Below are positions 1-35,063 of a stretch of DNA of 35,063 nt, one piece after another (the stretch's first letter is position 1; each line of letters opens with the position of its first letter). The notes below the pieces were generated by a model. That model was not told where the DNA came from. It saw only the letters and a program-made list of their open reading frames with translations, and did not search any database. The DNA lies in NCBI GenBank assembly GCA_913050005.1, contig CAJXBI010000013.1, positions 1-35,063 of the forward strand, given 5' to 3'. The stretch comes from an uncultured Bacteroidota bacterium (lineage in GTDB: Bacteria; Bacteroidota; Bacteroidia; NS11-12g; UBA9320). The translations under genes and the position numbers were made by a program.

Positions 1-627
1 ATATGCTTGAGCTAATTTCAAGCCAATACCACAACCAGAAAGTTCTTTGAAAGGATAATCACAATCATTTCGTTTTGGGTCTAAAACAGCTACTGCATTG
101 GGTATAGAATCTCCAGGTAAATGATGATCACATATTATAAAATCGATTCCTAAAAAATTTGCATATTCTATCTTATCAATTGAACGAATCCCACAGTCTA
201 AAGCAATAATAAGGGATATCCCCGCACTTTTTGCGTAATCTATCCCTTGGTTACTTATTCCATAACCTTCATCATAGCGATCAGGAATATAAAAGTCAAT
301 TTTAGTGAATTTATCTTTGAAAAAGGAATAGACCAAAGCTACAGACGTAGTTCCATCAACATCATAATCTCCAAAAATGAGTACGCCTTCTTTATTATCC
401 TGAGCAAGTTGAATACGTTCTATAGCCTTATCCATATCCTTCATCAAGAAAGGATCATATAAATCCTCTACTCTAGGATTAAAAAATGAATTGACTTTTT
501 CAACTGAGTCAATACCTCTTTGCACGAGCATTCTCGCGATTATATTTGGTGCGTTTAATTTAGTTTTTAAATTTTCGACAAGCGAAATATCTGGTTCATT
601 TTTAGATTTCCAAATGGCCTTTGACAT
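1..627 (-). CDS. recJ: Single-stranded-DNA-specific exonuclease RecJ, N-terminal part (cut by window edge)
   Basis: RecJ is the 5'-3' single-strand exonuclease used in recombinational and mismatch repair. Only the first 209 residues are in the window; the frame is open to base 1. The DHH-family metal-binding motifs are visible in order: FGDYDVDG (about 85-92), LDCG (143-146), CDHH (166-169) and SGCGIGLKL (197-205), the last typical of RecJ. The ATG at 627 lies 6 bases after the stop of the upstream kinase gene, so the two are probably co-transcribed from the kinase promoter. The C-terminal DHHA1 and OB parts lie outside the window. Nothing suggests a broken gene; it is partial only because the window ends. 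Confidence 0.95.
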   Translation of the reverse strand, partial: MSKAIWKSKNEPDISLVENLKTKLNAPNIIARMLVQRGIDSVEKVNSFFNPRVEDLYDPFLMKDMDKAIERIQLAQDNKEGVLIFGDYDVDGTTSVALVYSFFKDKFTKIDFYIPDRYDEGYGISNQGIDYAKSAGISLIIALDCGIRSIDKIEYANFLGIDFIICDHHLPGDSIPNAVAVLDPKRNDCDYPFKELSGCGIGLKLAQAY

Positions 628-633
628 ATTTGA

Positions 634-1554
634 CTAAATCGAAATCTGAACTTGACTTAAATCGATAAACTGCTGGACACGAGAATTAATTTCAGATTTA
701 CTTAAATTCACTAACCGTTCTGTTCCAAATTTTTCGACACAAAAACTTGCCATTGCACTCCCATAAATGACTGCTCTCTTCATATTACCAAAAGATATAT
801 CATCGGTAGAGGCCAGGTAACCAATAAAACCACCTGCAAAAGTATCTCCCGCTCCTGTTGGATCAAATACCTCTTCTAATGGTAAAGCTGGGCAGAAATA
901 AATTGACTCAGAATCGAACAATAAAGCTCCATGCTCTCCTTTTTTAATGATTAAAAAACGTGGACCCATTTCCATAATCTTTTTTGCCGCTTTAACTAGA
1001 GCATACTCACCACTAAGTTGTCTTGCCTCTTCATCATTAATTATTAAAACATCAACCATTTCAATGGTTTTAACCAATGATTCTCTGGCTATATCCATCC
1101 AAAAGTTCATTGTGTCCATTGCAATTAATTTCGGTTTATTCTCCATTCTCTCAATAACCTTACGTTGAACATCAGGCGATAAATTACCTAACATTAAATA
1201 ATCTGAATTTTGATAAAAACTTGGAATTATTGGATCAAAATGTTCAAGGACATTGAGTTCTGTAATGAGTGTATCACGGCTATTCATATCGTTGTGATAC
1301 TTCCCACTCCAAAAAAATGATTTTTCTTCTTCCTTTATTTGAAGTCCTTCAGTATCAATACCATGAGATTCCAATAATTGAATATCTTCTTTTAGAAAAT
1401 CTCCTCCAACAACCGCAACTAGATTAATAGTATCTTCAAGATAACTACTACTCAATGTAATGTATGTAGCAGCACCTCCAATTATCTTATCCGTCTTGCC
1501 AAATGGTGTCTCAATTGCATCAAATGCAACACTTCCGATTACAAGTAAACTCAT
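634..1554 (-). CDS. PfkB-family carbohydrate/nucleoside kinase
   Basis: A 306-residue ribokinase-like sugar kinase that should transfer the ATP gamma-phosphate to a sugar or nucleoside hydroxyl in the cytoplasm. Seen: the N-terminal glycine pair GGAATY (26-31) that lines the sugar site, and the C-terminal PfkB signature DPTGAGDTFAGG (231-242), whose GAGD forms the anion hole and carries the catalytic Asp (237). The length is normal for the family. The substrate cannot be read from the sequence; adenosine, ribose and fructose-type substrates are all possible. It is the first gene of a unit with recJ. The ATG at 1554 is preceded by a perfect -7 box only 4 bases away, which predicts a leaderless mRNA. 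Confidence 0.88.
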   Translation of the reverse strand: MSLLVIGSVAFDAIETPFGKTDKIIGGAATYITLSSSYLEDTINLVAVVGGDFLKEDIQLLESHGIDTEGLQIKEEEKSFFWSGKYHNDMNSRDTLITELNVLEHFDPIIPSFYQNSDYLMLGNLSPDVQRKVIERMENKPKLIAMDTMNFWMDIARESLVKTIEMVDVLIINDEEARQLSGEYALVKAAKKIMEMGPRFLIIKKGEHGALLFDSESIYFCPALPLEEVFDPTGAGDTFAGGFIGYLASTDDISFGNMKRAVIYGSAMASFCVEKFGTERLVNLSKSEINSRVQQFIDLSQVQISI

Positions 1555-1558
1555 AATG

Positions 1559-1566
1559 CAAATTTA
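1559..1566 (-). promoter_or_regulatory. Bacteroidota -7 promoter box TAAATTTG, leaderless type
   Basis: On the minus strand this reads TAAATTTG, an exact TAnnTTTG match, followed by CATT and the ATG of the kinase gene. With the usual spacing from box to transcription start, the start would fall on or next to the A of ATG. The -33 element is not clear. Confidence 0.6.
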
Positions 1567-1652
1567 GCGCTAATATTATCATAATACGATTACTAAATAT
1601 CTATTTATAGTCTAGAACTAACAATAAGATTAATTCATATTAAGGCAATGAT

Positions 1653-1660
1653 TATTTTCG
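1653..1660 (+). promoter_or_regulatory. Candidate -7 box TATTTTCG upstream of the hydratase gene
   Basis: TATTTTCG matches TAnnTTTG except for T to C at position 7, and ends 6 bases before the ATG at 1667. The same TTCG variant recurs before at least four other genes in the window. Confidence 0.4.
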
Positions 1661-1666
1661 TAGGAC

Positions 1667-2428
1667 ATGAATAAATCAAAAATTGCAAAATCGCTTGATC
1701 ATGCAGCGTTTAATGCTAAAGCTATTGACCAAATCAGTAATCAATTTGATTTTGCGGAAGATGAGGCATACGAAATTCAGAAACTAACGATCGAAGAGAG
1801 ACTAGCTCGAGGCGAAAAATTCGTTGGTTTAAAATTAGGTTTCACATCTTATGCAAAAATGGAGCAAATGGGAGTTCATGACATGATATGGGGTCGACTC
1901 ACTGATTCCATGTGGCTTAAAAATGGGGAAACACTTTTTTTGAATCAATTTATACATCCCAGAGCCGAGCCAGAAATTGCTTTTTTACTTAAAAAAGATT
2001 TGAATCATGAAATTTCGCTTGAAGAAATCCCTGAATATATCTCAGCATGTGCCCCAGCAATTGAAATTATCGATTCTCGCTTTGCAAATTTCAAATTTTC
2101 ATTAGAGGACGTTATTGCAGATAATTGCTCATCTTCAAGCTTCGTAATTGGAGCATGGCAACCTCTTCCTGAATTGTTAACCAATCGAACAGTAGTTTTA
2201 TTATTTGATAAAGAAATTAAAGAAGAAGACTCCAGTAATGCTATTTTAAATAATCCTCTGTTATCGATTTGTAATGCCTCCCGTTTGGCAGAAAAGTATA
2301 ATCAACCTTTTTTGGCTGGTAACATTCTTTTAGCTGGTGCGGCTACATCAGCGGTATTTATTGAGTCAGGTAAAAAAATTACTGCTAAAGTAAATGGTAT
2401 TGGAAGTTGCTCAATTCATGCAAAATAA
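1667..2428 (+). CDS. 2-oxo-3-hexenedioate decarboxylase / 2-hydroxypentadienoate hydratase family protein
   Basis: A 253-residue cytoplasmic enzyme of the MhpD/4-oxalocrotonate decarboxylase branch of the fumarylacetoacetate hydrolase superfamily, which act on 2-keto-4-enoates from aromatic or tryptophan catabolism. Seen: GLKLGFTS (54-61); the metal-ligand region HPRAEPEIAFLL (97-108) with its two acidic residues; and IEIIDSRF followed by DVIADN and a serine run, which is characteristic of the family. It stands alone, with no partner dehydrogenase or aldolase nearby, so the pathway cannot be deduced. Whether it decarboxylates or hydrates cannot be decided from motifs. The ATG at 1667 follows a close -7-like box. 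Confidence 0.82.
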   Translation: MNKSKIAKSLDHAAFNAKAIDQISNQFDFAEDEAYEIQKLTIEERLARGEKFVGLKLGFTSYAKMEQMGVHDMIWGRLTDSMWLKNGETLFLNQFIHPRAEPEIAFLLKKDLNHEISLEEIPEYISACAPAIEIIDSRFANFKFSLEDVIADNCSSSSFVIGAWQPLPELLTNRTVVLLFDKEIKEEDSSNAILNNPLLSICNASRLAEKYNQPFLAGNILLAGAATSAVFIESGKKITAKVNGIGSCSIHAK

Positions 2429-2463
2429 TTTATGAAAATTATTTTTCGTTTCGAGTAAAAATC

Positions 2464-2471
2464 TATTTTTG
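2464..2471 (+). promoter_or_regulatory. -7 promoter box TATTTTTG of tRNA-Asn
   Basis: Exact TAnnTTTG match, 40 bases before the tRNA 5' end. The sequence after the box (TTTTGCAAACGCTTTTA) closely resembles the one after the rpsT promoter box (TTTTGCAAACCTTTTA), hinting at a shared initial-transcribed or discriminator element for translation genes. Confidence 0.6.
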
Positions 2472-2511
2472 CAAACGCTTTTATAAACTAAAATTAGTTC
2501 TAAAGCTTATT

Positions 2512-2585
2512 GCCTTCATAGCTCAGCTGGTTAGAGCGGTTGACTGTTAATCAATAGGTCCCTGGTTCGAGTCCAGGTGAGGGCG
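2512..2585 (+). tRNA. tRNA-Asn (anticodon GTT)
   Basis: All four arms can be drawn by eye. The acceptor arm GCCTTCA pairs with TGAGGGC with one G-T pair. The D arm is GCTC/GAGC. The anticodon stem GTTGA/TCAAT carries the loop CTGTTAA with anticodon GTT. The T arm is CCTGG/CCAGG with loop TTCGAGT. The discriminator base is G, as expected for tRNA-Asn. CCA is not encoded. No variable-arm anomaly is seen. Confidence 0.97.
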
Positions 2586-2591
2586 CAACCC

Positions 2592-2625
2592 AAACCCTTT
2601 ACTAGTAATAGTTTAGGGTTTTTTT
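2592..2625 (+). terminator. Rho-independent terminator after tRNA-Asn
   Basis: AAACCCT (2592-2598) pairs with AGGGTTT (2615-2621) around a 16-base loop, and the 3' arm runs into a T tract to 2625. It starts just after the tRNA 3' end, so it ends the tRNA transcript. The 186 bases from here to the next gene hold no recognised gene, only repeat copy A. Confidence 0.75.
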
Positions 2626-2781
2626 ATTTCAACAAGTTGTGAGTTCAAATATATCATAAAATAACTCCACTGGCATATAACTGGCAGTCCTGAGGCAGTT
2701 AATTTGCCAAAAAAATCCAAACTAATTTTCTTATTCAACACCCCCGTGCCGTTTTAAAATATCGGTTTCCTTTCCATAGCC

Positions 2782-2813
2782 TTTGCTCAGAACGGTGGTA
2801 TAGCCCTATTGTT
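2782..2813 (+). repeat. Direct repeat copy A, 3' border of orphan secreted-protein gene
   Basis: This 32-base segment beginning TTTGCTCAGAACGGT matches 3451-3482 at 29 of 32 positions in the same orientation (differences at positions 16, 17 and 29). It contains the near-palindrome ATAGCCCTAT and reaches into the stop codon of the neighbouring minus-strand gene. The two copies bracket that gene and its promoter precisely. Confidence 0.85.
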
Positions 2814-3414
2814 ACCAAGGAAAGTCACCTTTTATAATTTCAATAGTACCGCCTTTGTCACTATCATCAGATTTTTTTAATTTAACGACTAATCCATTAT
2901 ACTTATACTCACTGTAATATGACCCATATTTTTCCTTAGTACCTATATAGGTAGCAGACCGATTAACTTGCCTTGCTATTTCTAGATAATCATTCTTGGA
3001 AGGGTAATACACATATATTTTTCTTGAAGGTTTCTCAGGCCCCCTTTCATCAACAACATAATTTTTTATATCTTGTCTAGTCCTAAATTCATACCAAGTG
3101 TAGGCAGTTTCATTTTCTTCATCATATCCTTCAGCGAAATCTGATTGTACCGAAGTAGATTTTACTAAATGTTTAAATTTACCTTCATATTTATTTGGGT
3201 AACTATTACTACTCCCAATAGCTCCATCCTTTGCTATATATGAGTAGGTGGCATATGTTCTCATATTTACTATACCATTACCTTTTGCAATGTTATTAGT
3301 TTCATATAGTTGTTGGCTAGCTAGCATATTTGTAAGCTCAATGAAAGAAAATTGTTGCGAATAACAGGTTGCAAAAATGAATGATAATAAGATGGTTAGG
3401 TATTTTCTTTTCAT
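2812..3414 (-). CDS. Orphan secreted protein of unknown function
   Basis: A 200-residue protein that I do not recognise. It has a clean Sec signal peptide (basic KRK, then a hydrophobic stretch, then SQQ) and a mature part rich in Tyr, Lys, Ser and charged residues with no cysteine pairs, repeats or known catalytic motif, so it is probably periplasmic or exported. The ATG at 3414 is chosen because an exact TAnnTTTG box ends 12 bases upstream; a TTG five codons earlier lies inside that box and cannot be the start. The gene is bracketed by the two copies of a 32-base direct repeat and sits beside tRNA-Asn, so it looks like an acquired cargo gene. Confidence 0.7.
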   Translation of the reverse strand: MKRKYLTILLSFIFATCYSQQFSFIELTNMLASQQLYETNNIAKGNGIVNMRTYATYSYIAKDGAIGSSNSYPNKYEGKFKHLVKSTSVQSDFAEGYDEENETAYTWYEFRTRQDIKNYVVDERGPEKPSRKIYVYYPSKNDYLEIARQVNRSATYIGTKEKYGSYYSEYKYNGLVVKLKKSDDSDKGGTIEIIKGDFPW

Positions 3415-3426
3415 AATTATATACCT

Positions 3427-3434
3427 CAAATATA
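3427..3434 (-). promoter_or_regulatory. -7 box TATATTTG of orphan secreted-protein gene
   Basis: On the minus strand this reads TATATTTG, an exact match to TAnnTTTG, 12 bases before the ATG at 3414. It fixes the translation start, because the in-frame TTG upstream overlaps the box. It lies inside the repeat-bracketed segment, so the cargo carries its own promoter. Confidence 0.6.
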
Positions 3435-3450
3435 TGAAACCTATCGAGCG

Positions 3451-3482
3451 TTTGCTCAGAACGGTTATATAGCCCTATGGTT
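3451..3482 (+). repeat. Direct repeat copy B, 5' border of orphan secreted-protein gene
   Basis: Same orientation as copy A, 29 of 32 bases identical. It lies 17 bases beyond the -7 box of the secreted-protein gene, so the unit from copy A to copy B is one gene with its promoter, about 0.67 kb from repeat to repeat. Confidence 0.85.
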
Positions 3483-3490
3483 TGGGGTTG

Positions 3491-3530
3491 GTGGGGTTAA
3501 TTAAAGGTATACTCATACCCTAAACCCTAC
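3491..3530. other. Hairpin-forming imperfect palindrome
   Basis: GTGGGGTT (3491-3498) can pair with AACCCTAC (3523-3530) through one G-T pair, and inside it GGTAT pairs with ATACC around a 4-base loop. It lacks a T tract, so it is not an ordinary terminator. It ends on the stop codon of the HNH remnant and begins 8 bases after repeat copy B. Confidence 0.45.
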
Positions 3531-3758
3531 CCAATAGAATCAGATTTACTTCTATTACAAGGTTGACAAAGGAGTTGAATGTTTCTATACGTATTTGCTC
3601 CTCCTTCACTAAATGGTATTATGTGGTCAAACTCTAAGTTTTCATTACTTCCACACATTACACATTTGTGAGCATTATTTATTATTCTGGGGCTTAACTA
3701 CATAACTTTGCTTATCCTCAATTAAAATATTTCCTTTGTAAACTCGTTCAAACACCAC
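3527..3758 (-). pseudogene. HNH endonuclease remnant, frameshifted
   Basis: The minus strand encodes a recognisable HNH/McrA-type nuclease C-terminus: a first zinc pair HKCVMCG, then LEFDHIIPFSEGG with the catalytic DH, then NIQLLC and CNRSK, ending at a TAG at 3527-3529. This frame is open only from 3697. Upstream coding-like sequence continues in another frame (VYKGNILIEDKQ, then YVVKP). Removing one base from the GGGG run at 3689-3692 joins the two as VVKPRIINNAHKCVMCG, which is what a true HNH protein would read. The 5' part is lost or merges into the start of the next gene. No complete nuclease could be made from this copy. Confidence 0.72.
3703..3710 (+). promoter_or_regulatory. Candidate -7 box TAACTTTG upstream of the lipoprotein gene
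   Basis: Exact TAnnTTTG match 48 bases before the ATG at 3759. It lies inside the HNH remnant. Confidence 0.4.
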
Positions 3759-5183
3759 ATGCAATCTTTGCTTAAATATTCGCTTTTTATTTTTGGATTG
3801 TATACAACAATCTCCTCCTGCAAAAAAGACGAATTAAATACCAATACAAATAGTCAGATTACAATTAACAGGGACACACTATGGTTTGATACTGTTTTCA
3901 CCAAAGTAAATTCAAATGTCCCAAAATCTGTTAATAAGCAAATTCTTGTTCACAACCCGTATGACCAAAGCATTAAAACTTCAATTCGATTAGGTGGTGG
4001 GGGTAATTCTCATTTTAGACTAAATGTAGACGGTGAAGCCGGGATTTCATTTTCAGATATTGAGCTATACCCAAATGACAGCATCTTCCTTTTTGTAGAA
4101 GTTAATCCTGATCCAAATAATAATAGTCCAGACTTTAATCCATTAGTCATCCGTGATTCTATTCTATTTAATACAAACGGTAATGAATCTAAAACAATGC
4201 TAATTGGTTGGGGACAGGACGCTCATTATATTTTTAGAGATAGTATTGAAAGAGATACCACCTGGTCAAATAATAAGCTCCCAATTGTCGTTTATGGATA
4301 TTGTTATATAAAGCCTGGCGTTAATCTAACCATAGAGGAAGGAATGAATATCCATTTCGCACCCAGAAGTTGGCTATTTGTAGAGGGTAAAATAAATATC
4401 AAGGGTAAAGTAGATAATCCAGTGATAATGCAAGGAGATCGTTTACAGCCATCATGGGAAGAAGAAAGTGGACAGTGGGGTGGAATTTGGATAAGTCACC
4501 CTAGCTATGATAATACGATTGAACACGCTCTAATTAAAAACGGTACAGTAGGAGTATACTGTGATTCTTTACCTGGTGTTGAGAGTGAAAGAAATGTAAC
4601 CATAAATAAAACTATGATTAGAAACATGAGTTTTGACGGTATTAGTGGAAAAGGAAGTACAATTCACATTCAAAATAGTATAAGTATAAACTGCGGAAGA
4701 TTCACATTTTTGGCTGCCAACGGAGGGAACTACACTCTATTACATAATACATTTTATACTGGTCGAAGAGACTTCTCAAGATTGGAACCAACATTTGCCT
4801 ATTTGAATAGAAGAAGAGATGAATTTGGTTCAATTTTAGAGACTTACGACATTCAATTTTATTTTGTAAATAACATTATTGATGGTGTTTTGTCAGATAC
4901 TGAAATTGGTGAAGATATTGACTATTCTAGAGTAATAATGCCATCTATTGTAGATTACAATTTGATTAAAACTAATAAAGCAATCTACGCTGGAAGTGGT
5001 TCTAGCAATATTATTAACGCATCCGCTAAATTTAAAGATCCCAATAATTTTAATTTTGATTTGGACACGCTTTCTGCAGCCAAAAATATGGCGTTTCCTT
5101 TAAATCCCTCTGTAGATGAAGATTTTTTAAATAGAGTTAGAATAGGAACTGCAGATTTAGGTGCCTATGAGAGTCAGTTCTAG
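3759..5183 (+). CDS. Surface or periplasmic lipoprotein with beta-helix-like region
   Basis: A 474-residue lipoprotein with a signal peptide ending in the lipobox ISSC; Cys21 would be acylated. The first half carries immunoglobulin/transthyretin-like beta segments. From about residue 180 the repeating hydrophobic pattern (VNLTIEEGMNIHF, LFVEGKINIKG, then GQWGGIWI) is that of right-handed parallel beta-helix proteins of the pectate-lyase-like class. No catalytic residues can be assigned, so binding or adhesion is as likely as an enzyme role. Its stop overlaps the convergent glycosyltransferase stop in a shared CTAG. The ATG is the first in frame after the HNH remnant. Confidence 0.75.
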   Translation: MQSLLKYSLFIFGLYTTISSCKKDELNTNTNSQITINRDTLWFDTVFTKVNSNVPKSVNKQILVHNPYDQSIKTSIRLGGGGNSHFRLNVDGEAGISFSDIELYPNDSIFLFVEVNPDPNNNSPDFNPLVIRDSILFNTNGNESKTMLIGWGQDAHYIFRDSIERDTTWSNNKLPIVVYGYCYIKPGVNLTIEEGMNIHFAPRSWLFVEGKINIKGKVDNPVIMQGDRLQPSWEEESGQWGGIWISHPSYDNTIEHALIKNGTVGVYCDSLPGVESERNVTINKTMIRNMSFDGISGKGSTIHIQNSISINCGRFTFLAANGGNYTLLHNTFYTGRRDFSRLEPTFAYLNRRRDEFGSILETYDIQFYFVNNIIDGVLSDTEIGEDIDYSRVIMPSIVDYNLIKTNKAIYAGSGSSNIINASAKFKDPNNFNFDLDTLSAAKNMAFPLNPSVDEDFLNRVRIGTADLGAYESQF

Positions 5184-6316
5184 CCAAACCCTGAAACGTT
5201 AAACAGGTTATCAATAAAACTTTCCCAAGTATACTTATTTCGTTCTGATTTTATGTTTTCTGAAAATTCAGAATTTCTATTATTCTCATAAAAATCAAAA
5301 ATACAATCCGATATCTCCTTTTTGTCTTGGGAAGTTACATAACCCACTTTTTGATGAGGGACAAGCTCGGATAGTCCACCAACATCCGTAACAAGCATTG
5401 GTCTATTATAAAAGTATGCGATTTGAGTTACCCCACTTTGTGTTGCTGTTTTGTAAGTTTGAGCTACCATGTCTGCAGCACTAAAATAAAGACTAACCTC
5501 AGAATCTTCTATGTAATGATTTGCTAAAATGACGTAATCTTTTAGACCAAGATCATCAATTATTTTTAGATAGATTTGAGGAGTATCATAATATTCTCCG
5601 GCAATAACCAATTTCAAATTTTTATCTCTGAGTCTATGGTCAGAAAAAGCTTCCAGAAGTGTATCTAATCCCTTATATTTACGAATAAAACCGAAAAACA
5701 AAACATAATTAGTTTTTGTATCTAATCCTAACTTTTCTTTGGCCTTAACTTTATCTATTTGCTTCCCAAAATTTTCATACATGGGGTGCGGATTAAAAAT
5801 GGTAGGTATAGATATGTTAAATAACTTAAGATCGTTGAGAACAGACTTGCTCATGGTCAAAAAAGCATCGCACGATTTTAGAAAATAAGCAGTAAGTATA
5901 CGATCGCCAAATCTTTTTTCGTGTGGGACAATATTATCTGTAATAGCAACTATCTTAGAATGTTTATTCCTTCTTATCATTCTTGCAAGGGTTCCTAAAG
6001 ACGGTCCCATGAATGGCATCCAAAATCTAAAAATCACTAAGTCAGGTTGTTCATTTTTTATCTTTCTTCCAAGAAGAATCCAATTCAGTGGGTTTATCGA
6101 ATTCAAACTTACCTCTATATTTAAATTTTCTGGCGGTAAAGCATTGGATATCTGAGATTTACCTGGAAATAAAAATTTGGGGTATTGAAGACTAAAAGTG
6201 ACTATTTTTACTTGATGACCCTGCTTTTGTAGTTTTGAAGCAAGTAGTTCATTAAAAGATGATAACCCACCCCTTAATGGATAAGCTGGACCAATTATGG
6301 TGATTTGCTTACTCAA
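5180..6316 (-). CDS. GT4-type (group 1) glycosyltransferase
   Basis: A 378-residue GT-B glycosyltransferase, last gene of the BatA operon. Seen: the N-terminal donor-domain loop GPAYPLRGGLSSF (9-21) and a C-terminal nucleotide-sugar domain with VLFFGFIRKYKGLDTLLEAF, then KLVIAG, then a segment with ATQSGVTQIA and TDVGGLSELV. The usual EX7E motif is not present in canonical form; the ATQSGVTQIA stretch stands in its place. The start is TTG at 6316, overlapping the end of the GT2 gene by 8 bases; no ATG fits, and the protein would begin MSKQITIIGP. The acceptor is unknown, probably a surface glycan or glycolipid. Confidence 0.85.
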   Translation of the reverse strand: MSKQITIIGPAYPLRGGLSSFNELLASKLQKQGHQVKIVTFSLQYPKFLFPGKSQISNALPPENLNIEVSLNSINPLNWILLGRKIKNEQPDLVIFRFWMPFMGPSLGTLARMIRRNKHSKIVAITDNIVPHEKRFGDRILTAYFLKSCDAFLTMSKSVLNDLKLFNISIPTIFNPHPMYENFGKQIDKVKAKEKLGLDTKTNYVLFFGFIRKYKGLDTLLEAFSDHRLRDKNLKLVIAGEYYDTPQIYLKIIDDLGLKDYVILANHYIEDSEVSLYFSAADMVAQTYKTATQSGVTQIAYFYNRPMLVTDVGGLSELVPHQKVGYVTSQDKKEISDCIFDFYENNRNSEFSENIKSERNKYTWESFIDNLFNVSGFG

Positions 6317-7265
6317 AACCTAATCGTTCTGATATTTCGTAGTTATTACGATTGGGTGCATTTCTGCTCAACATTTCTGCTAAAAATCCACCCATAAATA
6401 GTTGAGTTCCAACTATAAGCATAACTAAAGATATGTAGAATAATGGGTTATCTGTAACCAATGATTTACGTAATCCAGAGTTTATAGCAACTAGCTTATC
6501 GATAAGCACATATGCAGTAAGAAAAAAGCCAACTAAAAAGGCAAAAGCACCCCAAAGACCAAAAAAATGCATTGGTCTTTTTCCAAACTTTGATACGAAC
6601 ATAATACTCAATAAATCTAAAGGTCCTCGAATGAACCTACTTAGTCCAAACTTTGTTTCACCATATTTTCTAGACTGATGGATTACTACTTTTTCACCTA
6701 TGCGTGTGTATCCTGCTCGGTGTGCCATTACAGGAATATAACGATGCATTTCCCCGTATACCTCTATACTTTTAACAACTTCATTTCTGTATGCTTTCAA
6801 GCCACAATTAAAATCGTGGAGATAAATTCCACTCATTTTACGAGTAGCCCAATTATAAAGTTTTGTTGGTATTGTTTTGGTAATTGGATCAAATCTCTTT
6901 TTTTTCCAACCACTGATAAGATCATAGTTTTCATCCCAAAGCATAGCATGCATAACAGGTAGTTCGTCTGGACTGTCTTGAAGATCTGAATCCATTGTAA
7001 AAACGCTATCTCCTTGAGCAAGATCAAATCCCTCATTCAATGCAGCAGATTTTCCATAATTTCTTCTAAATTTTAGTCCTTTTACCTCTGGATGACTGGA
7101 CTTTAAATTTTGTATAATACTCCAAGATTCGTCTGTTGAACCGTCATCGATAAAGATTATCTCGTAAGATAACTTTTCTGCATCTAAGACACGCTTTATC
7201 CAAGCATGTAGTTCTGGTAAAGAGTCTGCTTCGTTTAGTAAAGGTATGACTATTGATATATTCAA
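6309..7265 (-). CDS. GT2 glycosyltransferase, polyprenyl-phosphate sugar synthase type (GtrB/ArnC/DPM1-like)
   Basis: A membrane-anchored GT-A enzyme that probably loads a sugar onto undecaprenyl phosphate at the inner membrane. Seen: SIVIPLLNE at the N-terminus, FIDDGSTDES, the metal-binding MDSDLQDSPDEL, and two C-terminal membrane helices, the arrangement of the GtrB/ArnC/DPM1 group. I set the start at TTG 7265, one base after the stop of the DUF4199 gene, giving 318 residues beginning MNISIVIP. A longer reading from TTG 7313 would overlap the upstream gene by 47 bases and adds a lysine-rich leader not typical of the family. No ATG is available either way. Confidence 0.85.
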   Translation of the reverse strand: MNISIVIPLLNEADSLPELHAWIKRVLDAEKLSYEIIFIDDGSTDESWSIIQNLKSSHPEVKGLKFRRNYGKSAALNEGFDLAQGDSVFTMDSDLQDSPDELPVMHAMLWDENYDLISGWKKKRFDPITKTIPTKLYNWATRKMSGIYLHDFNCGLKAYRNEVVKSIEVYGEMHRYIPVMAHRAGYTRIGEKVVIHQSRKYGETKFGLSRFIRGPLDLLSIMFVSKFGKRPMHFFGLWGAFAFLVGFFLTAYVLIDKLVAINSGLRKSLVTDNPLFYISLVMLIVGTQLFMGGFLAEMLSRNAPNRNNYEISERLGFE

Positions 7266-7266
7266 A

Positions 7267-7821
7267 CTATATAAGTTCTTCTTCAGTCTTTTTATCTTTT
7301 TGAACAGCTCCAATTATTAATGCAATTATCAAATACCAAACTAATCCTTTACCCGTATTAATAATTGCTCCCATAATACCTTTTGGTTGATTTGCATATG
7401 CCTCATTTGCTTTTGCTATTGATTCATCAATATCTTCTTGTGATAAACCTGAATCTGATAAAAAAGTCTGTGTTGAATTCATGGATTCCTCAAATAAAGA
7501 CCGTTCCCAAGAAGGATCTATAAATGTAATTAAAATGATATTAAACACTAAGACAATTAATGCTGAAACAATACCTGTAAAAAAAGCTGCATTAAATGCA
7601 TTACCAAATGTATAAGGTATGAAATTAGCTTTAGTATTTCTTGCTCCTAAAATCATAAATACAATTGGTAGAGCCAGTAAATTCACAACAAGCATAGTTA
7701 ACATCCCAGATGGTTTACCATAGAACACAGGATCAAAAGCGTAGGTTCCAAGAAAAACTATGATTGAGATAATTCCCATTCTAATACCTTGGTCGATTGC
7801 TGGTTTATACAAATTTGTCAT
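7267..7821 (-). CDS. DUF4199 family inner-membrane protein
   Basis: A 184-residue protein with four predicted membrane helices (about 15-30, 40-60, 77-102 and 157-175) and a soluble, acidic loop between the third and fourth. It matches the DUF4199 pattern known from Bacteroidota; the function is unknown. It lies 8 bases after the dihydroorotase-like gene and is followed after one base by the GT2 gene, so the three are co-translated from one message. A helper role for the neighbouring GT2 enzyme is possible, but that is inference from position only. Confidence 0.8.
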   Translation of the reverse strand: MTNLYKPAIDQGIRMGIISIIVFLGTYAFDPVFYGKPSGMLTMLVVNLLALPIVFMILGARNTKANFIPYTFGNAFNAAFFTGIVSALIVLVFNIILITFIDPSWERSLFEESMNSTQTFLSDSGLSQEDIDESIAKANEAYANQPKGIMGAIINTGKGLVWYLIIALIIGAVQKDKKTEEELI

Positions 7822-7829
7822 AATAATTA

Positions 7830-9092
7830 TTAATACAATTTTACACAGTTATTGCTAAATACTCCTACAACTTTCCCTTTTTGTTCTTTTTCCCACTCAT
7901 GCGTATTTGTGGATTTAGAAGTATTATTTGATTGGTTGAGTTGCCAAATTTTATTGAAATCAAAAATGGTTAAATTCGCTTCTAAACCTTCTTCAACTGT
8001 ATCTAATGACTGATTTAAAACTGAACTAGGTCTTTCTGTAAGACAAGATATGAATATGTCAATCGGTATGTCCTCGGATAAATATTTAGTGTACCAGCTA
8101 AATACAAATTGTTGACATAAAACACCTGCTTCAGCATAATCAAATTCAACCGCTTTAGACTCTATATTTTGAGGACTGTGATTACTTGATATTGCATCAA
8201 TTGTTCCATCAATAATTCCTTGAACCAATGCTATTCTATCAGATTCTGAACGAAGTGGTGGGTATACTTTAAAGTTTTCATCAAACTCCAGTAATTCTTC
8301 ATCAGTAAAACATAAGTTTAAGATGGATACGTCACAAGTTACTTGCTGTCCAGAATCTTTAGCCTGTCGGATAATTTCGACAGATTCTGCAGTAGAAATA
8401 CAACTAAAATGAATTTTAGCATTACAATATTTTGCAACTTCAACCTGTTCATTCAAACTAATATACTCAGAAATTGAAGGCGACATTTTTAACCCAGTAT
8501 TAACCATCACACTACTCTCATGCACTACTCCTCCATGTTCCAGTGATTTATCTGAAGGGTGAGATATTATAGTTCCATTGAAAGGTTTAGTGTATAGCAG
8601 TGCTTTCTTTAGTAGTCCGTTAGAAACTTCCTCGTCACCATTTGTAAATGCAATAGCACCAGACTCATGCATATCATACATCTCAGCAAGATTATTTTTA
8701 CTTGAGGGGTCCTCAATAACACCGGTAGGCATTATGTTTACTAGATGATTTTTGGATGAGTTAATTAAATAGGAAATAGAAGATTTATCTGAAATACTTG
8801 GTTTGGTATTTGGAAGTGTTAATATGGAGGTAAATCCCCCAAAGGCAGCTGTATCGAGAAGATTATTGATTGTATCTTTATGTTCATATCCAGGGTCTGT
8901 TAACCCAGCCCTCATATCTATCCAACCAGAACTTACATGTAAATTGTCTCCTTTGATCTCAGTTGCATCACTTTCCACTATCTTTTTGGCTATTTTTTTT
9001 ATTATACCCTTCTCGATTAGAATATCAACTTTTGAATTATGTAGTGAGTTTTCTTTTTGAATGAGGGTTGCTTGACTAATAATGTAGGGCAT
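7830..9092 (-). CDS. Dihydroorotase-like amidohydrolase lacking catalytic residues (probable pseudoenzyme)
   Basis: A 420-residue cyclic-amidohydrolase fold protein clearly related to PyrC: GWIDMRAGLTDPGYEHKDT (57-75), the GGFTSILTLPNTKP strand, IHFSCISTAESVE and DAISSNHSPQ. The key residues are altered. The metal-binding DxHxH (DMHVHLREPG in active enzymes) reads DMRAGLTDPG, and the catalytic Asp and following His of TDHAPH are replaced (SNHSPQ). The binuclear zinc site and the general base are therefore missing, so it should not make dihydroorotate. It may be a structural or regulatory partner, as inactive dihydroorotase homologues are for aspartate transcarbamoylase in other bacteria. ATG 9092 is preferred over GTG 9098. 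Confidence 0.85.
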   Translation of the reverse strand: MPYIISQATLIQKENSLHNSKVDILIEKGIIKKIAKKIVESDATEIKGDNLHVSSGWIDMRAGLTDPGYEHKDTINNLLDTAAFGGFTSILTLPNTKPSISDKSSISYLINSSKNHLVNIMPTGVIEDPSSKNNLAEMYDMHESGAIAFTNGDEEVSNGLLKKALLYTKPFNGTIISHPSDKSLEHGGVVHESSVMVNTGLKMSPSISEYISLNEQVEVAKYCNAKIHFSCISTAESVEIIRQAKDSGQQVTCDVSILNLCFTDEELLEFDENFKVYPPLRSESDRIALVQGIIDGTIDAISSNHSPQNIESKAVEFDYAEAGVLCQQFVFSWYTKYLSEDIPIDIFISCLTERPSSVLNQSLDTVEEGLEANLTIFDFNKIWQLNQSNNTSKSTNTHEWEKEQKGKVVGVFSNNCVKLY

Positions 9093-9104
9093 GGACACTT
9101 TATG

Positions 9105-11096
9105 CTATGATTTAAAAAATCTTAACAAAAGTATCTCTATCAATAGAAATATCAAACATAGTAAAATAAAGACTTTCCACAACTGACTTCCATTTTGTAT
9201 GTCTCCTGTAGATTTTAAAACAGATGCCAGACTATTTTCATTCATTGTAAACTGTGCGTCTAAAAAAATATTTTCTAAACTTTCATCATCAAGGTAGTTT
9301 TGATGAGACTCCTTTCTTGAGTAATTCAACGCTAATTTTGCTGTTAATATACTTTCGGAATTGAGGACAGAATAAATCCCCGATTCAGATACCTCATCAT
9401 TCAACCAAATCCTACTTCCAGAGCTGTGTTTATAAGACTCTGTAACAATGTCCAAATCTCCTTTTTTCAAAATAATTATTCCCGAAATATCGGGTAAATA
9501 TATTGGGTTTAATGAATTAACCTCTGATGCAATTGTTTGTGTATTTCTCCCGCTAAAAGCTATCTTTAATTGTGTGATAACAAATAACTCACTTGCAACA
9601 TAATTGAGGTTTGAATCAAAGGGCACAGTAAATTGAAATATAGACCCAGAACCAATATCAGTCTTAGATAAAATTTCACTACCATCTTTTAAGTACAATA
9701 CTTTATCCGATTTTGGGCCAGAATTTAAGCTATAACAGGATTGGATTTGAGGCAAAAATAGATTTGAAGGTATCCTTTTATAAGCTCCCTTGTAAAAAGA
9801 TCCTTGAATACTTGAAGGAGATATACTGATTTGTTTATTAACTAATGATTGATAGTTGGCAACTTCTAACTCATTGAAAAAAGGAGTAAGCATACTCTTT
9901 TTTTTATTTGGTATAACTGACAATATTCCACCATTAAAAACAAATTTTTTCAGTTGATTAGACAATCCAGAACTGATTTTAGGTAATTGATTTAGAATGA
10001 TGTAATCAAATGAACTTAAACTTGAATAATCCAATTCTTCCTCAGTAGAATGTGTAAAATCAAATATTGAATCTTTACTAAATATCTTTAAAAATTCAAC
10101 TGAATGCATTCCTAATTCAAGGACCTTAATTGATGGATTAATTAATACTGAGAAATAATACGTATTATCAAAAATAATTGGTATATCTGTAACACTCAAT
10201 TCACCACCAATCCAGCCAGATTCTTTATTAACAAAACTCATTGGGATATCCCTGTAAGATTCAGCTAGTATATTGATACTTTTTACTAAACGTTGGGAGC
10301 CATCTATTCGAAGTGACAACTTAGACGATACAGCATTATTTTGCCCATAATTACGAATTCGAGCCATTATTTCGATGGGTTCTTGCGACTGAATAGTTGG
10401 CTTTACCAACCAAACCGAATCAATGACCAAGTTATTCTCTAAATTTGGAAATTCTGGACATGCATAAATGTGATAAGTACTATCCAAATTTAAATCATAA
10501 GTGCTTTCTTGTATCTGAAAATCACTAATAAGGAAAGAAAAGTTCTGACCATATGAATCAGATTTGTACTTTGATTGTATCATTTTTAATGATCCAAAGA
10601 GGTCGTTGGGTTTTTGATGGATATCCAATTCATCAATGAACCTTAATGCATTTACAGTAGAATAAATTTTGTTACTAGAAGAGCCCAAACTGTTATCAAT
10701 AATCTGAATTTCAGCATTTTTTGGTAGATTTTTTATAATTTGACGGGCCTTATTCTTTGCATTCTCAAACAATTGACCATTCTCCCCTTCGGCGAGCATA
10801 CTTTGAGAGTTATCAATGTAAATACTAACTAATTTTCGACTAAATACATTACTCTGAATCGGGAAATAAGGCAACGTAAAAGCCAATATTAATGATGATA
10901 ATGCTATCAATCTGGAAAATAGGATTAGCCATTTTTTTAATTGTTTATTTTTTCGACTTTGAGTCTCAATTTCTTTTAACATACTTACGTTGCTAAAAAA
11001 AACTTTTTTATATCGCCTTAAATTAAAAAGGTGAATAATTAAAGGGATTGCCAAAAGCAATAAAGCCCATAAAAATTGAGGAAATAAAAATTTCAT
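9105..11096 (-). CDS. BatA-domain / von Willebrand factor A-like membrane protein
   Basis: A 663-residue inner-membrane protein, first gene of the operon to 5180. Residues 1-80 form the BatA N-terminal domain: a first membrane helix, the HLFNLRRYKKVFFSNVSML signature, and a second helix at 57-77. A VWA-like domain follows with a MIDAS-like DNSQS (D95, S97, S99). The central periplasmic part is long and beta-rich, and one C-terminal helix lies near 643-660. BatA-type proteins occur with MoxR ATPases in envelope stress or complex assembly, but no MoxR or other Bat gene is here. The -7-like box lies 10 bases before the ATG. Confidence 0.85.
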   Translation of the reverse strand: MKFLFPQFLWALLLLAIPLIIHLFNLRRYKKVFFSNVSMLKEIETQSRKNKQLKKWLILFSRLIALSSLILAFTLPYFPIQSNVFSRKLVSIYIDNSQSMLAEGENGQLFENAKNKARQIIKNLPKNAEIQIIDNSLGSSSNKIYSTVNALRFIDELDIHQKPNDLFGSLKMIQSKYKSDSYGQNFSFLISDFQIQESTYDLNLDSTYHIYACPEFPNLENNLVIDSVWLVKPTIQSQEPIEIMARIRNYGQNNAVSSKLSLRIDGSQRLVKSINILAESYRDIPMSFVNKESGWIGGELSVTDIPIIFDNTYYFSVLINPSIKVLELGMHSVEFLKIFSKDSIFDFTHSTEEELDYSSLSSFDYIILNQLPKISSGLSNQLKKFVFNGGILSVIPNKKKSMLTPFFNELEVANYQSLVNKQISISPSSIQGSFYKGAYKRIPSNLFLPQIQSCYSLNSGPKSDKVLYLKDGSEILSKTDIGSGSIFQFTVPFDSNLNYVASELFVITQLKIAFSGRNTQTIASEVNSLNPIYLPDISGIIILKKGDLDIVTESYKHSSGSRIWLNDEVSESGIYSVLNSESILTAKLALNYSRKESHQNYLDDESLENIFLDAQFTMNENSLASVLKSTGDIQNGSQLWKVFILLCLIFLLIEILLLRFFKS

Positions 11097-11106
11097 TTAA
11101 CCTATG

Positions 11107-11114
11107 CGAATTTA
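11107..11114 (-). promoter_or_regulatory. Candidate -7 box TAAATTCG of the BatA operon
   Basis: On the minus strand this reads TAAATTCG, one base from TAnnTTTG, 10 bases before the ATG at 11096. It would drive the five-gene operon down to 5180 and lies back to back with the box of the divergent GT fusion gene. Confidence 0.45.
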
Positions 11115-11200
11115 GCAACCCTATTGAACAATTTCAGCACAAAAATGTATTGATTCAAAATTACCTAATATTCATCTACTCATTACCCACATTGATATTG

Positions 11201-11208
11201 TATGTTTG
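11201..11208 (+). promoter_or_regulatory. -7 box TATGTTTG of the GT2 fusion gene
   Basis: Exact TAnnTTTG match 10 bases before the TTG at 11219. It supports the TTG as translation start: the open frame further upstream would lie before the promoter and would not be transcribed from it. Confidence 0.55.
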
Positions 11209-11218
11209 TAATGCAAAT

Positions 11219-13132
11219 TTGAAACTTTCTATAATCATAGTTAATTACAATGTAAAGCACTTTCTCGAACAGTGTTTGAAATCTGTTTATCAAGCAATTC
11301 AAAATATTGAAGCAGAAGTATTTGTGGTAGATAATAATTCCATTGATGGTTCTCAAGATATGGTTAGTTCATCGTTTCCTGATGTAAAGCTGATTTGCAA
11401 CACTATTAATACAGGTTTTAGTTCTGCAAATAATCAAGCTATAAAACAATCCAAAGGAGAATACATCTTATTACTTAACCCCGACACGATTGTGCCCGAA
11501 AATTGTTTTCATCCTCTACTTGAATTTGCTGACCAAACTCCATATTTAGGTGGATGCGGAATACCAATGTATGATGGACAAGGTAATTACCTCCCCGAAA
11601 GTAAACGAGGCTTACCTACTCCTGAGGTTGCTTTTTATAAGATGATTGGATTGAATAAACTTTTTCCAAAATCAAAAAAATTTGGGAAATATCATCTTGG
11701 CTATTTAAATCCTAATCAAAATCACGAAGTGGATGTGTTGGCTGGTGCTTTTATGCTAATCCGAAAAAAAGTTCTTGACCAAATTGGTTTACTCGATGAA
11801 ACATTCTTCATGTACGGTGAAGACATTGATTTAAGCTATCGTATTACTAAAGCTGGCTGGAAAAACTATTACTTTTCTGCATCGAAAATTATCCACTATA
11901 AAGGTGAGAGCACAAAGAAACTTAGCACTAACTATGTAAAAGTATTCTATAAAGCTATGGTGATTTTTGCTGAAAAACACTATGCAGACGGTAATCAAAA
12001 ATTATTTAAACTATTCATCAATATGGCCATTTATGGGCGTGCGAGCATTAGTTTAATTAGCACTTTTGTTCAACGATTTTGGCTAGCCACAGTTGAATCA
12101 ATACTTATATTTTTTAGCTTATTTTTACTTAAAGAATATTGGGAAGAACATATCAAAGGAATCACATCTTACCCTGAAGAAATGCTCACAATTCACCTTC
12201 CCTACTACACTTTAGTATGGATTTTAACCATTGCTTTTAATGGATCCTATCAAGCTCCATTTAACTTTAGTAAATTAGCTCGGAGTACTCTAATTGGCAC
12301 TCTAGTTATTCTAATGATATACGGCCTTCTCCCCAACCACTTACATTTTAGTCGAGGAATTATTTTGTTTGGGGCACTTGTTGTTTCTGCTGTTTTATTA
12401 TCTTGGAGAACACTATATCACTTACTAAAATACAAAACACTTGACTTCTCACAAAAATCAAATATTAAAAGTGTACTCATTGGAAGTGAGAAGAAATGGA
12501 TCGAATTATCTAAGATTCTTAGCAGCTATCAAAAGGATTACCAGCAGGTTGGATTTATTTCAGATAAAAAAAGTGAATCATCTCATTGGTTAGGAACAAA
12601 AAACCAACTGAAAGAAATCATCCATATTTATGGGATTAATGAATTAATTTTCAGCAACGAGACCGTGAGTACAAAATACACCATTCAAATCATGAATGAA
12701 TTAGGCCCCAGTATAAATTACTATACGATACCTTCTGCAAGTAATTTTGTAATAGGGAGTCAATCAAAAAACTCCAATGGATTATATTTTGGTCAACAAA
12801 TTGAATTAAACTTGACTAAAAGTGAATATCGATCTCAAAAACGATTTTTTGATATTTTGACATCGCTTATGTTAATTATCACTTTCCCACTAATGATTTT
12901 ATTTGAGAATACTCGGGAAAAACTGGCTCATTCCTTAGAAGTTTTATCCGGTAAAAAAACTTGGGTGGGATATTCAGCCAATAGTGGTGATCTTCCTGCC
13001 ATTAAGCCTGGTATTTATTCAACTGACTATCAATTGGAAGATAAAAGCGATACATTCCAGAAAAATCTGGATCTACTTTATGCTAAAAATTACTCAATTT
13101 ATACAGACCTAAGAATTTTTTTATCCTGCTAA
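11219..13132 (+). CDS. GT2 glycosyltransferase fused to a degenerate polytopic phosphoglycosyl transferase
   Basis: A 637-residue fusion. Residues 1-250 are a rhamnosyltransferase-like GT2 domain: LSIIIVNYN, VVDNNS, LLNPDT (85-90) and GEDIDLSYR (200-208). Residues 290-400 hold about four membrane helices. Residues 417-505 form a Rossmann-like domain (SVLIGS, then VGFIS) as in WbaP-type enzymes. Residues 537-637 match the ends of a sugar-1-phosphate transferase (KRFFDI at 541, WVGY aligning with the usual VGPRP, KPGI at 596, and a C-terminal YSIYTDLRIFL), but the middle with the K-F-R and Asp-Glu catalytic motifs is absent. Start TTG 11219 is set by the promoter box and by family alignment. 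The 3' end overlaps the convergent YqeY gene by 12 bases. Confidence 0.82.
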   Translation: MKLSIIIVNYNVKHFLEQCLKSVYQAIQNIEAEVFVVDNNSIDGSQDMVSSSFPDVKLICNTINTGFSSANNQAIKQSKGEYILLLNPDTIVPENCFHPLLEFADQTPYLGGCGIPMYDGQGNYLPESKRGLPTPEVAFYKMIGLNKLFPKSKKFGKYHLGYLNPNQNHEVDVLAGAFMLIRKKVLDQIGLLDETFFMYGEDIDLSYRITKAGWKNYYFSASKIIHYKGESTKKLSTNYVKVFYKAMVIFAEKHYADGNQKLFKLFINMAIYGRASISLISTFVQRFWLATVESILIFFSLFLLKEYWEEHIKGITSYPEEMLTIHLPYYTLVWILTIAFNGSYQAPFNFSKLARSTLIGTLVILMIYGLLPNHLHFSRGIILFGALVVSAVLLSWRTLYHLLKYKTLDFSQKSNIKSVLIGSEKKWIELSKILSSYQKDYQQVGFISDKKSESSHWLGTKNQLKEIIHIYGINELIFSNETVSTKYTIQIMNELGPSINYYTIPSASNFVIGSQSKNSNGLYFGQQIELNLTKSEYRSQKRFFDILTSLMLIITFPLMILFENTREKLAHSLEVLSGKKTWVGYSANSGDLPAIKPGIYSTDYQLEDKSDTFQKNLDLLYAKNYSIYTDLRIFLSC

Positions 13133-13570
13133 TATCTTTTTGACTAAGTCAGCAATTAGCTTTCCATCAGCTTTTCCTTTGAGTTTGCCATTAGCCATTC
13201 CCATAACTTTGCCCATATCTTTCATACTTGTTGCCTCTAATTGTGAAATAATCAATTTTACTTCATGCTTTACTTGATTAGAATCTAGTTGTGCAGGAAG
13301 ATATTTTTCGATGACTAACAATTCCTCTTCTTCTATCTTTGAAAGATCTGACCTTCCTTGTTCATTAAAAATTTGAATGGAGTCTTTACGTTGTTTTGCC
13401 ATTTTAACAAGTACCTCCATCTCGTCCATCTCAGTAACTTCTCCCCCACCTTCTTGGGTTTGCAATATCATTAAAGATGCTTTAATTGCTCTCAAACCAC
13501 GAAGCGTGCTTTGGTCTTTTGCCTTCATCGCTTGCTTCATGTGGTCATTAATCTGTTGTGACAAACTCAT
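13121..13570 (-). CDS. GatB/YqeY domain protein
   Basis: A 149-residue helical cytoplasmic protein of the YqeY family, which matches the tRNA-binding C-terminal domain of the GatB amidotransferase subunit. Seen: an N-terminal helix with MKQAMKAKDQSTLRGLRAIKA, a middle helix ending in RKDSIQIFNEQGR, then IEKYLPAQL and DMGKVMGM, all typical of the family, and normal length. A link to tRNA-dependent amidation or translation is known for related proteins but not shown. The ATG sits 4 bases after an exact -7 box, so the mRNA is probably leaderless. Confidence 0.9.
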   Translation of the reverse strand: MSLSQQINDHMKQAMKAKDQSTLRGLRAIKASLMILQTQEGGGEVTEMDEMEVLVKMAKQRKDSIQIFNEQGRSDLSKIEEEELLVIEKYLPAQLDSNQVKHEVKLIISQLEATSMKDMGKVMGMANGKLKGKADGKLIADLVKKILAG

Positions 13571-13574
13571 GGCA

Positions 13575-13582
13575 CAAATTTA
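13575..13582 (-). promoter_or_regulatory. -7 box TAAATTTG, leaderless type, YqeY gene
   Basis: On the minus strand this reads TAAATTTG followed by TGCC and ATG. The 4-base gap is the same as before the kinase, glyQS and the 69-residue protein genes. Confidence 0.6.
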
Positions 13583-13631
13583 ACGACAAAAAAGGAGGTA
13601 TTAATTTTTTAAATTAAGATGAATCGAGAAA

Positions 13632-14741
13632 TTAATCTACAAATGGTAGTTTAACCACTTTAGCCTTAATTCGATTTTTTCGAATTTGGATATAGAATTC
13701 ATCTCCAACTGAGGAATTTGAAGACTTAACATATCCCATGCCAATTGCCTTGCCCAAAGTAGGACTTTGAGTTCCGCTTGTCACTTCACCAATACTATTT
13801 TCATTAAAATCATAAATCAGATAATGTTGTCTTGGGATTCCCTTTTCTACCATCTCAAAACCAACCAATTTTTTATATGGACCATTTTCTTTTATGTTTT
13901 TGTGGTAATCTTGGTTGTTAAATGGCTCACTAAATTTTGTAATCCAACCAAGACCTGCCTCAATTGGGGAAGTCTTATCGTCTATATCATTACCATATAA
14001 ACAATACCCTTTTTCTAATCTTAACGTATCTCTCGCACCCAAACCACAAGGTGTAATGTTGAATTCTTCTCCTGCACTCATAATAGCATCCCATACCATT
14101 TCAGCCTCGTGATTCCATACGTATAGTTCAAATCCTCCCGATCCTGTGTAACCTGTGTTACTAATTACAACATCATCACTCCCACCAAAACTTCCTGCAT
14201 CAAAGTGATAAAATTTAATTTTATCTAGATCAATTGAAGTTAGTTTTTGAAGTAGCTTAATGGCATTAGGTCCTTGAACTGCGATTAGTGAAACATCGTC
14301 TGATATATCCTCTAATTCACAATCAAAACCTTTAGCATTCTTTTGTTCCATGATCCAGTCCCAATCTTTAGAAATATTACTTGCATTCACAACCAAAGTG
14401 TAATCCTCCTGACTCCAACGATATACGATTAAATCATCCACAATACCCCCTTGATTATTGGGCATACAATTATATTGAGCCTGCATGTCAACCATTTTTG
14501 TTATGCTATTGGAGCAAATCCAAGATATCAGAGCTTCAGCATCTTTACCTTTAACCCCAAATTCCCCCATATGACTAACATCAAATACCCCTACACTATT
14601 TCTCACAGCGTGATGTTCTTGAGCTAATCCTGCATATTGGACAGGCATTTCATATCCAGCAAAAGGGACCATTTTGGCTCCTATATTTATATGTTTATTG
14701 TATAACTTGGTTCTTTTTAATGCGGAGATTTCCGATGACAT
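13632..14741 (-). CDS. gcvT: Aminomethyltransferase (glycine cleavage system T protein)
   Basis: GcvT transfers the aminomethyl carbon from lipoylated H protein to tetrahydrofolate, giving methylene-THF and ammonia. The 369 residues match the full-length family: FAGYEMPVQY near the N-terminus, FDVSHMGEF, the catalytic GIVDDLIVYRW (Asp near 103), SNTGYTGSGGFELY, GLGARDTLRLEKGYCLYG and EVTSGTQSPTLGKAIGMGYV. The other cleavage genes (gcvH, gcvP) are not adjacent, as is common in Bacteroidota. It lies 73 bases after menD on the same strand. A weak -7-like sequence (TTAATTTG) ends 4 bases before the ATG, so it may have its own leaderless start. Confidence 0.97.
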   Translation of the reverse strand: MSSEISALKRTKLYNKHINIGAKMVPFAGYEMPVQYAGLAQEHHAVRNSVGVFDVSHMGEFGVKGKDAEALISWICSNSITKMVDMQAQYNCMPNNQGGIVDDLIVYRWSQEDYTLVVNASNISKDWDWIMEQKNAKGFDCELEDISDDVSLIAVQGPNAIKLLQKLTSIDLDKIKFYHFDAGSFGGSDDVVISNTGYTGSGGFELYVWNHEAEMVWDAIMSAGEEFNITPCGLGARDTLRLEKGYCLYGNDIDDKTSPIEAGLGWITKFSEPFNNQDYHKNIKENGPYKKLVGFEMVEKGIPRQHYLIYDFNENSIGEVTSGTQSPTLGKAIGMGYVKSSNSSVGDEFYIQIRKNRIKAKVVKLPFVD

Positions 14742-14814
14742 GGTGCAAATTAAATTTAAGTTAACAACTTAACCTTCAAGACGACCATAAAAAACAAGAA
14801 TTAAGTCTTGCTGA

Positions 14815-16446
14815 CTACAAGTTCAAGAAATTATTAAAAGCATTTTGGTTCTCTTGTTCATCCGTTACAAGCTCGAGAACAGCAGCACCTTGATAGGAGT
14901 TAAATTGATTGTAAGAACTCCTTAAACTACTCATATCACTTGCAACAAAATATGGTATACCAAAATGATCGCATAGTGAAGAAGCATTTAAATAGTGAGG
15001 AGTTGTTTGAAACTTTATTGACTCACCCAAACTTTCTGGACCTTTAATCAGATTAAAAATCCCGCCACCATGATTATTGAGTACTATAATCTTTAGATTT
15101 TGGGGTACATGTTCATTAAAGAATGCATTAACGTCATAAAAAAAAGCAACATCCCCCGTGATAAGTTTTACATTTTGATCACTCACAAGAGCATTACCTA
15201 GGGCTGTACTAGAACATCCATCTATACCGCTTGTGCCTCTATTGGCATATATCTTATTTTCAATACTCTTATTGTTCATAAGAAAAGATGCGTATCGAAT
15301 AGGCATCGAATTACTAAGATGAAGAATATCATTCGAATTCAATTTCTCTAATATAAAATTCACAACCGAGAATTCATGATATCCTAGCCAATCCAATTGA
15401 CTGAATTTTAATTGAAATGTTACCGTCATATTTATCCATGCATTCAAAAAACCTTTTTCAGGTTGTAAATCACCCGAGTGTGAGATTTGAATATCTGATG
15501 GATGAAGAATCTGGGGTTGAGTGCCAAACATATTGCCCACCTCATTATAATTTGAAATATGAAAATGAACTTCAGGTTTATGAATGCTCAAAAAATGCTT
15601 AAGCCCTTTAGAAAGGGTTGTTGTACCCGATGTAATTAAAATATCTGGAGATAATACTTTGAGTATGTCCATCCCCCCTTTTTTTGATAATGAAGAAAAC
15701 AACATAGCATCCCAATAAGAAACATTGCTGTGTTTTGAAGATGTAATATCTGATAGAATAACAGCCTCATCAGAAGTTATTGTAATTCCCTCACCGTCAT
15801 CCATTCCATTAAAAATAAGTACTTTTTTGTGATCAAATGAAACATTTGTTAATTTGGCTATTGAACTCAGGTTAAGTTCAATTTTTGGCAAAGAAGGAAA
15901 GTCCACTTGTGCAGGTGTAGAAATATCAGAAGGACTCATATCATAAAACGGTTCTATGATTGGAATATTGATATGAACTGGTCCAGGTATTTCAGAACTC
16001 ATGCAATTCATAACTTGTTGTGCAATGGCAGAGAACGCTGATTCATCTTCAAAATTATCAGGAGTCTGAAACTCCCCACGAATATGATTTTTATACACAT
16101 TTTTTTGCCTGATAGCTTGTCCATCCCAGGCATCAATTTGTTCGGGAGGCCGATCTGCAGTAATTACAATTAAAGGTACTCTCGCATAAAATGCTTCTGC
16201 GATTGCAGGATAGTAATTGAGAGACGACGTACCACTGGTACAATTCAAAATTACAGGTTGGCGAGTATGTTTAGCTATCCCAAGGGCTATAAATCCGGCA
16301 CTACGTTCATCGATAATTGAGTAGCAATTTTTTTTTGAATGATTTAATGCAAAAAGTATAGGAGCATTCCTGCTTCCTGGCGAAATCACCGCGGTATCGC
16401 CAGGAAGATTTTGAATTATTGCCTTAATACACGACTGAACACTCAT
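14815..16446 (-). CDS. menD: 2-succinyl-5-enolpyruvyl-6-hydroxy-3-cyclohexene-1-carboxylate synthase MenD
   Basis: MenD is a thiamine-diphosphate enzyme that joins 2-oxoglutarate and isochorismate in menaquinone synthesis. The 543 residues show ISPGSRNAPI (21-30), the ThDP-activating Glu in DERSAGFIALG, CTSGTS, and the metal/ThDP-binding segment GDVAFFYDVNAF (431-442) followed by NNHGGGIF (457-464). The length is normal. The other men genes are not in this window. Menaquinone is the usual respiratory quinone of Bacteroidota, which fits the cytochrome c maturation genes at 30-34 kb. A TTCG-type -7 box lies 20 bases upstream. Confidence 0.97.
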   Translation of the reverse strand: MSVQSCIKAIIQNLPGDTAVISPGSRNAPILFALNHSKKNCYSIIDERSAGFIALGIAKHTRQPVILNCTSGTSSLNYYPAIAEAFYARVPLIVITADRPPEQIDAWDGQAIRQKNVYKNHIRGEFQTPDNFEDESAFSAIAQQVMNCMSSEIPGPVHINIPIIEPFYDMSPSDISTPAQVDFPSLPKIELNLSSIAKLTNVSFDHKKVLIFNGMDDGEGITITSDEAVILSDITSSKHSNVSYWDAMLFSSLSKKGGMDILKVLSPDILITSGTTTLSKGLKHFLSIHKPEVHFHISNYNEVGNMFGTQPQILHPSDIQISHSGDLQPEKGFLNAWINMTVTFQLKFSQLDWLGYHEFSVVNFILEKLNSNDILHLSNSMPIRYASFLMNNKSIENKIYANRGTSGIDGCSSTALGNALVSDQNVKLITGDVAFFYDVNAFFNEHVPQNLKIIVLNNHGGGIFNLIKGPESLGESIKFQTTPHYLNASSLCDHFGIPYFVASDMSSLRSSYNQFNSYQGAAVLELVTDEQENQNAFNNFLNL

Positions 16447-16466
16447 ATTTCTCTATACAAAACACA

Positions 16467-16474
16467 CGAATATA
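16467..16474 (-). promoter_or_regulatory. Candidate -7 box TATATTCG of menD
   Basis: On the minus strand this reads TATATTCG, one base from TAnnTTTG, 20 bases before the ATG at 16446. The 206-base divergent gap between menD and the E2 gene shows no other clear element. Confidence 0.4.
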
Positions 16475-16623
16475 CATATGGATTTAGTTATCCGTAACCA
16501 TGTACCTATTAGTTCTTAATTTATACTTTAGGATAAATGTCAATCGTATTGATACCAAAAAATAAAATTTTAATCTTGATATAAAATCTCGTCCATTGGA
16601 CCACTTAAGTTGAAAATCTGTTT

Positions 16624-16631
16624 TACCTTTG
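16624..16631 (+). promoter_or_regulatory. -7 box TACCTTTG of the E2 gene
   Basis: Exact TAnnTTTG match 21 bases before the ATG at 16653, leaving a short leader. The identical box TACCTTTG occurs at nearly the same distance before the TPR gene at 26850. Confidence 0.55.
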
Positions 16632-16652
16632 ATGCTCAATTATAATAACTAA

Positions 16653-17885
16653 ATGACAGTAGAGTTAAAAATACCATCTGTTGGTGAATCAATTACCCAA
16701 GTAACCATTGCTAACTGGTTAAAAGAAGATGGAGATTATGTTGAAATGGATGAGGCTGTTGCAGAACTAGAGAGTGATAAAGCTACAGTCGAGTTGAATG
16801 CTGAACAATCAGGCATACTTAAAATTATATTTGAAGAAGGTGAGGATGTAGAAATTGGTGCTGTTGTTGCATCTATTGACACAAGTGCTGAACCGCCAGC
16901 TGAAAAAGCTGCACCTGCTCAAAAAGAATCAAATCAAGCTAAAGAAGAACCCGCACCCAAAACAGAAGTAGTTGAAAAAGATTATTCATCCAGTTACGCA
17001 ACTGGAACTCCGAGTCCTGCAGCTAACAAAATACTTGTTGAAAAGGGCATCTCTACTCAATCAGTAACTGGTACAGGAAAAGATGGAAGAATTACAAAAT
17101 ATGACGCTATTCTGGCTAATGTTGAGGATGCAGGCTACGGACTGTCCGTTGAGCCTAGTCGCGAACAACATCGCGAAAAAATGAGTAACCTACGAAAAAC
17201 AGTTGCTCGAAGATTGGTGTCAGTAAAAAATGAGACTGCTATGCTCACCACTTTTAACGAGGTGAATATGCAGCCTATTTTTGATACTAGAGCAAAATAC
17301 AAAGAAAAATTCAAGGAAATGCATGGAGTTAATCTTGGCTTCATGAGTTTCTTTACTAGAGCTTGTGCATTGAGCTTGCAAAAGTTCCCAAAAGTCAATG
17401 CATTTATTGATGGAGAAGAAATGGTAATGAACGACTTTGTGGATGTTTCCATTGCAGTTAGTAGTCCCAAAGGACTTATGGTTCCTGTTATGAGAAATGT
17501 TGAGAATATGACTTTATGGGATATTGAGAGTGAAGTCAAAAGACTAGCCATTAAAGCTCGTGATGGCAAATTATCCATCTCTGAAATGACAGGTGGTACA
17601 TTCACCATTACAAACGGAGGTGTGTTTGGTAGTATGCTCAGTACACCTATAATTAACCCACCACAAAGTGCTATTCTTGGAATGCATAATATCGTTGAAA
17701 GACCAGTTGTAGAAAAAGGGAATATTGTAGCACGACCAGTGATGTATGTAGCACTTAGCTATGATCACCGAATCATTGATGGTAAAGAATCAGTTGGTTT
17801 CTTAGTGAGTGTGAAGAATTACCTTGAAAATCCAGAAACGATGCTCATGGGTAAAGATCCAATGGATTTATTAATGGGACTTTAA
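16653..17885 (+). CDS. sucB: 2-oxoglutarate dehydrogenase E2, dihydrolipoamide succinyltransferase
   Basis: E2 core of the 2-oxoglutarate dehydrogenase complex, moving the succinyl group from E1-ThDP to CoA in the TCA cycle. Seen: an N-terminal lipoyl domain with the lipoylated lysine at 43 ([11 protein letters not shown]), an Ala/Pro/Glu-rich linker (about 85-105), a peripheral E3-binding domain ([10 protein letters not shown], then [10 protein letters not shown]), and a catalytic domain with [11 protein letters not shown] and the active-site [11 protein letters not shown]. One lipoyl domain and 410 residues fit SucB rather than the pyruvate E2. The E1 gene sucA, often adjacent, is not here. 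It ends 3 bases from the convergent oxyR stop. Confidence 0.93.
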
Positions 17886-17888
17886 ATT

Positions 17889-18833
17889 CTAAGACTCAAT
17901 AATTTTTAGGTTTTTATTCTCGGAAACATATCGTGGAAGACAATTCATAATCATTTCTTCAAGACGATTTATAAGCAGATCCTTTGCATAAAATTTAGTA
18001 TAGATTAATCCTACGGCTCTACCTGCGTCATCTGCTCTAAATGCCCTCAAATTGTCTAATGAATCATCATCTAATTCACTTGCCTCCCACTCTGGAATGA
18101 TTGTAGCTCCTCCTTCAAAATCAGCGATTTTTTTTAGGGTTTGTAAACTTCCACTTTCATAGGTTAAAGCGAGGTGATTTAATTTTTCATCAGGAAGCGA
18201 ACATAAATTAATGGTTTGAACTCTGAAACAATTGCCCTCAGAAAGTAACCACAGCTTATCTTCCAATAAATCTGTTGCTTCCCATGCTTTTTTTGAATAG
18301 CAAGGATGATCTGGATGAGCATAAATCCTAAATTTTTCTGTGTATAAATTTCTTTCTATCAAGCCATTTTGTTTAACAGGTGTTGAGACAATCCCAACAT
18401 CTAGTCTGTCATTTTCCAAGTCGTCAATAATTTCTTTAGTTAAACCCTCATTGATAGTCAACTTCAAGTTAGGGTGATTTTCTGAGATCTCTCTAATTAA
18501 TTTTGGTATCAATGCATTTGCTATAGTGGGTAAAATCCCAATTTTTAAACTTCCAGAAATATCTCCCCTAAAATCACTTAATATATTTTCAATTTGCCCA
18601 GTTTCTCTAAAAATTATTCTGGCTTGATGAATGATTTTTGATCCAATAGAGGTAGGCATAATAGGTTGCTTGCTTCTATCAAAAATTAAAACACCTAATT
18701 CGTCTTCTAATTTTTTCATTTGCATGCTTAATGTAGGTTGAGTTACAAAACATGCTTCAGCCGCCTTGATAAAATTTCGGTGTTCATCAAGAGCAATTAA
18801 ATATTGGATTTGAATTAAAGAGATATTTAACAT
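17889..18833 (-). CDS. oxyR: LysR-type peroxide-sensing regulator OxyR
   Basis: A 314-residue LysR regulator with an N-terminal winged helix-turn-helix (about 5-62, with the recognition segment TQPTLSMQMKKLEDELG) and a C-terminal sensor domain. Two cysteines in SEGNCFRVQTINLCSL (C202 and C211) have the same spacing as the redox-sensing C199 and C208 of E. coli OxyR. This identifies it as OxyR: peroxide forms the disulfide and switches on catalase and peroxiredoxin genes. No target gene lies next to it. An exact -7 box ends 5 bases before the ATG, so the message is probably leaderless. Confidence 0.9.
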   Translation of the reverse strand: MLNISLIQIQYLIALDEHRNFIKAAEACFVTQPTLSMQMKKLEDELGVLIFDRSKQPIMPTSIGSKIIHQARIIFRETGQIENILSDFRGDISGSLKIGILPTIANALIPKLIREISENHPNLKLTINEGLTKEIIDDLENDRLDVGIVSTPVKQNGLIERNLYTEKFRIYAHPDHPCYSKKAWEATDLLEDKLWLLSEGNCFRVQTINLCSLPDEKLNHLALTYESGSLQTLKKIADFEGGATIIPEWEASELDDDSLDNLRAFRADDAGRAVGLIYTKFYAKDLLINRLEEMIMNCLPRYVSENKNLKIIES

Positions 18834-18838
18834 TAGTT

Positions 18839-18846
18839 CAAAATTA
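18839..18846 (-). promoter_or_regulatory. -7 box TAATTTTG, leaderless type, oxyR
   Basis: On the minus strand this reads TAATTTTG followed by AACTA and the ATG at 18833. Exact TAnnTTTG with a 5-base gap. Confidence 0.55.
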
Positions 18847-18899
18847 GGGTTAATAATAACAAAAGTTATGAAAGTCTATCTGTATAAATATAATCAAAA

Positions 18900-20969
18900 T
18901 TAATGATCAACTATCAATAAATTGCTTTGTCCATTATCGAATAGGATTAGATACATTCCCGAAATAAAGGTCGACACATCGATCCCTTTGTTTCTTCCAA
19001 TTTCAAATTTCCCTATCAATTGACCATCAATTGAGTATAGTCTTGCCCATTCAGTTGAGTTAGTTGAAATATAGACCATATCATTGGCGGGATTTGGAAA
19101 AATTTTGGCAGAGCAACATGTTTCTTCAAACATGGATTCAGCTATTTTTACTGCCTGAAAAGCGTCAACTTTACCAGACCCCCACTGAGTATTACCTTGC
19201 CCTATTATAACACCAGTGTGTTGATCTTGTCTTGCGGTTGTTTTCAAAATTTCTTTGATTTCAGAATGGCTTAATGTTGGGTTAGCTTGTAACATTAACG
19301 CAACCACACCAGCAACTACAGGGCTACTCATGCTAGTACCTGAAAATCGTGAAAATGGATAATTTTTTCCTTCAAAATTTGCATTTAATAATAAATCGTA
19401 TGAGCGATTAGTATAGGACGAAACACTACTAGCAACGCTCACACCAGGTGCCGAAATGTCTGGTTTTACACGACCATCTAACGTTGGGCCATAACTACTA
19501 AAATCAGCTCTAAATCCTCCTGTATTAACACCATTAGATAAGGTAAATTCAGAGCGATATGCTGAAACTGTTATCACAGACTGGGTGCTTGCTGGCTCAC
19601 CCAACCCATATAAATTATCTCCTTCAATCCAACCTTCCTTATCCGCAGAAAAAGGCATTCCCCAATTTCCAACATCCGTGGTCAACTCCGTCACATTGTA
19701 AAAGTGTACAGCCCCTTTCTCGGCAAAAGCTTTAAGGCCAACACGAATTTGGGTATTCGTATTTTTAATTCGTAATCGAATCGTTGGTTTTTTGTTAAGT
19801 GGATGAATTTCGTCAGTGGCTACATTATAAAAAATTGTATCTGACTGGATAACAACAAATGAATCGATATAATAAGATCCTTTGGTTTCAAAATATGGTG
19901 AATTATATAATGTATTCTTTACATTATCATATACCGTGAATCCACAGCTGAATTGCTTATTTTCTTGTCCCCACATACCAATACTTTGCCCCCACATATT
20001 TGAATTACTAACATAACTATAAAATTCTACTCTAGATTCAATTGTATCATTGTTAAATGACTTTTTAATATGAAAATTTACATCTCCATTATTACCCCCA
20101 GAAGTAACAAACACAACCCCCTCGTTTGAGAGGTAATTAATGGCTTGACTAACCAAGGATGTGCCATCTAAAGGGCCTAAATTATATAGCCCCCAACTCA
20201 TATTGATCACCAATCGCTTATTTAATTGATCTGCTTTTTTCTTCATCCAATTAAAAGCGTCAATTACGGCTGCTTCATCCACTAAAAAAGTAGTCAATAA
20301 AAAATCTGATTCATATGCCACTCCTCGATGTAATGTTCCAGCTCCACCACCACCAGCTATTCCTGTTACGTGAGTTCCATGAGTAGCATAACCATAAATA
20401 TTAATCGTATCTTTTTGCGCCACAAGAAGTTCTTCTTCCCCCTCGTACTCAGTACCATAAGCAAAACCCTCAGGTGCAGGCCCACTCTCTTTGAATTGAT
20501 CCCATGCTGCTAAAATTCGAGTATGTTGTATTGATGTATCATAAAACATCGGATGCGTATAATCAAAACCCCAGTCAGTAATTCCAATAATAACACCTTT
20601 ACCCGTGTAACCCATATCCAGTATGCTACTTTCATATACACTATCCGCTTTTATGTCGGGAATCACTCTCTGCAAGCTCGGTGCCATCTTTTGAGCCAAA
20701 TGGATATATTCAACCCCAGGTATTTTTAATAACTCGGTATAGTTTTCTTTATCAACTCGTAACGTTATCAAATCCTTAATCTGCGAACCCATACAATCTC
20801 GAAAACGATGTAAATCATTGATATCAAAATCCTCATTTACCTTTACAATTAAGGGCAATTTACGGGTTTTAAAATCAGCTAGATCTAATTTAGTTATTGC
20901 AGAAATTTTATTCTGTGCCGAACCAAATTGAAAAATCAGTAACCCTATTAAAGCAATTAAAAAACGCAT
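18900..20969 (-). CDS. Secreted S8 subtilisin-like protease with T9SS sorting domain
   Basis: A 689-residue exported serine protease. Seen: a signal peptide (1-18), a propeptide-like region to about 110, then the S8 triad: Asp in GITDWGFDYTHP (D132), His in THGTHVTGIAGGGG (H197) and Ser in FSGTSMSSPVVAGVVAL (S546), with the oxyanion Asn in SGGNNGD. An insert of about 180 residues (295-480) splits the catalytic domain. The last 70 residues (AKIFPNPAND, then YLILFDNG) form a type A T9SS C-terminal domain, so the protein should cross the outer membrane by type IX secretion and end up at the surface or in the medium. Likely nutritional or processing role. Confidence 0.93.
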   Translation of the reverse strand: MRFLIALIGLLIFQFGSAQNKISAITKLDLADFKTRKLPLIVKVNEDFDINDLHRFRDCMGSQIKDLITLRVDKENYTELLKIPGVEYIHLAQKMAPSLQRVIPDIKADSVYESSILDMGYTGKGVIIGITDWGFDYTHPMFYDTSIQHTRILAAWDQFKESGPAPEGFAYGTEYEGEEELLVAQKDTINIYGYATHGTHVTGIAGGGGAGTLHRGVAYESDFLLTTFLVDEAAVIDAFNWMKKKADQLNKRLVINMSWGLYNLGPLDGTSLVSQAINYLSNEGVVFVTSGGNNGDVNFHIKKSFNNDTIESRVEFYSYVSNSNMWGQSIGMWGQENKQFSCGFTVYDNVKNTLYNSPYFETKGSYYIDSFVVIQSDTIFYNVATDEIHPLNKKPTIRLRIKNTNTQIRVGLKAFAEKGAVHFYNVTELTTDVGNWGMPFSADKEGWIEGDNLYGLGEPASTQSVITVSAYRSEFTLSNGVNTGGFRADFSSYGPTLDGRVKPDISAPGVSVASSVSSYTNRSYDLLLNANFEGKNYPFSRFSGTSMSSPVVAGVVALMLQANPTLSHSEIKEILKTTARQDQHTGVIIGQGNTQWGSGKVDAFQAVKIAESMFEETCCSAKIFPNPANDMVYISTNSTEWARLYSIDGQLIGKFEIGRNKGIDVSTFISGMYLILFDNGQSNLLIVDH

Positions 20970-20979
20970 TCTAATTCTT

Positions 20980-20987
20980 CGAAGATA
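20980..20987 (-). promoter_or_regulatory. Candidate -7 box TATCTTCG of the subtilase gene
   Basis: On the minus strand this reads TATCTTCG, one base from TAnnTTTG, 10 bases before the ATG at 20969. Confidence 0.4.
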
Positions 20988-21035
20988 ATTGTTTAAAATA
21001 ATAGCTATTCATTTAAAAATAAATTCATAAATAGT

Positions 21036-22571
21036 TTAGATAAGTCCTTTTAAAAGAGCTTTCATGCTCACTTCTTTTTCTATGGTTTCGTGAAGCTCTT
21101 TAAAAGACACACGCATTTGATTCATCGTATCACGATAGCGAATTGTTACCGCTCGATCGTTCACACTATCATGATCTACGGTAATGCAAATTGGTGTTCC
21201 AATAGCATCTTGTCTTCGGTATCTTTTTCCAATGCTATCTTTCTCTTCGTAGTGGCAATTAAAATCAAGACTAAGATCACGCATAATTTTTTTGGCTAAT
21301 TCTGGCAAACCATCTTTTTTCACTAATGGTAAAATTGCACATTGGAATGGAGATAGTGCAGGTGGTAATTTTAGAACTGTTCTTCTTTGTCCGTCGCCTA
21401 AATCTTCATTTTGTAATGCATTACTCATAAGAACTAAAAACATCCGGTCCAACCCAATGCTTGTTTCAACTACATAAGGGATATAGCTCTCATTTTTTTC
21501 ATGATCAAAATATTGTAATTTTTTTCCAGTAGCGAGCTCGTGCTGTTTCAAGTCAAAATCTGTACGAGAGTGTATTCCCTCAACTTCTTTGAATCCAAAT
21601 GGAAAATCAAACTCAATATCTACTGCAGCGTTGGCATAGTGTGCAAGTTTTGAATGGTCATGGAAACGATATTTTCTTTCATCAATCCCAAGGTTTAAAT
21701 GCCATTTCATTCGATGAGATTTCCAATGATTATACCACTCCATTTCCTGGCCTGGAGTAATAAAAAATTGCATCTCCATTTGCTCAAATTCCTTCATTCT
21801 CATGATAAATTGTCTAGCAACAATCTCATTTCTAAAGGCCTTTCCTGTTTGGGCTATTCCAAAAGGAAGTTTCATTCGACCAGTTTTCTGCACATTTAAA
21901 TAATTAACGAATATTCCTTGAGCAGTCTCAGGTCTAAGGTAAATCTTGTTATCTCCGTCAGTTGCACTCATTTGTGTGCTATACATCAAGTTAAACTGAC
22001 GTACATCAGTCCAATTTTTACTTCCACTTAAGGGACAAGCTATCCCTAATTCTTCAATTAATTCTTTTAATAAATGAAGATTACCAGACTCCAAACCTTC
22101 TTTTAATCGTTCACCAATTACCTCAATTTTGGCATTGTTACGTGCTATGTTGGGATTTGTTGCAACAAATTGGTCCAAGTCAAAGTCTTCTCCAAATCGT
22201 TTTTTGGCTTTGGTTATTTCTTTTTGGTTTTTTACTCGGTACTTCTCCTGGAAGTCCTCAATAAGAACGTCTGCACGGTAACGTTTTTTAGAATCTTTGT
22301 TGTCAATCATAGGGTCACTAAACCCATCGACGTGACCACTTGCCTTCCAAATGTCAGGTGACATAAATATTGATGCATCAACACCCACAATGTTTTCATG
22401 AAGTTGGACCATGCTTTTCCACCAATACTCACGAATATTTTTTTTCAGTTCCACCCCATTTTGACCATAATCATAAACGGCAGCAAGACCATCATAGATT
22501 TCACTACTTAAAAAAACAAAGCCATATTCTTTGGCATGTGAGATGACACTTTTGAAATGCTCTTCGGACAT
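21036..22571 (-). CDS. glyQS: Glycine--tRNA ligase, single-chain (alpha2) type
   Basis: Charges tRNA-Gly. The 511 residues are of the homodimeric, eukaryote/archaea-like GlyRS type, not the two-subunit GlyQ/GlyS type. Class II motifs are visible: RPETAQGIF (213-221), FRNEI (246-250, motif 2) and EFEQMEMQFF (261-270), with GLDRMFLVL and an anticodon-binding domain beginning near PPALSPFQCAILPL. Length and order are normal. Start ATG 22571 follows an exact -7 box by 4 bases, which predicts a leaderless message for this essential gene. Confidence 0.97.
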   Translation of the reverse strand: MSEEHFKSVISHAKEYGFVFLSSEIYDGLAAVYDYGQNGVELKKNIREYWWKSMVQLHENIVGVDASIFMSPDIWKASGHVDGFSDPMIDNKDSKKRYRADVLIEDFQEKYRVKNQKEITKAKKRFGEDFDLDQFVATNPNIARNNAKIEVIGERLKEGLESGNLHLLKELIEELGIACPLSGSKNWTDVRQFNLMYSTQMSATDGDNKIYLRPETAQGIFVNYLNVQKTGRMKLPFGIAQTGKAFRNEIVARQFIMRMKEFEQMEMQFFITPGQEMEWYNHWKSHRMKWHLNLGIDERKYRFHDHSKLAHYANAAVDIEFDFPFGFKEVEGIHSRTDFDLKQHELATGKKLQYFDHEKNESYIPYVVETSIGLDRMFLVLMSNALQNEDLGDGQRRTVLKLPPALSPFQCAILPLVKKDGLPELAKKIMRDLSLDFNCHYEEKDSIGKRYRRQDAIGTPICITVDHDSVNDRAVTIRYRDTMNQMRVSFKELHETIEKEVSMKALLKGLI

Positions 22572-22575
22572 GTTG

Positions 22576-22583
22576 CAAATTTA
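22576..22583 (-). promoter_or_regulatory. -7 box TAAATTTG, leaderless type, glyQS
   Basis: On the minus strand this reads TAAATTTG followed by CAAC and ATG. Box and 4-base gap are the same as before the PfkB kinase and YqeY genes. Confidence 0.6.
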
Positions 22584-22722
22584 TTTAACCTATCCTTAAA
22601 GCCTAATGAAATAACTAATCCATTGTAATTTTTATACAAAATCGGTATAGTAGAATTTAGACTTTACAGTTAGTCAACTAATTTAAGATTGTATAAATAA
22701 AAAATATTTTTTAGAATTTATT

Positions 22723-23787
22723 TCAAAATTCCATCAAGACGGGGAGAGCTTTATTGTTAAAATCAAATATTGCTTGATTTTCCCATGGTGATGCATTTAT
22801 TGCTTGATTTCCTTTCCAAGAAATTAATTCTGCACCCCAATAACAAATACCAATTCCGTTATCCAATTCTCTTACACTAGTAGTTAAATCTCTTATAAAA
22901 TTACGCTGTCCTTCTTTAGTGGCAGGATATTCTGGTAAAATCAGATGATCATTAGAACCTACAATATTATTAGTCCAATCATTCCATTCTAATGTAAAGG
23001 GATAAGCCGTTTCTGCAATTAGAACTTGCTTTTTATAAGTAACACTCAACTGTTTCATAGTTGTTCTAAGATAATCGATAGATTTTCCATGCCAAATTGG
23101 ATAATAGGATAATCCAATGATATCATAATCCAGTGTATTGACCTTTCTATAAAATAAATCTGATTCTTTAATACCTGCAAAATGTAAAATTATCTTAGCA
23201 TCAATTGAATTTTCTCTTACTGCTTTAATTGCGGTGTCCATTAGTTCTATAAATTGATGAAAATTATTTGAAATATTCCCATGCGGGTAAATAAAACCTG
23301 AATTTATTTCATTTCCTATTTGTATATAATCTGGCTGTAATTCTTTCATTATTTTTTTTGTATAATTATATACACTGTCTTTTAATTGACTAAAACTAAT
23401 TCCATCCCACTGGTTAGGAGTTTCTTGATGACTAGGGTCTGCCCAAGTGTCTGAATAATGAACAGTGAGCCATGTTTTAAAACCAATCTGTTTTAAGGTC
23501 TTAGAAAACTGATTCACTTGATTAAATCCTGAATTTTCATTTCTTGGGTTTACCCACAACCTTACTCTAATTGTATTTACCCCATTCTCTTTTAGTATTG
23601 ATAAGAAGTTATTTTCATTCCCTTCCAAATTATAAAATGAAGGATTTGAATTTGATATTTCAGGATAACTTGAAATATCAACAGCAGAGATAAATTCTTG
23701 ATTTTTAACGTCTAAGTTAAGTTCTTCATTTTTTTTACACGATGAAAGCACGGTAAGCAAAAAGAATAGTTGAGCAATTCTATTCAT
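22723..23787 (-). CDS. GH53 arabinogalactan endo-beta-1,4-galactanase, lipoprotein
   Basis: Hydrolyses beta-1,4-galactan side chains of pectin or arabinogalactan. It is a lipoprotein: the hydrophobic signal ends in VLSSC, so it is anchored in a membrane, probably at the outer surface. GH53 hallmarks: RVRLWVNP, HYSDTWADP, the acid/base Glu in IQIGNEINSG and the nucleophile Glu in VLIAETAYPFT. No SusC/SusD pair or other glycosidase is adjacent, so it is not in a standard polysaccharide utilization locus here. I place the start at ATG 23787, which shares an ATGA overlap with the small ORF upstream; ATG 23796, three codons earlier, is the alternative. Confidence 0.9.
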   Translation of the reverse strand: MNRIAQLFFLLTVLSSCKKNEELNLDVKNQEFISAVDISSYPEISNSNPSFYNLEGNENNFLSILKENGVNTIRVRLWVNPRNENSGFNQVNQFSKTLKQIGFKTWLTVHYSDTWADPSHQETPNQWDGISFSQLKDSVYNYTKKIMKELQPDYIQIGNEINSGFIYPHGNISNNFHQFIELMDTAIKAVRENSIDAKIILHFAGIKESDLFYRKVNTLDYDIIGLSYYPIWHGKSIDYLRTTMKQLSVTYKKQVLIAETAYPFTLEWNDWTNNIVGSNDHLILPEYPATKEGQRNFIRDLTTSVRELDNGIGICYWGAELISWKGNQAINASPWENQAIFDFNNKALPVLMEF

Positions 23788-23915
23788 TCTTCGCATCCAT
23801 CATTATCATTTTTAACGTATCCGTCAAGACTCCATTGCATAGTTTTTTGAGCATTTACTAACCATCCCATTAACAATATTATACCACCTAAGAATTTAAC
23901 CTTACTAATGATCAT
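23784..23915 (-). CDS. Small secreted ORF upstream of the galactanase gene
   Basis: A 43-codon ORF with a good Sec signal peptide (basic residues, then FLGGIILLMGWLVNAQ) and a 20-residue tail, KTMQWSLDGYVKNDNDGCEE. Its TGA overlaps the galactanase ATG as ATGA, a translational-coupling arrangement. A TTCG-type -7 box ends 5 bases before its ATG. It may be a real small exported peptide, a coupling leader, or the N-terminal scrap of a lost secreted protein. I know of no family for it. Confidence 0.4.
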   Translation of the reverse strand: MIISKVKFLGGIILLMGWLVNAQKTMQWSLDGYVKNDNDGCEE

Positions 23916-23920
23916 TTACA

Positions 23921-23928
23921 CGAAACTA
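23921..23928 (-). promoter_or_regulatory. Candidate -7 box TAGTTTCG of the small ORF/galactanase unit
   Basis: On the minus strand this reads TAGTTTCG, one base from TAnnTTTG, ending 5 bases before the ATG at 23915. It would make the small ORF leaderless and drive the galactanase gene downstream. Confidence 0.35.
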
Positions 23929-23985
23929 TATTTTTTTCATAATTTACAAAATGAATAAAATCAAATTAGATGGGTTTTCTTTGTT

Positions 23986-25314
23986 GTGTTGAAATTAATT
24001 AATACCGATTTTTTTAAAAATGCCAGCCTCCTATTTAGTGGGTCACTTCTTGCTCAAATCATTGGATTTGGTGCATTATATTTCCTAGGTAGAATATACG
24101 CTCCTGAAGATTTTGGAGAAGTAGAAACCATAATGAAATTAGCAGGTGTATTCATTGCAATTGGGGGGCTTCGCTATGAAATGGCCATTGTTGTGGAGGA
24201 AAAAACTTCACAAGCAGAAGAACTTTTACGTTTAAGTTTATTTCTAAATTTTGGGATTAGTACTCTCATCTTCTGTATTATCCTATTTTTTAAAAATACA
24301 ATTGGGATTTTCTTCAAACTAAACGACCCTAATCTTTTATTTGGCTTACCCGTAATAGTTTGGATTACAAGCAGTACAGAATCGATTATTCTGTGGTATA
24401 ATCGTGTAAAAAAATTCAAGAAAATTTCTGTTAATCGTGTTTTGTTTTCCTCCTCTGGCACATTGTACAAATTATTACACCCTTTCACACTGGTTTCAGG
24501 CAACGGATTATTTATAGGTCAAATTCTAGCCCAATTTTTAGCCCTGCTGCACATGGTCTATAAATTGCCAGTTCAACTATTAAAAACTACTCATCAAAAT
24601 TTAAAAGCAGTTTTAAAGACATACCGATCATTTGCTGTATTTAGTTCACCTGCAGCAATTTTAAATATTTTAGCAACTAGTATGCCTGTTTTTGTGATCT
24701 CAGCTTTTGACGGGCAAGAGGCTACAGGATACTTTGGGAATGCCTACAAACTAACTTATCTTCCAATGAGTATGTTGTCATTAGCCATAGGACAGGTATT
24801 TTTTGAACGAATAGCTCGAATTCGAAATCAAAAAGAAAATGCTAGTAAGATGGCTCATCAATTGGTAAATACCCTATTTTTAATTGGCATAATCCCCGTA
24901 ATCGTCATGTTGGTCTGTGGAGATCAAATTGCTCCACTAATTTTGGGTGATCAATGGGAAGAAACAGGAGTGTTTATCCAAATTATGATTCTCTTCTATT
25001 TCACGATGTTTCTGACAAGTTCTTTTAGTAGTGCTTTTGAAACATACCAAAAGTTAAAATTTCAGTTGGGTTATAATCTTATTTTTCTGATATGCACCTT
25101 TGGAGCATTATATCTTGGATACAGAGAGGGCGGAAATACTCGAGCAGCTCTCACTTGGTTTTCTTTAGTTGGGATTGTTCTTCGATTGTCTATCCTCAAT
25201 TATTTCTTTGTATTATTTGGTAAAAACTTAATTGCAAAAACCATATTTGCAATACTAATAACTGGAGTTTTATCGTATTTAGGTTTCACTCTAAAAAACG
25301 TTATGATACCCTAA
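23986..25314 (+). CDS. Polysaccharide flippase (Wzx/MOP-type oligosaccharide translocase)
   Basis: A 442-residue polytopic membrane protein with about 12-14 hydrophobic helices, beginning LKLINTDFFKNASLLFSGSLLAQIIGF, the usual N-terminal pattern of Wzx-like oligosaccharide flippases, with the GRIYAPEDFGE element of the MOP superfamily. It should move lipid-linked glycan units across the inner membrane. No ATG lies near the start; GTG 23986 or TTG 23989 must be used, and ATGs just upstream are in other frames. It is followed after one base by an acyltransferase, so the two form a small surface-polysaccharide unit. No wzy polymerase is adjacent. Confidence 0.85.
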   Translation: MLKLINTDFFKNASLLFSGSLLAQIIGFGALYFLGRIYAPEDFGEVETIMKLAGVFIAIGGLRYEMAIVVEEKTSQAEELLRLSLFLNFGISTLIFCIILFFKNTIGIFFKLNDPNLLFGLPVIVWITSSTESIILWYNRVKKFKKISVNRVLFSSSGTLYKLLHPFTLVSGNGLFIGQILAQFLALLHMVYKLPVQLLKTTHQNLKAVLKTYRSFAVFSSPAAILNILATSMPVFVISAFDGQEATGYFGNAYKLTYLPMSMLSLAIGQVFFERIARIRNQKENASKMAHQLVNTLFLIGIIPVIVMLVCGDQIAPLILGDQWEETGVFIQIMILFYFTMFLTSSFSSAFETYQKLKFQLGYNLIFLICTFGALYLGYREGGNTRAALTWFSLVGIVLRLSILNYFFVLFGKNLIAKTIFAILITGVLSYLGFTLKNVMIP

Positions 25315-25315
25315 C

Positions 25316-25909
25316 ATGAAAAAAAATTTCAAATATTTTATTGACAAATTGGATGATATCATCCTTCGGATTTTTGTCAAATGGTTGTGGCCAGAATACA
25401 AACGACCACGGCATGGATATATGAAAAACTATCAAGTATTACACCAATATTTCATTCCTCAAAAAATTTTTAGAATCAATGGAGGTATACCGTGGCCCGT
25501 TGATTTCAGGAGCAAAATTGTAGGATGGGAATCTATCCAAAAAGGAATTTGTGCCGATCCGGGTGACAATCCTGGTATATACATAAACGCAGGGGGTGGA
25601 TTAACCCTCGGCAATAACGTAAATATTGGACAAAATTCAATTATAACGACCACCAATCATTACAAGTACGACCACCGAAAAAAAAGTCATACTAAAGGTA
25701 TTACCATTGGTGACAATGTATGGATAGGAGCAAATGTGAGCATAGTAGCAGGAGCCTCCATAGGAAATAATGTAACTATTGGTGCAGGATGTTTTATTAA
25801 AGGTAATATACCTAGTAATTGTACGGTCATATTAAGTGAGAAAACCCTTGATATTACCCCCAAAACCAAAGATTACGAGTGGGATTGTACAAGCGATGAA
25901 TTAGGCTAA
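25316..25909 (+). CDS. Hexapeptide-repeat (LbH) acyltransferase
   Basis: A 197-residue left-handed beta-helix acyltransferase that probably O-acetylates a sugar on a surface glycan using acetyl-CoA. Seen: hexapeptide units GGGLTLGNNVNIGQNSII, then ITIGDNVWIGANVSIVAGA, SIGNNVTIGAGC and FIKGNIPSN, with the catalytic-type His in TTTNHYKYD. This is the order of CatB/WbbJ-type enzymes. It starts one base after the flippase stop, so translation is coupled. The N-terminal 60 residues are basic and Trp/Tyr-rich and unlike a membrane segment. Confidence 0.85.
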   Translation: MKKNFKYFIDKLDDIILRIFVKWLWPEYKRPRHGYMKNYQVLHQYFIPQKIFRINGGIPWPVDFRSKIVGWESIQKGICADPGDNPGIYINAGGGLTLGNNVNIGQNSIITTTNHYKYDHRKKSHTKGITIGDNVWIGANVSIVAGASIGNNVTIGAGCFIKGNIPSNCTVILSEKTLDITPKTKDYEWDCTSDELG

Positions 25910-25964
25910 TTGCCAATAGAATTAAAAAATGCAACGCAGAAGTGCAATAAATCAATATTAATAC

Positions 25965-25972
25965 TACTTTTG
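25965..25972 (+). promoter_or_regulatory. -7 box TACTTTTG of rpsT
   Basis: Exact TAnnTTTG match 21 bases before the ATG. The bases after it (GCAAACCTTTTA) nearly copy those after the tRNA-Asn box (GCAAACGCTTTTA). Confidence 0.6.
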
Positions 25973-25993
25973 CAAACCTTTTAAAAGAATTAA

Positions 25994-26248
25994 ATGGCAA
26001 ATCATAAAAGCACATTAAAAAGAATTAGAAGTAACGAGGCTAAAACTTCAAGGAACAAGTACCAGCATAAAACAGCAAGAACTTGGATTAAAAAAGTTCG
26101 TCTATCTGATGATAAAAAAGAAGCTGACAAAACTATGCGAGAAACTTTTTCAAAGTTAGACAAGCTAGTCAAAAAGAATATCATTCACAAAAACAAGGCA
26201 GCCAATCTTAAAAGTAAGCTTGCTAAGCACGTAAAATCCCTAGGATAA
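25994..26248 (+). CDS. rpsT: 30S ribosomal protein S20
   Basis: The 84-residue bS20 protein binds 16S rRNA at the base of the small subunit. Seen: MANHKSTLKRIRSNEAKTSRN, the family's N-terminal signature, then a highly basic three-helix body ending in NKAANLKSKLAKHVKSL. It is monocistronic, with its own -7 box upstream and a strong terminator 24 bases after the stop. Normal length and composition. Confidence 0.98.
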   Translation: MANHKSTLKRIRSNEAKTSRNKYQHKTARTWIKKVRLSDDKKEADKTMRETFSKLDKLVKKNIIHKNKAANLKSKLAKHVKSLG

Positions 26249-26272
26249 TAACATTCTGAATTAAAAATTTAT

Positions 26273-26303
26273 AGACTTCTGATTTATCAGAAGTCTTTTT
26301 TTT
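26273..26303 (+). terminator. Strong Rho-independent terminator of rpsT
   Basis: A perfect 10-base-pair stem, AGACTTCTGA (26273-26282) with TCAGAAGTCT (26287-26296), around a TTTA loop, followed by a run of 8 T. It cleanly isolates rpsT. Confidence 0.95.
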
Positions 26304-26401
26304 GATCATAAATTTAACAGACTATATCTAAATAACCCATTGGGTAATTTGAGGAAAACTATTATAAATGACCTTGGAACAGCTTTTGTATATATTTTAA
26401 T

Positions 26402-26620
26402 GTGAAAGTTGTATTAAAACAAATAGCAGATCAAAAAAAAGTATTTAAAAATGGTTTACTTATGATAATATTAATTGGTTGCACTGTTTTAAATATATCT
26501 GCCTTCGCAAATTATTCAGGCAGTGTACCGTATAAGCTACACATACGGACTATAAAAATAGTCAACGCTAATTTTATTATACTAACTGAAAATCTATATT
26601 TTCAAGAAATAGTCCATTAG
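26402..26620 (+). CDS. Small secreted or membrane protein of unknown function, possibly interrupted by a TAG
   Basis: A 72-codon frame starting at GTG, with a basic N-terminus, a hydrophobic segment (GLLMIILIGCTVLNISAFA) that looks like a signal peptide, and a short mature part. I recognise no family. After its TAG the same frame stays open for 32 more codons encoding a very basic tail (KPRKIKRRRRR, then KKTKKPIDIKR) and ends at TGA 26717-26719, exactly where a strong terminator stem begins. The transcription unit therefore seems to end with the longer frame, which suggests either a nonsense mutation in a 104-residue gene, readthrough, or a non-coding RNA. No exact -7 box is seen upstream. 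Confidence 0.4.
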   Translation: MKVVLKQIADQKKVFKNGLLMIILIGCTVLNISAFANYSGSVPYKLHIRTIKIVNANFIILTENLYFQEIVH

Positions 26621-26718
26621 AAACCTAGAAAAATAAAAAGACGCAGAAGACGAATAATTTTTTCAAAGAAAACAAAGAAACCAATAGACATAAAACGTAT
26701 AATTTTTGTTAAACATTG

Positions 26719-26748
26719 AACGGCTCGCTTATCTAGTGAGCCGTTTTT
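26719..26748 (+). terminator. Strong Rho-independent terminator
   Basis: AACGGCTCGCT (26719-26729) pairs with AGTGAGCCGTT (26735-26745), 11 pairs with one G-T, loop TATCT, then T tract. It begins on the last base of the TGA that closes the extended frame from 26402, and shows that a transcript from the left ends here. Confidence 0.92.
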
Positions 26749-26821
26749 GTGTGATTATTATGTTGGCAATACCATTCATAATAGCGAGCTTTGTATTTTA
26801 TGATTTTTAATCAAGTATAAC

Positions 26822-26829
26822 TACCTTTG
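26822..26829 (+). promoter_or_regulatory. -7 box TACCTTTG of the TPR/ComA unit
   Basis: Exact TAnnTTTG match 20 bases before the ATG at 26850. It probably drives both the TPR gene and the ComA-like gene after it. Confidence 0.55.
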
Positions 26830-26849
26830 GTAGAATCTAAAAATTAGAC

Positions 26850-28247
26850 ATGAATCATAGCGATTATTTTGAAGAAGGCATGGAAGAGAAAGCCAAATAC
26901 TTTGAACAAATGCTTAAAAGTGGCGAGAGCTTTTTCTATGACAATGACGAATTAAGTCGCCTTATTGACTATTACCTTGACTTTGACCAACTAAAAAATG
27001 CGAGTCATGCGATTGCTTTTGGTGAAGAGCTATTCCCTTTTGAAAGCTACTATCAAATTAAAAAAGCAGAACTTTACATTGCTCAACGTAATATTAATTC
27101 TGCTATAAAATTACTGGAAAAATATCGTCAAATTCAGCCTCAAAATGGAGAAATAGCCAAATTGCTTGGCGATTGTTACTCGATAAGTATGCAATACAAA
27201 CGGGCTCTTGAAATGTATTTATTTGCCCATGGTATTGATGCAAATGATGAAGAAATTCTCATACGTCTTATACGAATAAATTTTGTTCTAGGGAAAGATA
27301 AAAAGGCAATGTCATATCTCAATGCAATTTCAATCGATTTTCTAAAAGATGAATTAAGCATACAAGAACTCACCAAACTATTTATTGATACTAACCAGTA
27401 TTCTCATGCCAAAACATATCTTCAAAAAGTAATTGATGAAGATCCTTATAACTACAGTGCATGGTATTTTATGGGTTTGGTCCACCAAAGACAAGATGAA
27501 AATAAAGAGGCAATTGATGCATATGAATATTGCATTGCAATAGACGACCACAACACCATGGGACACTTAGGCAAAGGGAATTGCCTAATGGAATTGGGTA
27601 ACTATAATGAAGCTATTAAATCATTAAAGTTCTCTTTGGATAATGACGAAACAGATGCAGAGGTATTGTGCAATATTGCCGAATGCTACGAAAATCTAAA
27701 AGATTATAATGCTGCTAAATACCATTTCCAAAAGTCGTTAAAAATAAATCCTAATTTATCCGATGCATATTTCGGAATAGCATGTATACACAAACGGAAT
27801 AATCAATGGAAAGATGCTGAGAGAAATCTCTTAAAAGCAATAAATATTGACCGATATGAGGTAATTTATCTTATCGAATTAGCAGAAATATTCTTAATCC
27901 AAGAAAATAAAGAAAAATGCTATCAGTATTATGCTCAAGCACAACAAATAGATCATGATACAATAGAAATTCTTTTAGACTATGCTCAAGCTAAATTTGA
28001 GCTTGGTGATTTGGAGGATGCTGTTCAACTATTGATGGACAACATCGAAAACCACGATAAAGATTCAAGGATATTTTACCGAATAGCATCTTATATTTTT
28101 ACAATAGGCGAATTTAAAAAAGGCTATAACTTCTTACATGCTGGGTTAAAACTAAACCCAAAAGAATATATTCTATTATACGAGTTTGCTCCATTTTTAG
28201 AAAACAACCAAAACATAACAAATATCATCGATATATACATTAAATAG
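26850..28247 (+). CDS. Tetratricopeptide-repeat protein
   Basis: A 465-residue soluble all-helical protein without signal peptide or membrane helix. From about residue 60 to the end it is built of 34-residue TPR units; clear ones start at PYNYSAWYFMGLVH, HNTMGHLGKGNCLME, ETDAEVLCNIAECYE and PNLSDAYFGIACIHK, each with the usual small/large residue pattern. It is a cytoplasmic scaffold or adaptor of unknown partner. The ComA-like gene starts 5 bases after its stop, so both are probably on one message, but a functional link is not shown. Confidence 0.88.
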   Translation: MNHSDYFEEGMEEKAKYFEQMLKSGESFFYDNDELSRLIDYYLDFDQLKNASHAIAFGEELFPFESYYQIKKAELYIAQRNINSAIKLLEKYRQIQPQNGEIAKLLGDCYSISMQYKRALEMYLFAHGIDANDEEILIRLIRINFVLGKDKKAMSYLNAISIDFLKDELSIQELTKLFIDTNQYSHAKTYLQKVIDEDPYNYSAWYFMGLVHQRQDENKEAIDAYEYCIAIDDHNTMGHLGKGNCLMELGNYNEAIKSLKFSLDNDETDAEVLCNIAECYENLKDYNAAKYHFQKSLKINPNLSDAYFGIACIHKRNNQWKDAERNLLKAINIDRYEVIYLIELAEIFLIQENKEKCYQYYAQAQQIDHDTIEILLDYAQAKFELGDLEDAVQLLMDNIENHDKDSRIFYRIASYIFTIGEFKKGYNFLHAGLKLNPKEYILLYEFAPFLENNQNITNIIDIYIK

Positions 28248-28252
28248 AACTT

Positions 28253-29017
28253 ATGATTAATTCCGAATTCAATCTTAAAAATTTACCAAATCGTCCATCC
28301 AAACCAAGAAATAACGGTATTACAATGATCATGGATAAAGGGCTTAGTTGCAGACAAGCCGAAGATTTCTTGGAAGTTGCAGCAGACAAGACTGACATCA
28401 TCAAGCTGGGATTTGGAACAAGCTCTGTTACCACATCGCTTACCCGAAAGCTAAAAATTTATCAAGAAGCTGATATTCCTGTTTATTTCGGTGGCACCTT
28501 GTTTGAGGCCTATGTTATCCGTAATCAATTCGATGATTATAAACGACTACTCGATAAATATAAAATTACTCACGCTGAGGTATCTGACGGAAGCATGGAA
28601 ATTAGTGCGGATCAAAAATGTGAATATATCAGTTCGCTTGCCAAAGATTTTACCGTATTAAGTGAAGTTGGAAGTAAAGATGCAGAAAAAATAATTCCTC
28701 CTTATAAGTGGATTGCCATGATGAAATCTGAAATTGCAGCAGGTGCGTGGAAAGTTATAGCAGAGGCACGTGAAAGTGGCACCGTGGGAATATTCAGAAA
28801 TTCTGGAGAAATACGCTCAGGCCTTATTGAAGAGATATTACAGCATATTCCTCTTGACACCATTCTTTGGGAGGCCCCACAAAAAGTTCAGCAAGTTTGG
28901 TTTTTAACGCTTTATGGACAGAACGTCAATCTCGGAAATATTGCACCTCATGAGTTAATTCCACTTGAAACTCTAAGGTTGGGGTTGAGAGGTGATACTT
29001 TCAATCACTGGCTTTAG
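28253..29017 (+). CDS. Phosphosulfolactate synthase (ComA family)
   Basis: ComA adds sulfite to phosphoenolpyruvate to give phosphosulfolactate, first step of coenzyme M synthesis in methanogens; homologues occur in many bacteria. This 254-residue TIM-barrel protein shows the family motifs MIMDKGLS, IIKLGFGTS, PVYFGGTLFE, AEVSDGSMEI, VLSEVGSKD and a phosphate-binding EARESG region. In Bacteroidota a plausible use is sulfonate metabolism, for example precursors of sulfonolipids, but no comB, comC or sulfonolipid gene is adjacent, so this is inference. It ends 12 bases before a convergent gene. Confidence 0.88.
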   Translation: MINSEFNLKNLPNRPSKPRNNGITMIMDKGLSCRQAEDFLEVAADKTDIIKLGFGTSSVTTSLTRKLKIYQEADIPVYFGGTLFEAYVIRNQFDDYKRLLDKYKITHAEVSDGSMEISADQKCEYISSLAKDFTVLSEVGSKDAEKIIPPYKWIAMMKSEIAAGAWKVIAEARESGTVGIFRNSGEIRSGLIEEILQHIPLDTILWEAPQKVQQVWFLTLYGQNVNLGNIAPHELIPLETLRLGLRGDTFNHWL

Positions 29018-29029
29018 TAGTTCAAAAAT

Positions 29030-29458
29030 TTACTCTACAATTGGACGCCTAATTAGTGTGAAATCGATAGGTGTAGTCTTATTTTCGATAGGTCCTTTAT
29101 AAGCTAATGTAACAATATATGTTCCACTTGAGGGCACTCTAAATTGAAGTTGATTGGTCTTGCTTTCATATCCCTCTCCTGCAATTAGTTTCATTTGAAT
29201 ATCAAAAACTTTAATATAAGTTTCGATTCCCGATTCATTAATTACTGCACTAAATATATAATCGTACCCTCCTTCAGCTGGAAATTCATACTGATAAGTG
29301 CTTTGATTTTTTAATTCCAATTGCTGTGATCTCAAATATTTCCATTGAACATTTGGATTAATATCTAATACTTGTGCATTAAGTGACTCCATGCAACAAA
29401 TCAGCCCAAAGAATAAAATTAAGACTTTTTTTAATTTAGAATTAATGTTTTGACTCAT
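29030..29458 (-). CDS. Secreted protein of unknown function
   Basis: A 142-residue protein with a signal peptide (basic KLKKV, hydrophobic VLILFFGLICCMESL, cleavage after NAQ). The mature part is about 110 residues of predicted beta strands (TYQYEFPAEGGYDYIFSAV, then RVPSSGTYIVTLAYKG), a pattern like the small beta-sandwich domains that follow proteases (PPC-like). No catalytic motif, no T9SS tail. It lies downstream of the DUF2520 gene on the same strand and may have its own promoter at 29525-29532. Confidence 0.65.
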   Translation of the reverse strand: MSQNINSKLKKVLILFFGLICCMESLNAQVLDINPNVQWKYLRSQQLELKNQSTYQYEFPAEGGYDYIFSAVINESGIETYIKVFDIQMKLIAGEGYESKTNQLQFRVPSSGTYIVTLAYKGPIENKTTPIDFTLIRRPIVE

Positions 29459-29582
29459 TCCTTTTTTCTATGGTCTTAAGATGATTAAGTTGTTCTAATC
29501 GTTGCCTAAAATCTGCACAAATTGCAAATATATCGTAGGGATAGTAACTAAACATACGCTTAACTAAATATAGGTTATTCAT
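29442..29582 (-). CDS. Possible 46-residue ORF between the DUF2520 and secreted-protein genes
   Basis: An ATG-started frame of 46 codons beginning 24 bases after the DUF2520 stop and overlapping the start of the secreted-protein gene by 17 bases. It is rich in Tyr and Arg (KRMFSYYPYDIFAICADF, then RQRLEQLNHLK), shows no signal or membrane segment and matches no family I know. A -7 box for the next gene lies inside it, which argues that it may be spurious. Confidence 0.25.
   Translation of the reverse strand: MNNLYLVKRMFSYYPYDIFAICADFRQRLEQLNHLKTIEKRNESKH
29525..29532 (-). promoter_or_regulatory. Candidate -7 box TATATTTG of the secreted-protein gene
   Basis: On the minus strand this reads TATATTTG, exact TAnnTTTG, 66 bases before the ATG at 29458. 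It would uncouple the secreted protein from the ccm operon. Confidence 0.35.
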
Positions 29583-29606
29583 GATTTTTAAAAGTAATTG
29601 AAATTT

Positions 29607-30371
29607 TCAATTAGATCGGATGTAGTCGCTTAATTGTTTATAAATTTCTTTTAGCCTAGGATCTTCCAACATATATAAGTGCTTTTGCATGACAGCCGTA
29701 TCACCACGCTTTGCCGGACCAGTTTGCCAACTTTCGGGTTTATCATCAGCTAGTCGATTAGCCGTCTCTTTTATTATTGGAATTAAATTCTGAAAATCCA
29801 AAGATTCATCCTCTAAATATTTATATGATAACGTGTACATTAGATTGGTGAAGTTATTTGCAAAAACGGCAGCCAAATGATACTTCTCTCTTTCAACAGA
29901 ACTAACCTCACTTATTTTATTAGAAATCGTATCCGCTAAATTCATTAGGTTTTCTCTTACATTCGTAGAATTACCCTCAATGAAAATGGGTACATCCAAA
30001 AAGTCAATATATTTTTCCTTTCGAAGACTTTGCAATGGGTAAAAAACTCCATAGTTTGATGCATAATCTGAAATTATGTCCATAGAAACAGATCCTGAGG
30101 TATGGCAAATTATTGATTTCAGTCCCTTTGGCAAATCTTCTAAGACACTAAAATACGACTCATCGTTTACACATATAATTATAAAATCTGCATTCAAATC
30201 TACTGAAGAAATCGAATTACCATAATACGCCCCAAAGCAGTTTGCAAGTTGTTTTGCCCGCTCAGAATTAGCACTAATTACTTGAAGTACGTTATGGCCT
30301 CCACGATCAAATGCATGTGCGAGATTAGTAGCAACATTCCCACTGCCTATAATTGAAATTTTACTACCCAT
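29607..30371 (-). CDS. Rossmann-fold DUF2520 oxidoreductase-like protein
   Basis: A 254-residue protein with an N-terminal NAD(P)-binding Rossmann domain (KISIIGSGNVATNLAHAF, dinucleotide glycines at 9 and 11; then ADFIIICVND and ICHTSGSV) and a C-terminal helical DUF2520 domain (about 130-250, with KYHLAAVFANNFTNLMYTL and TGPAKRGDTAVMQKHL). The overall plan resembles pyrroline-5-carboxylate reductase or ketopantoate reductase, but the substrate is unknown. Its ATG overlaps the ccmF stop by 8 bases, so it is coupled to the cytochrome c genes. Confidence 0.87.
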   Translation of the reverse strand: MGSKISIIGSGNVATNLAHAFDRGGHNVLQVISANSERAKQLANCFGAYYGNSISSVDLNADFIIICVNDESYFSVLEDLPKGLKSIICHTSGSVSMDIISDYASNYGVFYPLQSLRKEKYIDFLDVPIFIEGNSTNVRENLMNLADTISNKISEVSSVEREKYHLAAVFANNFTNLMYTLSYKYLEDESLDFQNLIPIIKETANRLADDKPESWQTGPAKRGDTAVMQKHLYMLEDPRLKEIYKQLSDYIRSN

Positions 30372-32862
30372 GTTTTAGTTCTAATCTATTCCATGTTGCT
30401 ATACCAAAACCAACAACCATCAAGATAGTTCCTAGCCACAATAGATTAATGTATGGAAAGACAATCCCTTTCATAACTATAAATTTTGGTTGAGGTGAAG
30501 TTTCAGCTATTTCAAGAATAGCTTCAGGTTGATTATTAACGGATGGTCTTATCTCGAAACCAAATCGTAAACCTGCTTCTGCTACTTCTTCTCTTATGCT
30601 AAAATATGTATTTGAATTAATTCCAAAAATTGGTGATGCAGTAAGATCGTAATTCCCTTGTTTTATGGTCAATAACGCTTTGGCTAAAGTTGTATTTTTA
30701 AGGCCAATAGATTCACCATTGCTTTGTTCAACACCAGTAAAAATAACGGTTCCGTTGACGGTCTGAATGCTATCTCCTTTTTTGATTGGATACTCTTTAA
30801 TATTTTTCCAATCTATACTATCTGAAATTGGCTTAGGTAATGAAGTGATATGAGTATAAACGTCATAAGTCAAGTAGTGCCTTGTATCTGGATTAGGCAA
30901 TATTCCCCCCATGTCCTCATTGATTTGAGTATTGGGAAGCAATGTAAATGATTCTTCACCATCAATAGATTGATAATTTACTTTAAAATAAATATCATCG
31001 CCACTTACACTATCACCTTGGTAAGTAACCATATAATCCCCCAAACGAGTAGGTTCATTTTTGATTAGTAGCATATTCTCACGACGTGCTTTCTCGTCAA
31101 AATTTCCCATTTGACCATTAAAATCTGCCGTAATCACTTGTTTTTTAGCACTTGACACCAAAACACCCAACAACATCATTCCAAAGCCAATGTGAGCAAT
31201 AGACGATCCCGATAACCGAATTGATCGTATGTAGAAAATGATATAAGTCATATTACCAACCAGGGCATAAAAGCCCGCTAGCATGAGTATGACAAACATG
31301 GGATTCGCTATTTCAAAGAGAAATATTCCAATTAAAGTAAGAACGACTGAGACCAATAGCGTAATTAAAATTTCTTTAATGAGCTTTCCTTTATTGGGTG
31401 TGTTCTTATACCTAAAAAACTGAGTAATCGCCATGAGCACTGCTATTACAATTGCAATTGGCATTTGATACATATTGTAGTAGCCTATTACATCTTCTGG
31501 TGGAACCATATTTGTTCCGAAAATCTTATTGAATACAGGTTTGGAAGTGCCAACCAAAACTTGTAAAGCTGACAGAACAAGCATTAAAGCTCCAATAAAC
31601 ATCCAAAATTCTCTACCTAAAATATTATCCTCACTAGCATGATTTTTAATGTTTTTATTGAGGTTCAATACAAACCAACCTAACCCTAGAATGGTCAATA
31701 TTAATAAAGGATAAAAACTAATTTTTGTATAAAATGGCAGTGCTAAAACTAATATACTAACAGGTATTATGATATACCATCTTTTTGAGACACTCTCTGT
31801 AACAGCAATAATTGGTAACCAAATAAATAGCACCACAAATTGCATTAATTGACCAGCTAAACCCAAATCTGTAAATGAATGAACAGATGTTTCGCCAAGT
31901 ACACCGCTACGAGTAAGGAAAGTGGCATATAAAACCATGATGTAGGAAGAAATAACTAACGTATATGACGCTATAGTTGAACTGTTGGTTATTTTTTTGA
32001 TTAACATTAAATGAATACCCGAAATTAATAATAACCAGGGAACAAGGGAAGCATTTTCAACAGGATCCCAAGCCCAATAACCGCCAAAACTCAACGATTC
32101 GTAAGCCCAAAATCCACCCATGATTATACCCGCTCCTAATATCATTCCACCAGCTAACGCCCATGGCAAAGCAGGTTTTATCCAAGACCTGTAGTCTTTA
32201 TTGAATAAGGATGTTACAGCAAAAGCAAAAGGAACAATAGTCAGTGCAAAACCTAAAAATAGTGTTGGTGGATGAATCACCATCCAATAATTTTGTAATA
32301 GAGGATTAAGTCCTGTTCCATCTACCAAATTATCTAAGTAATTTGGTATTGAAAAAATAGGTGCTTGCATCTTATCTCTTAAAAGCTCAAATGGGCTACT
32401 CCCAAGTTTATATAAACCCAATACATCAACTCCTAATATCATTGCTGTCAGCACAACCTGTGATAGAGCCATGATTGATAATACCCCTCGTTCCCAATTT
32501 TTAGCTGTTAATATGAGTACTACTCCCAAAAGGGCATTCCAGACCATCCATAGTAAAAAACTCCCTTCTTGACCTTCCCAGAAGCAAGAAACCATATAAC
32601 GCAATGGCAACGAATTACTACTATGCTCATATGCATAGGCATATTCATAATAGTGTCCTTGTATAATTACAAATAGTGTGATAAATATTCCTAAAACAGC
32701 GAGTGTGTGCGTTGCAAAAAAAGTTCTACCTAAGTTTATGTGTGATGAGGATTTGGTATAAAAAATTGCACTTAATAATGCACTTATGAAGGCCACAACC
32801 ACAAAAAAATGACCAAGGTTACCGAGAATTAAATTTTCTCCAACAAATGTTATTAACTGCAT
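30364..32862 (-). CDS. ccmF: Cytochrome c biogenesis heme lyase CcmF/NrfE family
   Basis: An 832-residue inner-membrane protein with about 14-15 helices that ligates heme to the CxxCH motif of apocytochromes c at the periplasmic face. Seen: WEGQEGSFLLW (95-105), IHPPTLFLGF (196-205), the tryptophan-rich heme-handling WWD-type segment GGYWAWDPVENASLVPW (260-276), and a large periplasmic loop near the C-terminus (about 570-795) before the last helix. It lies 6 bases after ccmE. In System I it takes heme from holo-CcmE; no separate CcmH gene is seen here. Confidence 0.93.
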   Translation of the reverse strand: MQLITFVGENLILGNLGHFFVVVAFISALLSAIFYTKSSSHINLGRTFFATHTLAVLGIFITLFVIIQGHYYEYAYAYEHSSNSLPLRYMVSCFWEGQEGSFLLWMVWNALLGVVLILTAKNWERGVLSIMALSQVVLTAMILGVDVLGLYKLGSSPFELLRDKMQAPIFSIPNYLDNLVDGTGLNPLLQNYWMVIHPPTLFLGFALTIVPFAFAVTSLFNKDYRSWIKPALPWALAGGMILGAGIIMGGFWAYESLSFGGYWAWDPVENASLVPWLLLISGIHLMLIKKITNSSTIASYTLVISSYIMVLYATFLTRSGVLGETSVHSFTDLGLAGQLMQFVVLFIWLPIIAVTESVSKRWYIIIPVSILVLALPFYTKISFYPLLILTILGLGWFVLNLNKNIKNHASEDNILGREFWMFIGALMLVLSALQVLVGTSKPVFNKIFGTNMVPPEDVIGYYNMYQMPIAIVIAVLMAITQFFRYKNTPNKGKLIKEILITLLVSVVLTLIGIFLFEIANPMFVILMLAGFYALVGNMTYIIFYIRSIRLSGSSIAHIGFGMMLLGVLVSSAKKQVITADFNGQMGNFDEKARRENMLLIKNEPTRLGDYMVTYQGDSVSGDDIYFKVNYQSIDGEESFTLLPNTQINEDMGGILPNPDTRHYLTYDVYTHITSLPKPISDSIDWKNIKEYPIKKGDSIQTVNGTVIFTGVEQSNGESIGLKNTTLAKALLTIKQGNYDLTASPIFGINSNTYFSIREEVAEAGLRFGFEIRPSVNNQPEAILEIAETSPQPKFIVMKGIVFPYINLLWLGTILMVVGFGIATWNRLELKHG

Positions 32863-32868
32863 AAAGTA

Positions 32869-33267
32869 TTAAGACGATTGAACAGAATTATTGTTTTGTT
32901 CATCCTTATATTTTGATGGACATTTAGGCATGACTTTAGATGCACGAAACAATTTGCCATCTGATCTACCATACATATTAACTGTCTCTGCTCTTTCAAA
33001 ATCTTGCTGCTTCGGATTTGTTGACACAACTTTTCGGATATCCCCATTTTTATCTTTCAGGTAAAAGCTAAAATAATTTGGATCAATATGAGGATCATAC
33101 TCCATAGGTTTATCTTTGATAAGAAAACCCGTAATGTGATAAGTCTCATTTGGGTTAGCGTCTGCCTCCACAAATGTCGAACTCTTTTCAGCACCAGAAT
33201 AGGTACTCATGATGGCAGCAATTGCAACTGCTAGCATAATTAAAAGTATGATGACTCTAGGTTTCAT
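32869..33267 (-). CDS. ccmE: Heme chaperone CcmE, CxxxY variant
   Basis: CcmE carries heme covalently from CcmC to CcmF in the periplasm. This 132-residue copy has one N-terminal membrane anchor (about 4-22) and an OB-fold domain (YHITGFLIKDKP, then YFSFYLKD and VNMYGRSDGKLFRASKVM). The heme-attachment site is KCPSKY (C116 to Y120): CxxxY in place of the classical HxxxY of E. coli. CxxxY is known from archaea and Desulfovibrio, where it goes with a System I lacking CcmH. I use ATG 33267, giving an 11-base overlap with ccmD; a TTG five codons earlier is less likely. Confidence 0.92.
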   Translation of the reverse strand: MKPRVIILLIMLAVAIAAIMSTYSGAEKSSTFVEADANPNETYHITGFLIKDKPMEYDPHIDPNYFSFYLKDKNGDIRKVVSTNPKQQDFERAETVNMYGRSDGKLFRASKVMPKCPSKYKDEQNNNSVQSS

Positions 33268-33463
33268 TTTGATTCTTCTCAAGCTTCGATATCTTTTGAT
33301 CTAATCGTATCAAATATCCTGCCAACAATAAAAATATAATTACGAGGATAGCAACTACTACATAAATTTTTTGATTTTGATAAAAAAAATCATCCAATGA
33401 TGTTGGTTTGTCTGCCAATGCTGTCAAACTAAACAACATGATAATCCAGCTATATTTCCTCAT
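33257..33463 (-). CDS. ccmD: CcmD-family small membrane protein
   Basis: A 68-residue protein with a signal-like N-terminal segment (SWIIMLFSLTALA), a short periplasmic stretch and a single membrane helix (IYVVVAILVIIFLLLAGYLI), followed by a charged cytoplasmic tail with coiled-coil character. CcmD helps release holo-CcmE from the CcmC complex. Identity rests on size, topology and position between ccmC and ccmE, since the family is poorly conserved. It overlaps both neighbours (14 bases with ccmC, 11 with ccmE). Confidence 0.82.
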   Translation of the reverse strand: MRKYSWIIMLFSLTALADKPTSLDDFFYQNQKIYVVVAILVIIFLLLAGYLIRLDQKISKLEKNQNET

Positions 33464-34118
33464 AACTTCTTTTAATTTCTGTAAGTCTATATTTCAAAGT
33501 AGCTATCCACACCCCAAGTAAAATCCAACCTAAACTTGCAAGATAAAAAACCCTACGTAGATTATTATCCAAATCCAAAGAACTAAATCCAATAGTGTCA
33601 CCACTAGCTGGATGAAGACTAGTCTCGGCCATTCTAGGATAAATAATAATAAGAACAATGAAAATCGGAAATGCGAAGAGATTGTATACGGCAGATATTT
33701 TAGCTCGTTGTATCTCATCTTCAAGACTATTCCTCAATATATAATATGCTAGATAAATTAGCATACCTATTGCAGCTCCATTTAATTTAGCGTCTTCTAC
33801 CCACCATGTCCCCCAAGTGAATCTTGCCCAAAAAGAACCTGTAACGAGTCCCATCAAACCAAAAAGCATACTAACCTTAGCGAAACTTCCAGATAGGTTA
33901 TCAAATCTTAAATCACCTTTTGACAAATACTTAATACTATAAACATATGATGTCATCAATAAAATAACCATTGTAAACCACATTGGAACGTGGTAATGAA
34001 GATTTCGAATGGTTTTTGCAAGTATACCTATATCATCTGGTGCAGGCATAAGAAACCCACCAACTATAGCATATACTATACAAATGATTGACAATATTTT
34101 CCACCAAGTTTTTCTCAC
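33450..34118 (-). CDS. ccmC: Heme exporter CcmC/CcsA family
   Basis: A 222-residue membrane protein with six helices that presents heme to CcmE. Seen: the periplasmic His in NLHYHVPMWF, the tryptophan-rich WWD motif FTWGTWWVEDAKLNGA, and a second His in SLHPASGD, the axial heme ligands in CcmC. The start is GTG 34118 with an exact -7 box 15 bases upstream, so the ccm operon is transcribed from here. ccmB, which usually precedes ccmC in Bacteroidota clusters, is not present; the next gene upstream is a small membrane protein and lptC. Confidence 0.92.
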   Translation of the reverse strand: MRKTWWKILSIICIVYAIVGGFLMPAPDDIGILAKTIRNLHYHVPMWFTMVILLMTSYVYSIKYLSKGDLRFDNLSGSFAKVSMLFGLMGLVTGSFWARFTWGTWWVEDAKLNGAAIGMLIYLAYYILRNSLEDEIQRAKISAVYNLFAFPIFIVLIIIYPRMAETSLHPASGDTIGFSSLDLDNNLRRVFYLASLGWILLGVWIATLKYRLTEIKRSYEEI

Positions 34119-34133
34119 ACTATTAAGGTATTA

Positions 34134-34141
34134 CAAAGATA
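34134..34141 (-). promoter_or_regulatory. -7 box TATCTTTG of the ccm operon
   Basis: On the minus strand this reads TATCTTTG, exact TAnnTTTG, 15 bases before the GTG start of ccmC. Confidence 0.55.
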
Positions 34142-34203
34142 ATTTTTTTAATAAAAATATGCCCAGATTCTGAAAAGTATAAATGTTCACTAAAAAGTGA
34201 CTT

Positions 34204-34413
34204 CTAATCGAATTTTCCATCCTTTTTTCTTTTCATAAAATCCTTTCGTCTTAACATAAAGTAACGAAAAAATGCAAACAAAGTAAGTCCAGAAAAAAGA
34301 TATACCGTATTAATGTCCTTATTATTAGAAATGTAACTACTATAGGCCTCAAAAAAGCAAACCGATCCAACTATCATCCATATAATCTGTAAAATTCGAG
34401 GCAGTCTTTTCAT
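34204..34413 (-). CDS. Small two-helix membrane protein, next to lptC
   Basis: A 69-residue protein with two predicted membrane helices (about 7-24 and 38-53) and a basic C-terminus (RRKDFMKRKKDGKFD). I do not know its function; small proteins of this size and topology are common beside lptC in Bacteroidota. It starts 15 bases after the lptC stop and has its own exact -7 box ending 4 bases before the ATG, so it may be transcribed independently and leaderless. Confidence 0.65.
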   Translation of the reverse strand: MKRLPRILQIIWMIVGSVCFFEAYSSYISNNKDINTVYLFSGLTLFAFFRYFMLRRKDFMKRKKDGKFD

Positions 34414-34417
34414 ATTT

Positions 34418-34425
34418 CAAATATA
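34418..34425 (-). promoter_or_regulatory. -7 box TATATTTG, leaderless type, 69-residue protein
   Basis: On the minus strand this reads TATATTTG, then AAAT, then ATG. Exact TAnnTTTG with the 4-base gap seen at three other genes. It sits in the 15-base space between lptC and this gene. Confidence 0.5.
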
Positions 34426-34428
34426 TAC

Positions 34429-35010
34429 TTACTCCACCGTTGATTGATCTTCATTTAGGTAAACAATACCCGTAACACGTGAGAATTTATAATTCAAAAA
34501 ACTCTCATCACTCTCAAACCCCTCTGCTGAAATAATCTTTTCATCCCTAATCTTTACTCGTACAGGTTTTTTTGATGTCACCCTTCTTGCCTTTTTATCC
34601 CAAATTAATTCGTCAGTTTTAATTTCCTCACCATTCCTATTCACAACTCTGACACTATCTCTAATTTCTATTTTATCCTCTTCTTCATAATGCATGGCAT
34701 ATTTGGAATTTAAGGTGCTTGTTGTGTCTCCCATGGCGTCAAAAAATGTAGCTGAAACGCCATTAGACATTTCCATACGTGGATTTTTTTTCTCGGGGAA
34801 TCTTTTTAAAACTGGTGCTTTAATAGTTGCTCTTAATTTAGCAGAATCTGTATAAGTTATAAAAACATTCTCAGCCACTTCAACGCTCAAACTATCAATT
34901 TCCTGATTGATTTGATTTAATTCATCTACGGTATGATTGGGTTTGCAAGCAAATAAAAAAGCGATGACTAATAAGGCCATCGCTGTTTGTATATGATTTT
35001 TAAATCTCAT
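34429..35010 (-). CDS. lptC: LPS export periplasmic lipoprotein LptC
   Basis: LptC carries lipopolysaccharide from the inner-membrane ABC transporter to LptA. The 193 residues contain an N-terminal hydrophobic segment ending in FLFAC (Cys22), so this copy is a lipoprotein where Gram-negative models often use a membrane anchor. The body is the OstA-like beta-jellyroll pattern: AVELAENVFITYTDSAKL-like strands, PRMEMSNGVSATFFD, SKYAMHYEEEDKIEIRDSV, then NGEEIKTDELIWD. ATG 35010 is the start; a TTG one codon earlier is possible. It probably follows the partly visible gene at the window edge. Confidence 0.86.
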   Translation of the reverse strand: MRFKNHIQTAMALLVIAFLFACKPNHTVDELNQINQEIDSLSVEVAENVFITYTDSAKLRATIKAPVLKRFPEKKNPRMEMSNGVSATFFDAMGDTTSTLNSKYAMHYEEEDKIEIRDSVRVVNRNGEEIKTDELIWDKKARRVTSKKPVRVKIRDEKIISAEGFESDESFLNYKFSRVTGIVYLNEDQSTVE

Positions 35011-35018
35011 CAATGTGA

Positions 35019-35063
35019 CTATCCTCCAATAGTTCTTACTATCGTTGATTCACCAATCCAACA
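35019..35063 (-). CDS. C-terminal end of an unidentified upstream gene (partial)
   Basis: A minus-strand frame open from the window edge ends at TAG 35019-35021 with the residues CWIGESTIVRTIGG. It stops 8 bases before the lptC ATG. Only 14 residues are visible, so neither identity nor even coding status can be established. Confidence 0.25.
   Translation of the reverse strand, partial: CWIGESTIVRTIGG

Follow-up and report, generated by a model that had tools for sequence, protein, structure and literature searches.

The locus considered here raises the question of how a single gene for a secreted protein came to lie between two copies of a short direct repeat, next to a tRNA-Asn gene. In the window, i.e. 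the whole stretch of 35,063 nucleotides analysed, copy A of the repeat occupies 2778-2813 and copy B occupies 3447-3482 on the same strand, with 32 of 36 nucleotides identical and the starts 669 bp apart. The best ungapped 36-nt direct match within 1500-5500 scores 32, compared with 24.8 on average and 28 at most over 60 dinucleotide shuffles, and the 32-nt repeat pattern occurs in 2 places in the window against 0 in 100 shuffles. In the whole genome to which the window belongs, just two copies were found by a pattern search allowing up to 3 mismatches. The initial annotation gave 29 identical bases out of 32 at a spacing of 669 bp, with exactly one enclosed gene and one repeat copy entering its stop codon. 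Realignment returned the same figures; the one gene between the copies is the ORF at 2812-3414 on the minus strand, and its stop codon lies at 2814-2812 and thus overlaps copy A by two bases. The gene had also been credited with its own -7 box, and it does appear to have one: a candidate box of the Bacteroidetes type, TATATTTG (3434-3427, minus strand), was recognised by reading as a match to TAnnTTTG, 12 nt ahead of the ATG at 3414.

The enclosed gene encodes a 200-aa protein with a signal peptide and no known family. No match was found in Pfam, PHROG, NCBIfam, PADLOC or PDB, nor among phages or plasmids, and a single-sequence structure prediction reached a mean pLDDT of 50.5, which is too low for use. 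The order was searched for homologues in 107 genomes besides the one at hand, and none has one, so that the protein is so far restricted to its own genome.

The surroundings of the gene are conserved. On the left, a gene of the FAA_hydrolase family (1667-2428, plus strand; Pfam PF01557) adjoins the tRNA-Asn gene also in relatives. The tRNA-Asn(GTT) gene itself was located by ARAGORN at 2512-2586 on the plus strand, and it is the sole credible match of an Rfam search. On the right, a lipoprotein gene (3759-5183, plus strand) is shared by 18 of the 19 genomes of the genus. The distance from the FAA_hydrolase gene to the lipoprotein gene is about 1330 bp in the window, and the same gap is 268-350 bp in four relatives (G010, G017, G006 and G009), where the tRNA-Asn gene and a terminator are all that can be recognised inside it. 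These four sites are empty, and so is one allele of G008, the closest relative, which seems to mix an empty and an occupied allele: one of its contigs follows the window sequence to 2588 and then continues directly from 3661 onward. From this junction and the shorter interval in relatives, the extra DNA in the window is 2587 to about 3660 (approximately 1.1 kb). The native flank resumes at 3661-3758 (plus strand), which corresponds to the downstream side of tRNA-Asn in G008 and G010. Comparing the interval between tRNA-Asn and the lipoprotein gene, as the initial annotation had proposed, revealed empty and occupied forms of the site. Its view that the gene was acquired and not vertically inherited is borne out by the insertion missing from relatives and by the absence of the gene from the other 107 genomes.

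At the occupied tRNA-Asn sites (G008, G002 and G011), the right side carries an integrase gene or its N-terminus, the motif pair GGCAGTGCTTAGACAGT and a copy of tRNA-Asn. A second type of insertion was also seen downstream of tRNA-Asn, at L118 and L123 (G015 C204 and G011 C12) and at L166:6012-6368; there, the frame after the tRNA end reads by eye like the C-terminus of a serine recombinase, with no match in Pfam.

The inserted DNA of the window begins with a segment (2587-2705, plus strand) which is the left end of an integrative element. Its sequence over 2587-2699 aligns with the left ends of a tRNA-Met element in G011 and a tRNA-Asn element in G012. This shared alignment takes in a terminator palindrome (2587-2625 in the window, of which the palindrome search marked 2587-2620) and CTGGCAGT.CTGAGGCAGT; the paired GGCAGT motifs at 2682-2699 within the left end are likely to be arm sites of the integrase. 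The G011 element is intact, with a length of 7 kb. From tRNA-Met it runs through the left end and the cargo genes to a 353-aa integrase, followed by the motif pair GGCAGTGCTTAGACAGT and a tRNA copy of 69 bp (98.6%). Tyrosine integrases are present in the sister elements of G002, G009 and G011, and none is encoded in the window. The initial annotation had stated that the mobilising enzyme is not in the window, and relatives are where it was found. Also, a 44-residue piece of an integrase of the tRNA-Asn/Met type exists on another contig of the genome to which the window belongs. This C-terminal remnant (L170:5522-5683, contig C38) is situated between two lipoprotein genes and adjoins sequence resembling the left block of the repeat module described below. 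Viral contigs were searched for the integrase as well, and none was found there.

At the other end of the insertion, an HNH endonuclease gene is preserved as a 3' remnant (3527-3697, minus strand), of which 3530-3697 matches Pfam HNH with the C-terminal domain alone (1.4e-15). The N-terminal part is missing, and the gene is cut at the junction with the native flank. A stable hairpin at about 3491-3528 (fold z of -2.9 for 3400-3540) is probably the terminator of this gene. The tRNA gene, the stemmed palindrome and the broken HNH nuclease named in the initial annotation are thus all real, as confirmed by ARAGORN, by palindrome search and folding, and by Pfam, respectively.

We account for these features by considering 2587 to about 3660 as what decay has left of a small integrative element, namely its left end; the element would have entered at tRNA-Asn by tyrosine-integrase recombination. 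To this reading we assign a probability of about 0.78. In relatives, such elements consist, in this order, of the tRNA as the left att side, the left end, the cargo, the integrase, the paired GGCAGT motifs, a partial or complete tRNA copy and the native flank. The action of an integrase at the window site is suggested by the sister elements, i.e. by sequence comparison. A later deletion would have taken away the integrase together with the right att side and would have truncated the HNH gene at its front, leaving the left end, a full repeat module, the secreted cargo gene, the repeat core and the 3' end of the HNH gene. Against this reading, the tRNA-Asn 3' end is not duplicated in the window, where such a copy would mark the right att site, so that the deletion is inferred; in its favour, the HNH gene is cut where the native flank resumes, which fits a deletion through the right end.

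The repeat itself is part of a larger family, and here the initial annotation has to be corrected: copy A is not a free-standing 32-base unit, since a longer element of the family (2706-2814) has it as its right end. We call this module R1. It is a non-coding module of approximately 115 nt, and the repeat noticed first is its core. The full R1 module of the window covers 109 nt at 2706-2814 on the plus strand, with copy A (2778-2813) as the core, and repeat comparison places copy B, a core alone, at 3447-3486 on the plus strand. A model built from ten copies, the window copy included, detected 27 copies in 14 of the 19 genus genomes at E <= 0.01, and a DNA query extended the range to G033 and G025, which represent two further genera of the family. 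The genus genomes are drafts and often place R1 close to the end of a contig, which weakens our reading. The search for the repeat outside the locus, which had been suggested together with the comparison of relatives, was therefore productive. The situation named as contrary to a mobile unit, with the repeat occurring nowhere else and all close relatives holding the same gene in the same place, was found in neither part, because the repeat occurs elsewhere and relatives lack the gene at this site. A coding role of R1 was rejected, as reading frames are not conserved between copies, and neither consensus folds of both strands nor single folds gave anything stable and shared. Among phages and viral contigs, there was no R1 match save one chance match inside a coding gene of a GC-rich phage-like contig (L175).

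The position of R1 is related to tRNA genes. Of the copies that have a left block, about 17 in all, eight follow a same-strand tRNA gene at a distance of 66-201 bp, namely Asn in the window, Glu in L043, L168, L051 and L161, Met in L050b and L054, and Pro in L159. The chance of 8 tRNA-proximal copies out of 16 is near 2e-16 if 45 tRNA genes per 2 Mb are assumed, with the copies being partly non-independent: L050b and L054 represent a single locus seen in two closely related genomes, and one old insertion may account for the tRNA-Glu copies. Further copies adjoin the paired motifs of tRNA-Glu-type elements with no tRNA gene beside them, as expected of tandem units. In the single-cell genome G002 (AH-657-M05) of the genus, for example, tRNA-Glu is followed in turn by a left end, R1, genes for secreted proteins, a primase, a small HTH protein and an integrase. 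In the same genome, the secreted-gene stretch downstream of tRNA-Glu (L168:92-5013, contig C11) closes at a second sequence resembling the tRNA-Glu end, before the integrase part, an arrangement that resembles a tandem pair of elements. On the other hand, R1 is missing from the intact G011 element and is therefore dispensable for an element, which speaks against our reading.

Where R1 is present, it marks a border. The left flanks of R1 are alike across many loci, and the homology stops at the right edge of the module, where the cargo differs; on the right side, likeness is limited to a pair from the same locus and to two cargo families that recur. R1 thus joins a constant element end to variable cargo. 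Many of the R1-adjacent cargo proteins start with a signal peptide or a lipoprotein signal, as read from the translations. In 14 cases, a gene lies within 100 bp of the right edge; 8 of these genes are directed towards R1 and 6 point away. Copies without a left block sit between cargo genes (window B, L048, L162 and L158). Copy B has neither a left end nor att motifs beside it and thus cannot be taken just as the terminus of another element, which is a point against our reading. The pair of A and B is most simply understood as two cargo-boundary repeats inside one element. Two proteins recur beside R1. A 105-aa protein (MANNTGIKYGGRQ...) adjoins several cores in different genomes (L010, L011:886-1203, L045 and L046) and has weak matches only, to PHROG families of unknown function; and a lipoprotein family ending in PVWGTCP is cargo in different elements (L158:9938-11020, and to the right of R1 in L051 and L045).

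In terms of mechanism, R1 stands at the left end of several element types in the genus with its right edge as the border to the cargo, and the cargo would be swapped there, probably through recombination that takes place rarely, within the core or beside it. Such an exchange at R1 is suggested by cargo families that recur while their left contexts differ (L046/L053 and L051/L158a/L045), and the core copies at junctions of unrelated cargo genes are compatible with exchange at the repeat by some route. Recombination in or near the short core would suffice for this, and so would shuffling during tandem accretion and decay, which is known for ICE-derived islands (PMC5704250).

The same observations can be read in another way, as a site-specific cassette system inside the islands, with an enzyme acting on the R1 core to insert or excise single genes together with a flanking core. 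Then A (left block and core) and B (core and right side) would bracket an inserted cassette as its two sites, which agrees with the one gene between two cores, its stop codon overlapping one of them, and with the cores at cargo-gene junctions and the two cargo families just mentioned. It also agrees with four loci (L009b, L050b, L051 and L054) in which the left block, the core and a GTTGGT right side are joined with no gene between. However, no locus was observed both with and without a unit of gene and core, movement of such a unit being seen nowhere among the loci compared, and no recombinase is regularly next to R1; the orientation of the cargo is mixed, and the core has no conserved fold. 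We consider this system rather unlikely. An integron is the familiar model for it, as an attC cassette shares with our locus the single gene, the repeat overlapping the stop codon and the related repeat on the other side, but an integron-type recombination is not supported: no IntI was over the cut-off (TIGR02249, 0 of 19 genomes), no attC-like fold is conserved in the repeat and the cargo has no fixed polarity. The 372-aa integron-like recombinases of genus mates were rejected as R1 enzymes, with no R1 near them. Two copies of such a tyrosine recombinase gene in G009 (1.24 kb each, 99% identical; L176:4016-5255 and L177:3872-5112) score 105 bits against the integron integrase model, under its cut-off. 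One weak R1 copy adjoins an integrase fragment in G016. It is unlikely, too, that the core serves for recombination in a system other than integrons, so far undescribed, which swaps single secreted-protein genes at the left ends of tRNA-borne islands and is common to islands with different integrases and tRNA targets.

The initial annotation had itself proposed that recombination between the repeats moved a cassette or cargo unit of one gene. This is not supported, because the insertion (2587 to about 3660) exceeds the repeats on both sides and starts with the left end of a tRNA-targeting element whose tyrosine integrase occurs in relatives. The evidence fits the left end of a decayed element better than a free one-gene cassette.

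R1 may also be regarded as a small repeat of the MITE or REP type that spread in the lineage and is found in islands by coincidence, A and B being independent insertions. The left block and the core do occur apart (L169 and L160; L046, L011 and L012), and the intact G011 element manages without R1. We nevertheless consider this very unlikely, because the placement downstream of same-strand tRNA genes is strongly biased and the left flanks common to the loci extend well beyond R1. In a comparison of the flanks by eye, neither terminal inverted repeats nor a target-site duplication was evident. A chance repeat in vertically inherited DNA, for which the mere two copies in the genome might speak, is hardly credible, being contradicted by the shuffle test, the repeat family elsewhere, the empty sites and the absence of the gene from the 107 other genomes.

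When compared with known systems, the decayed element is closest to integrative elements that target tRNA genes and carry a tyrosine integrase and cargo, i.e. IMEs and related islands (PMC5704250), and the tycheposons of marine Prochlorococcus and Methylophilaceae (PMC10872708, PMC11389934). The shared features are the tRNA target, the tyrosine recombinase beside one att side, the variable cargo, the empty and occupied sites among relatives and the tandem units at tRNA-Glu; the window itself shows an insertion with empty counterparts and an end homologous to that of a complete element. The difference is that the window holds a remnant without integrase or right att side and not a complete member, and that elements of this genus with different tRNA targets share the left-end module R1. 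Tycheposons are the nearest marine example in name, which the sister elements match in outline (tRNA target, tyrosine recombinase and cargo), judged by features alone. A CIME, a cis-mobilizable element, is an ICE or IME remnant that kept both att sites (PMC5704250). Like a CIME, our remnant is a decayed element at a tRNA gene with the integration genes lost and the cargo kept, but a CIME retains attL and attR, and the right side was not found in the window. With both the integrase and the right att side absent, the remnant is neither an autonomous element nor a CIME. In the open-access literature searched, we found no description of a module like R1 shared by elements with different tRNA targets.

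For this uncultured marine Bacteroidia genus, small integrative elements are one way by which strain-specific secreted proteins reach the genome. The elements are found at genes for tRNA-Asn, tRNA-Glu, tRNA-Met and tRNA-Pro; several are decayed or arranged in tandem, and a cargo-boundary module shared across different tRNA targets is unusual. R1 provides a 40-nt handle with which marine metagenomes can be searched for cargo genes of this kind and exchange at a defined site can be tested.
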